DNA from: Synechococcus sp. RCC307
GTDB lineage: Bacteria > Cyanobacteriota > Cyanobacteriia > PCC-6307 > Cyanobiaceae
Assembly (NCBI GenBank): GCA_000063525.1
Contig: CT978603.1
Span: forward strand, 1,917,105-1,981,104
DNA: 64,000 bases
Reading direction: 5' to 3'
Positions 1 to 64,000 of the stretch are shown here, piece by piece. Every line of letters begins with the position of its first letter. Position 1 is the first letter of the stretch. The notes below the pieces were generated by a model that searched no databases, was not told the DNA's origin, and saw nothing but the letters and a program-made list of their open reading frames with translations. Made by a program: the position numbers and the translations under genes.

Positions 1-720
1 GAGCTGGCCAGGCCACGCGACAGCTTTTGGGCTGCTGTGGTGTTGCTTCTGGGCCTGGTGCTGGTGACGGCATCCGACAGGCTCACCGGCGCTCCGATGC
101 TGGGTGTGCTCTGCGGGGGCTTGTTAATCGGCCGTCTGGGATCAGAAGTGGGGCAGCAGCGCTGGGGGGCTCTTGAGCCGGCCCAGCAGCAGCGCTTCAG
201 CGAAACGAGCTATTGGACGCTGCAATTGGAGCAGCTGCGTGGTGCCGCGGCCAAGCTCCTCGCCGCTGGCGGGATCGTGGCGAGCTGGTTACAAGAGCGG
301 CTCAAGAAACCCGAAGTCAACAAACGCTGGGTGCGCGCTGATGCCACTGGCGAAACCACACCCACCGAAGCTGAGCCAACGACCACAGAGCCCAGTGCCG
401 AAGTCGTTCCCGAGCCTGAAGCTGAGCCAGAACCCGAAGCAGAGCTGGAGACCAAGCCTGTTCCCGAACCAGCCGCCGAGCTCACGGTGGAGGTTGAAGC
501 CACCACAACAGTCGAGGCTGAAACGGAATCAGAGGCAGAGGCAGACATTGAGCCCGAAGCCCTCGCTGCCAGCTCAGACGCAGACCCCAGCAGCGACGAG
601 CTGCCCACCGTGGAGGCCGAAGTACTGGATCCAGCGCCCCAGGTTGAGCAACCGTTGGCCGCTGTGATTCAGTCGCTTGACGAGGTCGACGCCCTCCTCG
701 CGGACGGCCGCCACGGATAA
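1..720 (+). CDS. Ycf66-like conserved membrane protein, 5' end outside window
   Basis: The frame is open from the first base, so the true start lies upstream; a GTG at 37 is only the first internal candidate. The visible part begins with [12 protein letters not shown] and two hydrophobic segments, which recalls the Ycf66-like family of cyanobacteria (recognition from memory, not certain). About 75 residues of soluble sequence follow, then a tail of roughly 110 residues made almost only of Glu, Pro, Ala, Thr and Val, which is probably disordered and strongly acidic. It ends 23 bases before ileS on the same strand and may be cotranscribed with it. The function is unknown. Confidence is high that this is coding, moderate for the family. 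Confidence 0.7.
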
Positions 721-743
721 TCGCCAGCAGACGTCGAACCCTG

Positions 744-3623
<2,880 letters not shown>

Positions 3624-3627
3624 GGCA

Positions 3628-3912
3628 TCAACCCCAGAGGCCTGGATCGAGGAAATCTTGGGCTGGGCGCGGGCCGGCCAACACCTGCTCCGCGGCGGGA
3701 TTGAGGGGTGCTTGCAGCAGCACGGCGGATTCAATCTTCGCTTCACTCGGCAGCAACGGCTGATCCGGATCAAAGGCGGTGGGGTGGGTGAGGCTGCTGC
3801 TGAAGCCGCGAAAAATCACCACTTCCAACGCTTCGCCATTCCCCATCTCTCCTTGCAGCCGCAAGGCGCGATCCGGGCGATCACGGCTGATGCTCTCCAG
3901 CTCAGGGAGCAC
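3628..3912 (-). CDS. conserved cyanobacterial small protein (DUF7734-like)
   Basis: A 94-residue soluble protein with a GTG start at 3912. The central EVVIFRGFSSSLTHPTAFDPD matches what I remember of a small family shared by cyanobacteria and plastids (now DUF7734), which has no known function. There is no signal peptide or membrane segment. It lies 1 base downstream of the DUF3177 gene on the same strand, so the two are probably one transcript, and its stop is 4 bases from the ileS stop on the other strand. The family name is from memory; coding status is well supported by the conserved-looking core and tight packing. Confidence 0.75.
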   Translation of the reverse strand: MLPELESISRDRPDRALRLQGEMGNGEALEVVIFRGFSSSLTHPTAFDPDQPLLPSEAKIESAVLLQAPLNPAAEQVLAGPRPAQDFLDPGLWG

Positions 3913-3913
3913 C

Positions 3914-4528
3914 TCAGAAGCCCCCGGCTAAACGACCTTGCTTGGGCAAACGCACCACCAGGAATTGGATCAGGCCAACGCCATAGGCCGCCAACCCCAG
4001 ATAGCCGAGGAAAGCGGAGATGGTGGCCGTCCAGCTGCCACCAAAGAGAAAGCTCAGCACCACCGCCAAACGGTCGTGGAATTGCTGCGGCGCTTCCAGC
4101 CACAGCTGGCACACCTCACCAGCCACACCAGCACCTGCGCAGCCCAGGGCTGGGGCCGTGAGCACCAGGCCCAGAACGCACAGCACAGTCATCGCCCAGC
4201 GCCAGCAGCGCACCGTCAGGGGCAAGGGGCGGTAGGGGGGCAAATCGGCCAGCTCCTCATTGAGATCCGACCAGAACCAAAGGGCAATGAGGATGAACAG
4301 ATTGGCCAAGGCCGAGGTGATGTAGGCCACCGGACGGGCATCCACCATCAGCAGCACCGTGATCCCCAGCAAGCTGGCCACCTGCCAATACAGGGTGAGC
4401 AGCCGCACCAAGGCTTGCTCACGCCTTGAAAGCGCCCAGAACAGCAACACCAGGGGCAGAGCCACGGCAAAAAGCACTGCGAGCCGGTAATCCAGCCAGA
4501 TCAGGCTGCGCAGCAAGGGGAGTGGCAT
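3914..4528 (-). CDS. DUF3177 family membrane protein
   Basis: A 204-residue integral membrane protein with about five or six hydrophobic segments. I chose the ATG at 4528 because it gives the N terminus MPLPLLRSLIWLDYRLAVLF, which is characteristic of the cyanobacterial DUF3177 family; longer starts up to 4642 add unrelated sequence and would run into the divergent FIST gene. Further conserved-looking text includes YWQVASLLGITVLLMVD and a cytoplasmic WFWSDLNEEL. The function is unknown. It is upstream of and nearly touching the DUF7734-like gene. The region 4529-4589 between this gene and the FIST gene must hold both promoters. Confidence 0.85.
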   Translation of the reverse strand: MPLPLLRSLIWLDYRLAVLFAVALPLVLLFWALSRREQALVRLLTLYWQVASLLGITVLLMVDARPVAYITSALANLFILIALWFWSDLNEELADLPPYRPLPLTVRCWRWAMTVLCVLGLVLTAPALGCAGAGVAGEVCQLWLEAPQQFHDRLAVVLSFLFGGSWTATISAFLGYLGLAAYGVGLIQFLVVRLPKQGRLAGGF

Positions 4529-4589
4529 TCCAGGGCGAAAAGGTGCCTCATTATCCGCGCCGCAGCTGTAGCGTCCAATCAGCACCGCC

Positions 4590-5831
4590 ATGGTCATGCT
4601 GCCCTGGTTCAAGAGCGGTGGCCCCGATGCGCTCGCCCGCACGGCCCTCTCCTCTCAACCCTCCCTGGAGCAAGCCATCGACGAGGTGGCTGGCAGCCTC
4701 AAGTCCATGGGCCAGGCGGACTTAGCGCTGGTCTTTTGCAGCAGCAGCTTTGCCAGTGATCTGCCCCGCCTGCTGCCCCTGCTGCAGCAAAAGCTGCAAG
4801 CAGACCACTGGTTGGGTGCCTGCGGCGGCGGCGTGGTGGGAACCAATTCCGCCAACCAGCCCTTGGAATTGGAGCAAGGCTGCGGCCTCAGCGTCACGCT
4901 GCTGAAACTGCCGGGCGCGCAGATCAACAGCTTTGCGCTCGATGCCAACCAACTACCCGATCTCGATGGCCCGGCGTTGCCATGGCAGCAGGCCGTGGGG
5001 GCCGACCCGGCCGCCGGTGGGGCGATGTTGCTGTGGCTGGACCCCAGCATCAGCGGCATCAACGATCTGATCAGTGGGTTGGATTACGCCTATCCGGCCA
5101 TGGCCAAGCTCGGCGGAATCGCGGGGAACCACAGCGCGAACCACGGCTCGCTGCTGTTGGCTGATCAGGTGCACCACAGCGCCGTGGGCTGCGTGATCTC
5201 CGGGGCCTGGACGCTGGCGCCAGTGGTCGCCCAGGGGTGCCGCCCCATTGGGCCGATCTTTGAGGTTGAGCAAGCCAAGCGCAATGTGGTGCTGGAGCTG
5301 CGCCAAGGAGATGAGCTCGCCAATCCGGTAACGGCGCTGCAGCAGGTGATCGAAACCCTGCCTGACCCCGACAAGGAGTTGCTGCGGCACTCCCTCTTTG
5401 TTGGCTTGGCCCGCAATAGCTTTTCACTTCAACAAGATCGCAGCAGCAACCCCTTTTTGGTGCGCAATTTGATGGGGGTGGACCCGCGCCATGGCGCCAT
5501 GGCCGTGGCCGACAGCCTCCAGGTGGGGCAGCGCTTGCAATTCCAACTCCGCGATGGCGCCACCTCCCGGCAGGAACTCGATGGCTTACTGGCCGCCTCT
5601 GAACAGAGCTGCCAGCAGCCACCGGTCGCAGCGCTGCTGTTTGCCTGCCTCGGGCGAGGACAAGGGCTCTATGGCGAAGCCCACGTGGATACAGGCCTCT
5701 GCCGCAAGCACTTCCCAGAGCTGCCCATCAGCGGCTTGTTCTGCAATGGTGAAATCGGCCCAGTGGACGGCAGCACCCAGCTGCACGGCTACACCGCATG
5801 CTGGGCCCTTGTGGTTCCAACCCAGTCCTGA
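4590..5831 (+). CDS. FIST / FIST_C domain protein
   Basis: A 413-residue soluble protein containing an N-terminal FIST domain (about residues 35-235) and a FIST_C domain (about 240-400). FIST domains are regarded as ligand-sensing modules, suggested to bind amino acids, and are usually attached to signalling domains; this one stands alone, as is common in cyanobacteria. Typical text includes LGACGGGVVG near residue 75, FLVRNLMGVDP near 290, and the C-terminal motif GLYGEAHVDT followed by GLFCNGEIGP. Start at ATG 4590, with a second ATG two codons later. The following gene trmB begins within or just after its end. No partner kinase or cyclase is nearby, so its output is unknown. Confidence 0.88.
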   Translation: MVMLPWFKSGGPDALARTALSSQPSLEQAIDEVAGSLKSMGQADLALVFCSSSFASDLPRLLPLLQQKLQADHWLGACGGGVVGTNSANQPLELEQGCGLSVTLLKLPGAQINSFALDANQLPDLDGPALPWQQAVGADPAAGGAMLLWLDPSISGINDLISGLDYAYPAMAKLGGIAGNHSANHGSLLLADQVHHSAVGCVISGAWTLAPVVAQGCRPIGPIFEVEQAKRNVVLELRQGDELANPVTALQQVIETLPDPDKELLRHSLFVGLARNSFSLQQDRSSNPFLVRNLMGVDPRHGAMAVADSLQVGQRLQFQLRDGATSRQELDGLLAASEQSCQQPPVAALLFACLGRGQGLYGEAHVDTGLCRKHFPELPISGLFCNGEIGPVDGSTQLHGYTACWALVVPTQS

Positions 5832-5836
5832 GGTCC

Positions 5837-6508
5837 TTGCGGCAGCACGTCAATCCACTCAGCAGCTTCTTCCAGCAGGAGCGTCCATTACCCGGCTTAG
5901 CTGAGCTCTTCGCCAGACCAGAGCAACCGCTCCACCTCGACATCGGCTGCGCCCGCGGCAAATTCCTGCTTCAGATGGCGAGCCAGACCCCGCAGCGCAA
6001 TCACCTGGGCCTGGAGATCCGCCATCCCTTGGTGAAGCAAGCGGAAGCCGAGCGCCTGCAACTGGAGCTCACCAACCTGCACTTTCTGTTCTGCAACGCC
6101 AACATCAGCCTGCGTCATTGGTTGGAGCAGCTGCCCATTGGGCGATTGGAGCTGGTCACCATTCAGTACCCCGACCCCTGGTTTAAAAAGCGGCATCAAA
6201 AACGGCGCATGGTGCAGCCCGAGCTCATCAGCTGGGTGGCTGCAGCGATGGCACCAGGGGCTCAGCTCTTTTTGCAGAGCGATGTGCCCGATGTGATCAA
6301 CCAGATGCTGGAGGCCACAACCAGCGGTCCCTGGTTTGAACCCGCCGATGGGGGCCAATGGCTCAGCGACAACCCCTTGCAGCAACCCACTGAACGCGAG
6401 CTGTATGTGCTGAAACAGGGCCTGCCGGTTTACAGACGGCTCTTTGCTCGAACCACAGCAGCCGTTCAAGCCCATAATCCGTGCGCCGCTGACGCTGCGA
6501 CGCCATGA
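5837..6508 (+). CDS. trmB: tRNA (guanine-N7-)-methyltransferase
   Basis: This SAM-dependent enzyme makes m7G at position 46 of tRNA variable loops. It shows the SAM-binding motif LDIGCARGKFL, the EIR of motif II, and the family signature YPDPWFKKRHQKRR. I chose the TTG at 5837 because it yields the canonical N terminus (M/L)RQHVNPLS and follows a GAGG a few bases upstream; an ATG at 5798 in the same frame would add 13 residues and overlap the FIST gene. It gives 223 residues, normal for the family. Its stop overlaps the start of the next gene (ATGA at 6505-6508), indicating translational coupling. Confidence 0.93.
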   Translation: MRQHVNPLSSFFQQERPLPGLAELFARPEQPLHLDIGCARGKFLLQMASQTPQRNHLGLEIRHPLVKQAEAERLQLELTNLHFLFCNANISLRHWLEQLPIGRLELVTIQYPDPWFKKRHQKRRMVQPELISWVAAAMAPGAQLFLQSDVPDVINQMLEATTSGPWFEPADGGQWLSDNPLQQPTERELYVLKQGLPVYRRLFARTTAAVQAHNPCAADAATP

Positions 6509-7812
6509 GTCCCTCTCCAGCCGCCCCTTGGCTGCTGTGCTGGCAGGGACTGCTGGCCAGCGAGGCAACGAGTCGCCTGCGCAAGCTGCTGCCCCAACTG
6601 GCAGGCGGCATGCTCTGCGCCCTGTTGCTGGTGCTGCCGATGGCAACCCGCACGGGCCTTGGCTTGCTGATTGCCGCCTGCGGGTTGCTGTGGCTGGTGT
6701 GGGGACTCGCCACACCGCCAGTGCAACGCCCCCTTGGGGCCATCAATGGCTGGTTACTGCTGTATGTCGCTATCGCCGTGCTGGCCACGGGCCTGTCTCC
6801 TGTTCCAGCCGCCGCGGCCAAAGGACTGCTGAAGCTGTTGAGCTACCTCGGGGTGTATGCCCTGATGCGACGGCTGCTGGAAGGGGCGCCGCAATGGTGG
6901 AACCGGCTATTGGCCGCCCTGTTGCTCGGGCAGTTGATCACCGCCGTGATCGGGTTGCGGCAGCTCTATGCCCCCATTGAAGATCTCGCCCTCTGGGCTG
7001 ATCCCAACTCCGTTGCCGATGGCACGCGGCGCATCTACAGCACCCTGGGCAATCCCAACTTGCTGGCGGGTTATCTAGTGCCAGTCCTGCCGCTAGCGGT
7101 GATCGGCCTGCTGCGCTGGCAAGGGGTTTGGCCGAAGCTGTTGGCCCTTGGCAGCCTGGGCTGCGGCCTAGCGGCCGCCCTACTGAGCTACAGCCGAGGC
7201 GGCTGGATTGGCTTGTTGCTCGCCCTGGGCAGCCTGGGGCTCTTGCTGTTGCTGCGGCAATCCCGCCGGCTCGGCCCTTTGTGGGGAAAACTGCTGCCAC
7301 CGCTGGTGATCACCGCTGTGGTGGTGGCGCTGGTGCTAGCTGCCATCAAGGTGGAGCCGCTTCGCATTCGCCTCACCAGCATGTTGGCCGGTCGCGGCGA
7401 TAGCTCCAACAACTTCCGCATCAACGTTTGGTTGGCCGCGCTGGAGATGATTCAGGCGCGGCCCTGGATTGGCATTGGCCCGGGCAACAGTGCCTTCAAC
7501 CTGATTTATCCGCTCTATCAACAACCGGGCTACACCGCCTTGAGCGCCTACTCGGTTCCCCTCGAGCTCGCTGTGGAAACCGGCATCCCTGGACTTCTGG
7601 CGGCCACAGGACTGTTGCTGAGCTCCCTGCGGCTTGGGCTGCAGCAGCTGCAGCGGGACCTGGCCTTGAGCTTGCCGGCCCTTGGAGCTGCCGCGGCCGT
7701 GATCGGCTTAGCCGGCCACGGTGTGGTGGACACCATCTTTTTCCGCCCAGAAGTGCAGATCACGGGCTGGTTTGCCCTCGCCACCCTTGGGGCGGCTCGC
7801 CAATTGCGATGA
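6505..7812 (+). CDS. IctB-like membrane protein, O-antigen ligase (Wzy_C) superfamily
   Basis: A 435-residue polytopic membrane protein with roughly ten to twelve hydrophobic segments. The sequence GTRRIYSTLGNPNLLAGYL and the later GRGDSSNNFRINVWLAALEM / RPWIGIGPGNSAFN are typical of the cyanobacterial IctB family, which was named for inorganic carbon accumulation but belongs by sequence to the O-antigen ligase/polymerase superfamily. The true substrate is therefore open: bicarbonate handling was proposed, while the fold suggests glycan transfer in the membrane. It is coupled to trmB upstream and to a sugar-kinase-like gene downstream, both through ATGA overlaps. Confidence 0.85.
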   Translation: MSPSPAAPWLLCWQGLLASEATSRLRKLLPQLAGGMLCALLLVLPMATRTGLGLLIAACGLLWLVWGLATPPVQRPLGAINGWLLLYVAIAVLATGLSPVPAAAAKGLLKLLSYLGVYALMRRLLEGAPQWWNRLLAALLLGQLITAVIGLRQLYAPIEDLALWADPNSVADGTRRIYSTLGNPNLLAGYLVPVLPLAVIGLLRWQGVWPKLLALGSLGCGLAAALLSYSRGGWIGLLLALGSLGLLLLLRQSRRLGPLWGKLLPPLVITAVVVALVLAAIKVEPLRIRLTSMLAGRGDSSNNFRINVWLAALEMIQARPWIGIGPGNSAFNLIYPLYQQPGYTALSAYSVPLELAVETGIPGLLAATGLLLSSLRLGLQQLQRDLALSLPALGAAAAVIGLAGHGVVDTIFFRPEVQITGWFALATLGAARQLR

Positions 7813-8756
7813 CACTGCCCAGCCCCAGCGGTGGCCTGCTCGCTGGCTTTGATGCCGGCCAGACCCACACCCGTTGCCGCCTCAGCCAGCGCGATGGCCG
7901 CGTGATCGCCGAAGGCGAAGGCAGCGGCGTCAGCCACCTGGGCAGTGAGCAAGGACCGGAGCGCTTTAGGCAGGCGCTGCAGAGCAGCCTGGAGGCTGCC
8001 AGGCGGCAGGGGGGAGCAGCACTGGAACCCTTGGCCGCAGCGGCGATAGGGGCGAGCGGCATCGAGCAGGACAGCCCAACCCAACGCCTGGGCACCGACT
8101 TAGCCCGCCAAGCATTGGGGCTGGATGCGGTGTTGGTGACCGGGGATGAACGCACAGCCCTGGCAGGCGCTTTTGCCCCCGGGCAAGCGGGCATCAGCCT
8201 GATCAGCGGCACTGGAGCCATTGCTCTGGGCCAAAACGAGCAGGGCCGGCAGCATCGCTGCGCTGGCTGGGGGTGGCTGGTGGATGGGGTGGGCAGCGCC
8301 ATGGACATCGGCCGTGATGGCTTGGCGATCAGCCTGCGCATGGCCGACGGACGACTGCCGGTAACGGGTTTGAAAGCAGCGCTGTGGCAAGCCCTTGGCG
8401 TGCAGCAGGCCCATGAGCTCAAGGCCCTGGTGGTGGATCCAGGCTTTGGTGCTGCGGGCTTTGCCCGCTTGGCACCGGTGGTGCATCAGCAGGCCTTGGC
8501 CGGCGATGCCCATGCCCAAAGCGTGCTGCAAAACGCCGGGGACGAACTGGCCGCCATGGTGATCGGCGTTGCCGAAGCACTCGAACTGGAGGCCCCGGCC
8601 CTGTGCTGCTCAGGGGGCGCCATCAGCCATTTGAACCTGCTGCGGCACGCCATGGATCGTTCGCTAATGGAACATCTACCCGGGCTGCATCATGTGCAGC
8701 CCCAAGGCGATGCTTGTGATGGGGCCTTGCGCCTGGCTCAGACGTTGAGCAGCTGA
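7809..8756 (+). CDS. BadF/BadG/BcrA-type ATPase, probable N-acetylglucosamine kinase
   Basis: A 315-residue member of the actin/hexokinase fold. The N-terminal phosphate-1 motif is [14 protein letters not shown], the second loop is [11 protein letters not shown], and the C-terminal adenosine loop is [10 protein letters not shown]. The family in this size class includes eukaryotic-type GlcNAc kinase. A typical Asp/Gly/Gly-Thr pattern is partly altered (GAGQTH rather than GGGT-K). The ATG at 7809 overlaps the stop of the upstream gene and excludes the longer open frame. It converges on glmM, an amino-sugar enzyme, with a 19-base overlap. The GlcNAc assignment is inference from family and context; another sugar or ATPase role is possible. 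Confidence 0.8.
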
Positions 8757-10117
8757 TCAGCGAGCTCAGAGAGGTGATCGGTCCAGTGGTCGACCTGCTC
8801 CTGACTGGAGGCTTCCACCATCACCCGCAACAACGGCTCGGTGCCGGAGGCTCGCACCAACACCCGGCCTTCATCGCCCATGGCGGCCTCAGCTGCAGCG
8901 ATGGCCGTGGTGAGCCCATCGCATTGCTGCCAACCCTTGCGGCGGTCGCGATCCGGCACACGCACATTGCGCAACCGCTGCGGGAACGAGCGGAAGCTTT
9001 GATCCACCCGATCTGACAGCGTCTCGCCGGGTTGCAACAGGGCTGCGAGCTGCAGAGCGGTCAAGACGCCATCGCCACTCATGCCGTGATCGGCGCTGAT
9101 GATGTGGCCAGATTGCTCGCCGCCCAGCACCGCACCGAGTTCTGCCATGGCGGCATGCACGTGTTGATCACCCACCGCTGTGCGCTCCAGCTGACCACCG
9201 CGTGCCGTCCAGGCCCGCTCAAAACCAAGGTTGCTCATCACCGTGGCCACAAGCCGTTGTTGCGGCAGGGCATCGGCATCGGCCAGGGCCGAGCCCCAGA
9301 GGTAAAGGATGTGATCGCCATCCACCAAGCGGCCCTGACCATCAACAGCCAGCACGCGGTCGGCATCTCCATCAAAGGCAAAGCCCATCTCAGCGCCGTG
9401 CTCCATCACGGCCTGGCGCAGGGGCTCGAGGTGGGTGCTGCCGCAACCCACATTGATGGCCGCGCCATCAGGCTGGCTGTGCAGGGCAATCACCTCAGCA
9501 CCAAGACGCCGGAACAGGGACTCCGCGCATGAGGTGGCTGATCCCCAGCAGAGATCGAGCACAATCCGGCGGCCATCGAGGCGCCGGCCTTCCAGACTGT
9601 TTTCCAGCAAGGCGGTGTAGCTCTCCAAGAGCTCGGTGCGCCGCTGGGTGGGACCACAGCTGGTGAGCGCTGGCCGCACCTCACCGCGCAAGCCGGCTTC
9701 GATCGCCTGCTGCTGATCGCGGCTGAGCTTGGCCCCTGAAGGACCAAACAACTTGATGCCGTTGTCTTCCGGAGGGTTGTGGCTGGCTGAGACCATCAAG
9801 CCTCCAGCCGCCTGGAACTGATTCACCAGCCGGGCCACCGCCGGGGTGGGACACAAGCCGAGGGTCCACACTTCACGGCCTGCAGCAGTTAGGCCGGCCT
9901 CGAGGGCCGCCACGAGCATGGGCCCACTGCTGCGGGAATCCATCCCCAACAGCACTGGGGCATCGCCAGGCAGCACCTGACCACTCCAATAGCCCACCTG
10001 TAAGGCCAGAGCTGGAGTCATCACGGTGCCCACGCGACCGCGAATGCCATCGGTACCAAAGCTGACTCCACCTCCTCCAAGGGGTTGGCCCACCGGATGG
10101 GACGCCAGATCGGCCAT
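8738..10117 (-). CDS. glmM: phosphoglucosamine mutase
   Basis: GlmM interconverts glucosamine-6-phosphate and glucosamine-1-phosphate on the route to UDP-GlcNAc for peptidoglycan and lipopolysaccharide. It is 459 residues, standard length. Visible motifs are [11 protein letters not shown] at the N terminus, the phosphoserine loop [13 protein letters not shown], the metal-binding loop AFDGDADR, the sugar-specificity loop GGEQSGHI, and the C-terminal phosphate loop [13 protein letters not shown]. The start ATG at 10117 leaves about 16 residues before the conserved motif. A small membrane protein gene lies 81 bases upstream on the same strand. Its 3' end overlaps that of the convergent BadF-type kinase. 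Confidence 0.97.
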
Positions 10118-10198
10118 GCCAAAAACTTCGTTCGCGCAGAGATTAAACGGGTTTTCCAGGCCTACCTGGACGCAGGAGACTCATGGACAGCCGTCTGC

Positions 10199-10423
10199 CT
10201 AGCGCCAGCGCTGGGGCCGCCACGCCAACAACCACAACTCAATGGCGCCCCACAGCAGCAGGCCACCCACCACCCAGCCGGGCAGCCAGACCATCGGGGG
10301 CCAAGGCCGCAACAGCCAACTCAACAATCCCAGGCCCACAGCCACGGCAGCGCGCCGGCGTTGCAGCTGCCAGGGAGGCATCTGGGCCAGAGCAGAACGA
10401 AAGCGCTCCCATCGCTTGACCAT
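10199..10423 (-). CDS. small predicted membrane protein
   Basis: A 74-residue protein starting at ATG 10423 (MVKRWERFRSALAQMPPW). It has a basic N-terminal stretch (LQRRRAA) followed by two closely spaced hydrophobic segments and a short Arg-rich end, so it should sit in the membrane with both ends inside. I do not recognise a family. The longer open frame up to 10609 adds low-complexity, unlikely sequence and runs through the start of the divergent slt gene, so I rejected it. It may be cotranscribed with glmM, which starts 81 bases downstream. Confidence 0.6.
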   Translation of the reverse strand: MVKRWERFRSALAQMPPWQLQRRRAAVAVGLGLLSWLLRPWPPMVWLPGWVVGGLLLWGAIELWLLAWRPQRWR

Positions 10424-10492
10424 GGTTCCCGCCGGGCTGCAGCCGCGCCATTGTGACCTCCATACGATGCCGGCAAAGGACAACGGAGGTTG

Positions 10493-12226
10493 ATGCAGCT
10501 GCGGGGTGGAGGAGTGCTGCTGATCAGCATCGCCGCGGCCGGCACCGTGGTCATAAGCAGTGCCTTGCAGCAGGGCCTGCAACAAATCCGACCTGAACTC
10601 GACCGCCACAGCTCACCCACCCTGCTGCGGCGAACCGCTCGCTTTGATCCCGACCCAAGCCGGCGACGCCTCGCGCGGCTGATCCTGGCGAACCAGGGCG
10701 ATGTCAGCGCCTCCAGGCAGCAATGGTTGCTGCACGCTCAAGGGTGGGGCGACAACCCACTGAGCCCCGTGGTGCTCAAACAACAAGCTCTAGCGGCGCG
10801 GGCGCTCGGCCAACAGGAGCGATCCGATCGCCGCTGGACAGAGCTGTTGCAACGCTTCCCAGCTGCAGCACCCAGCGCCGACGCCCTCTACTACCTGGGC
10901 CAGCCAGGAGATGAGCAGCACCAGGAACTGCTGCAGCGCTTTGCGGCCCACCCCGCGGCCCTGGCCGCTGCAGTGGACTGGGACCGCCAAACGCAAGATC
11001 CCCGCGCCGGGTTGCATCTGGCTGCTTGGGGAGCGCGCTGGCCAGGAGCCGATGCAGCCCTTCAGCGCGCCTGCCTTCGTGATCTCGGCGATCAACAGCG
11101 CGAGCAAGTGGCCACGGCCCTGGCCCAACAGGGGGATCTCGATGCGGCCCTGAACTGCCTTGGCGATCTGAGGCCCACAGCGCCCAAGACCCTGCAATGG
11201 CTTGGGCTGGCCGCTGAGGCGCCCTTGAGCCCTGAACAACAGGCCTGGGAGCAGAGCCGTTCCCTCCTGTTGGAGCGCGATTGGAATGGCGCCCAAGAGG
11301 CGCTGCAGCAACAACTGGAGCAACCCCTAACGCCTCCCCTGCTGGCACGGGTGCGCTTCTGGCTTGGCCTCAGCGCCTGGGAGCTGGGCGACGCCGAGCA
11401 GGCGCGGCAAATCTGGCAGCAGCTGTTACGCGAGCACCCCTTTGGCTACTACGGCTGGCGCGCCAGTGAACGGCTGCAGCAGGCCCCTGATGCGCTGCCG
11501 CTTGAAAGCCCTCCGGCGGAAGGCTTGCTGCCCAAGGACTTGGATCAATTGCTCGCGCTCGGGATTCCCGTTGAGGCCTGGGAGCAGTGGCGCATGCAAC
11601 GGGGCGGCCGACCAGCGGAATCGCCCAGAGAGCTTTGGCAAGAAGGCGTCCTGCGTCTGGGGGTTGGCGATCGCTGGATCGCGTTAGAGCAACTGGACCG
11701 GGCCCAGCTGCTTGGTGCCGCTGAGGGCTTGAGCCAACAGGTGCTACTGGAGCAACACCGCCATCCGCGCAACTTTGAACAACTCCTGGACGAGGCCGCG
11801 GGCAACGAGCAACTCGACCCTGATCTGCTCTTGGGCTTGGCCCGGCAAGAGTCGCGGCTGACGCCCACGGTGCGCTCCAGCGCTGGAGCCATCGGCCTGC
11901 TGCAGCTGCTGCCCAGCACCGCTGCTGAGCTGGACGATCCAGCCCCAAGCGAAGACGACTTACTGCAACCGGAGCGCAATGCCCCCTTGGGTGCCCGCTA
12001 TCTCAAAGAGATGCTGAACGCTGCAGACGGCAATCCCTTTCTGGCAACAGCCAGCTACAACGCGGGACCCGGTGCTGCCGGCAGCTGGCGCAACGACGAT
12101 CTCGATGCCATCCCTGAACTCTGGGTGGAAGCCATCCCCTATCCCGAGACCCGGATCTACGTGAAAAAAGTGCTGGGCAACCGCTGGACCTATGCCTTGC
12201 TCGGCGACAGGTTGACCAACCACTGA
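10493..12226 (+). CDS. slt: soluble lytic murein transglycosylase family protein
   Basis: The enzyme cleaves peptidoglycan glycan strands to give 1,6-anhydromuropeptides in the periplasm. The 577-residue product has an N-terminal hydrophobic anchor or signal (GVLLISIAAAGTVVISSAL), a long helical repeat superhelix with TPR-like hairpins, and a C-terminal Slt domain. The catalytic glutamate is in ARQESRLTP at about residue 453, followed by SSAGAIGLLQLLPSTA and ATASYNAGPG, all standard. A GGAGG sits immediately before the ATG at 10493, so I prefer that over the TTG one codon earlier. Its 3' end overlaps the convergent membrane gene by 37 bases. Confidence 0.93.
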   Translation: MQLRGGGVLLISIAAAGTVVISSALQQGLQQIRPELDRHSSPTLLRRTARFDPDPSRRRLARLILANQGDVSASRQQWLLHAQGWGDNPLSPVVLKQQALAARALGQQERSDRRWTELLQRFPAAAPSADALYYLGQPGDEQHQELLQRFAAHPAALAAAVDWDRQTQDPRAGLHLAAWGARWPGADAALQRACLRDLGDQQREQVATALAQQGDLDAALNCLGDLRPTAPKTLQWLGLAAEAPLSPEQQAWEQSRSLLLERDWNGAQEALQQQLEQPLTPPLLARVRFWLGLSAWELGDAEQARQIWQQLLREHPFGYYGWRASERLQQAPDALPLESPPAEGLLPKDLDQLLALGIPVEAWEQWRMQRGGRPAESPRELWQEGVLRLGVGDRWIALEQLDRAQLLGAAEGLSQQVLLEQHRHPRNFEQLLDEAAGNEQLDPDLLLGLARQESRLTPTVRSSAGAIGLLQLLPSTAAELDDPAPSEDDLLQPERNAPLGARYLKEMLNAADGNPFLATASYNAGPGAAGSWRNDDLDAIPELWVEAIPYPETRIYVKKVLGNRWTYALLGDRLTNH

Positions 12227-12723
12227 AACCATTCCATGCCGCCCAACTGGTTGTGAATGGAGTGGCCGTAGGTCATGAACAACAGGATGTAAGCGTTGAA
12301 ACCAATCAGGCCGAGCCAGGCCGGCGGCCAAACGCGCAACCTCACCAGATCAAGGCGTGCCAGCAGTAGCGCTGCTGTGAGCACCAAGAGATCAGCAAAA
12401 CCAGGCATGTAGAGCAGGTACATCCCCCCAACCACCACCACCAGCAGGGTCACCACCAAGGTGAGTGCTTTGCTGGCTGCCATGAACAGAGAGATCTGGC
12501 GCAGCACCAGTTCCGGCAAGGTGCAGAACGAGACCACGATCACCACCTGGGAGAGCGAAAGCACCCAGTAGGCCTCATCCACCAAGGACTGATCGGCAAC
12601 GCTGGAGCGGATGTCTTCCTGCAGCAGGCCCCAGTGGGCTCCCAGATAGACACTGATCAAGGCGAGCAGGATCAGCATCGGGGCCCGGGCGGGCAACGTC
12701 AGCCAACGAAGGAAGAAGGACAT
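12190..12723 (-). CDS. conserved polytopic membrane protein, function unknown
   Basis: A 177-residue protein beginning MSFFLRWLTLPARAPMLILL, with an N-terminal membrane anchor, a short loop (QEDIRSSVADQSLVDEAYW) and three to four further hydrophobic segments. The C-terminal MTYGHSIHNQLGGMEWFQWL looks like a loop or amphipathic end. I recognise no named domain. The ATG at 12723 overlaps by one base the stop of the upstream NIL-ferredoxin gene, so the pair is translationally coupled and may work together. It overlaps the end of slt on the opposite strand. Confidence 0.75.
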   Translation of the reverse strand: MSFFLRWLTLPARAPMLILLALISVYLGAHWGLLQEDIRSSVADQSLVDEAYWVLSLSQVVIVVSFCTLPELVLRQISLFMAASKALTLVVTLLVVVVGGMYLLYMPGFADLLVLTAALLLARLDLVRLRVWPPAWLGLIGFNAYILLFMTYGHSIHNQLGGMEWFQWLVNLSPSKA

Positions 12724-13127
12724 CAGAGCTTCAGGCTGATGGCATCCAGCGGGCAGACAGCAATGCACTGCTCGCAGACGACGCAGCGGCGCTGATCAAA
12801 CTGCAGTCGCCAGTCTGGTGTGCTGCAGCTCAAGGCGCCACTGGGACAAACACTGGAGCAAATACCGCAATCGACGCAGCGCTCCGGGTCGATGGCGATC
12901 TCTCCAGCCGCTGAGCTGATCGACAACCCAAGGCTCATCAACCACTCCTGGGCGGCATCGAGCTCATCAATGTCGCCGGAGAGCTCCACCACCAACGTGC
13001 CGCGTTGATTGGGAGCCACCTGGGCGCGGATGATGCGCGAAGCCACGTCGTAGTCGACGGCCAACCGATAGGTGATCGGCTGATGCACGGCTTCCCGAGG
13101 GAATTGCAGCGTCAAGCGACGCTTCAC
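12723..13127 (-). CDS. NIL domain / two 4Fe-4S ferredoxin-type protein
   Basis: A 134-residue cytoplasmic iron-sulfur protein. The N-terminal half (residues 3-72) matches a NIL domain, the small ligand-binding module seen at the end of MetN transporters, including NQRGTLVVELSGDIDELDAA. The C-terminal half has two CxxCxxCxxxCP clusters: Cys 84/87/90/94 and 115/118/121/125. I chose the GTG at 13127 because it gives the family N terminus (V/M)KRRLTLQFP; earlier ATGs would overlap the divergent TxlA-like gene. The architecture is common in cyanobacteria and in methionine/homocysteine metabolism elsewhere, but the electron partner is not known here. Confidence 0.88.
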   Translation of the reverse strand: MKRRLTLQFPREAVHQPITYRLAVDYDVASRIIRAQVAPNQRGTLVVELSGDIDELDAAQEWLMSLGLSISSAAGEIAIDPERCVDCGICSSVCPSGALSCSTPDWRLQFDQRRCVVCEQCIAVCPLDAISLKL

Positions 13128-13182
13128 GGCACACAGGGGAGCATCGCTGCCAGCATGGCAGCGCCCCAACAGCGCCGCAGCC

Positions 13183-13746
13183 ATGAGCAGCACCCCTGCC
13201 GGCCCCGAATTCCCTGGGAAGAGGCTCCCTCAGCTGGTGCTACTGCTGCTGGCCATCGTTGTGGTGGCTGTGGTTTGGCTGGAGGGCGGTCGCTCCGAGG
13301 GCGACCTGCTCGATCAGATGGCCCGGCGCTCACTGCCTTTGGAGCAAGCCCTGAGCAACGGCAAGCCCTCGGTGGTCGAGTTCTATGCGGACTGGTGTGA
13401 GTCGTGCCGAACCATGGCTCCCGGCATGGAGCAAATGGTCAAAGACCATCCCCAGGTCGATCTGGTTTTGCTGAATGTCGACAACCCCAGCTGGCAGCCC
13501 CAAGTGCAGCGCTGGAACGTCAATGGCATTCCCCATCTGCAGCTCTTTGATGCCAATGGCGAGAGCCGTGGGCAGTCGATTGGCTTACGCCAACCGCAAG
13601 AGCTGAGCGCCATCGCCGTCGCCCTGGAAACCGGCGAACCCCTGCCCACCCTGGCGGGCATCGGCGCCATCAGCAGCTTGGATCCCTCCGAGGAGCCCAG
13701 TCGGCGTGACATCAGCAGCAACGTGGGCCCGCGCAGCCACGGCTAA
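13183..13746 (+). CDS. txlA: membrane-anchored thioredoxin-like protein, TxlA/HCF164 type
   Basis: A 187-residue protein with one N-terminal transmembrane segment (about residues 16-33) followed by a thioredoxin fold. The active site is WCESC (Cys 72 and Cys 75) in [14 protein letters not shown], and the cis-Pro motif GIPHLQLFD is present. The family (HCF164 in plastids, TxlA in cyanobacteria) passes reductant across the thylakoid membrane and is needed for cytochrome and photosystem assembly. It is divergent from the NIL-ferredoxin gene, with 55 bases between starts, and its stop overlaps the murG stop by four bases. Confidence 0.9.
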
Positions 13747-14825
13747 GCCTCAGCAGCGAGATCTTGCAGCAGCTGGGAGAGCAAGCGATCGGCATCACGA
13801 ACCGCCAACCGCTCCATGCCTTGGCGGAGCAAGCGCAGCGGATCTGCCGCTGGATCACAGCCCCGCAAGCGGGGGCCCAGCAGGTTCCAAAGCATGCGCC
13901 GCAACCCAGGCTCATTTGGACCATGCTGCGCCACGATCACAGCGGCTCCAACGGCAGCCGCAGCAGCGGCATTGGCGCTCTGGTGGTCATCGGCGGCCTG
14001 AGGGAAAGGCACCAACACCGCTGGGGTTCCGCAGACGGCCAACTCGCTGAGGCTGCCCGCACCAGCCCGTGAAATCGCTAGATCCGCGTGCTGCAGCAAC
14101 GCCGGGATCTCCTCACTAAACGGACGCTCGCTGTAGGCCGGGTGCTCGAGCTGTCCCTGATCCGGATCGACGTGGCCGCTGAGATGCACGATGCGGCACC
14201 CCATGGCGAGCAATGCAGGGGCTGCCGCACGCACCATCCGGTTCAAACCAACCGCGCCTTGACTCCCGCCAATCACCAGCAGCAGGGGGCCATCCCCAGC
14301 AGGCACCCAATCTGGGCAGGCAGCTGGCTTAAGAAAGTCCTCCCGCACCGGAGTACCGGTGACTTCCGGACGGCAACCGCTCAGGTAATCAGCCGCCTGC
14401 GGCAAACCGAGGGCCACACGGCTGCAAAAGCGGCCAAACAGGCGGGTCACTTGGCCGGGGATCGCATTGGATTCATGCAGCACCACCGGCCGGCGGCAGA
14501 GGCGCGCCGCCAAGATCGCCGGGGCCGCGATGTAGCCGCCCGTGGTGAAGACCACCGCGCACTCCTGCTTGCGAATCAGGCGCGTCACAGGCCAAGCACT
14601 CCAAAGCAACTGAATCAGTTGCTTGAGCTTGCGCAGGCCTCGGCCCTGCAAACCGCCAGCCCGCACAGTGAATAGGGGGTAACGGCTGGGAACCAGTTGG
14701 CGTTCGAGGCGATCGGGAACCCCCAACCAGCGCACACTCCAGGTTTCTGGCATGCGGTCAGCAACCGCCAAGGCCGGAAACAGATGGCCGCCAGTGCCGC
14801 TGGCTGCAATCAGAAGCCGAGGCAT
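13743..14825 (-). CDS. murG: UDP-N-acetylglucosamine:lipid I GlcNAc transferase
   Basis: MurG adds GlcNAc to lipid I to form lipid II on the cytoplasmic face of the membrane. The 360-residue product starts at ATG 14825 with [20 protein letters not shown], the canonical glycine-rich N-terminal loop. The [12 protein letters not shown] and [12 protein letters not shown] motifs follow, then [12 protein letters not shown] and the nucleotide-binding region with [24 protein letters not shown]. Reading upstream to 14987 adds unrelated sequence. It converges on the TxlA-like gene with overlapping stops and diverges from an exported protein gene 50 bases away. Confidence 0.96.
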
Positions 14826-14875
14826 GGACGCACAAGACGGGGCGCCTAACTTAAGGATCCCTGCGACGGCGTGCC

Positions 14876-15604
14876 GTGACTGCAACACCCTGGCTCTCCC
14901 TGCTGCTCGGGGGTGTTTTGTCCTGCCAAATCCCAGCGGCCCATGCCCAGTTGAGCGGAGCGCTGGTGGACCAACTGGAGAGCGCACTGAATAACGGTGA
15001 TGTGAGTGCCCTAGCGGACTTGGTAGCCAGCAGCGATGAAATCGGCGGCAGCGAGTTGGAAACCCGCTACAGCCAACTGCGCCGTCAGTTTCCTGATAGC
15101 CAATGGACCTTGGCCGCGGGCCAAGACCTCGCCGATGGGCGCAACACCCTGAACGTGAGCGTGGTGGGCAACGGCAGCCAAGACGGCCGCGACTTCCGCC
15201 TGCAGGCCAGCCAAACCCTGGCGGTGCGTAGTAACGGGCTCACCCTCGGCAGCCAGGAGGTGCTGGCGGAAGAATCCATCGTTCGCAGCGGTGAGCGCGA
15301 TCTAGCGGTGAGTGTGATGGCCCCCGACACGGTGCTAACCGGGCAGCGCTACGACCTCGACGTGCTCATGGATGATCCGCTCAAGGACGCAACCTTGGCG
15401 GGCGGCTTAACCGAGCTCACCGAAGCGGATCTGCTGCAGGAGGAGAGCCCTGAGATTGAACTGGGCGCCCTCAATGCCGGCGGCATTTTTAAAACAATCC
15501 AGGCCCCGTACCAACCCGGGCGCCAAGCCTGGGCAGCCCTGCTGCTGCACCCCGAAGGCACGGTCAGCATCAGCCGCACGGTGCGGGTGGTGAATCGTCT
15601 TTGA
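14876..15604 (+). CDS. exported protein of unknown function
   Basis: A 242-residue protein with a GTG start and a clear signal peptide: hydrophobic [19 protein letters not shown] with an AHA-Q type cleavage site near residue 24. The mature part is acidic and seems to be two regions: a helical/NTF2-like first part with [22 protein letters not shown], and a beta-rich second part ending in [15 protein letters not shown] do not recognise a named family, though it looks conserved and folded. It is divergent from murG and overlaps the 3' end of the convergent dehydrogenase gene by 35 bases. Confidence 0.75.
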
Positions 15605-16466
15605 ACCAGCGCAGCAACGCTGAAACATCTTCCTGGCCGTGGCCTTGCTGCATCAAGCGGTCTTCCATTGCTGCCACCTGCTCGGTGATCGGCAGCTGAA
15701 GCCCACAACCCTCCGCTGCCGCCAGGGCGATCCCGAGATCCTTGCGGTGCAGCTCAAGCTTGAAACCAAGCGGGAACTGCTGCTCGAGCATTGATGGGGC
15801 GCGATGGCGCAAGGCCCAAGAGCCTGCCGCCCCCTCCTGCAGGGCCGCCACCAAGTCGCTCATCGGCAAGCCCAACCGCTGACCCAACGCCAGCGCTTCA
15901 GCCACCGCCGCATAGCTACCGGCCACCAGCACTTGGTTCACAGCCTTGGCCCGCTGGCCTGAACCCAACGGCCCCAGGTGGGTGATGGTGCCGCCCACCA
16001 CCTCCAAAACAGGGCGAGCCCGCTCCAGATCGCTGGCCTCACCGCCCACCAACACCGACAGCGTGCCGAGGCGTGCGCCTTCGGTGCCGCCGGTCACCGG
16101 GGCATCCAACCAGCTCAAGCCGCACTGGGCGGCCTCAGCCGCCAGCCGCTGCGTGCTGGCCGAATCAATGGTGGAGAAATCAACAATCAAGCCACCGGGC
16201 TCAGCCCCCGCTAGGAGCCCAGACGGCCCCTGCAAAACAGCCTCCACAGCCGCTGCATCGGTGAGGCAGAGCGCATGGATCTGGGCTGAGGCCGCCGCCT
16301 CAGCTGGGCTGGCCGCCACGTGGGCTCCGGCGGCTTGCAACGGCTGCTGCCGCTCAGGGCTGCGGTTGTGCACGGTGAGGGGAACACTGGCAGCCAGGAG
16401 ATTGGCGGCCATCGGTTGGCCCAGAGCCCCAAGACCGATGAAGCAAACCGGAATGTTTGCAGCCAT
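15570..16466 (-). CDS. NAD(P)-dependent beta-hydroxyacid dehydrogenase (3-hydroxyisobutyrate dehydrogenase family)
   Basis: A 298-residue protein with the N-terminal Rossmann motif CFIGLGALGQPMAANL, the substrate-binding signature LDAPVTGGTEGA, and the catalytic lysine in GQRAKAVNQVL. Members of this family reduce or oxidise 3-hydroxyisobutyrate, tartronate semialdehyde, glyoxylate or succinic semialdehyde. In a cyanobacterium glyoxylate or tartronate semialdehyde reduction in photorespiration is plausible, but the sequence alone does not decide. The ATG at 16466 gives the family N terminus. It overlaps the exported-protein gene at its 3' end and diverges from a possible small gene at 16558. 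Confidence 0.88.
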   Translation of the reverse strand: MAANIPVCFIGLGALGQPMAANLLAASVPLTVHNRSPERQQPLQAAGAHVAASPAEAAASAQIHALCLTDAAAVEAVLQGPSGLLAGAEPGGLIVDFSTIDSASTQRLAAEAAQCGLSWLDAPVTGGTEGARLGTLSVLVGGEASDLERARPVLEVVGGTITHLGPLGSGQRAKAVNQVLVAGSYAAVAEALALGQRLGLPMSDLVAALQEGAAGSWALRHRAPSMLEQQFPLGFKLELHRKDLGIALAAAEGCGLQLPITEQVAAMEDRLMQQGHGQEDVSALLRWFKDDSPPAPCG

Positions 16467-16557
16467 GGCTTGCCGGCTCCAGGCCGAATCGCGACGATGC
16501 GGCCATCGTGCTGCAGTCCGTGCCGTGGCCCCAACTTGGGTCAACAGTCCTGTGCTG

Positions 16558-16743
16558 ATGGAGGCGCTGGAGCGCTACCAGCAAGGGCGCTTGCCGCAGC
16601 AGATGCGCCACTGGATTCGAGCCCTATTGGAGCTCCCAGAGCACACCCCTGAACTGGCAGAGGAGCTTTTGGTTCAACGGCCAAATAGCAGCCACAACAG
16701 CAGCACCACGGCGATGGTGATCACCCACCAGGGCAACCCCTGA
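16558..16743 (+). CDS. possible small soluble protein (61 aa)
   Basis: A short frame reading MEALERYQQGRLPQQMRHWIRALLELPEHTPELAEELL, which has the look of a real helical protein. The last 20 residues are the antisense of the membrane segment of the 52-residue ORF on the other strand, so either this gene is shorter in function or one of the pair is spurious. A GTG two codons earlier is an alternative start. It diverges from the dehydrogenase gene. I recognise no family; coding status is uncertain. Confidence 0.4.
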   Translation: MEALERYQQGRLPQQMRHWIRALLELPEHTPELAEELLVQRPNSSHNSSTTAMVITHQGNP

Positions 16744-16832
16744 CGGCGGCGGGTCCCACCAGAACCAGACCGACGCCCATGGCGCTTGTCCCAGAACTGA
16801 CGGGAGAGATCTCGCTCGCGATCGGTGACCAC
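16674..16832 (-). CDS. 52-residue C-tail-anchored membrane protein
   Basis: A short frame starting at GTG 16832, 11 bases after the pgk stop on the same strand. The product has a charged N-terminal half (TDRERDLSRQFWDKRHGRR), a flexible basic linker, and a single C-terminal hydrophobic helix (WWVITIAVVLLLWLLFGR). This layout, soluble head then tail anchor, is typical of real small membrane proteins and unlikely by chance. It is probably expressed as read-through from pgk. I recognise no family. It overlaps the possible gene at 16558-16743 on the opposite strand by 70 bases. Confidence 0.6.
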   Translation of the reverse strand: MVTDRERDLSRQFWDKRHGRRSGSGGTRRRQGLPWWVITIAVVLLLWLLFGR

Positions 16833-16843
16833 CGGGTCTGACC

Positions 16844-18052
16844 TCAGGCGGCTTCGTCGAGGGCAGCCACACCAGGCAGCACCTTGCCTTCGAGCAGCTC
16901 AAGGCTGGCGCCACCGCCGGTGGAGATGTGGGACATCTGGGCGGCCAGGCCAGCCTTCTCAACGGCAGCCACCGAGTCGCCGCCACCAATGATGGTGCAG
17001 CAGCCCTTGGCGCTCAGCTCAGCCAGGGTGGTGGCGATGGCGTTGGTGCCAGCGGCAAATTTGTCGAACTCGAACACGCCCATGGGGCCGTTCCAAATCA
17101 CGGTCTTGCAATCACCCAGGGCGTCCTGGAAGACCTTGATGGAGTCAGGACCAATGTCCAGACCCATCCAGCCCTCAGGGATGGCATCGATGGAAGCCAC
17201 TTGGCTGTTGGCATCGGGAGCGAAGTTGTCAGCCAGCACCACATCGGTGGGCAGCAGCAGCTGAACGCCCTTGGCCTTGGCCTTGGCCTCCAGCTCCTTG
17301 GCGAGCTCGAGCTTGTCTTCTTCCACCAAGCTCTTGCCCACCGAGAGGCCGCGGGCTTTGTAGAAGGTGAAGATCATGCCGCCACCGATCAGCACCTTGT
17401 CGCACTTGTCGATCAGGGCTTCCAGCACGCCGATCTTGCTGCTGACTTTGGAGCCACCAACGATGGCGGCCAGGGGGCGCTTGGGATCGTCAACGGCGCC
17501 TTGCAGGTACTGCAGCTCCTTCTCCATCAGGTAGCCAGCCACGCTCGGGCTCAGGTACTTGGTCACGCCTTCGGTGGAGGCATGGGCACGGTGAGCAGCG
17601 CCGAAGGCGTCGTTCACATAGACCTCAGCGAGGGCAGCCAGCTTTTCGGCGAAGCCAGATTCGTTCTTCTCTTCTTCTGCGAAGAAGCGCACGTTCTCCA
17701 GCAGGACCACATCGCCGTCGGCCATGGCGGCCACCTTGGCCTCAGCATCGCTACCGATGCAGCTATCGGTCTTGGCGACAGGGGCGCCGAGCAATTCGCT
17801 CAGACGCGCAGCCACTGGGGTGAGGCGCATGTCTTCGTTGACTTGGCCCTTGGGACGGCCGAAGTGGGCCGAGAGGATCACCTTGGCGCCCTTACCGGTC
17901 AGATCTTTGATGGTGGGCAGGGCTGCACGGATGCGGGTGTCATCAGTAATGGCGCCGGCATCGTTGAGGGGAACGTTGAAATCCACGCGCACCAACACAC
18001 GCTTGCCGCGCAGGGCATCACTGTTCAGTGCCGACAAGGAGCGCTTGGCCAT
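16844..18052 (-). CDS. pgk: phosphoglycerate kinase
   Basis: Pgk transfers phosphate between ATP and 3-phosphoglycerate in the Calvin cycle and glycolysis. It is 402 residues, normal for bacteria. Visible motifs are [14 protein letters not shown] at the N terminus, the basic patch [16 protein letters not shown], and [12 protein letters not shown]; the C-terminal nucleotide loop includes WNGPMGVFE and [13 protein letters not shown]. The start ATG is at 18052. It diverges from the universal stress protein gene with about 100 bases between starts, which contains no other gene I can support. A tiny membrane-protein ORF follows 11 bases after its stop. Confidence 0.98.
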
Positions 18053-18155
18053 AGTGCGTGGGAGGTGGAAGCGCGGCGAGTTTACCCTTCAAACCTCGAG
18101 GCATTGATCGATGCCGGCGGCGAGCTAAGACAAAGACAGGGCCTTTGGCAGCGCC

Positions 18156-18539
18156 ATGTTCCGCACCGTTCTGTTTCCCTTTGACCAAAGCCGCGCAGCC
18201 ATGGACATCGCGGCGACGGTGCTGCAGCTGGTGCAGCAACACGACAGCAAGCTGGTATTGCTGTCCGTGGTGGAGGAAGGCAGCAACTCCATGGGGGATG
18301 TGGATGCCGTGGCGCAGCTCCTGCAAAAAGCGCACGACACCTTTGCCGAAGCGGGCATCGAATGCGAACTGATCGAGCGGGAGGGCAAACCAGCCTTTGT
18401 GATTGGCGATGTGGCCGATGAGATCGAGGCCGACTTGATCGTGATGGGCACCCGCGGCATCAACCTGGAGCAGGCCAGCAGCAGCACCGCAGCACGGGTA
18501 ATCCAGCTAGCCCCCTGCCCTGTTCTGGTGGTGCCGTGA
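18156..18539 (+). CDS. universal stress protein (UspA family)
   Basis: A 127-residue single-domain Usp. It starts MFRTVLFPFDQSRAAMDIA, with the typical beta-strand and Asp/Ser turn, and ends with the ATP-type loop: VMGTRGINLEQASSSTAARVIQLAPCPVLVVP. The glycine-X2-G-X9-S/T pattern of the nucleotide-binding subfamily is only approximately met. A role in stress tolerance is known for the family; the specific signal is unknown. Its stop codon overlaps the GTG start of the GTPase gene (GTGA), so the pair is translationally coupled. Confidence 0.9.
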   Translation: MFRTVLFPFDQSRAAMDIAATVLQLVQQHDSKLVLLSVVEEGSNSMGDVDAVAQLLQKAHDTFAEAGIECELIEREGKPAFVIGDVADEIEADLIVMGTRGINLEQASSSTAARVIQLAPCPVLVVP

Positions 18540-19399
18540 GCGCACCTGCGATCCAGTGGTATCCGGGCCACATTGCCAAGGCTGAACAGCAGCTCACCCA
18601 GCACCTCAGCAAGGTGGATTTGGTGATTGAGGTGCGCGATGCGCGCATCCCGATGGCCACAGGCCATCCCCACCTGCAGCGCTGGATCAAGGGCAAACAA
18701 CACCTCTTGGTGATCAACCGGCGCGACATGGTGTCGGCGCAGGCGCGGCAGGCCTGGGATGAATGGTTCCGCAGCCAGGGGCAGACGCCCTGGTGGTGCG
18801 ACGCGAAAGCCGGCACTGGCGTCAAGCAGGTGCAACAGGCCGCCATCCGCGCTGGCGAGCAACTCAATGAGCGGCGCCGCAAACGGGGCATGCGACCCAG
18901 GCCCGTGCGGGCCTTGACCCTGGGATTCCCCAATGTGGGCAAATCAGCTTTGATTAACCGGCTGGTCCGCCAAAAGGTGGTCGACAGCGCCCGGCGCGCC
19001 GGTGTGACCCGCACGCTGCGCTGGGTGCGGCTGGGCCAAAGCCTGGATTTATTGGATGCACCCGGTGTGCTTCCGCCGCGGCTGGATAACCAGCAAGCCG
19101 CCCTGCATCTGGCCCTCTGCGATGACATTGGCCAGGCCGCCTACGACGGCGAAGGCGTCGCCCTGGCATTTCTCGAAATGCTGGTGGCGCTGGAGCAGCA
19201 ACCCGCTGCTGCCGTGCCGCCGCAACTGCTGGAGCAGCGCTACGGCATCGCCGTGGAGGCTGGCCCTGGGGCTGCTAACGCCTGGTTGAGCGCAGCGGCG
19301 CTGAAGCACACCTCCGGCCAGAGCGAACGCATGGCCCAACGGCTCCTCGATGACTACCGCCGTTCAGTGTTGGGGCCGATTGCCCTGGAGCTGCCATGA
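18536..19399 (+). CDS. rbgA: circularly permuted GTPase, YlqF/RbgA-like ribosome biogenesis factor
   Basis: A 287-residue GTPase with permuted motif order: the G4 motif NRRD is at residues 61-64, before the G1 P-loop GFPNVGKS at 130-137 and the G3 DAPG at 174-177. The N-terminal QWYPGHIAKAEQ is the family signature. RbgA assists late assembly of the large ribosomal subunit. Unlike most G4 motifs (NKxD) the second residue is Arg. It is coupled to the universal stress protein gene upstream (GTG start at 18536) and to a pseudouridine synthase downstream (ATGA at 19396). Confidence 0.93.
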   Translation: MSAPAIQWYPGHIAKAEQQLTQHLSKVDLVIEVRDARIPMATGHPHLQRWIKGKQHLLVINRRDMVSAQARQAWDEWFRSQGQTPWWCDAKAGTGVKQVQQAAIRAGEQLNERRRKRGMRPRPVRALTLGFPNVGKSALINRLVRQKVVDSARRAGVTRTLRWVRLGQSLDLLDAPGVLPPRLDNQQAALHLALCDDIGQAAYDGEGVALAFLEMLVALEQQPAAAVPPQLLEQRYGIAVEAGPGAANAWLSAAALKHTSGQSERMAQRLLDDYRRSVLGPIALELP

Positions 19400-20346
19400 A
19401 TGGCTTTGGCGAGGGGGAAGGCGAGCTACTGACGCTCCACTACCCCAAGCCCCTGCCGATGCGTCTGGACCGTTGGCTGGTGAGCCAGCGGCCTGAGCAA
19501 AGCCGCGCGCGGATTCAGAAATTCATCGAAGCCGGCTATGTGCGGGTCAATGGCACCACCGGCCGCGCCAAAACGCCCCTGCGCCACGGCGATGAAATCA
19601 AGCTGTGGATGCCGCCTCCAGAGCCACTGCCCTACCTGCAGCCTGAGCCGATGGATCTCGATGTGCTCTTTGAAGATGAGCACCTGATCGTGATCAACAA
19701 ACCAGCTGGCTTGACGGTGCATCCAGCCCCGGGGAACAAAGACGGAACCCTGGTGAACGGGTTGCTTCACCACTGCCCCGACTTACCGGGCATCAGCGGC
19801 AAGCTGCGACCTGGGATCGTGCATCGCCTCGATAAAGACACCACCGGCTGCATCGTGATCGCCAAGAGCCAGCAGGCCTTGGTGAAGCTGCAGGTGCAAA
19901 TCCAAAAGCGCGTGGCCTCCCGCGAATACCTCGCCGTGGTGCATGGGGTGCCGGCCGGCGAGAGCGGCACGATCGTTGGAGCCATTGGTCGCCACCCTGT
20001 CGACCGCAAGAAATATGCGGTGGTGAGTAGCGACAACGGGCGCTACGCCTGCACCCACTGGAGCCTGCAGGAACGACTCGGCGACTACTCACTGCTGCGC
20101 TTCAAGCTCGACACCGGCCGCACCCACCAAATCCGGGTGCACTGCGCCCATCGCAACCACCCGGTGGTGGGGGATCCCACCTACAGCCGTTGCCGCAAGT
20201 TGCCCATCGAGCTGCCGGGGCAAGCCCTCCATGCGGTGCAGCTGGGCTTGGATCACCCGATCACTGGCGAGCGGATGGTGTTCGAGGCCCCACTGCCTGA
20301 GGTGCTGGAAAAACTGCTGGCGGTGCTGCGCAAGCGAGCCGCTTAG
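19396..20346 (+). CDS. rluD: RluD-type 23S rRNA pseudouridine synthase
   Basis: A 316-residue protein with an N-terminal S4 RNA-binding domain (RLDRWLVSQRPEQSRARIQ, residues 23-42) and an RluA-type catalytic domain. The catalytic aspartate is in HRLDKDTTG at about residue 146. NKPAGLTVHP, the later RTHQIRVHC and GDPTYS motifs are all present. RluD converts uridines in helix 69 of 23S rRNA, fitting its pairing with the RbgA-like GTPase in one ribosome-maturation operon. Its stop overlaps that of the convergent CBM2 gene by four bases. Confidence 0.92.
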   Translation: MNGFGEGEGELLTLHYPKPLPMRLDRWLVSQRPEQSRARIQKFIEAGYVRVNGTTGRAKTPLRHGDEIKLWMPPPEPLPYLQPEPMDLDVLFEDEHLIVINKPAGLTVHPAPGNKDGTLVNGLLHHCPDLPGISGKLRPGIVHRLDKDTTGCIVIAKSQQALVKLQVQIQKRVASREYLAVVHGVPAGESGTIVGAIGRHPVDRKKYAVVSSDNGRYACTHWSLQERLGDYSLLRFKLDTGRTHQIRVHCAHRNHPVVGDPTYSRCRKLPIELPGQALHAVQLGLDHPITGERMVFEAPLPEVLEKLLAVLRKRAA

Positions 20347-22937
20347 AGCACGGTGAAGTCGGTGCCAGTCGCCAGCAGGGTGTCTTCGCTGAGGCTTCCG
20401 TTCCGGGCAAGGTCGGTGCCCGCCAAGGCGTTGAAGCCAACGGTTCGCGATTCACCCGCTCCGATCGACTGCCCCCAGTCCGCACCATTGAGCTCATAGC
20501 GATAGAGGTCTCCCGAGAGCTGCTCGGTGACCACCTCAACGCCCCAGGCTTCGCCATAAAAACGGTGGGCGCTGGTGAAGCTCAAGGCCCAGTCGTCCAG
20601 GGTTTGATCGCTCTGGTTGGTGACAGTGAGTGAGGCCGTAAAACCACCCCACCAAAGATCACCACTGACCTCAACATCCACAGGTGCACCCACCACGGGA
20701 TCAATCTCGGCAGGCCCCTCCTCAGGCAGCAGCGGACCGGGGAACGGCACCGGTTGCGGCTCAGGAGTGACCACTCCACCACCGGCCAAATCCTCCAGGT
20801 TCTGACCCAGCGGATCGCCTAGAGCCACGATGCCTTGGTAGTAGTTGATGACCGTTTGATCAGAGACCTCCAAGGCAGGCCATTGGGGCCAATCAAAGGT
20901 GTCATTCATGAACGGCTGGTTTTGATCCCAGCCCAGCACCGTGAGGTGATTGATGTCATGGGCAATTGCAACACCTTCAACATCCAAAAAGCCGTGGGTG
21001 CGCCCATGCATCCAGCCCCCGTAATGGGGCTCCATCTTCAAGGTGTTGATGAATGCGTCCTGCAGGCCGCTCTGCTGGATGTAATCGGCAAATCCTTCAT
21101 GGCCAAACTCACGAACCATCGCCATCACATCGCTCTCTGAGCCAAGCCGCGCCGTGCGCTGAATGTCAGCCAGGATCTGCGGGTCGTAAGCCTCATCAGC
21201 AATCCAGCCCACCTTCGCGCCTTGCATCGCATACCAAAGGCCAACCCCTTTGGTGTCATTGCCCCAGGCTTGGGAGTTATTGGTCAAACCTTGGGAAAAG
21301 GCCCACTCGCCCACCGTCTGAATCTCAACAGCATCCAAGCCAGCAAAGGCACGCAAGCCGTTGTAAGCAACCATCGCTTCTGTCGTGATCGCCGTGCGAC
21401 CACCCACCAACTCAGTGTGCTCTGAATTGTTGTTAGAGCCATGGAAGGTGCCCCAACTAGTGATATCGATGTAGTCACCTGATTGAGGGGAAGCAGCCAT
21501 GCCGTGGTCATGGCCGCTGTGGTCCATCTCCGAATGATCCTCAGAGCCGTGATCCATCACAGGCTCCTCAATGACTGGATCAGGAACTTCAACAACTGGA
21601 GCTGACTCCACAGCTTCAATAACCTCAATCGGCTCTGGCTCTGCAGCAACAGGCTCAGGCTCGGGGTCAACAACAGGTGCTGGAGTCGGTTCAGGATTCA
21701 CTGCTCCGCCTCCAGCCAAATCCTCCAGGTTCTGACCCAGCGGATCTCCCAAAGCCACGATGCCTTGGTAGTAGTTGATGACCGTTTGATCAGAGACCTC
21801 CAAGGCAGGCCATTGGGGCCAATCAAAGGTGTCATTCATGAACGGCTGGTTTTGATCCCAACCCAGCACCGTGAGGTGATTGATGTCATGCGCAATCGCA
21901 ACACCTTCAACATCCAAAAAGCCGTGGGTGCGCCCATGCATCCAGCCCCCGTAATGGGGCTCCATCTTCAAGGTGTTGATGAATGCGTCCTGCAAGCCAC
22001 TCTGCTGGATGTAGTCAGCAAATCCTTCGTGGCCAAACTCACGAACCATCCCCATCACGTCGTTCTCTGAACCAAGCCGCGCCGTGCGCTGAATGTCAGC
22101 CAGGATCTGCGGGTCGTAGGCCTCATCGGCAATCCAGCCCACCTTGGCTCCTTGCATCGCATACCAAAGGCCAACCCCTTTGGTGTCATTGCCCCAGGCT
22201 TGGGAGTTATTGGTCAAACCTTGGGAAAAGGCCCACTCGCCCACCGCCTGAATCTCAACAGCATCCAAGCCAGCAAAGGCACGCAAGCCGTTGTAAGCAA
22301 CCATCGCTTCTGTCGTGATCGCCGTGCGACCACCCACCAACTCAGTGTGCTCTGAATTGTTGTTAGAGCCATGGAAGGTGCCCCAACTGGTGATGTCGAT
22401 GTAGTCACCTGATTGAGGGGAAGCAGCCATGCCGTGGTCATGGCCGCTGTGGTCCATCTCCGAATGATCCTCAGAGCCGTGATCCATCACAGGCTCCTCA
22501 ATGACTGGATCAGAAACTTCAACGACTGGTGCCGGCACCGGTTCATCAACAACCGGTTGTGACTCAGGCTGAGGAGCCACCTCTGGCGAGGCTGAATCAC
22601 CAGCTATTAACAGCTCTTGGCTCAGGGAGCCAGTGACACCGAGATCAACACCTTGCTGGCCATTAAATCCAACCGTAACCGAGCCGCCTGCTGGAATCGC
22701 AGCCCCCCAATCAGCGCCGCTGAGGGTGTAATGAAACAGGCCGTTATCAAGGGGCTCAGCCTGCAACGTGGCACCCCACGGCGCTGAATTCAATTGATGC
22801 GGACTCTCAAAGCTGTAGCTCCAGCCACTGAGGGCAGATCCAGTGGTATTGGTAATCGTGATTTCGGCTGTAAATCCGCCCCACCAAATGTCTCCAGCCA
22901 CAGCAACACTGAGGCCTGATGGTGTTGATAGCGCCAT
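20343..22937 (-). CDS. CBM2 - duplicated unknown domain - CBM2 protein, probably secreted
   Basis: An 864-residue modular protein. Residues about 8-112 and 752-857 are CBM2-like carbohydrate-binding domains (GDIWWGGFTAEITITN and GDLWWGGFTASLTVTN, each later with ADWG, an IxAGxS loop and VGFN). Between them are two copies of one 276-residue unit, at residues 136-411 and 446-721, differing at only four positions (S/P, A/T, N/S, G/A). Each unit opens with a His/Asp-rich stretch (MDHGSEDHSEMDHSGHDHGM) and continues with many histidines, for example FGHEGF, PHYGGWMHGRTHG and AHDINHL, which could bind metal. Pro/Glu/Val-rich linkers separate the modules. There is no N-terminal signal peptide and no GGxGxD repeat; the C terminus ends in DFTVL, acid then hydrophobic, as in many type I secretion substrates (inference). 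I cannot assign the repeated core to a catalytic family. It sits between core genes and looks like an accessory insertion. Confidence 0.9.
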   Translation of the reverse strand: MALSTPSGLSVAVAGDIWWGGFTAEITITNTTGSALSGWSYSFESPHQLNSAPWGATLQAEPLDNGLFHYTLSGADWGAAIPAGGSVTVGFNGQQGVDLGVTGSLSQELLIAGDSASPEVAPQPESQPVVDEPVPAPVVEVSDPVIEEPVMDHGSEDHSEMDHSGHDHGMAASPQSGDYIDITSWGTFHGSNNNSEHTELVGGRTAITTEAMVAYNGLRAFAGLDAVEIQAVGEWAFSQGLTNNSQAWGNDTKGVGLWYAMQGAKVGWIADEAYDPQILADIQRTARLGSENDVMGMVREFGHEGFADYIQQSGLQDAFINTLKMEPHYGGWMHGRTHGFLDVEGVAIAHDINHLTVLGWDQNQPFMNDTFDWPQWPALEVSDQTVINYYQGIVALGDPLGQNLEDLAGGGAVNPEPTPAPVVDPEPEPVAAEPEPIEVIEAVESAPVVEVPDPVIEEPVMDHGSEDHSEMDHSGHDHGMAASPQSGDYIDITSWGTFHGSNNNSEHTELVGGRTAITTEAMVAYNGLRAFAGLDAVEIQTVGEWAFSQGLTNNSQAWGNDTKGVGLWYAMQGAKVGWIADEAYDPQILADIQRTARLGSESDVMAMVREFGHEGFADYIQQSGLQDAFINTLKMEPHYGGWMHGRTHGFLDVEGVAIAHDINHLTVLGWDQNQPFMNDTFDWPQWPALEVSDQTVINYYQGIVALGDPLGQNLEDLAGGGVVTPEPQPVPFPGPLLPEEGPAEIDPVVGAPVDVEVSGDLWWGGFTASLTVTNQSDQTLDDWALSFTSAHRFYGEAWGVEVVTEQLSGDLYRYELNGADWGQSIGAGESRTVGFNALAGTDLARNGSLSEDTLLATGTDFTVL
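20775..21602 (-). repeat. internal tandem unit, copy 2 (second in the protein)
   Basis: Second copy of the 828-base unit, encoding residues 446-721. Differences from copy 1 are uneven: 22 of the 28 lie in the left 445 bases (end of the domain), while the right part contains identical runs of 97, 141 and 118 bases. That pattern suggests recent partial gene conversion between the copies. Confidence 0.95.
21705..22532 (-). repeat. internal tandem unit, copy 1 (first in the protein)
   Basis: This 828-base segment encodes residues 136-411 of the CBM2 protein and matches the segment 930 bases to its left. By my hand count the two differ at 28 positions, so about 96.6 percent are identical, and only four residues change; most differences are synonymous. 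The two units are separated by a 102-base linker coding for Pro/Glu/Val-rich sequence. Confidence 0.95.
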
Positions 22938-23046
22938 GGCGTTAATCGGAGATTCAGCAACATCAGCAACCTAAAAATGAGCCGCTGCTGAATGAACCCG
23001 TCAGCTGAAGGGTTTTACCTGAGGATTCACTGAGTGCTGCCTGAGA

Positions 23047-24627
23047 TCACTTGGGCTGCGGCAAGCGCGGACAGGCCTCCACCAATTCACGGGTGATGGC
23101 CGCTGCTGGTGCCTGCAACATCACATCACCAGGTCCCTCTTCCACGATGCGGCCCTGATCCAGCACCACGACGCGGTGACAAAAACCACTGGCCACCCCG
23201 AGGTCATGGGTGACAAACAAGATCGCAACACCGAGCTGTTGCTGCAGTTGGCGCAGCAGTTGCAGCACTTCGGCCTGCACCTCGGCATCGAGCATGCTCA
23301 CCGATTCATCGCAAAGCAGCACAGCCGGTTGCAGCACCAACGCCCGAGCAATCGCGACCCGCTGCTGCTGACCACCGGAGAGCTGCCGGGGCAGGCGTTG
23401 CGCCAAGGACGCATCGAGCCCCACCGACGCCAACACCGTGCGGGCCTGCTCGCGCGCTTGGCCCGGTGATGCCAAGCCATGGATCAACAACGGATCGGCC
23501 ACCGCATCGATCACGGTCATGGCTGGATTGAGGCAAGCCAGCGGGTCTTGAAACACCATCTGCAACCGCTGGCGGGCCTGGCGTAAGTCCTGCCCCTGCA
23601 AGCGCCGCAAATCCCTGCCCTGCAGCATCACCTCACCACCACGGACAGGGTTGAGCCCCATCAAGGCGCGGCAAAGGGTGCTCTTGCCGCACCCCGATGG
23701 ACCAACGATGCCCAGGGTTTCCCCGGCATGAAGGCGCAGGCTGATCCCATCAACCGAGCGCAACCACTGCGGCTGCCAGGGCCAACCACCGAGGCGATGC
23801 CAACAGCGCAGTTGATGCAGCTCCAGCACCACCGGTGTGGCTGGAGCTTGAGGGGTCGCCCCTCCCTCCCGTTGCCGGGCCGCTGCCACCAAGCGTTGGG
23901 TCAGCGGTTGCTGCGGCTGAAGCAACACCTCTGAAGCCGATGCCTCCTCCAGCAAACGACCGTCCTGCATCACGGCCATGCGCTGACACCAGCGGCCCGC
24001 CATGGCCAAATCGTGGGTGATCAGCAACAGCGCACTACCCGCCTCTTGGCACAGCCCCGTGAGCTCAGCCATCACCTGGCCAGCCACCGCCACATCGAGG
24101 CTGGTGGTGGGCTCATCAGCGATCACCAGCGGCGGTTGCAAGGCCATGGCCAAGGCAATCGCCACCCGCTGGCGCATGCCACCACTGAATTGATGCGGAT
24201 AACTGTTCATCCGCTCTGGGCCAATGCCCACGCGCTGCAGCAGCTCCTCGGCCCGCGCCGCCTGGGCCCCATGGGCCGAAAGGGTGTCGCGCAGGTGATC
24301 TCCAATGGTGATCAGCGGATTGAGGCGGGTCATCGGGTCTTGGAAGACCAGACCAACTGCCTCACCCCGCAGACGGTTCAACGCCCCGCGCCGCAGGCGC
24401 CGGGGATCACTGCCCATCAATTCCAGGCGCCCCTGGCTGCGGCTGCCTTCCGGCAACAAGCCCAAAACGGCCCTGGCAACGGTGCTTTTGCCACAACCGG
24501 AGGGCCCCACCAAGGCCAACCGCTCACCGCGCTGGAGGCTCAAGGTCAGCCCATCGAGGGTGGGATCAGCGGAGCCTGGGTAGGCCACCACCAGATCCTC
24601 TAGCTGCAGCACAGGGGCTAACTCCAT
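23047..24627 (-). CDS. fused two-domain oligopeptide-type ABC transporter ATPase (DppD-DppF like)
   Basis: A protein of 526 residues containing two complete ABC ATPase domains of the oligopeptide/nickel class. Each has the Walker A GPSGCGKST. The first half has the signature FSGGMRQRVA and Walker B VIADEPTTSLD; the second has LSGGQQQRVA but a divergent Walker B region LLCDESVSMLD. In the usual system the two ATPases are separate proteins energising two permeases and a binding protein; none of those is nearby, so the gene is an orphan here. The start is uncertain: ATG 24627 gives the family-like MELAPVLQLEDLVVAYPG, ATG 24675 adds 16 residues, and the longest frame overlaps the divergent rel gene. 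Confidence 0.9.
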   Translation of the reverse strand: MELAPVLQLEDLVVAYPGSADPTLDGLTLSLQRGERLALVGPSGCGKSTVARAVLGLLPEGSRSQGRLELMGSDPRRLRRGALNRLRGEAVGLVFQDPMTRLNPLITIGDHLRDTLSAHGAQAARAEELLQRVGIGPERMNSYPHQFSGGMRQRVAIALAMALQPPLVIADEPTTSLDVAVAGQVMAELTGLCQEAGSALLLITHDLAMAGRWCQRMAVMQDGRLLEEASASEVLLQPQQPLTQRLVAAARQREGGATPQAPATPVVLELHQLRCWHRLGGWPWQPQWLRSVDGISLRLHAGETLGIVGPSGCGKSTLCRALMGLNPVRGGEVMLQGRDLRRLQGQDLRQARQRLQMVFQDPLACLNPAMTVIDAVADPLLIHGLASPGQAREQARTVLASVGLDASLAQRLPRQLSGGQQQRVAIARALVLQPAVLLCDESVSMLDAEVQAEVLQLLRQLQQQLGVAILFVTHDLGVASGFCHRVVVLDQGRIVEEGPGDVMLQAPAAAITRELVEACPRLPQPK

Positions 24628-24695
24628 GGCGAGCTGCTGACCACGGTTGGGATTCTGCTCGCCGCTGAATACCATGACCTCAGTCTGACGGGGCC

Positions 24696-27017
<2,322 letters not shown>

Positions 27018-27018
27018 G

Positions 27019-28275
27019 ATGGCCTGGCCATGGCTGCTGCTGCTCGGGGCAGCGCTGGGACTGATCTCCCTGCCCTATCAAGCCCTCTCCAGCCTTGGGC
27101 TTGCCCTGCAGCAACACCTTTGGCTCAACAGCGAGAGCGTCTCCGCGGTGGCTGTGGCGCTGGTGTTTGCCTCATCGCTGGCCCTGGTGCTGCTGGGTTG
27201 GGGCCCCCTTCAACGGGCCCGGGGCGGCGGGCTAACACCAGTGATTGCGCTGCAGGAGAACGCCTCCGATCAAGAGGCATCGCTCTTGCAACAGCTCAGC
27301 CTGCGCACCCAACTCCAGCGGTTGCCGCTGATGGCGCTCACCCATCTCGGTGGATTGACCGTGGGCATCGAATCACCCTCGGCCTCCTTGGGCGCTTCGG
27401 TGCTGTTGGCGATCCGTCGGCGCTGGCCACAGTTCACGCCACTGGCTGCGCTGCCGCTGCCCATGCTTTGCGCCATTGGCGGCGGCGCTGGCTTGGGCGC
27501 GGCCTTTCGCTCTCCCCTGCTGGGGGTCACCTACGCCATCGAAGAATTGGGCCGCAGCGCAGGTCGGCGGTTGGTGTTGCCCGTCTTGCTGCTGAGCGGC
27601 AGCGGTGCGGCCATCAGCCTCTGGCTTGGTCCCAGCATCACCAGTGAGCCGGCCGTGGCGGGCATGTTGCCGATGCGGCTTTGGCCCCATGCCCTGCTGG
27701 TCTGCGGGTTGTGCAGCCTGCTGGGAGCGCTCTTCGTGCGGATGCTGGTGCCACTGGCCCGGGCCATTAAACGCGCCCTGCAACGCCAGCGACTCTTCAC
27801 AGCTGTGCTGATTGCGGCTGGCCTAAGCGGCATCGCCATCGCCAGTGGGGGCTGGAGCTTGAACGATGGAAGCCTGTCGCTGCAGGCGAGCCTGCATGGC
27901 GAGATCGGGGGCGAGCCCAACACCTTGCCCTGGCGCTTTGTGAGCTCGCTGCTGAGCATCGCGGCCGGCGCCCCAGGGGGGCTGATGCACGACACGATGA
28001 CCCTGGGAGCCTTACTCGGGGCCCCACCAACCGATGCAGCGATCACCGACAGCATCAGTCAAGCCCAATTGGGAGCCATTGGCGCGGTGAGCCTGTTTGC
28101 TGCCGCCTGCGGCACTCCTTTGTTCTGCGCGATGTTCGTCTTCACGCTGCAGGGGGATGCAGCGATGCTGCCGGCTCTGCTGCTGTGCAGCGCCGTAGCG
28201 ACCTCCTTGGCGGCCCCGTTACGCGGTGCCAGCTGGAATGAACGGGGGGCCTCCCAATTGCTGCATCCCCACTAA
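27019..28275 (+). CDS. ClC family chloride channel or H+/Cl- exchanger
   Basis: A 418-residue polytopic membrane protein. The selectivity segment GIESPSASLGA aligns with the ClC GREGP motif and keeps the gating glutamate; GAGLGAAFRSPLLGVTYAIEEL matches the second signature and keeps the internal glutamate pair associated with proton coupling, which would favour an exchanger. The third region GAPGGLMHDTMTLGALLG corresponds to the GxFxP helix but is altered (GLMHD). The length is near that of prokaryotic ClC proteins without CBS domains. ATG 27019 immediately follows the spoT stop, so the two are likely cotranscribed. Ion specificity is not determined. Confidence 0.88.
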   Translation: MAWPWLLLLGAALGLISLPYQALSSLGLALQQHLWLNSESVSAVAVALVFASSLALVLLGWGPLQRARGGGLTPVIALQENASDQEASLLQQLSLRTQLQRLPLMALTHLGGLTVGIESPSASLGASVLLAIRRRWPQFTPLAALPLPMLCAIGGGAGLGAAFRSPLLGVTYAIEELGRSAGRRLVLPVLLLSGSGAAISLWLGPSITSEPAVAGMLPMRLWPHALLVCGLCSLLGALFVRMLVPLARAIKRALQRQRLFTAVLIAAGLSGIAIASGGWSLNDGSLSLQASLHGEIGGEPNTLPWRFVSSLLSIAAGAPGGLMHDTMTLGALLGAPPTDAAITDSISQAQLGAIGAVSLFAAACGTPLFCAMFVFTLQGDAAMLPALLLCSAVATSLAAPLRGASWNERGASQLLHPH

Positions 28276-28340
28276 GTCATGACGACCTATCGACCTGCTG
28301 GCCAGGCCGACCAAACTGGGACCACATTGCGGAACCGCCG

Positions 28341-28736
28341 ATGAGCAGGCCAGTCTTCACGCCTCGCGACCGCTGGTTGGCTGTGGTGGGGCTAGCGGCC
28401 AATCTGCTCGGATTGATTGCAGCATCAGTGGTCATTGGCTTGCCTGACCCCTGGCACACTGCCAATTTGGTGCTGGCCATTTCCGCCTGGATCCCCACCG
28501 CAGTCGTGGGGATCATTGCTTGCATCGCTCTGATTAGCCGGCGGGGCTGGGGCATGGTGCTGGCCTTGGTGGCGCTGGGTCTTCAGCTGTTGGCGCTGGT
28601 GCCCTACGGGATCGTTCGCCTCAGCCTGCTGGCCTCTGAGCGATCCCAAGGTCTTGTGGCTGTGATTTCGCTGGTGGTCGCCGATGTGCAACTGATCGTC
28701 TACTGGTCGCGAGCCCTGAGGCGGCAACGTCCATGA
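28341..28736 (+). CDS. small four-helix membrane protein, unknown function
   Basis: A 131-residue protein with four hydrophobic segments: residues about 12-32, 42-66, 70-94 and 103-122. There is a short basic start (MSRPVFTPRDRW) and a basic C terminus ([11 protein letters not shown]). I recognise no family. It lies 65 bases after the ClC gene, and its stop overlaps the mnmE start (ATGA at 28733), suggesting translational coupling with the tRNA modification gene. Confidence 0.75.
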   Translation: MSRPVFTPRDRWLAVVGLAANLLGLIAASVVIGLPDPWHTANLVLAISAWIPTAVVGIIACIALISRRGWGMVLALVALGLQLLALVPYGIVRLSLLASERSQGLVAVISLVVADVQLIVYWSRALRRQRP

Positions 28737-30094
28737 GCCTGGCGGCGCGCGACGACACCATCGCAGCGATCGCCACGGCAGTCGCCGCTGGCGCCGGCAG
28801 CGTGGCCATCGTGCGGATCAGCGGCCCGCAAGCCGAAGCCATTGGCCGCCAACTGTTCCAACCGGCTGGCAAGCAGAGCTGGGAGAGCCATCGGGTGCTC
28901 TACGGCCACGTCAATGATCCAGCCAATGGCGATGTGGTGGATGAGGTGCTGCTGCTGCTCATGCGCGCGCCGCGCAGCTTCACCCGCGAAACAGTGGTGG
29001 AGTTCCACGGCCATGGCGGGCTGGTGGCGGTGCAACGGCTGTTAGAGCTGGTCTTAGCGGCAGGCGCCCGCCGCGCCCTGCCTGGCGAATTCAGCCAGCG
29101 GGCCTTTCTCAATGGGCGCCTTGATCTCACCCGCGCTGAGGCCATCAGCGAATTGGTGAGTGCCAGGAGCCGCCGGGCCGCTGAGCTGGCGATGGCCGGG
29201 CTGGATGGGGGGCTGCAACAACGGATCGAGGCACTGCGCGATCAATTGCTCGATCAGCTCTGCGAGCTCGAAGCACGCGTGGACTTCGAAGAGGACCTGC
29301 CCAGCCTCGATGGAGCGGCGGTTTGCACGGCCTTAAGAGACGTTCAGCAGGCGTTGGATCAACTGGTGCTCGACGGGCAGCAAGCCCAGTTGCTACGCGA
29401 TGGCTTGCGGGTGGCGATTATTGGCCGGCCCAATGTGGGTAAAAGCAGCCTGCTCAATGCCCTCAGCGGCCACGAGCGCGCCATCGTCACCGATCTGCCG
29501 GGCACCACGCGCGACCTGTTGGACTACGACCTGGTGCTCCAAGGGGTGCCGATCACCTTGCTCGACACCGCCGGCATTCGCTCCACCGCCGATCGCGTTG
29601 AGCAACTCGGCATTGAACGCAGCCGCGCTGCTTTTGCCAGCGCTGATGCGGTGGTGCTGCTCTATGACCTCAGCCGTGGCTGGAGCCCTGACGACAGCGC
29701 GCTGCGCAACGAGGTGCCAGATGGCACGCCCCTGCTGGTGGTGGGCAACAAATCGGATCTCGCTGCTGAACCTGCAACGACGCAAGGACTGGCGATCAGC
29801 GCCCGCAGCGGACTGGGATTGGCCGAGCTGAGCAGCGCACTGCTCAAGCTCTGCGGCCTCAGCGGCGAGGGGCAGGGCTTGCTGCTGGCGCTCAATCAAC
29901 GCCAATGCGATCTAGCCGCCGCGGCCTCAGCCGCCTTAGGGCGCAGTCAGCAGGCAGCGCGCGATGGCTTGCCCTGGGATTTTTGGACCATTGATCTGCG
30001 CGAAGCGATTCGCGCACTCGGCGAGATCACCGGCGCTGAGATCACCGAAGCCGTGCTGGATCGCGTCTTCTCGCGCTTCTGCATCGGCAAGTAG
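28733..30094 (+). CDS. mnmE: tRNA modification GTPase MnmE
   Basis: With MnmG this enzyme installs the aminomethyl-type group on wobble uridine 34. It is 453 residues, standard length. The N-terminal folate-binding domain begins [25 protein letters not shown]; the G domain has G1 [14 protein letters not shown], the K-loop/switch [10 protein letters not shown]3 DTAGIR and G4 NKSD; the C terminus ends in the catalytic FCIGK. The ATG at 28733 overlaps the stop of the small membrane protein gene. Its own stop is 4 bases from the stop of the convergent permease. Confidence 0.97.
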
Positions 30095-30098
30095 CCCG

Positions 30099-31700
30099 TT
30101 AGGGCTCGCTGGCACCGGCCGCCTGACGGGGCAGCACGCGGGCCAACAGCAACAAAGCGGTGACCACGGCATAGGCCAGCGCCCATGGCGCCCCGGTGCC
30201 CCAGCCCAAGTGCATGACCGTGTCGGCGGTGGTGAACTGCCAGGCATTGATCACACCAAACCAAGCCAGCAGCGCCGCCAAACCGCTGCACAGCGCAGCG
30301 GTCAAAAAACGCTGCTCAATGGCGAAGACCAACAACGCGGCCAGCAGCATCGCCGTGATGATCTGGCCTTGCTCCAACGCGAATGCCCCAGCCGCCCAAA
30401 TGTCGGCGGCATTGAGCGCCGCCATCAGATCAGCACTGAAGGGATTGGTGGGAGTTCCCAAGCCGCCGCTTCTCAGACCTGCTTTCAGCAGAAGGGTTCC
30501 CCAGCCAGCCAACCCCGGAAGGATGCCGAGCACCACCGCCGGTGCATGGCGTGAGGGTGTGGCCTGGAAGGCCTGGGCCGTGATTGTCAGGCCGATGTAG
30601 AGCAGGATCGCCATCCCCGCATCGATGGGGATCAGCAGGGACGCCAATCCAAACAGGCCAAAACAACAGGCCACGGCCAGCACCACCCCATTCATCCAGG
30701 AGTAGCCGGAGCGGGCCCCCAAGGTCTTGAAGCCAGGATGACCGATGTAGATCGTGGTGGGAAAGCAGGAACCCAAGGCGGCTGCGCTCAACGTGCCCAA
30801 GCCATTGATCAGCAAACAGCTACGGGTTGGGTAGCGATCACCGGCCGCCTCAGCGCTATCGAGGTTTTGCAGCGAGCCAATCACGTTGAACAAGCCCATC
30901 GGGATGATCACCCCTAGCCACGGCACCAACTCCTCCCTGGCCTGCCACAGCCCAGCGAGCTGAACCATCGGCCCCTGCCAACCCACCAGAGACCAACTCT
31001 GTTGCCAGGCGCCAGGGGCCACCTCCATCAACCCACTACCCCAGGCGAGCACCAACCCCAGCAACAGGGCGAACAAACCTGTCGGCAGTGGCCAACGCAC
31101 ACGGCCGTAGTAGCCCAACAGAATCACCGCCAAACTCGCCAAACCCACCAGAGGGTTGGCGTAGGTGCGCAACAGAAAGCCAAGCGAGATGTAGCCCAAG
31201 GCAATCCCGGCGAGGGTGGAGAGCAAAGCCGCCCGCGGCAACCACAACCGCAACTTGTGGGCGCAAAAGGCTCCGGCGGTTTCAATCAGGCCTGAGCCGA
31301 GGCAGGCCACCATGCCGGCTTGCCATGAGCGGGTGATGGCGGTGCTCTCATCCAGCCCTGCCCCCAAGGCGGTGAGCTTGACCGGCAGCATCACCAAAAA
31401 GATGTAGGCGAAGAGGCTGACGGTGTTGATGCCGTAGGGCAACGCCGTGCAGTCCTGACGCCCCTCCTGAAGCCCCAAGACACGGGCTTGGCGGGCGTAA
31501 GCCAAATTGCCCAGCAGCAAGCTGATGCCGGTAGCCGGCAGGATCACCCCAAACACCAAGCTGTCGGGGTAGCCCAGAACATCCCTGCAGAGGCCAATGA
31601 TCAGCAGGATTGTGATCAGGTTGTTGAGGGCTAACGCCAGGAAGCCATCGAGATCACCTGGCCTCCAAACCAGACCAAACCCTGGTTGCTGTGTTGCCAT
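30099..31700 (-). CDS. NCS2-type (xanthine/uracil-like) permease
   Basis: A 533-residue polytopic membrane protein of about 12-14 segments. The start ATG 31700 gives MATQQPGFGLVWRPGDLDGFLALALNNLI, characteristic of a cyanobacterial/proteobacterial NCS2-like branch; motifs include LPYGINTVSLFAYIFLVML, a GLFNVIGSLQNLDSAEAAGD helix and SCFPTTIYIGHPGFKTLGA. Family members carry purines, pyrimidines or ascorbate; this branch is not well characterised, so the substrate is uncertain. It diverges from nadC with only 24 bases between starts, so the promoters must overlap with coding sequence. The longer frame to 31916 is antisense to nadC and was rejected. Confidence 0.88.
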   Translation of the reverse strand: MATQQPGFGLVWRPGDLDGFLALALNNLITILLIIGLCRDVLGYPDSLVFGVILPATGISLLLGNLAYARQARVLGLQEGRQDCTALPYGINTVSLFAYIFLVMLPVKLTALGAGLDESTAITRSWQAGMVACLGSGLIETAGAFCAHKLRLWLPRAALLSTLAGIALGYISLGFLLRTYANPLVGLASLAVILLGYYGRVRWPLPTGLFALLLGLVLAWGSGLMEVAPGAWQQSWSLVGWQGPMVQLAGLWQAREELVPWLGVIIPMGLFNVIGSLQNLDSAEAAGDRYPTRSCLLINGLGTLSAAALGSCFPTTIYIGHPGFKTLGARSGYSWMNGVVLAVACCFGLFGLASLLIPIDAGMAILLYIGLTITAQAFQATPSRHAPAVVLGILPGLAGWGTLLLKAGLRSGGLGTPTNPFSADLMAALNAADIWAAGAFALEQGQIITAMLLAALLVFAIEQRFLTAALCSGLAALLAWFGVINAWQFTTADTVMHLGWGTGAPWALAYAVVTALLLLARVLPRQAAGASEP

Positions 31701-31724
31701 GCCCCTGCCTGATCGCGGCCCATC

Positions 31725-32624
31725 ATGGGATTGATGTGGCCAGCTCCTGCCGTGGCAATCCCCCCTCTGGCGATAACGCCAGCGCTGCAGCAGCACTTGC
31801 AGACCTGGCTGCAGGAAGACCTGGGACGCGGTGATCTCAGTGCCGCGGCGCTGCAGGGCTGCTGCGGCCAAGCCCACTGGATCAGCAAGGCCGATGGTGT
31901 GTTCTGCGGAGGGCAACTGGCCGCAGCCGTGTTTGGCCTGATGGACTCCGGCGTGACAGCGCAGGTGCTAGTGAACGATGGCGAGGCCATCAGCGCTGGC
32001 ACCCGCCTGCTGGAACTAGGAGGGCCCGCAGCGGCTCTGGTGGGAGCCGAACGCACCGCACTCAATCTGGCGATGCGGCTCTCGGGCATCGCCACAGCAA
32101 CGGCAGCCCTGGCCAGCCAACTGCAGGGCAGTGGCGTGCAGTTGGTGGATACCCGCAAAACAACCCCAGGGCTGCGGGTGCTCGAGAAATACGCCGTGCG
32201 CTGTGGTGGCGGCATCAACCACCGCATGGGCCTCGACGATGCCGCGATGCTCAAGGAAAACCACCTGGCCTGGGCTGGTGGGGTGGCTGCCGCCGTTGCG
32301 GCGGTCCGCGCAGCAGCCCCTTGGCCAAGCCAGGTGATCGTTGAAGCCGAAACCCTTGAGGAAGCCAAGGCTGCTGTAGCCGCTGGCGCTGATGGGGTGT
32401 TGCTCGATGAATTCAGCCCCGATGCGCTCAAGCAACTGGTGCCCGAGCTGCGGCACCAGGCCAAGCAGAGGGGCAAGCCCGTGGTGCTGGAAGCCAGCGG
32501 CATCCAGCCCGATCAATTGAGGCTCTACGCCAGCAGCGGCATCGATCTGATCTCCACCAGTGCTCCGATCACCCGTAGCTCCTGGCTGGATCTGAGCATG
32601 CGGTTCTCCGGCCAGGAGGGATGA
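31725..32624 (+). CDS. nadC: nicotinate-nucleotide pyrophosphorylase (quinolinate phosphoribosyltransferase)
   Basis: NadC converts quinolinate and PRPP to nicotinate mononucleotide in de novo NAD synthesis. The product is up to 299 residues. Signatures are [61 protein letters not shown] and the C-terminal [26 protein letters not shown]. The exact start is uncertain: ATG at 31725 or 31734, or GTG at 31752, all before the conserved region. It is divergent from the permease and followed after 37 bases by argS. Confidence 0.95.
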
Positions 32625-32661
32625 TCAGAGGCTGTGTCCACCGCTGCTGCGGTCCCTGTTC

Positions 32662-34434
32662 ATGCTGCGCATTGCCCAAACCCTGGAGGCCCAGCTGCGC
32701 GCAGCCATGCAGCAGGCGTTTCCTGAGGCCGACGGCGAGCTGAATCCAGCCCTGGGCCCAGCCAGCAAGCCGGAATTTGGTGATTTCCAAGCCAACGGCG
32801 CCCTCGCCTTGGCCAAGCCGCTCAAGCAGGCACCGCGGCAGATCGCCGCAGCCATCGTTGAACAGCTGCAAAACAACCCAGAGTTTTCAGCCCTGGCAGA
32901 GGCACCACAAATCGCCGGACCGGGGTTCATCAACATCACCTTGAAACCCTCGGTGCTGGCCGCTGAAGTGCGCCAACGCATCGGCGATCCGCGCCTGGGC
33001 GTTGCCGCGGTTGAACAGGCCGAAGCGCCGGTCATTGTTGATTTCTCCAGCCCCAACATCGCCAAGGAAATGCATGTGGGGCATCTGCGCTCCACGATCA
33101 TTGGCGACTGCCTGGCCCGCGTTCTGGAATTCCGCGGCCACCAGGTGCTGCGGCTCAACCATGTCGGTGACTGGGGGACCCAGTTCGGCATGTTGATCAC
33201 CCACCTCAAGCAGGTGGCCCCCGAAGCGCTCAACACCGCTGATGCCATCGATCTGGGCGATCTGGTGGCCTTCTACCGGGAAGCCAAAAAGCGCTTTGAC
33301 GACGACGAAGCATTCCAAACCACCTCCCGCGAAGAAGTCGTCAAATTGCAAGGTGGCGATGCCACCTCACTGAAGGCTTGGGGGCTGCTCTGCGACCAAT
33401 CGCGGCGGGAATTCCAGAAGATCTACGACCGGCTCGACATTCGCCTCAACGAGCGGGGGGAGTCGTTCTACAACCCACAGCTAGCGGCGGTTGTCGATGA
33501 CCTGCGCTCCAGCGGCTTGCTGGTGACCGACGAGGGAGCGGGCTGCGTGTTTTTAGAAGGCGTGGTGGGCAAAGAAGGCAAACCCCTGCCTTTGATCGTG
33601 CAAAAAAGTGATGGAGGCTTCAACTACGCCACCACCGATCTGGCGGCGATTCGCTACCGCTTGGGTTCCGCCGGCGATGGCGCAGGACGCGTGATTTACG
33701 TCACCGATGCTGGCCAGGCCGCGCACTTCGCTGGGGTGTTCCAAGTGGCCAAGCGGGCGGGCTGGGTGCCAGCGGCGGCCAGCCTGGAGCACGTGCCCTT
33801 CGGCTTGGTGCAAGGGGACGACGGCAAAAAGCTCAAGACCCGCGCTGGCGACACCGTGCGGCTCAAAGATCTGCTGGATGAAGCCGTTGAGCGGGCCCAG
33901 GCTGATCTGCGCCGACGGCTGGAAGAAGAAGAGCGCCAGGAAAGCGAGAGCTTCATCGATCAAGTGGCAACCACCGTTGGCTTGGCGGCGGTGAAATACG
34001 CCGATCTGAGCACCAACCGGATCACCAACTACCAGTTCAGCTTTGAGCGGATGCTGGCCTTAACCGGCAACACAGCTCCCTACCTGCTTTATGCCGTGGT
34101 GCGCATCAGCGGCATCGCCCGCAAGGGGGGCGCCCTCGATGGCGAGCTGCCCGAGCGGTTGGTGTTTGAAGAGCCGCAGGAATGGGCCTTGATTCGCCAA
34201 CTGCTGCAACTCGATGCGGTGATCAGCGAAGTGGAGAGTGATTTGTTGCCGAACAGGCTCTGCACCTACCTGTTTGAACTGAGCCAAAGCTTCAACCGCT
34301 TCTACGACCAGGTGCCTGTGTTGAAGGCTGATGAACCGATGCGCAGCTCGAGGCTGGCCCTCTGCCGTTTAGCGGCTGACACCCTCAAGCTGGGGCTAAG
34401 CCTGCTGGGCATTCCCAGCCTGGAGCGGATGTGA
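32662..34434 (+). CDS. argS: arginyl-tRNA synthetase
   Basis: ArgRS charges tRNA-Arg. At 590 residues it has normal length, with the N-terminal tRNA-contact domain (Add1), the class I motif in [20 protein letters not shown], the second-signature loop as [13 protein letters not shown] (a KMSK variant usual in ArgRS), and the DALR anticodon-binding domain near the C terminus ([29 protein letters not shown]). ATG 32662 fits the family start [12 protein letters not shown]. It is cotranscribed with hisC, whose start overlaps its stop. Confidence 0.97.
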
Positions 34435-35525
34435 TGCCGGATCCACGCCCACAGTTCCCCCCGGCCCGCAGCGAGGTGGAGCAACTGCAGAGCTACAGCG
34501 CCCCACTGGAGGGACGCCGGGGCATGCTGCGCCTGGACTTCAACGAAAACAGCGTCGGCCCGAGCCCCAAGGTGGTGGAGGCGATCCGCAGCATCCCAGC
34601 CGAGCACTACGCGATCTACCCCGAATACGACGGCCTACGCGAGGCCTTCAGTCAGTCCCTCGGCGGACTGCCGTGCGACCAGATCGGGCTGTTCAACGGC
34701 GTTGACGCGGCCCTGCATGCCATCTGCCAGGCCTATGGCAACCCCGGCGATGTGATGCTCACCACCAGCCCCACCTTTGGCTACTACCAACCTTGTGCCC
34801 GCATGCAGGGGATGGTGGTGAACGCCATTCCCTATGAGGGAGACGACTACCGCTTCCCGCTGCAGGACATGCAGCGGGCCTTAGCGCAACTCAACCCGCG
34901 ACTGCTGCTGCTCTGCAACCCCAACAACCCCACAGGCACCCGGCTAGGGGCTGAGGCGATCTGCCAGCTGGCAGCCGCCGCACCCAGCACGCTGGTGGTG
35001 GTGGATGAGCTCTATGAGGCCTTCACCGGAGACAGCGTTCTGCCGCAAGCCGATTTCAGCCAAACGCCCAACTTGGTGGTGCTGCGCTCGCTCTCCAAAA
35101 CGGCTGGCATCGCTGGGCTGCGCCTCGGCATTGCCCTGGGCTCAGCTGCAGTGGTGGATCGCATCAGCCGGGTCACCGGCCCCTACGACATCAACAGCTT
35201 TGCCGTGATCGCAGGCATGGCGGCGCTGCATGACCAGGCGTATGTCGATGACTACGTCCAAGAGGTTCTCAAAGCCAAGGCATGGCTTGTGAACAAGCTC
35301 ATCAAGCACCAAGTCCGCCATCACAGCGCCGGCGGCAACTACCTACTGATTTGGCCAAGCCAAGGGGCCGCCAGCTGTGAGGTTGCGCTGCGGCAGGAAG
35401 AAATCCTGGTGCGTTCGATGGCGGGCAAACCCCTGATCGATGGGTCCCTACGGGTGAGCATCGGAACCACCAAACAAATGAAGCGGTTCTGGAAAGCTTT
35501 CAGCGCGCAACAGGGGCTGAGCTGA
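34431..35525 (+). CDS. hisC: histidinol-phosphate/aromatic aminotransferase family
   Basis: A 364-residue class I/II PLP aminotransferase. The PLP lysine is about residue 223 in [15 protein letters not shown]. Other marks are [12 protein letters not shown] at the N terminus, [18 protein letters not shown], and the substrate-binding arginine near the C terminus ([11 protein letters not shown]). HisC transfers an amino group from glutamate to imidazole acetol phosphate in histidine synthesis; paralogues act on aromatic amino acids, so the substrate is inferred. The GTG at 34431 overlaps the argS stop; ATG 34434 is an equally good start. Confidence 0.9.
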
Positions 35526-35627
35526 ACGCGCATCGGTGCCGATCAGGCCCACACAGGCCAAGGTCAGCACCCCTTGCAGGGCAAGGCAGAGGCCGATTGC
35601 TCGACGTTGATGCCAAATCGTTCCCAT
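35448..35627 (-). CDS. possible 59-residue protein with N-terminal hydrophobic segment
   Basis: A short frame from ATG 35627 encodes a basic start followed by a hydrophobic stretch (IGLCLALQGVLTLACVGLIG) and then TDARSAQ, which looks like a signal peptide or anchor. The last 25 or so residues are antisense to the end of hisC. It lies 27 bases downstream of the MBL-fold gene on the same strand. This is the only convergent junction in the window with more than a few free bases, which favours something being encoded here, but chance cannot be excluded. Confidence 0.3.
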   Translation of the reverse strand: MGTIWHQRRAIGLCLALQGVLTLACVGLIGTDARSAQPLLRAESFPEPLHLFGGSDAHP

Positions 35628-35654
35628 GACAGCCCCTGCGAAGGAGCCGCATTG

Positions 35655-36374
35655 TCATGGCATGAGGTCGATTCGGGTTGTATCGCCCAGAGGCGGTGTC
35701 AGCTTCAGCACACGACCCACTGGCTTGGACGGCACACCCGGGAGAGCCTCCAGAAAATCCTTCGCGCTGGTCTGATCGCACTCGGTAGGGGGTTCGCCGC
35801 TACGGACGTATTGCACAGGGATCACCACTTTTGGGTTGAGCTGCTTCACCACATCAGCTGCTTCCACACCGTCGTAGACCTTGGCGCCACCACCAACGCC
35901 GAGGATCAACACATCGGGGCGACCCAGCAAAACCTTGTCTTCCGGTTGCAAAGTTGCGGCGGTGCCGCCGAGGTGGGCGAAGTCCAAGCCACCTTGCTGC
36001 CAGCGCCAAATCACGCCATTGCCAAAACGGCGGCCACCCAGGCGGTCGTGGGGAGCCGCAAAGCCTTCAAAGCGCAGACCTTTGATGCTATAGCCCCCCG
36101 GGCTGGCCAGGAAACGGCCTTGAGCCACAGGCGCACCCTCATCGAGCAGAAGGCTGCTGGCCAAGACCACATCGGCCTTGATACGGGGCTCCTTCAGCCC
36201 TGCCGCGCAAGCCACCGCTTTGAACGGGTTCACCAAGACGCTGGCGCCACCACCATTGATCAACAGGGCGCTATGGCCATAGCTGGTGATCGTGACCCCA
36301 TCAGCCAACGCCGCAGCCGGCAGGGCAAATGCAGCCGTCGCCGCAGCCAAAGGCAGCAGAGAAGAACGCAGCAT
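35655..36374 (-). CDS. exported MBL-fold (UlaG-like) protein lacking the canonical metal motif
   Basis: A 239-residue protein with a signal peptide (LLPLAAATAAFALPAAALA, cleavage near residue 24) and an MBL fold resembling UlaG-type lactonases: ITSYGHSALLING, then VLVNPF. Where active members have the SHxHxDH metal-binding motif, this protein reads SSLLLDEG (residues 73-80). His34 and the later FAHLGG (His134) remain, while the last His-containing strand reads VVIPVQYV. It is therefore likely to bind metal poorly or differently, and may be a non-enzymatic or altered member. I recall similar forms in other picocyanobacteria. It is 49 bases downstream of trpG/pabA on the same strand. Confidence 0.82.
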   Translation of the reverse strand: MLRSSLLPLAAATAAFALPAAALADGVTITSYGHSALLINGGGASVLVNPFKAVACAAGLKEPRIKADVVLASSLLLDEGAPVAQGRFLASPGGYSIKGLRFEGFAAPHDRLGGRRFGNGVIWRWQQGGLDFAHLGGTAATLQPEDKVLLGRPDVLILGVGGGAKVYDGVEAADVVKQLNPKVVIPVQYVRSGEPPTECDQTSAKDFLEALPGVPSKPVGRVLKLTPPLGDTTRIDLMP

Positions 36375-36423
36375 GGGGGGCCCAGATCAGAGCCGGGAAC
36401 CTAGCAGTGAAACCCAGCCGAAC

Positions 36424-37017
36424 TCAGGCCGAGGCACTGGTGAGGAAATTGGCCAAAAGGGCATGGCCGTGCTGCGTGAGCACACTCTCGGGGTGGAATT
36501 GCACGCCCTGGAGATGGGGGTGATCACGGTGCCGCAGCCCCATCACCATGCCGCTCTCCAACCAGGCGGTGATTTCCAGGCAATCCGGCAGCGACTCCCG
36601 TTCAGCGATCAGCGAGTGATAGCGGGTGGCTGTGAAGGGATCGGGCAGCCCGGCAAACACACCAGCTCCGGCGTGATGAACCGGCGAGGTTTTGCCATGC
36701 ATCAACTCAGGTGCCCGCACCACCTTCCCGCCAAAGACTTCGGCGATGGCTTGGTGGCCGAGGCAGACGCCCAGGGTGGGGACCGTTGGGCCCAACTCGC
36801 GGATCACCTCACGGCAAACGCCGGAATCAGCGGGTGTTCCTGGTCCAGGTGAGATCAACACAGCCGCGGGGTTGATCTCTTTGATCTGCTCGATGTTCAG
36901 GGCGTCATTGCGCTCCACCCGCAAGCTGGCCGCCAAGGGGTGATCAGCGGCCAACTCGCCTAAGTACTGCACCAAGTTGAAGGTGAAGCTGTCGTAGTTA
37001 TCGAGGACCAGCAGCAT
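36424..37017 (-). CDS. trpG: anthranilate/aminodeoxychorismate synthase glutamine amidotransferase subunit
   Basis: A 197-residue class I glutamine amidotransferase that supplies ammonia to the synthase subunit for tryptophan or folate precursors. It begins [20 protein letters not shown]; the oxyanion strand is SPGPGTP, the nucleophile is in [14 protein letters not shown], and the catalytic His-Glu pair is in [11 protein letters not shown]. TrpG and PabA cannot be told apart by sequence alone; many cyanobacteria use one for both. The ATG at 37017 overlaps the last base of dgkA, so it is in that minus-strand operon. Confidence 0.94.
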
Positions 37018-37529
37018 CAGCTTCCCAAGCGCGCCATCAGCGGCGGCAGCAGCAACAGCAGGGCGATCATCAGCGACGAGAGTGCCGCCACCAGCACCGC
37101 CGCCGCCGCGCAGTCTTTGGCAATGCGGGCCAAGGGGTGAAACCGCCGGCCCACCGACAAATCCACCACCGCTTCGGTGGCCGTGTTCAGCAGCTCCAGC
37201 ACCAACACCGCCGCGACGGTGAGTACCAGCACCGCCAAGCGATCGACAGAGAGCTGTAACCACAGCCCCAGGGCGAAGACCACCACCCCGGTGACGACAT
37301 GGATGCGGAAATTGCGCTGGCTCGCAAAGGCATAGACCAGCCCCTGGGCCGCATAGCGGAAGCTGGCCGGCAGATCACGGGCCACCTGCCAAGCTCCAAC
37401 CCGCAGGCGACGGGCGCGGCCGTCGACCGGGAAACCGACGGGTGTGGATTCACTGGAATCGAGCTCTGAGGTCACCAGAGGCGCCATCCGCTGGAGCCCT
37501 GAGGCTCCCATGAAGAAGGATTCCGGCAC
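37017..37529 (-). CDS. dgkA: diacylglycerol/undecaprenol kinase family protein
   Basis: A 170-residue protein with a hydrophilic N-terminal extension of about 55 residues before the typical DgkA core: [22 protein letters not shown], three hydrophobic helices, the catalytic motif [16 protein letters not shown], and [15 protein letters not shown]. In Gram-positive bacteria and probably here such proteins phosphorylate undecaprenol or diacylglycerol at the membrane. The start is GTG 37529 or ATG 37511. It sits 11 bases after ybeY, a pairing seen in many bacteria, and overlaps trpG by one base. Confidence 0.9.
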
Positions 37530-37540
37530 CCTACCGCCAA

Positions 37541-38023
37541 TCAGTGGGCCGCAGCACCCTGCACCAAGGCGTCCTGCCGGCTGAGCATGGCGGCCAAGGA
37601 GGCCTCATCGGGGTGGTCCCAGCCGAGCAAATGCAGCAGCCCATGGCTGGCCAAAAACAGCAATTCCTGCTGCAGCGAATGGCCGTGCTCCGGGGCTTGG
37701 CGCTCAGCGGTGGGAATGGAAATCACGATGTCGCCCAACTCAATGGGCAGGCCCTCCAGGGGCTCAGGGGCATCTTCTTGGGCCGCAAACGAGAGCACGT
37801 CGGTGGGCTTGGGTTGCTGACGCCATTGACCGTTGAGCTCAGCGATTGCAGCGTCATCGCAGAACTGCAGGCCCAGGCTGTAGGCATCAGCCTTTAAAGG
37901 GCTGGGTAATTCGGCCTGGAGTTGCGCCAACCAGCTACTCAGCAACTCAACCCAGCGGTCTTCCCCCAGCGGGTCAGGACCCAAGTAGGCCAGATCCAGC
38001 TCGATCGCCGCCAAGGGGTTCAC
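37541..38023 (-). CDS. ybeY: endoribonuclease/rRNA maturation factor YbeY
   Basis: YbeY is a zinc-dependent endonuclease needed for 16S rRNA 3' maturation and ribosome quality control. The 160-residue product carries the H3xH5xH zinc site in SHGLLHLLGWDH: His 127, 131 and 137. It also has LNGQWRQQPKPTDVLSF, the conserved family strand, and LGDIVISIPTA. The start is GTG 38023, which overlaps the stop of the DUF3285 gene (GTGA). It belongs to the minus-strand operon prfB-DUF3285-ybeY-dgkA-trpG. Confidence 0.95.
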   Translation of the reverse strand: MNPLAAIELDLAYLGPDPLGEDRWVELLSSWLAQLQAELPSPLKADAYSLGLQFCDDAAIAELNGQWRQQPKPTDVLSFAAQEDAPEPLEGLPIELGDIVISIPTAERQAPEHGHSLQQELLFLASHGLLHLLGWDHPDEASLAAMLSRQDALVQGAAAH

Positions 38024-38196
38024 GCCCCTGGCACAGAGGGGCGACCAAACCAGGCCAGCAACAGCAATACACCGGTGAAACCAACGGCGGTCAGGCCGAA
38101 GTGGAACAGGCTCTGGCGACCTTTGCGCACCATGTTGCGCATCGCCAGCTTGACGAAACTCGGCTTGGCCTCAGCCGGTGCAGGGGAGTCGCTCAT
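38020..38196 (-). CDS. DUF3285 small membrane protein
   Basis: A 58-residue protein with start ATG 38196 overlapping the prfB stop (ATGA) and a stop overlapping the ybeY start (GTGA). It reads [20 protein letters not shown] followed by one hydrophobic helix ([17 protein letters not shown]). The sequence [11 protein letters not shown] is the signature of the cyanobacterial DUF3285 family, which I recognise; the function is unknown. Its coupling on both sides places it in a translation-related operon. Confidence 0.88.
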
Positions 38197-39318
38197 GCGG
38201 CCTCGTCGGAAACAGCGTCCACACCCTGGCGCAAAAGCGACTGGATGAAGGGGTCGAGATCGCCATCCATCACCCCCTGCACATCGGTGGTCTCTTCATT
38301 GGTGCGCAGATCTTTGACCATCTGGTACGGGTGAAACACGTAATTGCGGATCTGATTCCCCCAGGCCGCCTCAACGATGTCGCCGCGGATGTCGGCGATC
38401 TCAGCAGCACGCTGTTCCTGGGCAATCACCAGCAACTTGGATTTGAGCAGTGCCATGGCTTTTTCTTTGTTCTGCAGCTGCGAGCGCTCCTGGGTGCAGC
38501 GCACCGCCAAGCCGGTCGGGATGTGCAAAATCCGCACGGCGGTCTCCACCTTGTTGACGTTCTGACCGCCGGCACCGCCTGAACGGCTTGTGGTGACCTC
38601 CAAGTCCTTATCGGGGATCTCGAGATCGACCTCCTCCTCGAGCTTGGGCATCACCTCAACACCGGCAAAGCTGGTTTGACGCTTGTCATTGGCGTTGAAA
38701 GGTGAGATGCGCACCAAACGGTGGGTGCCCTTCTCGTTGCGCAGGTAGCCATAGGCGTAGCGGCCCTCCACCTCGATGGTGCAGCTCTTGATGCCGGCTT
38801 CTTCCCCTTCTGAAAGCTCGTCCACGGTCACCTTCATGCCGCGGTCTTCCGCCCAGCGGGTGTACATGCGCATCAACATCAAGGCCCAGTCCTGGGCATC
38901 GGTGCCACCGGCACCGGCATTGATGGAGATCACCGCACCTTCTTGGTCGTAGGTGCCACTCAGGAGCCGCTCCAGCTCCCAGCGATCGAGCGCCAGGCGC
39001 AACTCCTGCAAGCCGCCATTGGCTTCTTCCAAGAGCGCGTCATCGGGCTCGAGGTCGTAGAGCTCCAGGGTGGCGGCAGCGTCATCCACGCTGGCGCGCC
39101 AAGTCCGGAGCTGCTCGAGCTGGGCTTTGACGTCATCCAACTGCCGCATTTGCTTGCGGGCATTGTTCTGGTCATCCCAGAAATCAGGCTGGGCCGCGAG
39201 TTGCTCGAGATCCTGCTGCCGTGCTGTCAGTGCAGGGACGTCAAAGACAGTCCTGGGCTTGGCCCAGGCGGTCAGTGAGCTCGGAGAGATCGCGCTTGAA
39301 GTCGGTGAGATCCAGCAC
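38193..39318 (-). CDS. prfB: peptide chain release factor 2, with programmed +1 frameshift
   Basis: RF2 ends translation at UGA and UAA. The gene is in two frames. The first is 25 codons from GTG 39318 ([19 protein letters not shown]) ending at an in-frame TGA at 39241-39243; the second continues from the +1 frame to 38193. The junction reads CTT TGA C, the classical RF2 autoregulatory frameshift site, giving a 374-residue protein. The second part has the GGQ motif in [17 protein letters not shown] and the RF2-type anticodon-mimic region. When RF2 is scarce ribosomes shift and make more. The longest single-frame reading (to 39368) is not the real start. It begins the minus-strand operon toward trpG. 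Confidence 0.95.
39240..39246 (-). promoter_or_regulatory. RF2 programmed +1 frameshift site (CTT TGA C)
   Basis: On the minus strand the codons around the end of the short first frame read CAG GAC TGT CTT TGA C. Slippage of tRNA-Leu from CTT to TTT moves reading into the frame of the main RF2 part, which then reads GAC GTC CCT. An AGGA lies 6-9 bases upstream and may act as the stimulatory Shine-Dalgarno-like element. Confidence 0.93.
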
Positions 39319-39382
39319 AGCGAAAGGACTTGATCGTTTGACCGTAGCCACCCGTAAGATCCATCCAACCAAGATCAATCGG

Positions 39383-39640
39383 ATGGCCGCCAGCGTCGAG
39401 ATCTACACCTGGCGGGCCTGCCCGTTCTGCATCCGGGCCAAGGACCTCTTGAGCCGCAAAGGGGTGAGCTACACCGATCACGCCATCGATGGCGATGAGG
39501 CGGCCCGCGACCAGATGGCGACCAAAACAGGCGGACGTCGCAGCGTTCCCCAGGTGTTCATCAACGGGCAACACGTGGGTGGCTGCGATGACCTCTATGC
39601 CCTTGAACGCAGCGGCCAACTGGATGGCCTGCTGGCCTGA
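39383..39640 (+). CDS. grxC: glutaredoxin 3
   Basis: An 85-residue dithiol glutaredoxin starting MAASVEIYTWRACPFCIRAK, with active site CPFC (Cys 13 and 16). The glutathione-binding parts RRSVPQVFINGQHVGGCDDLYAL are complete. It reduces disulfides and mixed glutathione disulfides using glutathione. Earlier starts in this frame would overlap prfB and lack conservation. It is followed 18 bases later by gshB, so the reductase and the synthesis of its cofactor are in one operon. Confidence 0.95.
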   Translation: MAASVEIYTWRACPFCIRAKDLLSRKGVSYTDHAIDGDEAARDQMATKTGGRRSVPQVFINGQHVGGCDDLYALERSGQLDGLLA

Positions 39641-39658
39641 TCACGGAGCCAGATCAGC

Positions 39659-40582
39659 GTGGGGCGCCAACTCTTTCTGATTGATCCGATTGGGCGCCTG
39701 CGCCCTGAAAAAGACAGCAGCGTTGCGCTGATGCAGGCCGGACAGCGCGCCGGCGAAGAGATCTGGGCTGCTCAACCCAGCGATCTGGCAGCCGGGGAAG
39801 GCGGCCCCCGCGTGCTGGCCGCGCCGATCACTGCCGAGCCTTGGTACAGCGCAGGGGAAGCCCGCTGGCAGCCCCTCAGCCAGTTCCAGCAGGTGTGGAT
39901 GCGCAAAGACCCACCGGTGGATGAGGCCTACCTCTATGCCACCCACTTGCTTGAGCTGGCGGAGCGCCAGGGCGTGCAGGTGCTCAACCGCCCGGCCAGC
40001 CTGCGGGCCTGGAACGAAAAGCTGGGGGCGCTGCAGTTCCCAGAGCTGATGGCCCCCACCCTGGTGGCCAGCGATGTGGAGCTGTTGCGTCAATTTGCCG
40101 CCACCCATGGAGAGGTGGTGCTCAAGCCCCTCGGTGGGCGCGCTGGTCAGGGGGTAATCCGCTCCAGTGGCGAGGCTCCAGGGCTAGGAGCCCTGCTGGA
40201 GCTGGTCACGCAGCAGCAGCAACTGCCAGTGATGATCCAGGCGTTTTTGCCCCAGGTCAGTGAGGGCGATAAGCGCATCTTGCTGGTGAACGGCGAGCCG
40301 CTGGGCGCCGTCAACCGCAAACCGAAGGCGGGTGAATTCCGCAGCAACCTGGCTGTGGGCGGCCAACCGGAAGCCACCGACCTCAGCCCCCGCGAGCGGC
40401 AGATCTGCGATGTGTTGCGGCCCGCCTTAATTGAGGCCGGACTGTTCTTTGTCGGCATCGATGTGATCGCTGGTCACCTCAGCGAGATCAATGTCACCAG
40501 CCCCACCGGCATCCGCGAAGTGGAGCAGCTCGGGAAGATTCCCCTGGCTGATCTCACCCAGCAGCGTTTACTGCAGGGCTGA
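39659..40582 (+). CDS. gshB: glutathione synthetase
   Basis: GshB joins gamma-glutamylcysteine and glycine with ATP. The 307-residue product, with GTG start at 39659, begins [18 protein letters not shown]. It shows the ATP-grasp features [16 protein letters not shown], the conserved [19 protein letters not shown] and the C-terminal [21 protein letters not shown]. It is cotranscribed with glutaredoxin. The 3' end overlaps that of the convergent isochorismate synthase gene by 29 bases. Confidence 0.95.
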
Positions 40583-41999
40583 CGGTGAGCTGCTGCTGCA
40601 GCACCTCAAGCTTGAGGGCCACCTCCTGCAATTCCCGCTCAGGCACCGAGCCCTTGACCAAACCAGCTCCTGCGGTGAGCTCAAGCCGCGAGCCCCGCAG
40701 CACGCCGCTGCGAATCGCCACCCGCAGCTCCGCATCACCGGCGCTGTCGATCCAGCCAATCGGAGCGGCATAGGCTCCCCGCTCAAAGGGCTCGAGCTGC
40801 CGCAACCAGGCCATCGCTTCGCGGCGGGGCAAGCCAGCGACCGCCGGGGTGGGATGCAACGCCGCTGCCAACGCCAGAGGGTCTTGGCCGGCTAACGATG
40901 CTGTGATCGGGGTGTGCAGATGATGCAGGGGGCCATGGCTGGCCAAGCGGGGATGACGCGGCTGGCGGGGCACCAGCCCCTGCTGTTGCAGCACGGCTGT
41001 GATCGCTTCCACCACCAGCTCATGCTCATGGCGATCCTTGCTGGATTGCAGCAACTGCTCGGGCGGCTGATGCTGCGAGGCCGTGCCAGCCAGGGCATCA
41101 CAACGGAGCTGCCCCTGGCGCACCGCCAACAACCGCTCTGGGGAGGCCCCCACCAGATCGCCGCCATCGGCCAGCCCCCAGAGGAAGCGGCAGCTGCCGC
41201 GATGGCGTTGGCGCAAGCCCTTGAGCAGCAACTGGGGATCCAGAGGCGCCTCAAGCTGCAGCTGCTGACGCACCGCCAGCACCAATTTGCGTAGCTGGTT
41301 GTCGCCCACCAGATGCAGGGCCTGATCCATGGCCTGGCGGTAGGCCCCATGCCAAGGGCTACGGCTCAGCAAGCGGGGAAACGCTGGTGCTGGCGCAGAC
41401 GGCTCAGCCTGCTGAAGCGCGCGCGCCTGCTCCCACAGCTCTTCAGCCACCAAGCGCGGAGTGATCTCACCGCCGAGGCTGCGCGACAAGCGCAACCAGC
41501 ACTGCCGGCCCTGACGGCTGAGCTGCCAGCGCGGCAGCACCGCCCGCACCCCAGGCAGGGGCTCAGATGCCTCGAGCAGCGGCGCATCAAAAAACGAAAA
41601 CCCGAGCAGCACACGCGGGCGTGCCAACGCCGGAGCCTCAGGCGCGCCGTCCTGCAGGCGCGAGAGGCTCAACTGACAGAAGCGCTGCGCCAGCTCAAAG
41701 CGGCGCGGACCACTGAGCTCCAGCTGCTGAGAGACACCCGTAGCCGCAAAGCAGAGGCCAGGCTGGCTATCCCACAACGCCCGGAAGCGATCACCCCCCG
41801 GCAACTGCGGCAGCGCCTGCAGTGGGTCCAGTGGCGCCAAGGGCAGCGCCAGGCTGAGCACAGCACCATCCTCCAGGGACTGCCCATGGGCGGCAGCCTG
41901 GCTGAGCAAGTCGGTGAAGCGGGGGGCCTGTTGCACCACACAACCGGGGGACTGCTCAAATGTATGGGTCTCTCGTGGCCCGTAGTGGCGGGCAGCCAT
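40554..41999 (-). CDS. menF: isochorismate synthase
   Basis: A chorismate-utilising enzyme, up to 481 residues, converting chorismate to isochorismate for phylloquinone (vitamin K1). The C-terminal domain shows [20 protein letters not shown], the catalytic region [31 protein letters not shown] and the end [24 protein letters not shown]. Context supports this over salicylate or siderophore roles: menA, menC and menE follow divergently. The start is uncertain: ATG 41999 shares bases with the menA ATG, while a GTG at 41939 would leave room for promoters. Confidence 0.92.
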
Positions 42000-42933
42000 G
42001 GCTGAGCCCCAGGTCGTCGCAAGCCGTTACGCGCTCTGGAAGGCGGCCATCAAATGGCCGATGTACTCCGTGGCAGTGATGCCAGCGCTTTTGGCCAGTG
42101 GCTGGCTTCAAAGTCAGGGGTTAGACCCCCGCTGGGGCCAGCTCGGCCTGTTTCTGCTCGCAGCGGTGCTGCTGCTGGGGTGGGAAAACCTCAGCAACGA
42201 CGTGTTTGATGACGACACCGGTGTCGACACCCTCGGCAAACCCCATTCCTTGGTGGCCCTGACCGGCCGCCGCGATCGCATTGCTTGGATTGCTCACAGC
42301 CTGCTCGCTGGCGGATTGCTGCTGATGGCCCTGGTGGCCCTGCGCAGCCAACCGGTGGTGCTGCTGCTAGTGCTGATCTGCTGCGGCCTGGGATACCTCT
42401 ACCAAGGCCCACCCTTTCGTTTGGGCTACCGCGGCCTCGGCGAACCGCTGTGCTGGCTGGCCTTTGGCCCCTTCGCCACGGCCGCTGCGCTGATGGCGCT
42501 GCAGCCACCAACGAGCCTGCCGGCTGCAGTGCCTTGGCAGGTGGCACTGAGCCTGGGCTCCGGCCCGGCGCTGGCCACCACCTTGGTGTTGTTCTGCTCC
42601 CACTTTCATCAGGTCGAGGAGGACGCTGCCCACGGCAAACGCTCTCCGGTTGTGAAGCTGGGCACGGCCAAAGCCGCGGCCGTGGTGCCCTGGCTTGTGG
42701 CGGCAAGCTTGGCCCTGCAATGGCTGCCGGTGCTGGAGCGCCAGTGGCCCTCCACCGCGCTGCTGAGCGTGATCGGGTTGCCCGCTGCAGCGCAGCTGAT
42801 TCGGCTGCTGCGGGAGCATCACCACCAGCCCGAGCGGATTAGCGGCAGCAAGTTTTTGGCCTTGCGCTTTCAAGCCCTAAGCGGCCTCGGGCTCGCCATC
42901 GGCCTGGGCATTGCACCTTGGCTGGGACGTTGA
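41998..42933 (+). CDS. menA: 1,4-dihydroxy-2-naphthoate phytyltransferase (MenA)
   Basis: A 311-residue UbiA-type prenyltransferase that attaches the phytyl chain to dihydroxynaphthoate in the membrane to build phylloquinone, the photosystem I electron carrier. It has eight or nine hydrophobic segments, the first Asp-rich motif in NLSNDVFDDDTGVDTLGKPH, the GYLYQGPPFRLGYRGLGE loop and the second polar motif HFHQVEEDAAHGKRSPVVKLG. The ATG at 41998 overlaps the start of the divergent menF in a CCATGG palindrome. Its TGA overlaps the menC ATG. Confidence 0.94.
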   Translation: MAEPQVVASRYALWKAAIKWPMYSVAVMPALLASGWLQSQGLDPRWGQLGLFLLAAVLLLGWENLSNDVFDDDTGVDTLGKPHSLVALTGRRDRIAWIAHSLLAGGLLLMALVALRSQPVVLLLVLICCGLGYLYQGPPFRLGYRGLGEPLCWLAFGPFATAAALMALQPPTSLPAAVPWQVALSLGSGPALATTLVLFCSHFHQVEEDAAHGKRSPVVKLGTAKAAAVVPWLVAASLALQWLPVLERQWPSTALLSVIGLPAAAQLIRLLREHHHQPERISGSKFLALRFQALSGLGLAIGLGIAPWLGR

Positions 42934-43889
42934 TGCAACTGCGCTGGCGCCCATACCGGTGGGCGCTGCAGCCGCCTTTGATCACCGCCTGCGGGCCCTG
43001 GAGCGAGCGGCGCGGCTGGCTGCTGCGGCTCGAGGACCCAGGCAGCGGTTCTGCGGGTTGGGGAGAAGCCGCACCCTTGCCGGCTGAGCACGCCCAGTGC
43101 GCCGATGCACTCGCGGCATTGCCTTCTGAGTGCAGCACCGAGCACCTGGAGCAAGCGCTCAGGGCACTGCCTGGGCCTGCGGCCTTTGCCATCGGACTGG
43201 CCCTAGCCGAGCTGGAAGGGCTCCAAGGCGGGCAATGGCTGCCGGCTCCCGCTTCAGCGGTGTTGCTGCCAGCCGGCGGTGAGGCCATCGCAGCCCTGAA
43301 GAGCGCGCTCCAGCGAGCCACAGGCGAGCCAGCGGAGTTCGCAGCCAAGTGGAAGGTGGGGGTGCTGGATCCAGACACCGAACTGCAGCTGCTGGAGCAA
43401 CTTTTGGAGCAACTTCCCAGCGGCGCCCAGCTCCGCCTTGATTCCAATGGCAGCTGGGACCGTGCCACCGCGGGGCGCTGGGCCATGCGTTTGAAGCACG
43501 AGGGCAAGCTGCAATGGCTGGAGCAGCCCTTGCCACCCAGCGACCATGCCGGCTTGCTCGCCCTGGGTCGCCGGCTGCCGGTGGCCCTCGATGAATCGCT
43601 CCGGCATCCCAGCGGCCTCCCCCCTGGGTGGAGCGGCTGGCTGGTGCACAAACCAGCTCTCGAGGGTGATCCCCGGCCCCTGCTGCTGCAGCTCAAACAA
43701 GGGGCCGCCAAACAGATGGTGAGCAGTGCCTTGGAGAGCGGCATAGGAGCCCGGGCGGTGGCCCACATGGCGGCCCTGGCCAGCCGCGGCCCCACACCAT
43801 GCGCCGCTGGACTGGCCCCGGGCTGGGGTGCTTCTGGCGATCTCGCCAGCACGATCCCCCAGCAGGTGTGGGAGGCCGCCGGCTCATGA
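42933..43889 (+). CDS. menC: o-succinylbenzoate synthase
   Basis: An enolase-superfamily enzyme of 318 residues that dehydrates SHCHC to o-succinylbenzoate. The catalytic lysine strand is KWKVGV, the metal ligands follow in LDSNGSWDRA, WLEQPLPPSDH and ALDESL, and the second lysine is in WLVHKPALEGDP. ATG 42933 overlaps the menA stop by one base (TGATG) and gives the family-like MQLRWRPYRW. Its own stop overlaps the menE ATG. Short compared with some MenC proteins but complete. Confidence 0.93.
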   Translation: MQLRWRPYRWALQPPLITACGPWSERRGWLLRLEDPGSGSAGWGEAAPLPAEHAQCADALAALPSECSTEHLEQALRALPGPAAFAIGLALAELEGLQGGQWLPAPASAVLLPAGGEAIAALKSALQRATGEPAEFAAKWKVGVLDPDTELQLLEQLLEQLPSGAQLRLDSNGSWDRATAGRWAMRLKHEGKLQWLEQPLPPSDHAGLLALGRRLPVALDESLRHPSGLPPGWSGWLVHKPALEGDPRPLLLQLKQGAAKQMVSSALESGIGARAVAHMAALASRGPTPCAAGLAPGWGASGDLASTIPQQVWEAAGS

Positions 43890-45010
43890 ACGGCTGGGAG
43901 CTACGGGCCAGTGCGCTTGAAGAGCAAGCGGGCCGCGATGCGATGACCTGCTGCCAACGGTGGCCAGAAGGCAGCGGCGTGGTGATCGGCAGCGGCGGCA
44001 GCAGCGGCGGGCGCAAGTGGTGCCTGCAGAGCTGGGAGAACCTCGAGCAGTCGGCCAGCAGCTGCGCGGACTGGTTACAAGCCATTGGGGTTGATCCCAG
44101 CTGCGTGCAGCTGGTGAACCCCCTGCCCAGCCATCACATGGGGGGACTGATGCCCCAAATCAGGGCGCGGCAGTGGCAAGCACCGCTGGTGGCCATTGCG
44201 CCTGAACTGATGAAATCTCCTGGCGCGCTCCTGGAGCAACACGGCAACCTCACCCGCGGCGGCCGCGATGCCGTGATCTCGCTGGTGCCCACGCAATTGC
44301 AGCGGCTCCTGGGCGATCCCTCAGGCCGCAGCTGGCTCCGGCAATTCCGGCTGCTTTGGATCGGCGGCGGCCCCCTCAGCACCGAGCTGGCTGATCAAGC
44401 CCGCCAGCTGCAGCTTCCGCTGAGCCCCTGTTACGGCAGCACTGAAACAGCCGCGATGGTCTGCGCCGCAGATCCAGCCCAATTTCTGGCAGGGCACAAC
44501 AGTTGCGGTGAACCGTTGAGCGATGTGGAGCTGCAGCTCGAGCCAACCAGCGGAGCCATAGAGGTGAAAACCAGGCGGCTGAGCCCGGGCTGGCTGAAGG
44601 GAGAGCAGGTGCAGCCCTTCGCCGATGCCGGCGGCTGGTGGCACAGCGGTGATGCAGGCCGCCTCGGGCCTGCGGGCCTGGAACTGCTGGGGCGGCTCGA
44701 TGGCGCCCTCAACAGCGGCGGGGCCACGGTGTTTCCAGAGCAAATTGAAGCGGCCTTGGCCGGCCTGCCGGGGCTAGAGGCGGTGCTGGTGGTGGGCCTA
44801 CCGGATCCGCAATGGGGCCAACGGCTCATTGGCCTGGTCAAACCGTCACCAGGCGCCAATGGTGATGAGCTGATGGCGCTGCTGCGGCAGCGCAGCGCCG
44901 GCCTGCCGCCAGCGCAACGGCCCAAGCATTGGCAGCTGTGCCCTGAGCTGGCGCCCAACCCCCAGGGCAAGTGGGAGCGCCAGCGCTGGCGGGCGTGGGC
45001 TCAGGTCTGA
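43886..45010 (+). CDS. menE: o-succinylbenzoate-CoA ligase
   Basis: A 374-residue ANL-superfamily ligase that activates o-succinylbenzoate with ATP and CoA. It is shorter than many MenE proteins, as expected in picocyanobacteria. The P-loop IGSGGSSGGRKWCLQSW, NPLPSHHMGGLM, CYGSTETAAMV and the hinge region HSGDAGRLGPAGLELLGRLDGALNSGG are present; the C-terminal catalytic lysine is in ELAPNPQGKWERQRW. ATG 43886 overlaps the menC stop (ATGA). Its 3' end overlaps the convergent thioesterase gene by ten bases. Confidence 0.93.
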   Translation: MNGWELRASALEEQAGRDAMTCCQRWPEGSGVVIGSGGSSGGRKWCLQSWENLEQSASSCADWLQAIGVDPSCVQLVNPLPSHHMGGLMPQIRARQWQAPLVAIAPELMKSPGALLEQHGNLTRGGRDAVISLVPTQLQRLLGDPSGRSWLRQFRLLWIGGGPLSTELADQARQLQLPLSPCYGSTETAAMVCAADPAQFLAGHNSCGEPLSDVELQLEPTSGAIEVKTRRLSPGWLKGEQVQPFADAGGWWHSGDAGRLGPAGLELLGRLDGALNSGGATVFPEQIEAALAGLPGLEAVLVVGLPDPQWGQRLIGLVKPSPGANGDELMALLRQRSAGLPPAQRPKHWQLCPELAPNPQGKWERQRWRAWAQV

Positions 45011-45396
45011 ACTGAAGCCTGAAGCCAACGCTGCACTCCCTCAGGCAGGGGCGCACGGCGGCGATCAGCGGCGGCAATGCACTGATGTCGCGTCAGCCCG
45101 CGGGCGACGGGACGCCCGGCAGAGGAAAAGCTGTAGGCCACCTCAAAGGCAGTGGGATCCAACCATTGAGGGGTCAACGCAATGGCCAGCGGATCACCGC
45201 AGATCAAAGGCGCCAAAAAATCAGCGCTGCAGTGGGTGATGGGCAGCAACAGATTGAGCTGCTGGCCTGGGGTGGGAAACAGCGTCGCCGGCTCGAGGCC
45301 AAAGCGCTCGAGACTCTCTTCATAGGCCTCATGGCACCAGCGCAGCAGCTGCTGAAAATGCAGCACGCCAGCAGCATCCGTTTCACCGAAACGCAC
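45001..45396 (-). CDS. menI: probable 1,4-dihydroxy-2-naphthoyl-CoA thioesterase (MenI type)
   Basis: A hot-dog fold acyl-CoA thioesterase of 131 residues with the 4HBT-type motif RFGETDAAGVLHFQQLLRWCHEAYEESLERFG, whose Asp is the presumed catalytic residue. In cyanobacteria this enzyme releases dihydroxynaphthoate from CoA before MenA, which fits the location next to menE. The only standard start codon is GTG 45396, but the frame remains open upstream and encodes SDWLVLCRSV, which resembles the usual family N terminus. It lies 32 bases downstream of ndhH on the same strand. Confidence 0.88.
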   Translation of the reverse strand: MRFGETDAAGVLHFQQLLRWCHEAYEESLERFGLEPATLFPTPGQQLNLLLPITHCSADFLAPLICGDPLAIALTPQWLDPTAFEVAYSFSSAGRPVARGLTRHQCIAAADRRRAPLPEGVQRWLQASVQT

Positions 45397-45428
45397 GCTG
45401 CGGCACAGGACTAGCCAATCGCTGGAGT

Positions 45429-46613
45429 TCAGCGGTCGACGGAACCCATGATCACGTCGATCGAACCGAGGATCGCCATGATGTCGGCCACCTTCACACC
45501 TTTTAAGAGGTGAGGAAGGATCTGAAGATTGTTGAAATCAGCAGCGCGAATCTTCCAGCGCCACGGGGTGACGTCGTTGTTGCCCATCAGGAACACGCCA
45601 AGCTCACCTTTACCGGATTCCACGCGGGTGTAGAGCTGCCCATTAGGGATCTTGAAAGTGGGCGCAACTTTCTTGGCAACGATTTGATAATCGAAGCCAT
45701 AGAACTCACTGTCTTTGCCTTCTAGCTGACGCTTGGCTTCCAGGTTTTCAGTGGGCCCGCCAGGAATCTGCTGAGCGGCCTGACGCAAAATCTTCAGCGA
45801 TTCGCGCATCTCCTGCAAACGCACGCGGTAGCGGGCGAAGCAGCAGCCCTCTTGGGCCGTGGCCACCTCCCAATCGAAATCGTCGTAGCACTCGTAATGG
45901 TCAACCTTGCGCAGATCCCAGGCCACGCCTGAGGCCCTCAGCATCGGACCCGACAAACTCCAGTTGATGGCCTGCTCGCGGGTGATCGTGCCAAGACCCT
46001 CAATCCGCCGGCGGAAGATGGGGTTGTTGGTGATCAGCTTTTCGTATTCATCGATCTTGGGTCCAAACCAGTTGCAGAAGTCGTCCAACTTCTCCAACCA
46101 GCCATAGGGAAGATCCGCGGCAACTCCACCAATGCGGAAATAGTTGTTGTTGACCATCCGCTGACCGGTGGCCGCTTCCCAGAGGTCGTAAATCATCTCC
46201 CGCTCACGGAAGATGTAGAAGAACGGCGTTTGAGCGCCTACATCCGCCAAGAATGGGCCAAGCCACAGCAGGTGATTGGCGATGCGGTTGAGCTCCAGCA
46301 TCATCACGCGGATGTAGCTGGCGCGGCGCGGAACTTTCACATCAGCCAGCCGCTCCGGTGCATTCACCGTGATGGCTTCATTGAACATGCCAGCGGCGTA
46401 ATCCCAGCGGCTGACATACGGCACGAACATCACATTCGTGCGGTTCTCGGCGATCTTCTCCATGCCCCGGTGGAGATAACCAATCACCGGTTCGCAATCC
46501 ACCACGTCTTCCCCATCGAGGGTCACCACCAGACGCAACACCCCGTGCATTGAGGGGTGATGGGGCCCGAAGTTGAGCACCATCGGCTCGGTGCGCGTTT
46601 CCAGCTGCGTCAT
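45429..46613 (-). CDS. ndhH: NAD(P)H-quinone oxidoreductase subunit H (NDH-1)
   Basis: NdhH is the 49-kDa-like core subunit of the cyanobacterial NDH-1 complex, which handles respiration, cyclic electron flow and CO2 uptake at the thylakoid membrane. The product from ATG 46613 is 394 residues, exactly as in other cyanobacteria, starting [20 protein letters not shown]. The conserved regions [38 protein letters not shown] and the C-terminal [21 protein letters not shown] and [18 protein letters not shown] are intact. The longer frame to 46730 overlaps rsmH and was rejected. Confidence 0.98.
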
Positions 46614-46675
46614 GGGGGCCGGGGGCCGAAGCTGCGCTGATCCTAGGAAGGACCCTGTGCCATCCCCTTGCGGAC

Positions 46676-47575
46676 TTGAGCAGTTCCTTTCATCACCAGC
46701 CGGTGCTGCCGCAACAGGTGCTGGAAGCACTAGCCGAATTGCCCGATGAAGGCGTGCTGCTCGATGCCACCGTGGGCGGCGGCGGACACAGCAGCCTGCT
46801 GCTGGATGTCCACCCCGGCTGGCAGCTGATCGGCCTGGATCAAGACCCCGCCGCCCGGGCCGCAGCGGCCCAACAGCTGGAGCGTTTTGGCGAGCGGGTG
46901 CAGCTGGTGGCCAGCAACTTTGCGGCTTATACCCCAGATCAACCGGTGGTGGCGGTGCTGGCTGATCTGGGCGTCAGCAGCCATCAGCTCGATGTGCCCG
47001 AGCGCGGCTTCAGCTTCCGCGCCGATGGCCCTCTGGACATGCGCATGAACACCGAAGGCGACGGAGAAACTGCCGCAGCGCTGATCGACCGCCTGGAGGA
47101 AAACGCCCTAGCCGATCTGCTGTTTCACTACGGCGAGGAGCGACTTTCGAGGCGGATTGCGCGCCGGCTCAAAACTGAAGGCCCCTGGGATGACGGGGAA
47201 AGGGGCACCGCAGCGCTGGCCTATGCGATCGCCGGCTGCTACCCGCCCAAGCAACGCCATGGCCGCATCCATGCCGCCACCCGCAGCTTCCAGGCCTTAC
47301 GGATTGCGGTGAACGATGAGCTGGGGGTGCTGGAAACCCTGCTCAACGACGCTCCCAACTGGCTCGAGCCCGGTGGGCGGATCGCCGTGATCAGCTTTCA
47401 CTCGCTCGAGGATCGGCTGGTCAAAAACCGCTTTAAGGCCGATGAGCGTCTGCGGGTGATCAGCCGCAAGCCCTTGATCGCTTCAGAGCAGGAAGCCGAG
47501 GCCAACCCCCGGGCCCGCTCCGCCAAGTTGCGCGTCGCCGAGCGCCTCAGCGCAGAGCTTGAACCTGCTCAGTGA
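46676..47575 (+). CDS. rsmH: 16S rRNA (cytosine-1402-N4)-methyltransferase
   Basis: RsmH (MraW) methylates C1402 in the 16S rRNA decoding centre using SAM. The 299-residue product begins [17 protein letters not shown] after a TTG start, with [44 protein letters not shown], the [14 protein letters not shown] region and [20 protein letters not shown], all diagnostic. It is not followed by the usual division cluster in this genome. It diverges from ndhH and its end overlaps the convergent cysteine desulfurase gene by 29 bases. Confidence 0.96.
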
Positions 47576-48686
47576 ACCAAGCCAGGGCCTGATCCATCTG
47601 CTCGGCCGTGTTGGCGCGCCCCAAACCAAACCGAACCGACGCTGCGGCCTGCTGCCGGCTGCGGCCCAAGGCGAGCAACACATGGGAAGGCTCACCGCTG
47701 GAGCTGCTGCAGGCTGAACCGCCACTGAGCGCCAACCGGCGCCGCAGGGCGCTGTGCAGCCGCGCGCCATCGACCCCTTCAACGCTGACGTTGAGGTTGT
47801 GGGCCAAGCGCTGATCCAAGCAGCCGTTGAGCACGACTCCCTCTAGGGGTTGCAGCCCCTGCCAGAGGCGATCGCGCAAGCCCGCAAGCCGCTCGGCGCG
47901 CTGGGGGGCATCGGCAAGCGCACGCTCCAGGGCTTCGGCCAGCCCAACGGCCAACGGCAGCGGAACACTGCCGCTGCGCAGCCCCCCCTCCTGGCCGCCG
48001 CCATGGAGCTGGGGCTTGAGCTCCACACCAGGTGCCACCAGCAGAGCGCCAACGCCCTTGGGGCCATAGAACTTGTGGCCGCTGAGGCTGAGCAGATCAA
48101 TGCCCAAGGCCAGGGGCTCAACCCGTTGATGGCCCACCAACTGGGCGCCATCGACATGCACCGCGATCCCCTGAGGCCGGCACAGGGCAGAAATGTCGGC
48201 GATTGGCTGCAGCACGCCGATCTCGTTGTTGGCAGCCATCACGCTCACCAGCACCGTGTCAGGCCGTAAGGCAGCCGCCAGGGCATGGAGATCGAGCAAA
48301 CCATCGGGCTGCACCGGCAGCACCGTGAGCTCAAAGCCGAGGCTTTGCAGATAGCGGCAGGGGTCGAGCACCGCCCGGTGCTCGGTGGCCACCGTGACGA
48401 TGTGCCGCCCCCGCGTGAGCCGCGCCTCACACAGGCCCTTGATGGCCAGGTTGTTGGCTTCGGTGGCCCCGCTGGTGAACACCACCGCGTCGGCAGGAAC
48501 CGCCAAGCAACGGGCCAGACGCTCACGGGCGAGGGTCAGCTGGGCTGCGGCCTCCAGGCCAGGGCGGTGGCTGCGGCTGGAGGGATTGGCAAAGCCATCA
48601 CTCCATAAGGGCGCCATGGCCTCCACCACCGCCGGATCACAGGGCGTGGTGGCCTGATGGTCGAGGTAGATCGGCGCAGCGGCCAC
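47547..48686 (-). CDS. cysteine desulfurase (NifS/IscS family)
   Basis: A PLP enzyme of about 379 residues that releases sulfur from cysteine for iron-sulfur clusters or thio-modification. It shows [46 protein letters not shown], the PLP lysine in [12 protein letters not shown], and the catalytic cysteine loop [17 protein letters not shown] near the C terminus. I chose GTG 48686, preceded by GGGGAG and giving [13 protein letters not shown] 48713 is an alternative that adds nine residues. Its role (IscS-like versus NifS-like) cannot be set from sequence alone. Confidence 0.92.
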
Positions 48687-48746
48687 GGAGGCTCCCCATC
48701 CAACGCAATCCATCCCATGCTGGCGGGACTCCGCTGGATTTCAGTG

Positions 48747-49262
48747 ATGGTGCGCCCCGCCTGGCTGCTGGCAGCACTCGCCGGTCTGTTGAGCTCGAGT
48801 GCGGCACTGGCTCAGGGCTTTGTGTTTGAAACCAGGCAACAAAACCCAGCCAACTACCGCCCCCCTGGCCTGAAAATCCTGAGCCAGCGCACCGTTCCCT
48901 ACGGCGAAGAAGTGGTGGGCATCTATGCCATTCGCGACGCCGAGGACATCCCCGATGGCAAGCGCATCAAGATTTGGCGTGAGCGCGCCAATGACGTCAA
49001 GGTCGCCAACGAAACCATCCGCTGCGACACCACCGCGCCGATGCGAATCACCGGCCGTGGCGACCAGATGCTGATGCTGGAACTCAACCCCGGTGGAGCC
49101 GTTGGGCCCCACAACGAGGAATCCCATCTGATCTGGTGGGCTGCCTGCGTGCCTGAGCAGACCGGCAACGACCCCAACACCCTTCAGGCGATCGCCCAAG
49201 AGCTGGGTTTCAGCGGGCTGCTGATCGAACGTCAGCATGTCTTGCCTGGACGCCCTCGATAA
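48747..49262 (+). CDS. exported protein of unknown function
   Basis: A 171-residue protein from ATG 48747 with a clear signal peptide (PAWLLAALAGLLSSSAALAQ, cleavage after ALA). ATG 48717 would add ten residues. The mature protein carries conserved-looking strands such as RPPGLKILSQRTVPYGEEVVG, KIWRERANDVKVANETIRCD and ESHLIWWAACVPEQTGNDP, with two cysteines. It looks like a cyanobacterial conserved periplasmic protein but I cannot name the family. It precedes the response regulator by 29 bases. Confidence 0.78.
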   Translation: MVRPAWLLAALAGLLSSSAALAQGFVFETRQQNPANYRPPGLKILSQRTVPYGEEVVGIYAIRDAEDIPDGKRIKIWRERANDVKVANETIRCDTTAPMRITGRGDQMLMLELNPGGAVGPHNEESHLIWWAACVPEQTGNDPNTLQAIAQELGFSGLLIERQHVLPGRPR

Positions 49263-49291
49263 AGTCCAGGCGCTGCGTGTGATCTCTGCCC

Positions 49292-50026
49292 ATGGATGGC
49301 TCTCAGGAGAAGGACCACGCCGAAGAACTGCTGAATGCCCCGCCGCGGGTGTTGCTGGTGGATGACGAGCCCGGTCTGCGCACAGCGGTGCAGGCCTACT
49401 TCGAAGATGAAGGCTTCATCGTCAGCACCGCCGCCGATGGCGAAGAGGGCTGGGAGAAGGCTCAGAGCGAAGTGCCTGACGTTGTGCTCAGCGACGTGAT
49501 GATGCCGCGGGTGGATGGCTTTGGGCTGCTCAAGTTGCTGCGCGAAGACGAACGCCTGGGCGGAACCCCGGTGATCTTCCTCACCGCCAAGGGCATGACG
49601 GCCGACCGCATCGCCGGCTTTCGGGCGGGGGTGGACGACTACATCCCCAAGCCATTTGACCCCGATGAATTGGTGGCGCGGGTTCGCAACGTCGTGCAGC
49701 GCCAGGAGCGCCTGCTCAAAGAAGCGGCCCGCTATGCCGATACCGACCTGGGCCAAATGGCCAAACAAATCGGCGAAATTCGCACGATGCTTCAAGGCGG
49801 TGCCGGCAAGGCCGCAGGCCAAAGCGTGGAGCATTCCTTCACGCCGCGGGAAGCCAGCGTGCTGCAGCTGGTGGCCGAAGGACTGATGAATAAGGAAATC
49901 GCCCGCCAGCTGGAGACATCGATCCGCAATGTCGAAAAGTATGTGAGCCGTTTGTTTGCCAAGACCGGCACCGCGAGCCGCACGGAGCTGGTGCGCTACG
50001 CCCTTGAGCACGGCTTGGTGCACTAG
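49292..50026 (+). CDS. NarL/LuxR-type response regulator (Ycf29-like)
   Basis: A 244-residue two-domain regulator. The receiver domain has RVLLVDDEPGLR, the phospho-acceptor Asp 68 in VVLSDVMMPRVDG, the Thr in FLTAKG and Lys in DDYIPKPFDPDEL. A coiled linker then leads to a LuxR-type helix-turn-helix: HSFTPREASVLQLVAEGLMNKEIARQL and NVEKYVSRLFAKTG. Cyanobacterial and plastid Ycf29 has this shape and this looks like a homologue. No histidine kinase is adjacent, so the input is unknown. It is followed after five bases by the pseudouridine synthase, probably cotranscribed. Confidence 0.9.
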   Translation: MDGSQEKDHAEELLNAPPRVLLVDDEPGLRTAVQAYFEDEGFIVSTAADGEEGWEKAQSEVPDVVLSDVMMPRVDGFGLLKLLREDERLGGTPVIFLTAKGMTADRIAGFRAGVDDYIPKPFDPDELVARVRNVVQRQERLLKEAARYADTDLGQMAKQIGEIRTMLQGGAGKAAGQSVEHSFTPREASVLQLVAEGLMNKEIARQLETSIRNVEKYVSRLFAKTGTASRTELVRYALEHGLVH

Positions 50027-50031
50027 CTGCG

Positions 50032-51003
50032 GTGCAGAGCTGGCGCGAGGCCGCGCTGAACCAAGGCTGGACTTACCGCCATCGGGTGCAGCTAGCCGAA
50101 GCTGGCCAAGCTGCCCTGGAGCTATTGGTGCAGCGCTGGCAGCACTCCGATCGGGCCACCTGGGCGCAGCGGCTGCAGGCCGGTGAATGCCAACTGAATG
50201 GCGCACCCGTGCAGGCCGAGCAGGTGCTGCAACGGGACGATGAGCTGCTCTGGCAGCGGCCGCCTTGGCTTGAGCCCGCCATCCCCGACCAATGGGAGAC
50301 GATCGTTGATGACGGCGACCTGCTGGTCATCAACAAGCCCTCCGGACTGCCGGTGATGCCCGGCGGTGGATTTCTGCAGCACACGCTCACTGCCCTGCTG
50401 GAGCCCACAGGCGCCAAGCCCGTGCACCGCTTAGGCCGCTTCACCTCAGGGCTGCAAGTGTGTGCCCGCAGGCCCGAAACGCGGGCGCAACTGAGCCGGC
50501 AGATGCAGCCTCAGGGCGGCTGCCGCAAGCTCTACCAAGCCTGGGCGCAGCGCGTGCCCGCTCTGGATGTAGGGCAATGCCTTGCGATCACAACCGCCGT
50601 TGTCGAACGTCAACATCCCCTCCTGGGCTGGATCTGGGGACCACGAGCTGACGATCTGGAGTTGCTCCGCCGGCAGCTCAGCGCCCACTCAGAAATCCGC
50701 CTGCTGGAGCGCGCCGCCATTGGCGACCGGCTGGACGTGGTGATCCACACCGGCCGGCCCCACCAGATCCGGATCCACTTGGCTCAAATCGGCAGTCCTC
50801 TGCTGGGCGACCCGCTGTATTTGGCCGAGCAGCGCATCGCTGAACATGCCACCCCAGGCGATGGCGGTTACCGGCTGCATGCCCAACAGCTCGGCGGGCT
50901 TGAGCACAACGGGCAAACGCTGAAGCTGATGGCAAGCCCGCCGCAGGACTTCAACCCCGCACAAACTCAATCAGACGGGAAAAATAGAAAGGGGCTTGGT
51001 TGA
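50032..51003 (+). CDS. RluA-family pseudouridine synthase with altered active-site motif
   Basis: A 323-residue protein with an S4-like N terminus (WAQRLQAGECQLNGAPV) and an RluA-type catalytic domain including LLVINKPSGLPVMPGGGFL, RLDVVIHTGRPHQIRIHLAQIG and GDPLYL. The usual catalytic motif HRLDxxTSG reads VHRLGRFTSG here, with Gly135 where the catalytic Asp is expected. I recall the same HRLG form in plant and cyanobacterial relatives, so it is probably a conserved subfamily rather than damage. Start GTG 50032 is five bases after the response regulator stop. It overlaps the end of chlM by 53 bases. Confidence 0.88.
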   Translation: MQSWREAALNQGWTYRHRVQLAEAGQAALELLVQRWQHSDRATWAQRLQAGECQLNGAPVQAEQVLQRDDELLWQRPPWLEPAIPDQWETIVDDGDLLVINKPSGLPVMPGGGFLQHTLTALLEPTGAKPVHRLGRFTSGLQVCARRPETRAQLSRQMQPQGGCRKLYQAWAQRVPALDVGQCLAITTAVVERQHPLLGWIWGPRADDLELLRRQLSAHSEIRLLERAAIGDRLDVVIHTGRPHQIRIHLAQIGSPLLGDPLYLAEQRIAEHATPGDGGYRLHAQQLGGLEHNGQTLKLMASPPQDFNPAQTQSDGKNRKGLG

Positions 51004-51661
51004 GCTGCCGCCGCTTGGGCACAAAACCATGGGCCTTGGCGGCCGCCACGATGCCGCTCTCTTTGAGCGTGTAAGCACGCGTGGTTTTGCTGGGGCCGGG
51101 GAACAGCTGGCCAATCCCCTTGAGCAGCGCCAAAAGCGGCGTGTAGGGGGCAAAGCTCACGATCAAGCGCTGCTCAGCCATCCCCGCCAAGTGAGCCACC
51201 ATCAGCTCGGCCTGGGGCTGGGGGTAGTGGATGAACACATCCAGGCAGATCACCGTGTCGAAGCGACCTTCCAAACGCTCCAGATCACTGGGCTGAAACT
51301 GCAACCGGCCATCGTTCAAGCCGGCGCTCTGCGCCCGGCGAGCGGCCTCGGCCACCATGGCTTCTGAGAGATCACTGGCAGCGATCGATGCCGCGCCGAG
51401 CTCAGCCAACGGCAGGCTCAAGCTGCCCACACCACAGCCGGCATCACAGAAGCTGCGGTTGGCCACATCGCCGTCTTCGCGGAGCCAAGCCAGCACGTTA
51501 TCCACCGTTTTTTGGTGGCCGATGCGGATGTTGCGCTGCACCCGATTGACGTCGTCGCTTTCGCTGTAGATCCGATTCCAGCGATCAAAGCCCGTGGTCT
51601 CGAAATAGCCCTTGACCTCGCTCTTCTCCTGTGCGGCGTCTTGGCTCGGGGCAGCACTCAT
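50951..51661 (-). CDS. chlM: magnesium-protoporphyrin IX methyltransferase
   Basis: ChlM methylates the propionate of Mg-protoporphyrin IX using SAM, an essential chlorophyll step. The 236-residue product from ATG 51661 has KSEVKGYFETTGFDRWNRIY, typical of the family, then the SAM loop FCDAGCGVGSLSLPL, CLDVFIHYPQPQ and the C-terminal substrate part PYTPLLALLKGIGQLFPGPSKTTRAY. It is 26 bases downstream of nagA on the same strand. This gene alone places the organism among phototrophs. Confidence 0.97.
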   Translation of the reverse strand: MSAAPSQDAAQEKSEVKGYFETTGFDRWNRIYSESDDVNRVQRNIRIGHQKTVDNVLAWLREDGDVANRSFCDAGCGVGSLSLPLAELGAASIAASDLSEAMVAEAARRAQSAGLNDGRLQFQPSDLERLEGRFDTVICLDVFIHYPQPQAELMVAHLAGMAEQRLIVSFAPYTPLLALLKGIGQLFPGPSKTTRAYTLKESGIVAAAKAHGFVPKRRQLNQAPFYFSRLIEFVRG

Positions 51662-51687
51662 CGCTTGCAGCGAAACAGGCCCGGACC

Positions 51688-52836
51688 TTACCCGTTCCGC
51701 TGCCAGGCCAATGGCGCACCCGGGCTCTGGTGCCAGCGCAACGTGTGCTGGAACTTCACACCCAACAGCTGCTGCGTGAGCAAGCGTTGATCTCCGAGCA
51801 CCTGGCGGGGCAGCACGGTGGCCGAACGAATGGCAGCACCAACGGCACCGGTCCAACTGGCGAGGCGCACAACACCGTCTAGCAGCGTCAACGTCGTGCC
51901 CGCCAAGGTGCCGTCCTCCAAACGGCAGGTGCCATCAGCCACCGCAATGCTGCGCTCATCCCAGGGGTAGGTGCCGGGCGGCAGGCCATAGGGGGCCAGC
52001 GCATCACTCACCAACACCAGCTGCTCAGGGAACAACCGCTGCAGCAAGGCCGCCATGGCCGGAGCGATATGGATGCCATCAGCAATCACACCCAGGGCCA
52101 CCGGCGGGCTCCCGAGCAAGGCCCCCACAGGACCCGGCGCCCGGTGATGCAAGCCAGCCATGGCGTTGAAGCAGTGGGTGATCATCCCCACGCCCTGCTG
52201 ATAGGCCAAGCGCGCCGCCCGTTCATCAGCGGCGCTGTGGCCGAGGCTCACCACCACGCCGCGCTGGCGTAACGCCGCAATCACCTCCTCAGCGCCAGGC
52301 AACTCCGGCGCCAGGGTGACTAGAGCAATGTCGTCTTCAAAGCCGCTGATGCGGCGCTCTAATTCAGCAAGCGAAGGCGCACACAAATGCTCACTGGGGT
52401 GGGCACCACGTTTTTCAGGCGCCAAAAACGGGCCTTCCAAATGGGCACCCAACAGAAGGCAGCGCCCGGGGTGGTGCTGCCGGCGCGCTTCGGCCAGCAC
52501 AGCCAACGACTGCCGCAGGGGCTCCACACCGCAGGTCACCAGCGTCGGGGCAATCGCCTCCACCCCATCGCGCCAGAGCAGATCCAGCAGCTCAAGCAAA
52601 CGCGGCAACTGCTCGCTCTGCAGTTCAGGGAAGGGCAGCCCCAAGCCGCCATTGATCTGCAGATCAACGCCCGCTGGAGAGAGCCAATCCCCCTGCCAGT
52701 TCAAGCCGCGGGCGCTGGTCCCGACCTCCAAAGGCTCCAATGCCGCAATGCGGCCATCGTCATCAACAGCCAGGCGCCAGCGCCGCTCCGGCACACCGAT
52801 CGGTTCGGGCAAGCGCAGATTCGTGTGCCACTGCAT
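51688..52836 (-). CDS. nagA: N-acetylglucosamine-6-phosphate deacetylase
   Basis: NagA removes the acetyl group from GlcNAc-6-phosphate in amino-sugar salvage. The 382-residue product from ATG 52836 shows [14 protein letters not shown], the metal glutamate in GAHLEGPFL, the histidines in GHSAADE and [15 protein letters not shown], and the catalytic aspartate in [15 protein letters not shown]. In combination with glmM and the BadF-type kinase in this window it suggests GlcNAc recycling, either from the cell's own peptidoglycan or from external material. It diverges from purE with 38 bases between starts. Confidence 0.95.
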
Positions 52837-52874
52837 GCCGATGTGGTGAAAATGCCCGCAGTTGCAGTCTGCCG

Positions 52875-53393
52875 ATGACAGCCCCGGCACGGGTGGGAGT
52901 GGTGATGGGAAGCGATTCCGACCTGCCCTGCATGCACAAGGCTGTAGAGATGCTGGAGACCTTCGGCGTAGCCCATGAAGTGCGGGTGCTCTCCGCCCAC
53001 CGCACGCCGCTCGCCATGACCGAGTACGCCCAACAAGCCGAAGCGCGGGGCCTGCAGGTGGTGATTGCGGGCGCTGGCGGCGCCGCCCACCTGCCCGGGA
53101 TGGTGGCGGCCCTCACCACCCTGCCGGTGATTGGCGTGCCAGTGAGCAGCAAAGCGCTCTCCGGGGTGGATTCGCTCTACTCGATCGTGCAGATGCCCGC
53201 CGGCATCCCCGTGGCCACCGTGGCCATCGGCAATGCTGCCAATGCAGGGCTCTTGGCCCTGCAAATCCTGGCCATTAGTGATCCAGCCTTGCGCGAGCAA
53301 CTACACAACTACCGCCGAGGCCTGGCCGAGATGGTGACCGCCAAAGATGCCCGGCTTCAGGAGTTGGGCAGCAGCAACTATCTGGCGCAGTGA
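52875..53393 (+). CDS. purE: N5-carboxyaminoimidazole ribonucleotide mutase
   Basis: PurE moves the carboxyl group from N5 to C4 of carboxyaminoimidazole ribonucleotide in purine synthesis. The 172-residue class I product starts at ATG 52875: [21 protein letters not shown], then [29 protein letters not shown] and the [27 protein letters not shown] signature. The stop overlaps the start of the AI-2E family gene. Starts further upstream would overlap nagA. Confidence 0.96.
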
Positions 53394-54463
53394 TGAACCT
53401 GCCGCGCTGGTTACGCCTGAGCCTGATCCTGCCCTTACTGGGGTTGAACCTGTTTGTGCTGCGCCAGGCGCTGCTCCGCCTAGCGCCTTTTCCGGCTCTG
53501 TTCATCAGCGCGGCTCTGATCGCCTTCCTGCTGGATATTCCGCGCCGCTGGTTGCAGCACCGGGGCGTGCCGAGGCCGCTGACGATGGTGCTGGTGCTGG
53601 GCGTCACCGTTGGGGTGGTGGTGCTCAGCGGCCTGTGGCTGGTGCCGCGGCTGATTGAACAGCTCGGCGAACTGATCAACGCCGCCCCCGGCTGGCTGGA
53701 GCAAGCCCAAAACCAGCTCAATGTCTTGCAGGAGAAGGCCTTGGAGCGGGGCATCCCCACCGACCTCAGCCCACTCACCGACGATCTGCTCGCCCGCAGC
53801 ACGCGCCTGGCACGCAGCCTGAGTCAGCAGCTGCTGGGCCTACTCAGCGCCACCCTTGGCCTCACGGTGAACAGCATCATCGTGCTGGTCTTGGCGGTGT
53901 TCCTACTGCTCGGCGGCGAAACCATCTCTGCCGGTTTGGCGCGCTGGGTCCCCGATGACTGGCGCGAGTTGGTGGTGGGCAGCTTGAACCGGACCTTCCG
54001 CGGCTATTTCGCCGGCCAAGTGCTGCTGGCCTTGATTCTCAGCGGCCTGCAGGTGGTGGTGTTCACGCTGCTGCAGATTCCCTACGGGATTTTGTTTGCC
54101 CTGCTGATTGGCTTCACAACGCTGATCCCCTACGCCAGCGCCCTGACGATCACCCTGATCAGCATCGTGTTGACCGTGGAAGATTTGCGCACGGGCCTGG
54201 AAGTGCTGGCAGCAGCGATCTCCGTGGGCCAGGTGGTGGATCAAGTGATCGCCCCGCGCTTGGTGGGCACGATCGTGGGGCTGCATCCAGCCTGGGTGCT
54301 GTTCAGCCTGCCGGTGGGCTCACGGCTGGGCGCGCTGCTGGGCTGCGGGCAACTGCTGGGCTTGCTGCTCGCGGTGCCGCTGGCGAGCGTGCTCAAGACC
54401 ATCCTCGATGAGGTTTACATCAGGCTGCAGCCTTCAGAACCCCCCGCTCCTCCAGCAGGTTGA
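53390..54463 (+). CDS. AI-2E transporter (PerM/TqsA) family membrane protein
   Basis: A 357-residue protein with seven or eight hydrophobic segments arranged as in the family: two pairs near the N terminus, a central soluble loop, and the C-terminal bundle. The GLVLVGLPYG-type motif appears as [22 protein letters not shown] and later [22 protein letters not shown]. Members export autoinducer-2, Na+/H+ or other solutes; the substrate here is not known. GTG 53390 or ATG 53393 is the start, both overlapping the purE stop. The 3' end overlaps cysC by 44 bases. Confidence 0.9.
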
Positions 54464-55067
54464 TCACAGCAGCCACACACTGCTCCAGGTTTTGGGCGCC
54501 AGTGTCAAGGCAAAGCTCGGGCTTCTCCGGCGCCTCGTAGGGGCTGGAAATGCCGGTGAACTCCTTGATCTGTCCAGCGCGGGCCTTGGCATAGAGGCCC
54601 TTGGGGTCGCGGGATTCACACACCGCGAGGTCTGCGGCGCAGTGGATCTCGAGGAAATCCCCATCGGCCACTAGGGCGCGCGCCTTGTCACGGTCGGCGC
54701 GGAAGGGTGAGACAAAGGCGGTGAGCACAATCACGCCGGCATCAAGAAAAAGCTTGGCCACCTCACCGATGCGGCGGATGTTCTCCTCGCGGTCGGCATC
54801 GGAGAAGCCCAGGTCTTTGCAGAGGCCATGGCGGATGTTGTCGCCATCGAGCACGTAGGTGGCGAGGCCACGTTCAAACAGGGCCGCATTCACCGCGTTG
54901 GCCAAGGTACTTTTGCCCGATCCCGACAGGCCGGTGAACCAGAGGATGGAGCTGCTGTGACCGCGCTTGCTTGCCCGGGCCTGACGATCCACAGATGCCT
55001 GATGCCAAGCGATGTTGGTGGACGCACCCTTGTTGGTGAGTTCTCCGTAGGTGGGGCTGGAGGTCAT
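54420..55067 (-). CDS. cysC: adenylylsulfate kinase
   Basis: CysC phosphorylates adenosine 5'-phosphosulfate to PAPS during sulfate assimilation. The 215-residue product from ATG 55067 has the P-loop FTGLSGSGKST (about residues 45-54), the substrate-binding VLDGDNIRHGLCKDLGFSDADREENIRR and the FVSPFRADRDKAR motif, all standard. It is 32 bases downstream of the SUI1-type gene on the same strand and converges on the AI-2E family gene with a 44-base overlap. Confidence 0.96.
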   Translation of the reverse strand: MTSSPTYGELTNKGASTNIAWHQASVDRQARASKRGHSSSILWFTGLSGSGKSTLANAVNAALFERGLATYVLDGDNIRHGLCKDLGFSDADREENIRRIGEVAKLFLDAGVIVLTAFVSPFRADRDKARALVADGDFLEIHCAADLAVCESRDPKGLYAKARAGQIKEFTGISSPYEAPEKPELCLDTGAQNLEQCVAAVINLLEERGVLKAAA

Positions 55068-55099
55068 GACCACGGGTTGAAGTGGGGGCCCATTGTCAC

Positions 55100-55426
55100 C
55101 TAGCCGCCGGCCCGCTTCGGGCGATACCCCTCATTGGCCAATAACTCCAGGGCCAGATCCACCTGATCACCCTGCAGCTCAATCACACCGTCTTTGGCCG
55201 TGCCGCCGCTGCCGATGCGGGTCTTGAGCTTTTTGAGCAGCGCCTTGAAGCCGGCCCCATCGAGCTCCAAACCGCGGATCAGCGTCACGGTCTTGCCGCC
55301 CTTGCCCCCCCGGGTGGGTTGCACCCGCACCACCTGCTGGGCCTTGGGCACTGGCTCCGAGGCAGCGGCAGCTGGGCGCTGCAAACTGGCGTCACTACTG
55401 AATTCCTGCCAGCCCCCCTTGGGCAT
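55100..55426 (-). CDS. SUI1/eIF1-type translation factor (YciH family)
   Basis: A 108-residue protein with a variable N-terminal 45 residues and a C-terminal SUI1 domain: VRVQPTRGGKGGKTVTLIRGLELD, LLKKLKTRIGSGGTAKDGVIELQGDQ. Bacterial YciH resembles eukaryotic eIF1 and helps discriminate against faulty initiation. The start ATG 55426 sits almost on top of an ATG of the divergent methyltransferase frame (55425), though that gene probably starts later at 55455. It is upstream of cysC. Confidence 0.93.
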   Translation of the reverse strand: MPKGGWQEFSSDASLQRPAAAASEPVPKAQQVVRVQPTRGGKGGKTVTLIRGLELDGAGFKALLKKLKTRIGSGGTAKDGVIELQGDQVDLALELLANEGYRPKRAGG

Positions 55427-55454
55427 GGACCTCCCGCAATCCCCCGCATTGTCG

Positions 55455-56432
55455 ATGAACACCGCCTCCCAGGCGCCCCAGTGGGCGGATTCCAGCCGCG
55501 GACTGGGCCTGCTGATCGAGTCGCTGATCAGCATTGGATTGCTGCGGCGTCCGCTGTTTTTTCAGGCGCGGCAACTGATCATTCGCACCGCCGAGCGCAA
55601 TGGCATTCCCTGGCGTGCGCGCCGCCAACAGCTGCAGCAAGCCGCCGAACCACTCTTGGAGCAGAGCCGCACAGCTGATCTGAGCATTCCGGAGTACTAC
55701 CGGGTTCGCTTCCATGCCTACGAGCAGGGCAATCTCTGCTGGCAAGCCGCGGCTGAAGCGGAGCAGGCCACCGATGCCATGGCGCTGCGGGTGTGGCCCG
55801 AGGAACAACTCAGCCCTCAGCAAGCCCAAGAGCGTCTACGTCAGGCGATCCACCGCTGCGCCGAGCCGCTGCTGGATCAAGCCATTGAGCGGGTGCTGGA
55901 CATCGGCTGTTCGGTTGGCGTCAGCACCCTGGCGCTGGCCCAGTGGCTGAATGCCCGCGCTGAGGCGCAAGGTGTGGCCAAACCGGAGGTGATTGGACTT
56001 GACCTCTCCGCGGAGATGTTGGCGGTGGCACGGGTGCGCGATCAGCAAGGGCTCGTGAGCCAATGGCGCCATGGTGCTGCGGAGGCCACCGGGCTGGAGT
56101 CCATGAGCCTGGATCTGATCAGCCTGCAATTCGTTTGCCATGAGTTGCCCCAAAGCGCCACAGCAGAGGTGCTCAGCGAAGCAGCACGGCTGCTGCGCCC
56201 GGGCGGGGTGCTGTTGATGGTGGATCAAGACCCTGGCTCAGCGGTGCTGCAGCGATTGCCAGCAGCGGTGGCGACCTTGCTTAAGAGCACCGAGCCCTAC
56301 ATCGAGCAATATTTCGCCCTCGACATGCCCGAAGTCCTGACGGCTACTGGCTTCGAGCAGTTGCAGATCGCGGCCTGCGACCCCAGGCACCGGGTGATCG
56401 CTTGCCGGCGCTCCACGCCCCCTTGCCCCTAG
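55455..56432 (+). CDS. SAM-dependent methyltransferase
   Basis: A 325-residue protein. The first 135 residues are helical with a hydrophobic LLIESLISIGLLRRPLFFQARQ and YYRVRFHAYEQGNLCWQAAAEAE; the second part is a class I methyltransferase fold with VLDIGCSVGVSTLALAQWL, an acidic motif II in VIGLDLSAEMLA and LDLISLQFVCHELP. I cannot tell its substrate. Similar proteins are found across cyanobacteria and plants. ATG 55455 is preferred; ATG 55425 would add ten residues. It diverges from the SUI1-type gene. Confidence 0.85.
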   Translation: MNTASQAPQWADSSRGLGLLIESLISIGLLRRPLFFQARQLIIRTAERNGIPWRARRQQLQQAAEPLLEQSRTADLSIPEYYRVRFHAYEQGNLCWQAAAEAEQATDAMALRVWPEEQLSPQQAQERLRQAIHRCAEPLLDQAIERVLDIGCSVGVSTLALAQWLNARAEAQGVAKPEVIGLDLSAEMLAVARVRDQQGLVSQWRHGAAEATGLESMSLDLISLQFVCHELPQSATAEVLSEAARLLRPGGVLLMVDQDPGSAVLQRLPAAVATLLKSTEPYIEQYFALDMPEVLTATGFEQLQIAACDPRHRVIACRRSTPPCP

Positions 56433-56473
56433 AGAACCAAGCGCTTAGCTGAGCGGGACCGGCTGCCGCTGCC

Positions 56474-56665
56474 TTGGACGCCTCACCACCACTGAATGTG
56501 CAGATGCTGGAGGTGCGCTTCAGCGATCCCCATAGCCAGCAGACCTGCGCCGAGGTGGGGCTGAACCTGGCTGATGCCAGCGCCAACCGCTGCCGGGGGG
56601 AGCAGGGCCGCATCCAAATCCTTGAGCCCTACGGCTGGCCTCCCATAGCCCCACCGGCTCCCTAG
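56474..56665 (+). CDS. small hypothetical protein
   Basis: A short frame of up to 63 residues (TTG 56474) or 53 residues from ATG 56504, which begins MLEVRFSDPHSQQTCAEVGL and continues with LADASANRCRGEQGRIQILEPYGWPP. It has two cysteines, no membrane segment and no family that I recognise. It lies on the same strand between the methyltransferase and trpB, with no competing gene on the other strand. Coding is plausible but not proven. Confidence 0.5.
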   Translation: MDASPPLNVQMLEVRFSDPHSQQTCAEVGLNLADASANRCRGEQGRIQILEPYGWPPIAPPAP

Positions 56666-56689
56666 GCTGACGCCAACTTGATTGCGCCG

Positions 56690-57926
<1,237 letters not shown>

Positions 57927-57946
<20 letters not shown>

Positions 57947-58919
57947 GGGTTCCAGCCACCGCCTCAACGGCGGCCAAGGCCGTGGCATAGGCCATCCGCA
58001 TCGGCCCCACCAACGCCACGCTGCCCTCACCACCGGAAGCGGTGGCGTAGGGGGCTTGCACCACAGCGCAGCCGCTCAAGGCGGGGTGGGGATGTTCTTG
58101 GCCAATCCAAACGCCACCACTGGCTGTGGCGGCCGCAGGATTGAGCAATTCATGGGGCTGCTGCTCCACCAGTTGCAGCAGGGGCCTCAAGCTAGTGGTG
58201 AGCTGGAATTCAGGCTGACAAAGCAAGCCGGCTAGGCCTGTAGTTAACGCTCCCTCAGCCTGACGATTGCGGCCGCGGTTATGGCTGGCCAAGGCCTGCT
58301 TCAGCGGAGCACCCACGCTCTGCAAGTGGGACGGCAGACCACTCCAGTTGATGGCGCTCTTGGAGAGCTGATCGTTGAGCCAATGCTCCAGCGCTTGCAG
58401 TTGGGCGCTGCTGTCTGGCGGCAAACGCAAATTGAGGCTGCTGCTCGCCGCCGAACTCTCAACCAAAAACACCAGCAAACGATCCCCACTGCGCACCAAT
58501 CGCAGGGCCTTAAGCCGGGGTTCCTGCCGTTGCGGGCGCGTGATGATGCTCATCAGCCCGGTGAGATCGGCCAAGCGGCGGGCCAAGTGGTGCAACAAAT
58601 CATCGAGAGCCGCCCACTGCAGGCTCAGTTCGGCCAGCTCCCGCTGCAGCTGCACCACCGCAGCACCCGGCTCAGGCAGCAAGGCATCCACAAATTGGCG
58701 ATAGCCCTTCGGGCTGGGCACACGACCGGCGGAGGTGTGCGGCTGGGTCAAGAGCCCCTTCTGCTCCAGCGCTCCCATGGCCGAGCGCACCGTGGCGGGG
58801 GAGGCATCCAGGCCAAAACGCCGCACCAAGGTGCGACTACCCACCGGTTCGACCGTGTCGACGTAGTGCTGCACCGTGGCCTGCAACACCTGCTGCTGGC
58901 GGCGAGGCAGAGGAAGCAC
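57927..58919 (-). CDS. hrcA: heat-inducible transcription repressor HrcA
   Basis: HrcA represses chaperone operons by binding CIRCE elements. The 330-residue product from GTG 58919 begins [47 protein letters not shown], the winged-helix DNA-binding region, then [20 protein letters not shown]. The rest is the GAF-like dimerisation part. I saw no CIRCE operator in the short gap upstream. It lies 33 bases downstream of the rhodanese gene on the same strand. Confidence 0.95.
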
Positions 58920-58952
58920 AACCCTGGGCGAAGACTCCGATCGTACGCAAGC

Positions 58953-59297
58953 TCAGTAGCGGGACACCGCCGGATCCACCAACACGCTCCAGGCATCAAT
59001 GCCGCCTTCGAGGTTCCAAACCTGAGGCACCTGTTGGGTTTCCATCAGCCAAGTGGCGAACTGCCAACTGCGGATGCCGGCATGGCAGAGCACCACCAGA
59101 TCGCGGCCCCTGTCCAAGCGGTCCCAGAGCTGCGGCAGCCACTGCTGTGATCCGCTCAGCGGCAGGTGAACCACGCCGGGCAAAGCAGCCAGCTCCAGCT
59201 CCTGCTGCTCGCGGACATCCACCAATTGCGGCGGCTGCGTGGAAGACATCCAGCGCTGCAACTCGGGCGCAGAGATCGACGTTGGTGCGTTTGCCAT
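58953..59297 (-). CDS. rhodanese-domain protein
   Basis: A 114-residue single rhodanese domain starting MANAPTSISAPELQRWMS, with QLVDVREQQELELAALPGVVHLPL and the active-site loop VVLCHAGIRSWQFATWL; the catalytic cysteine is about residue 71. Such proteins carry persulfide sulfur or act as regulators. It ends 33 bases before hrcA and is divergent from the DUF3352 gene. An earlier start at 59351 would overlap that gene and has no conserved sequence. Confidence 0.92.
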   Translation of the reverse strand: MANAPTSISAPELQRWMSSTQPPQLVDVREQQELELAALPGVVHLPLSGSQQWLPQLWDRLDRGRDLVVLCHAGIRSWQFATWLMETQQVPQVWNLEGGIDAWSVLVDPAVSRY

Positions 59298-59330
59298 GGA
59301 TGATTTGTAAATCACGGCAGGGAGTGCTGG

Positions 59331-60887
59331 GTGCAGAAGCTTCTGCAGCAATCGACGGCAGCTGTGGTGGCGATCGCCATCAGCTTGGTGGGACTCGGTG
59401 CCGCTGGCTGGTGGTGGCTACAAAGTCAAAGCCCGCTGAAGCTGCAACACCAGAGCCTCACAACACCTGCCACCACACGCTTTCTGCCCACCGACGCCAA
59501 CCTGACGTTGATCCTGGAAGCCGACCCAGGGCGTCTGCCCGATTACGGGCGAGCGGTGGCCCCCATGCGTCAGCGCCGTCAGGCGGCCGATCAGTTGGAG
59601 CATCTGCGTGATGCCCTGTTCGCGGCTGCAGGGCTGGACTACGCCACCGAATTGGCCGACTGGCTGGGTGATGAAAGTGCTCTGGCTGTGACAAGCGGAG
59701 ACACCCCTGGCTGGGTGCTGGCCCTCTCCAGCCGCGACGACGATGGCGGCCGGCAATTCCTGCAGCGCTTCTGGCAATCGCGAAGCCTGGCGGGCGGGGG
59801 CCTCGACATCACCCGCTACCGCGGCCTGGGAGTGATCAGCAGCCGCGGCCAACAAAGCCAGGGCCGGCCCTCTACCAGCAGCCCACAAGCGGAACACCCG
59901 CCCCTGGCTTCGGCCCTAATCAACGATCAACTGGTGCTGCTGGCCTCCAGCCGCGGCCAACTCGAGGATGCCCTCGATGCATCCCAGGAAGAGGCCAGGA
60001 ACCTGGCGGGAGATCCGCTGCTGGCGCAATGGCTGGATGCAGGCCGCCAGGGCATTGCCCTGCTGCGGGGTGATCGCCAGGGCATCGAACAGCTGCTGAG
60101 GTTGCCAGCGAGCTGGAGCACCGATCAACCGATCGAGCAATTTGTCGGCAGCTTGCAACTTGATGGGGCTGGGGTTCGCCTGGCTGCTCAGCTGCAAACC
60201 AGCTCTGGGGCGTCGATCGCCCCACTGAGTCGCCGGGATCAGCAAGTGCTCGGCAACCTCAACCAGCCGGTCCAGCGGCTGAGCCTCAGCCGCCCCAGCG
60301 GCCCCCTGGCCCCGCTGTTCAACCTGACAGCCGCGAGCGACGACATCCTGCTGCCGGCTCTGCTGGAGGGCGAGCAGCCTCTACTGGAGGCGCAATTGCA
60401 GGACAGCAAAGCCTGGTTGATCGGCAGCAGCCAGAGCGCTCCACCAGCCGCAAGCCTCAATGAAGCGCTGGCCGAGCAAGGCTTTGACGCCAACAACCTC
60501 GATGGTTTGCAGGTGTGGAGCCATCTGACGGGCCAAAGCGATCGCCAGGGCCAACTGCAGGCCACCGTGGCCGGCGCCACCGGAGTGGCGCAGTCCAATC
60601 GCTGGTGGAGCAATAGCCTCGATGGCTTGCGCGCCCAGTTGCAGGGCCATGGCTCAGGCGGAGTGCCAAGCGAACTCTTGGAGCGGCTCAATCCCTCCAC
60701 TGGGGCCATTGCCCTATTGGGCGCCGATGGCCGCAGCACCGCCGAGTTGCTCAAACCCTGGCCCCTGTGGCGCGGTCTGCAGCTGCTCGCTGGCCAACGC
60801 CTGGGGCCTTCGCTCCAAGGGGCGGCCTTGGCGCTATCACAGGATCAGAGCAGCGCGGAGCTCGATGTGCTGCTGACGTTCCACTGA
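59331..60887 (+). CDS. DUF3352 protein, membrane-anchored
   Basis: A 518-residue protein with one N-terminal hydrophobic segment (VVAIAISLVGLGAAGWWWLQ) and a long exported domain. Text such as RFLPTDANLTLILEADPGRLPDY, LDYATELADWLGDESALAVTS and DDDGGRQFLQRFWQSRSLAG is characteristic of the cyanobacterial DUF3352 family, which has no established function. The start is GTG 59331, divergent from the rhodanese gene. It is followed 10 bases later by sixA on the same strand. Confidence 0.88.
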   Translation: MQKLLQQSTAAVVAIAISLVGLGAAGWWWLQSQSPLKLQHQSLTTPATTRFLPTDANLTLILEADPGRLPDYGRAVAPMRQRRQAADQLEHLRDALFAAAGLDYATELADWLGDESALAVTSGDTPGWVLALSSRDDDGGRQFLQRFWQSRSLAGGGLDITRYRGLGVISSRGQQSQGRPSTSSPQAEHPPLASALINDQLVLLASSRGQLEDALDASQEEARNLAGDPLLAQWLDAGRQGIALLRGDRQGIEQLLRLPASWSTDQPIEQFVGSLQLDGAGVRLAAQLQTSSGASIAPLSRRDQQVLGNLNQPVQRLSLSRPSGPLAPLFNLTAASDDILLPALLEGEQPLLEAQLQDSKAWLIGSSQSAPPAASLNEALAEQGFDANNLDGLQVWSHLTGQSDRQGQLQATVAGATGVAQSNRWWSNSLDGLRAQLQGHGSGGVPSELLERLNPSTGAIALLGADGRSTAELLKPWPLWRGLQLLAGQRLGPSLQGAALALSQDQSSAELDVLLTFH

Positions 60888-60897
60888 CGATGGGCCC

Positions 60898-61401
60898 ATG
60901 GCTCGAGAACTGCTGCTGATCCGCCACGGCATTGCTGTCGAGCGCGGCAGCACCGCCACCGATGAGGAACGCGCCCTTACCACCGAAGGGCGTGCGCGCA
61001 CGCGGCAAGTGTTGAAGCGGCTGCTGCGCCTGGAGTTGCACTCGGACAGCCTGCTCAGTAGCCCGTTCATCCGCGCCCGGCAAACCGCTGAATTAGCCCT
61101 GCAACTGGGGCTGGGAGACACCCTCAACGTGCGCGATGAGCTGGCGCCAGGCCAAGACCCCCTGCCCTTGCTGCAAGAACTGCTGGCGGAGGAGTGGAAA
61201 CGGGTGGCGGTTTTTGGCCATGAGCCCGATCTCAGTCAGCTGGCGTGCCATCTGCTGGGTTGCAGCACCAACAGCCTGCAGCTCAAAAAAGCTGGGGTTG
61301 CCCTCGTCGAGCTGGAGCCAGGGCTGCCGCAGCTCGAGCCCGGCAACGGCCAGCTGAAGCTGCTACTCAGCCCCAAAGTGCTGCTGGAGGGCAAAAAGTG
61401 A
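60898..61401 (+). CDS. sixA: phosphohistidine phosphatase SixA
   Basis: A 167-residue histidine phosphatase. The catalytic RHG is at residues 9-11 (ELLLIRHGIAVERG), LTTEGRARTRQVL and SSPFIRARQTAELAL follow, and the second histidine is in VAVFGHEPDLSQL. In enteric bacteria SixA dephosphorylates histidine-phosphotransfer proteins; in cyanobacteria the target is not established. It starts 10 bases after the DUF3352 gene and precedes gltA by 49 bases. Confidence 0.92.
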   Translation: MARELLLIRHGIAVERGSTATDEERALTTEGRARTRQVLKRLLRLELHSDSLLSSPFIRARQTAELALQLGLGDTLNVRDELAPGQDPLPLLQELLAEEWKRVAVFGHEPDLSQLACHLLGCSTNSLQLKKAGVALVELEPGLPQLEPGNGQLKLLLSPKVLLEGKK

Positions 61402-61450
61402 CTGAAGCTCGCCGCGTAGCCTCGATCTGGTGTGCAATACCGGCAAAGCG

Positions 61451-62620
61451 ATGAGCGAGGCTCCCACCGGTTTTCGCCCTGGATTGGAGGGGGTTCCTGC
61501 CACCCAGTCGGCGATCAGCAACATCGATGGTCAGCAAGGAATCCTCAGCTACCGCGGCTACCGCATTGAGGATCTAGCCGCCCACAGCACCTTCCTGGAA
61601 ACGGCCTATCTGCTGATTTGGGGAGAACTGCCCAGTGCAGAGGCGCTCCGCGAGTTCCAGCACGACGTGCAGATGCACCGGCGGGTGAGTTTCCGCATCC
61701 GCGACATGCTCAAGTGCTTCCCCTCGGGGGGGCACCCCATGGATGCCCTGCAATCCAGTGCCGCATCGCTGGGGCTCTTCTATTCCAACCGCGCCCTCGA
61801 CGACGAGAACTACATCCGCGGCGCCGTGATGCGCGTGCTGGCCAAGATCCCGACGATGCTTGCGGCGTTCCACATGATTCGCCGCGGACAGGACCCCATC
61901 CAGCCACGGGATGACCTGCCCTACGCCTCCAATTTCCTCTACATGCTCACCGAGCGGGAGCCAGACCCACTGGCGGCCCGGATCTTTGATGCCTGCCTGG
62001 TGCTCCATGCCGAGCACACCCTCAACGCCAGCACCTTCAGCGCCCGGGTCACCGCGAGCACCCTCACCGACCCCTACGCCGTGGTGGCATCAGCCGTGGG
62101 CACCTTGGCCGGTCCCTTGCATGGCGGAGCCAACGAGGATGTGCTGCTGATGCTCGAGGAGATCGGCAGCGAAGAGCGAGTCGAGGCCTACCTCGATCAA
62201 GCCATCGCTTCGAAGAGCAAGATCATGGGCTTCGGCCACCGGGAATACAAGGTCAAAGACCCCCGCGCCACGATCCTGCAGGGGTTAGCCGAAACCCTGT
62301 TCAGCCGCTTTGGCCACGACCGCATGTACGACGTGGCGCGCCGACTGGAGAGCCTGGCTGCCGAAAAGCTCGGCCCCAAGGGGATCTACCCCAATGTGGA
62401 TTTCTATTCCGGGCTGGTCTATCGCAAGCTCGGCATCCCCACCGACCTGTTCACGCCAGTCTTTGCACTCTCCAGGGCCGCCGGCTGGCTGGCCCACTGG
62501 AAAGAGCAGCTGGGTGCCAACCGGATCTACAGGCCAACGCAGATCTATACGGGCCTCGAAACCCGCAGCTGGCTTCCTACTGAGCAGAGAAGCGGGCACA
62601 ATGGCGAGCCGACTGGGTAG
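61451..62620 (+). CDS. gltA: citrate synthase
   Basis: Citrate synthase condenses acetyl-CoA and oxaloacetate, feeding 2-oxoglutarate for nitrogen assimilation. It is 389 residues from ATG 61451 ([20 protein letters not shown]). The active-site histidines are in [12 protein letters not shown] and [14 protein letters not shown], and the catalytic aspartate is in [12 protein letters not shown]. The length is that of the shorter type II-like bacterial form. It is 49 bases downstream of sixA and 23 bases before ndhA, so it probably leads into the NDH-1 operon. Confidence 0.97.
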
Positions 62621-62643
62621 GTTGCCTGCAACGGTCTGCGCTG

Positions 62644-63768
62644 ATGAGCACCGCGTTCACCCTCGATTTAGAAACTGGCTTCCGGGGCCTGCTGGAAGCT
62701 GGCGGCGTTAGCCCTGGGCTCAGCCGGCTGATCTGGCTGCCCCTGCCAATGCTGCTGGTGCTGGTGGCTGCCGTGGTTGGCGTGCTGGTGACGGTGTGGC
62801 TGGAGCGCAAGATTTCCGCTGCGGTTCAGCAGCGCATCGGCCCTGAGTACGCCGGTGCCCTTGGCATCCTCCAGCCCCTGGCAGATGGCCTGAAGCTGCT
62901 GGTTAAAGAAGACATCGTCCCGGCACGGGCCGATGGCCTGCTGTTCACCCTCGGACCGGTGCTGGTCGTGGTCCCGGTGATCCTGTCCTGGCTGATCGTG
63001 CCTTTTGGCCAGAACCTGCTGATCAGCAATGTGGGGGTTGGAATTTTCCTCTGGGTGGCCCTCAGCAGCATTCAGCCCATTGGCCTGCTGATGAGTGGCT
63101 ACTCGAGCAATAACAAGTATTCGCTGCTGGGCGGCCTGCGGGCTGCAGCCCAATCGATCAGCTACGAAATCCCCCTGGCCCTGGCGGTGCTGGCGGTGGT
63201 GATGATGACCAACTCGCTCAGCACGGTCGACATCGTCGATCAGCAAACCGGTGCTGGAATTTTGAGTTGGAACATCTGGCGCCAACCGGTGGGCTTTTTG
63301 ATCTTCTGGATCTGCGCCCTGGCCGAATGCGAACGCCTCCCCTTCGACTTGCCTGAAGCGGAAGAAGAGCTGGTGGCCGGCTACCAGACCGAGTACGCGG
63401 GCATGAAATTTGCCCTCTTCTACCTGGGCAGCTACATCAACTTGGTGCTCTCAGCCCTGCTGGTGGCTGTGCTCTATCTGGGTGGCTGGGGCTTCCCCCT
63501 GCCGGTGGAAACCCTGGCCGGCTGGCTAAGTCAGCCGATTGATGCCCCCTTGGTGCAAGTCATCACCGGATCGGTGGGCATTGTGATGACGGTGCTGAAG
63601 GCCTACGTCCTGGTCTTCACCGCGATCCTGCTGCGCTGGACCGTGCCCCGCGTGCGCATCGACCAACTGCTGGATTTCGGCTGGAAGTTTCTGCTGCCGA
63701 TCGCCCTGGTCAACCTGCTGGTGACCGCCGCCTTGAAACTTGCTTTTCCTGCCGTCTTTGGCGGCTAA
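62644..63768 (+). CDS. ndhA: NAD(P)H-quinone oxidoreductase subunit 1 (NDH-1)
   Basis: NdhA is the membrane subunit that forms the quinone-binding site next to NdhH. The 374-residue product has about eight hydrophobic segments. Conserved loops are [54 protein letters not shown] and the very conserved [25 protein letters not shown]. The ATG at 62644 gives the picocyanobacterial N terminus. It is followed by ndhI, the usual order in cyanobacteria. Confidence 0.97.
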
Positions 63769-63791
63769 GCGCCCTCAAGCCTGCCCAAAGC

Positions 63792-63807
63792 GGGTCATGA
63801 TTGACCC
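63792..63807. repeat. short inverted repeat between ndhA and ndhI
   Basis: The 72-base gap between ndhA and ndhI holds a perfect six-base inverted repeat, GGGTCA TGAT TGACCC. It could form a small hairpin or be a dimeric protein site. There is no T-run after it, so it is unlikely to be a terminator, which also would not fit inside this operon. Confidence 0.4.
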
Positions 63808-63840
63808 AACGCCTTTCCGCTCCGCCCCTCCACGCCTCCA

Positions 63841-64000
63841 TGTTCGGCTTTCTCAAGCAGGTCGGTGATTACACCAAAGACGCCGTCAGCGCGAGTCAGA
63901 ACATCGCGCGCGGTCTTTCGGTCACCTTTGATCACCTGCGGCGCCGACCGGTCACGGTCCAGTACCCCTACGAGAAGCTGATTCCCTCGGAGCGGTACCG
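63841..64000 (+). CDS. ndhI: NDH-1 subunit I, 5' part only
   Basis: Only the first 53 codons are inside the window, starting at ATG 63841: [20 protein letters not shown], then [29 protein letters not shown]. This is the typical N terminus of NdhI, the 4Fe-4S subunit that passes electrons in the NDH-1 peripheral arm; the [19 protein letters not shown] segment is highly conserved. The cluster cysteines lie beyond the window end. It follows ndhA on the same strand. Confidence 0.93.

Follow-up and report, generated by a model that had tools for sequence, protein, structure and literature searches.

The stretch of DNA analysed here (the window) comprises 64,000 nucleotides of the complete genome of Synechococcus sp. 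RCC307 (2,224,914 bases), and contains on its minus strand an open reading frame, with exact coordinates (Table 1), for a protein of 864 amino acids. From its N-terminus the protein is composed of a CBM2 domain, a stretch rich in His, Asp and Met, a core domain, a linker, a second His-rich stretch, a second core domain and a final CBM2 domain. CBM2 is the sole Pfam assignment in the protein, with one match at each end (two stretches, E 4.7e-20; PF00553, 72.3 bits, curated cut-off 24), in agreement with the CBM2-like ends noted in a first-pass annotation. The description of the window protein itself as secreted-looking could, on the other hand, not be upheld, as the N-terminal CBM2 begins almost at Met1 and there is no signal peptide. 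No GH18 match (PF00704) was obtained in the Pfam search of the protein, no Rfam match between positions 19000 and 25000, and no promoter- or terminator-like sites were found when the gene region was scanned for them.

Table 1. Features of the gene in the window (aa, residue numbers in the 864-residue protein).
Feature	Position	Strand	Basis
Whole gene, 864 aa, without signal peptide	20343..22937	-	ORF; Pfam CBM_2 twice
N-terminal CBM2, aa 17-96	22650..22889	-	PF00553 match
His/Asp/Met-rich stretch 1, aa 151-170	22428..22487	-	sequence; such a stretch also precedes the core in relatives
Core copy 1, aa 173-407	21717..22421	-	family alignment; AlphaFold2 pLDDT 89.7, pTM 0.90
EPHYGGWMH...HDINH motif, copy 1, aa 326-354; H328, H334, H350, H354	21876..21962	-	four His kept in 81/81
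Pro/Glu-rich linker between copies, aa 408-460	21558..21716	-	sequence
His/Asp/Met-rich stretch 2, aa 461-480	21498..21557	-	identical to stretch 1
Core copy 2, aa 483-717	20787..21491	-	272-aa unit with 4 residues unlike the copy 1 unit
EPHYGGWMH...HDINH motif, copy 2, aa 636-664; H638, H644, H660, H664	20946..21032	-	motif as in copy 1
C-terminal CBM2	about 20412..20657	-	PF00553 match

The two cores belong to near-identical units (aa 137-408 and 447-718, offset by 310 aa), each of which contains MDHGSEDHSEMDHSGHDHGM, the His/Asp/Met stretch, followed by a core of about 231-235 aa. The duplication and the His/Asp stretch at the start of each copy had both been recognized in the first-pass annotation, albeit the unit is 272 residues long and not 276. 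At the DNA level the units are 96.9% identical, and their codon differences are 20 synonymous and 4 non-synonymous, as would be expected if the duplication is recent and purifying selection acts on both copies. Since the closest relatives carry a single copy of the core, the duplication is secondary. Single frames with two copies were also observed in two other Cyanobiaceae genomes, G338 (C1:104372-106111) and G241 (C1:2232553-2234226), encoding 977 and 854 aa, respectively.

Neither the window copy of the core nor an alignment of 68 family members gave a credible match in Pfam, NCBIfam (June 2026) or PDB sequences, and the whole window protein gave none in PHROGs, where matches at E 0.01-0.02 were judged to be due to chance. 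The same judgement was made for DUF6600 in Pfam (weak, in 28 of the 68 members, best E 0.0083, the window member below the cut-off) and for P450 124 in a PDB profile search (E 0.07, short unrelated segments). Phage and plasmid records searched for the core contained no match. An AlphaFold2 model made with five sequences (pLDDT 50) was discarded, but with 68 sequences a confident and nearly all-helical model of the core was obtained (Table 1). In Foldseek this model had no match in PDB at E <= 0.001 (best E 1.2, TM about 0.16) and nothing significant in BFVD, and the best Z value in VIA-align was 2.6, suggesting for the predicted structure that the fold is still unsolved as compared with PDB and BFVD. 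The view of the core as unassigned is supported by the sequence searches and by the Foldseek search of PDB.

A scan of genome contigs revealed 109 places encoding relatives of the core. The scan was seeded with the peptides QPFMNDT and FDWPQWP and top-scoring matches were retained, so that conservation close to these peptides is partly built in and divergent members may have been missed. The best 80 of the 109 were kept; they exhibit 62-88% identity, apart from one partial match at 94%, and their hosts are marine Synechococcus, Prochlorococcus, many Planctomycetota, Mycolicibacterium, Roseibium/Labrenzia, Haliea and Methyloprofundus. Judged by alignment, the core is a discrete family across bacterial phyla. 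In a quick-method tree of the core, where many tips are binned metagenomes, the phyla were intermixed, which suggests that the core may have moved between phyla by gene transfer. When 294 genomes of Pan216's phylum were searched with a profile, no divergent relative and one noise-level match were obtained, hence that search offers no distant branch to aid the assignment of function. A separate observation concerns a 62.8 kb IMG/VR contig (IMGVR_UViG_3300025120_013924; L012/L095/L117) with tape-measure and baseplate-like genes, recognized by reading, and a gene encoding two CBM2 domains, a core and a GH18 domain. Over 2.5 kb this gene is 92% identical in DNA to a contig of Pirellulales on which the neighbouring genes are bacterial, and the phage seems to have taken it from a planctomycete.

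Four histidines of the core (H156, H162, H178 and H182 in the numbering of the 235-aa core), and likewise E154 and D179, are invariant in all 81 sequences aligned, and the histidines fall outside the peptides used as seeds. They are part of the motif EPHYGGxMHxRx(H/N)G ... HDxNHL, with the spacings H-x5-H and H-x3-H, and an invariant Glu, an invariant Asp and a near-invariant Asn are close to them in sequence. H178 and H182 form an HxxxH pattern on one helix of the AlphaFold2 model. Three His motifs had been singled out in the first-pass annotation; the histidines of PHYGGWMHG and AHDINHL are those kept in 81/81, whereas that of FGHEGF is kept in only 55/81. It is plausible from this pattern that the four histidines form a metal site in the core. 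About 50 columns of the core alignment are invariant, and since many of these residues are polar, catalysis is suspected and the core is possibly catalytic. The His-rich stretch is a recurring neighbour of the core: across 77 proteins His makes up 7.1% of the 40 residues that precede the core, compared with 1.0% downstream of it and 1.6% in other parts, and 58 of the 77 had at least two His in these 40 residues. The stretch is absent from most mycobacterial and Roseibium members, and is therefore regarded as an optional accessory. Because the Met/His/Asp composition resembles known copper-binding repeats, copper is our favoured guess for the bound metal.

The domains joined to the core connect it to polysaccharide degradation. 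Core and GH18 chitinase are present in one polypeptide in L012, L029, L033 and L070, core and GH5 cellulase in L056, L084 and L053, and other single-chain partners are GH9 (L019), the lytic polysaccharide monooxygenase (LPMO) family AA10 (L092) and CBM5/12 (L073). CBM2 accompanies the core in 14 of 17 relatives scanned. Certain planctomycete proteins, such as L045, contain little more than the core, an export signal and repeats of EF-hand/dockerin-like type. Among the GH5 fusions the identities are 70-73% for the core, 53-59% for GH5 and 42-47% for CBM2, and between the window protein and its counterpart in strain WH7803 they are 78% for the core and 51-53% for CBM2. By these identities, the core is the slower evolving part in comparison with its partner domains.

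In RCC307 the only GH18 protein found in the genome is ChiA (1087 aa, L013:5416-8679), encoded some 1.1 Mb away from the window gene and lacking the core. L012 has the order two CBM2 domains, N-terminal domain, His stretch, core and GH18, and ChiA is 60% identical to its N-terminal domain over 226 aa and 49-54% identical to its GH18 domain. Since core and GH18 share one chain in L012 and are separate in RCC307, what forms a single chain in planctomycetes is split over two proteins in Synechococcus. The N-terminal part of ChiA (about 225 aa) recurs at 60% identity in the planctomycete/phage fusion, where Pfam assigns it to no family. Directly downstream of chiA, on the opposite strand, are EmrA/HlyD-like and MFS exporter-like genes (L013:8686-11285). 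The chitin or polysaccharide link proposed in the first-pass annotation is upheld by the GH18, GH5, GH9 and AA10 fusions and by a published knockout in WH7803 (PMC10651935). The nagA and glmM genes, which had been cited for the same link, are not adjacent and have housekeeping functions, and the relevant partner is instead the distant GH18 chitinase.

Core and chitinase also tend to occur together. The core has a patchy distribution, being found in 35 of 400 Cyanobiaceae genomes, and a strong GH18 match (E <= 1e-20) in 51; both were present in 26 genomes versus 4.5 expected (Fisher p 2e-19, a value that ignores shared ancestry). The remaining 9 of the 35 core-bearing genomes, some of which are drafts, had no strong GH18 match. 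When AA10 (PF03067) was searched for, none was found in the window protein, the RCC307 genome or 59 sampled relatives, a weak hint that the core could fill the niche of the absent AA10.

WH7803 has exactly three CBM2 proteins, in line with the number given in PMC10651935: ChiA, a neighbouring protein with a single CBM2, and a 537-aa frame with the core, which alone among the three has two peripheral CBM2 domains flanking its core. The gene for the latter has the same ABC ATPase and RluD-like neighbours as the window gene. Being one of exactly three, core-bearing and with two peripheral CBM2 domains, this protein fits WH7803_2345, a tag we assigned by architecture and position and not by annotation. 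WH7803_2345 shares with the window protein the arrangement CBM2, core, CBM2, the two neighbouring genes and the lack of a signal peptide, but has one copy of the core instead of two, and its locus differs in the presence of a LuxR-type gene and one further gene next to it. The LuxR/NarL-type regulator is located directly upstream of the WH7803 gene (L119:5828-6550), and a 32% identical regulator is located directly upstream of chiA in RCC307 (L013:4615-5319), with none beside the window gene; shared control of the WH7803 counterpart and chiA is possible.

Deletion of WH7803_2345 lowered the endochitinase and chitobiosidase activity of the spent medium despite over-expression of chiA, and attachment to colloidal chitin was the same as before (PMC10651935). 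The activities were determined with soluble 4-MU substrates, WH7803 expression constructs yielded no E. coli colonies, and the authors interpreted the effects of the deletion in terms of a function within a complex or of compensation (PMC10651935). WH7803_2345 is presented there by its CBM2 domains, the core domain being unmentioned in the text consulted.

A helper role in chitin degradation is well supported by these results. In its specific form, which we regard as about evenly poised between right and wrong, our explanation is that the window protein assists ChiA outside the cell while tethered to polysaccharide, and that its core has a probable metal site and is possibly catalytic. The CBM2 ends would hold the protein on chitin or cellulose. 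Each core would be a compact, nearly all-helical domain with the four invariant histidines as a probable metal site, and the His/Asp/Met stretch ahead of it would probably gather or hand over metal, copper being favoured. Most likely, the core would act chemically on the polysaccharide or beside it, in a step that complements the glycoside hydrolase, and the tandem duplication would supply more active units per bound protein. Export without a signal peptide would follow the example of ChiA, in several Synechococcus strains an extracellular protein that lacks one (PMC4949707). Many homologues have signal-peptide-like starts, and in the planctomycete proteins L075, L083, L089 and L094 these directly precede the core, thus supporting an extracellular location of the core.

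The main rival follows from the assay conditions, since an enzyme that opens crystalline material should not alter activity on soluble substrates, and an effect on complex formation, stability or export is favoured by such data. According to this alternative, the core would be a non-catalytic module that scaffolds, stabilises or targets the chitinase, with histidines that are structural or hold a structural metal. This accords with the drop in activity on soluble substrates and the rise in chiA expression seen upon deletion (PMC10651935), and with the range of different catalytic partners, which binding modules also have. However, about 50 invariant columns and a slower rate than that of the catalytic domains are unusual for a binding module, and the L045-type planctomycete proteins have little besides their export signal, repeats and core; we consider the alternative unlikely, though well worth keeping in mind. 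Distinctly less probable is a metal-dependent hydrolase or an esterase/deacetylase (for example with zinc) that acts on chitin or on groups it bears: an HxxxH pattern in a helix of the model together with the invariant Asp and Glu would suit a hydrolytic metal site, and the core is fused to glycoside hydrolases, but no known hydrolase family was matched in the sequence and fold searches described above, and deacetylation of chitin would be pointless in the GH5 and GH9 cellulase fusions. That the protein is an adhesin, as the attachment role put forward in the first-pass annotation implied, or a chitin sensor regulating chiA outside the degrading machinery is very improbable, and adhesion is disfavoured, since CBM2 at both ends, the over-expressed chiA and the two 32% identical regulators are outweighed by unaltered attachment to colloidal chitin in the deletion strain (both deletion results from PMC10651935) and by single-chain fusions to GH18, GH5, GH9 and AA10 that point to degradation.

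Returning to the ChiA helper with a probable metal site, three known systems are relevant for comparison. Synechococcus ChiA (CBM2 and GH18) resembles the window protein in its CBM2 domains, His-rich stretch and lack of a signal peptide, but carries a GH18 catalytic domain and no core; planctomycetes and a phage have ChiA-type GH18 and core combined in a single polypeptide. AA10 LPMOs are, like the core as proposed, helpers of glycoside hydrolases, often linked to CBM2 and with conserved histidines, and L092 fuses the two. AA10 is a beta-sandwich with an N-terminal His brace that binds copper, whereas the core has a nearly all-helical model, internal conserved histidines and no sequence match to AA10, and is not a member of that family. 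CelOCE, a copper cellulose-oxidising enzyme, is a recently found metal-dependent helper of unfamiliar sequence, but is a compact jellyroll dimer (PMC13353379) in contrast to the predicted helical core. A wider proposal, put forward tentatively and more apt to need revision than to stand whole, is that the core represents a class of secreted metalloenzymes that is new and has a fold still absent from the PDB, which would attack chitin and cellulose by chemistry of neither glycoside hydrolase nor known LPMO type and would have spread between Planctomycetota, picocyanobacteria, mycobacteria and a phage.

LPMO-type helpers of glycoside hydrolases have altered the view of crystalline polysaccharide breakdown, and the core is fused to the same enzymes, nameless in the libraries searched and more conserved than the partners compared. 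The core thus named by no library is probably a helper, not described before, in the degradation of tough biological polymers, and perhaps a metal enzyme. The WH7803 deletion strain is an existing genetic handle with which its role is directly testable. The ability of picocyanobacteria to use chitin is thought to have been gained by gene transfer, with planctomycetes as the probable source (PMC12329445), and the core bears on this use of chitin by marine picocyanobacteria.
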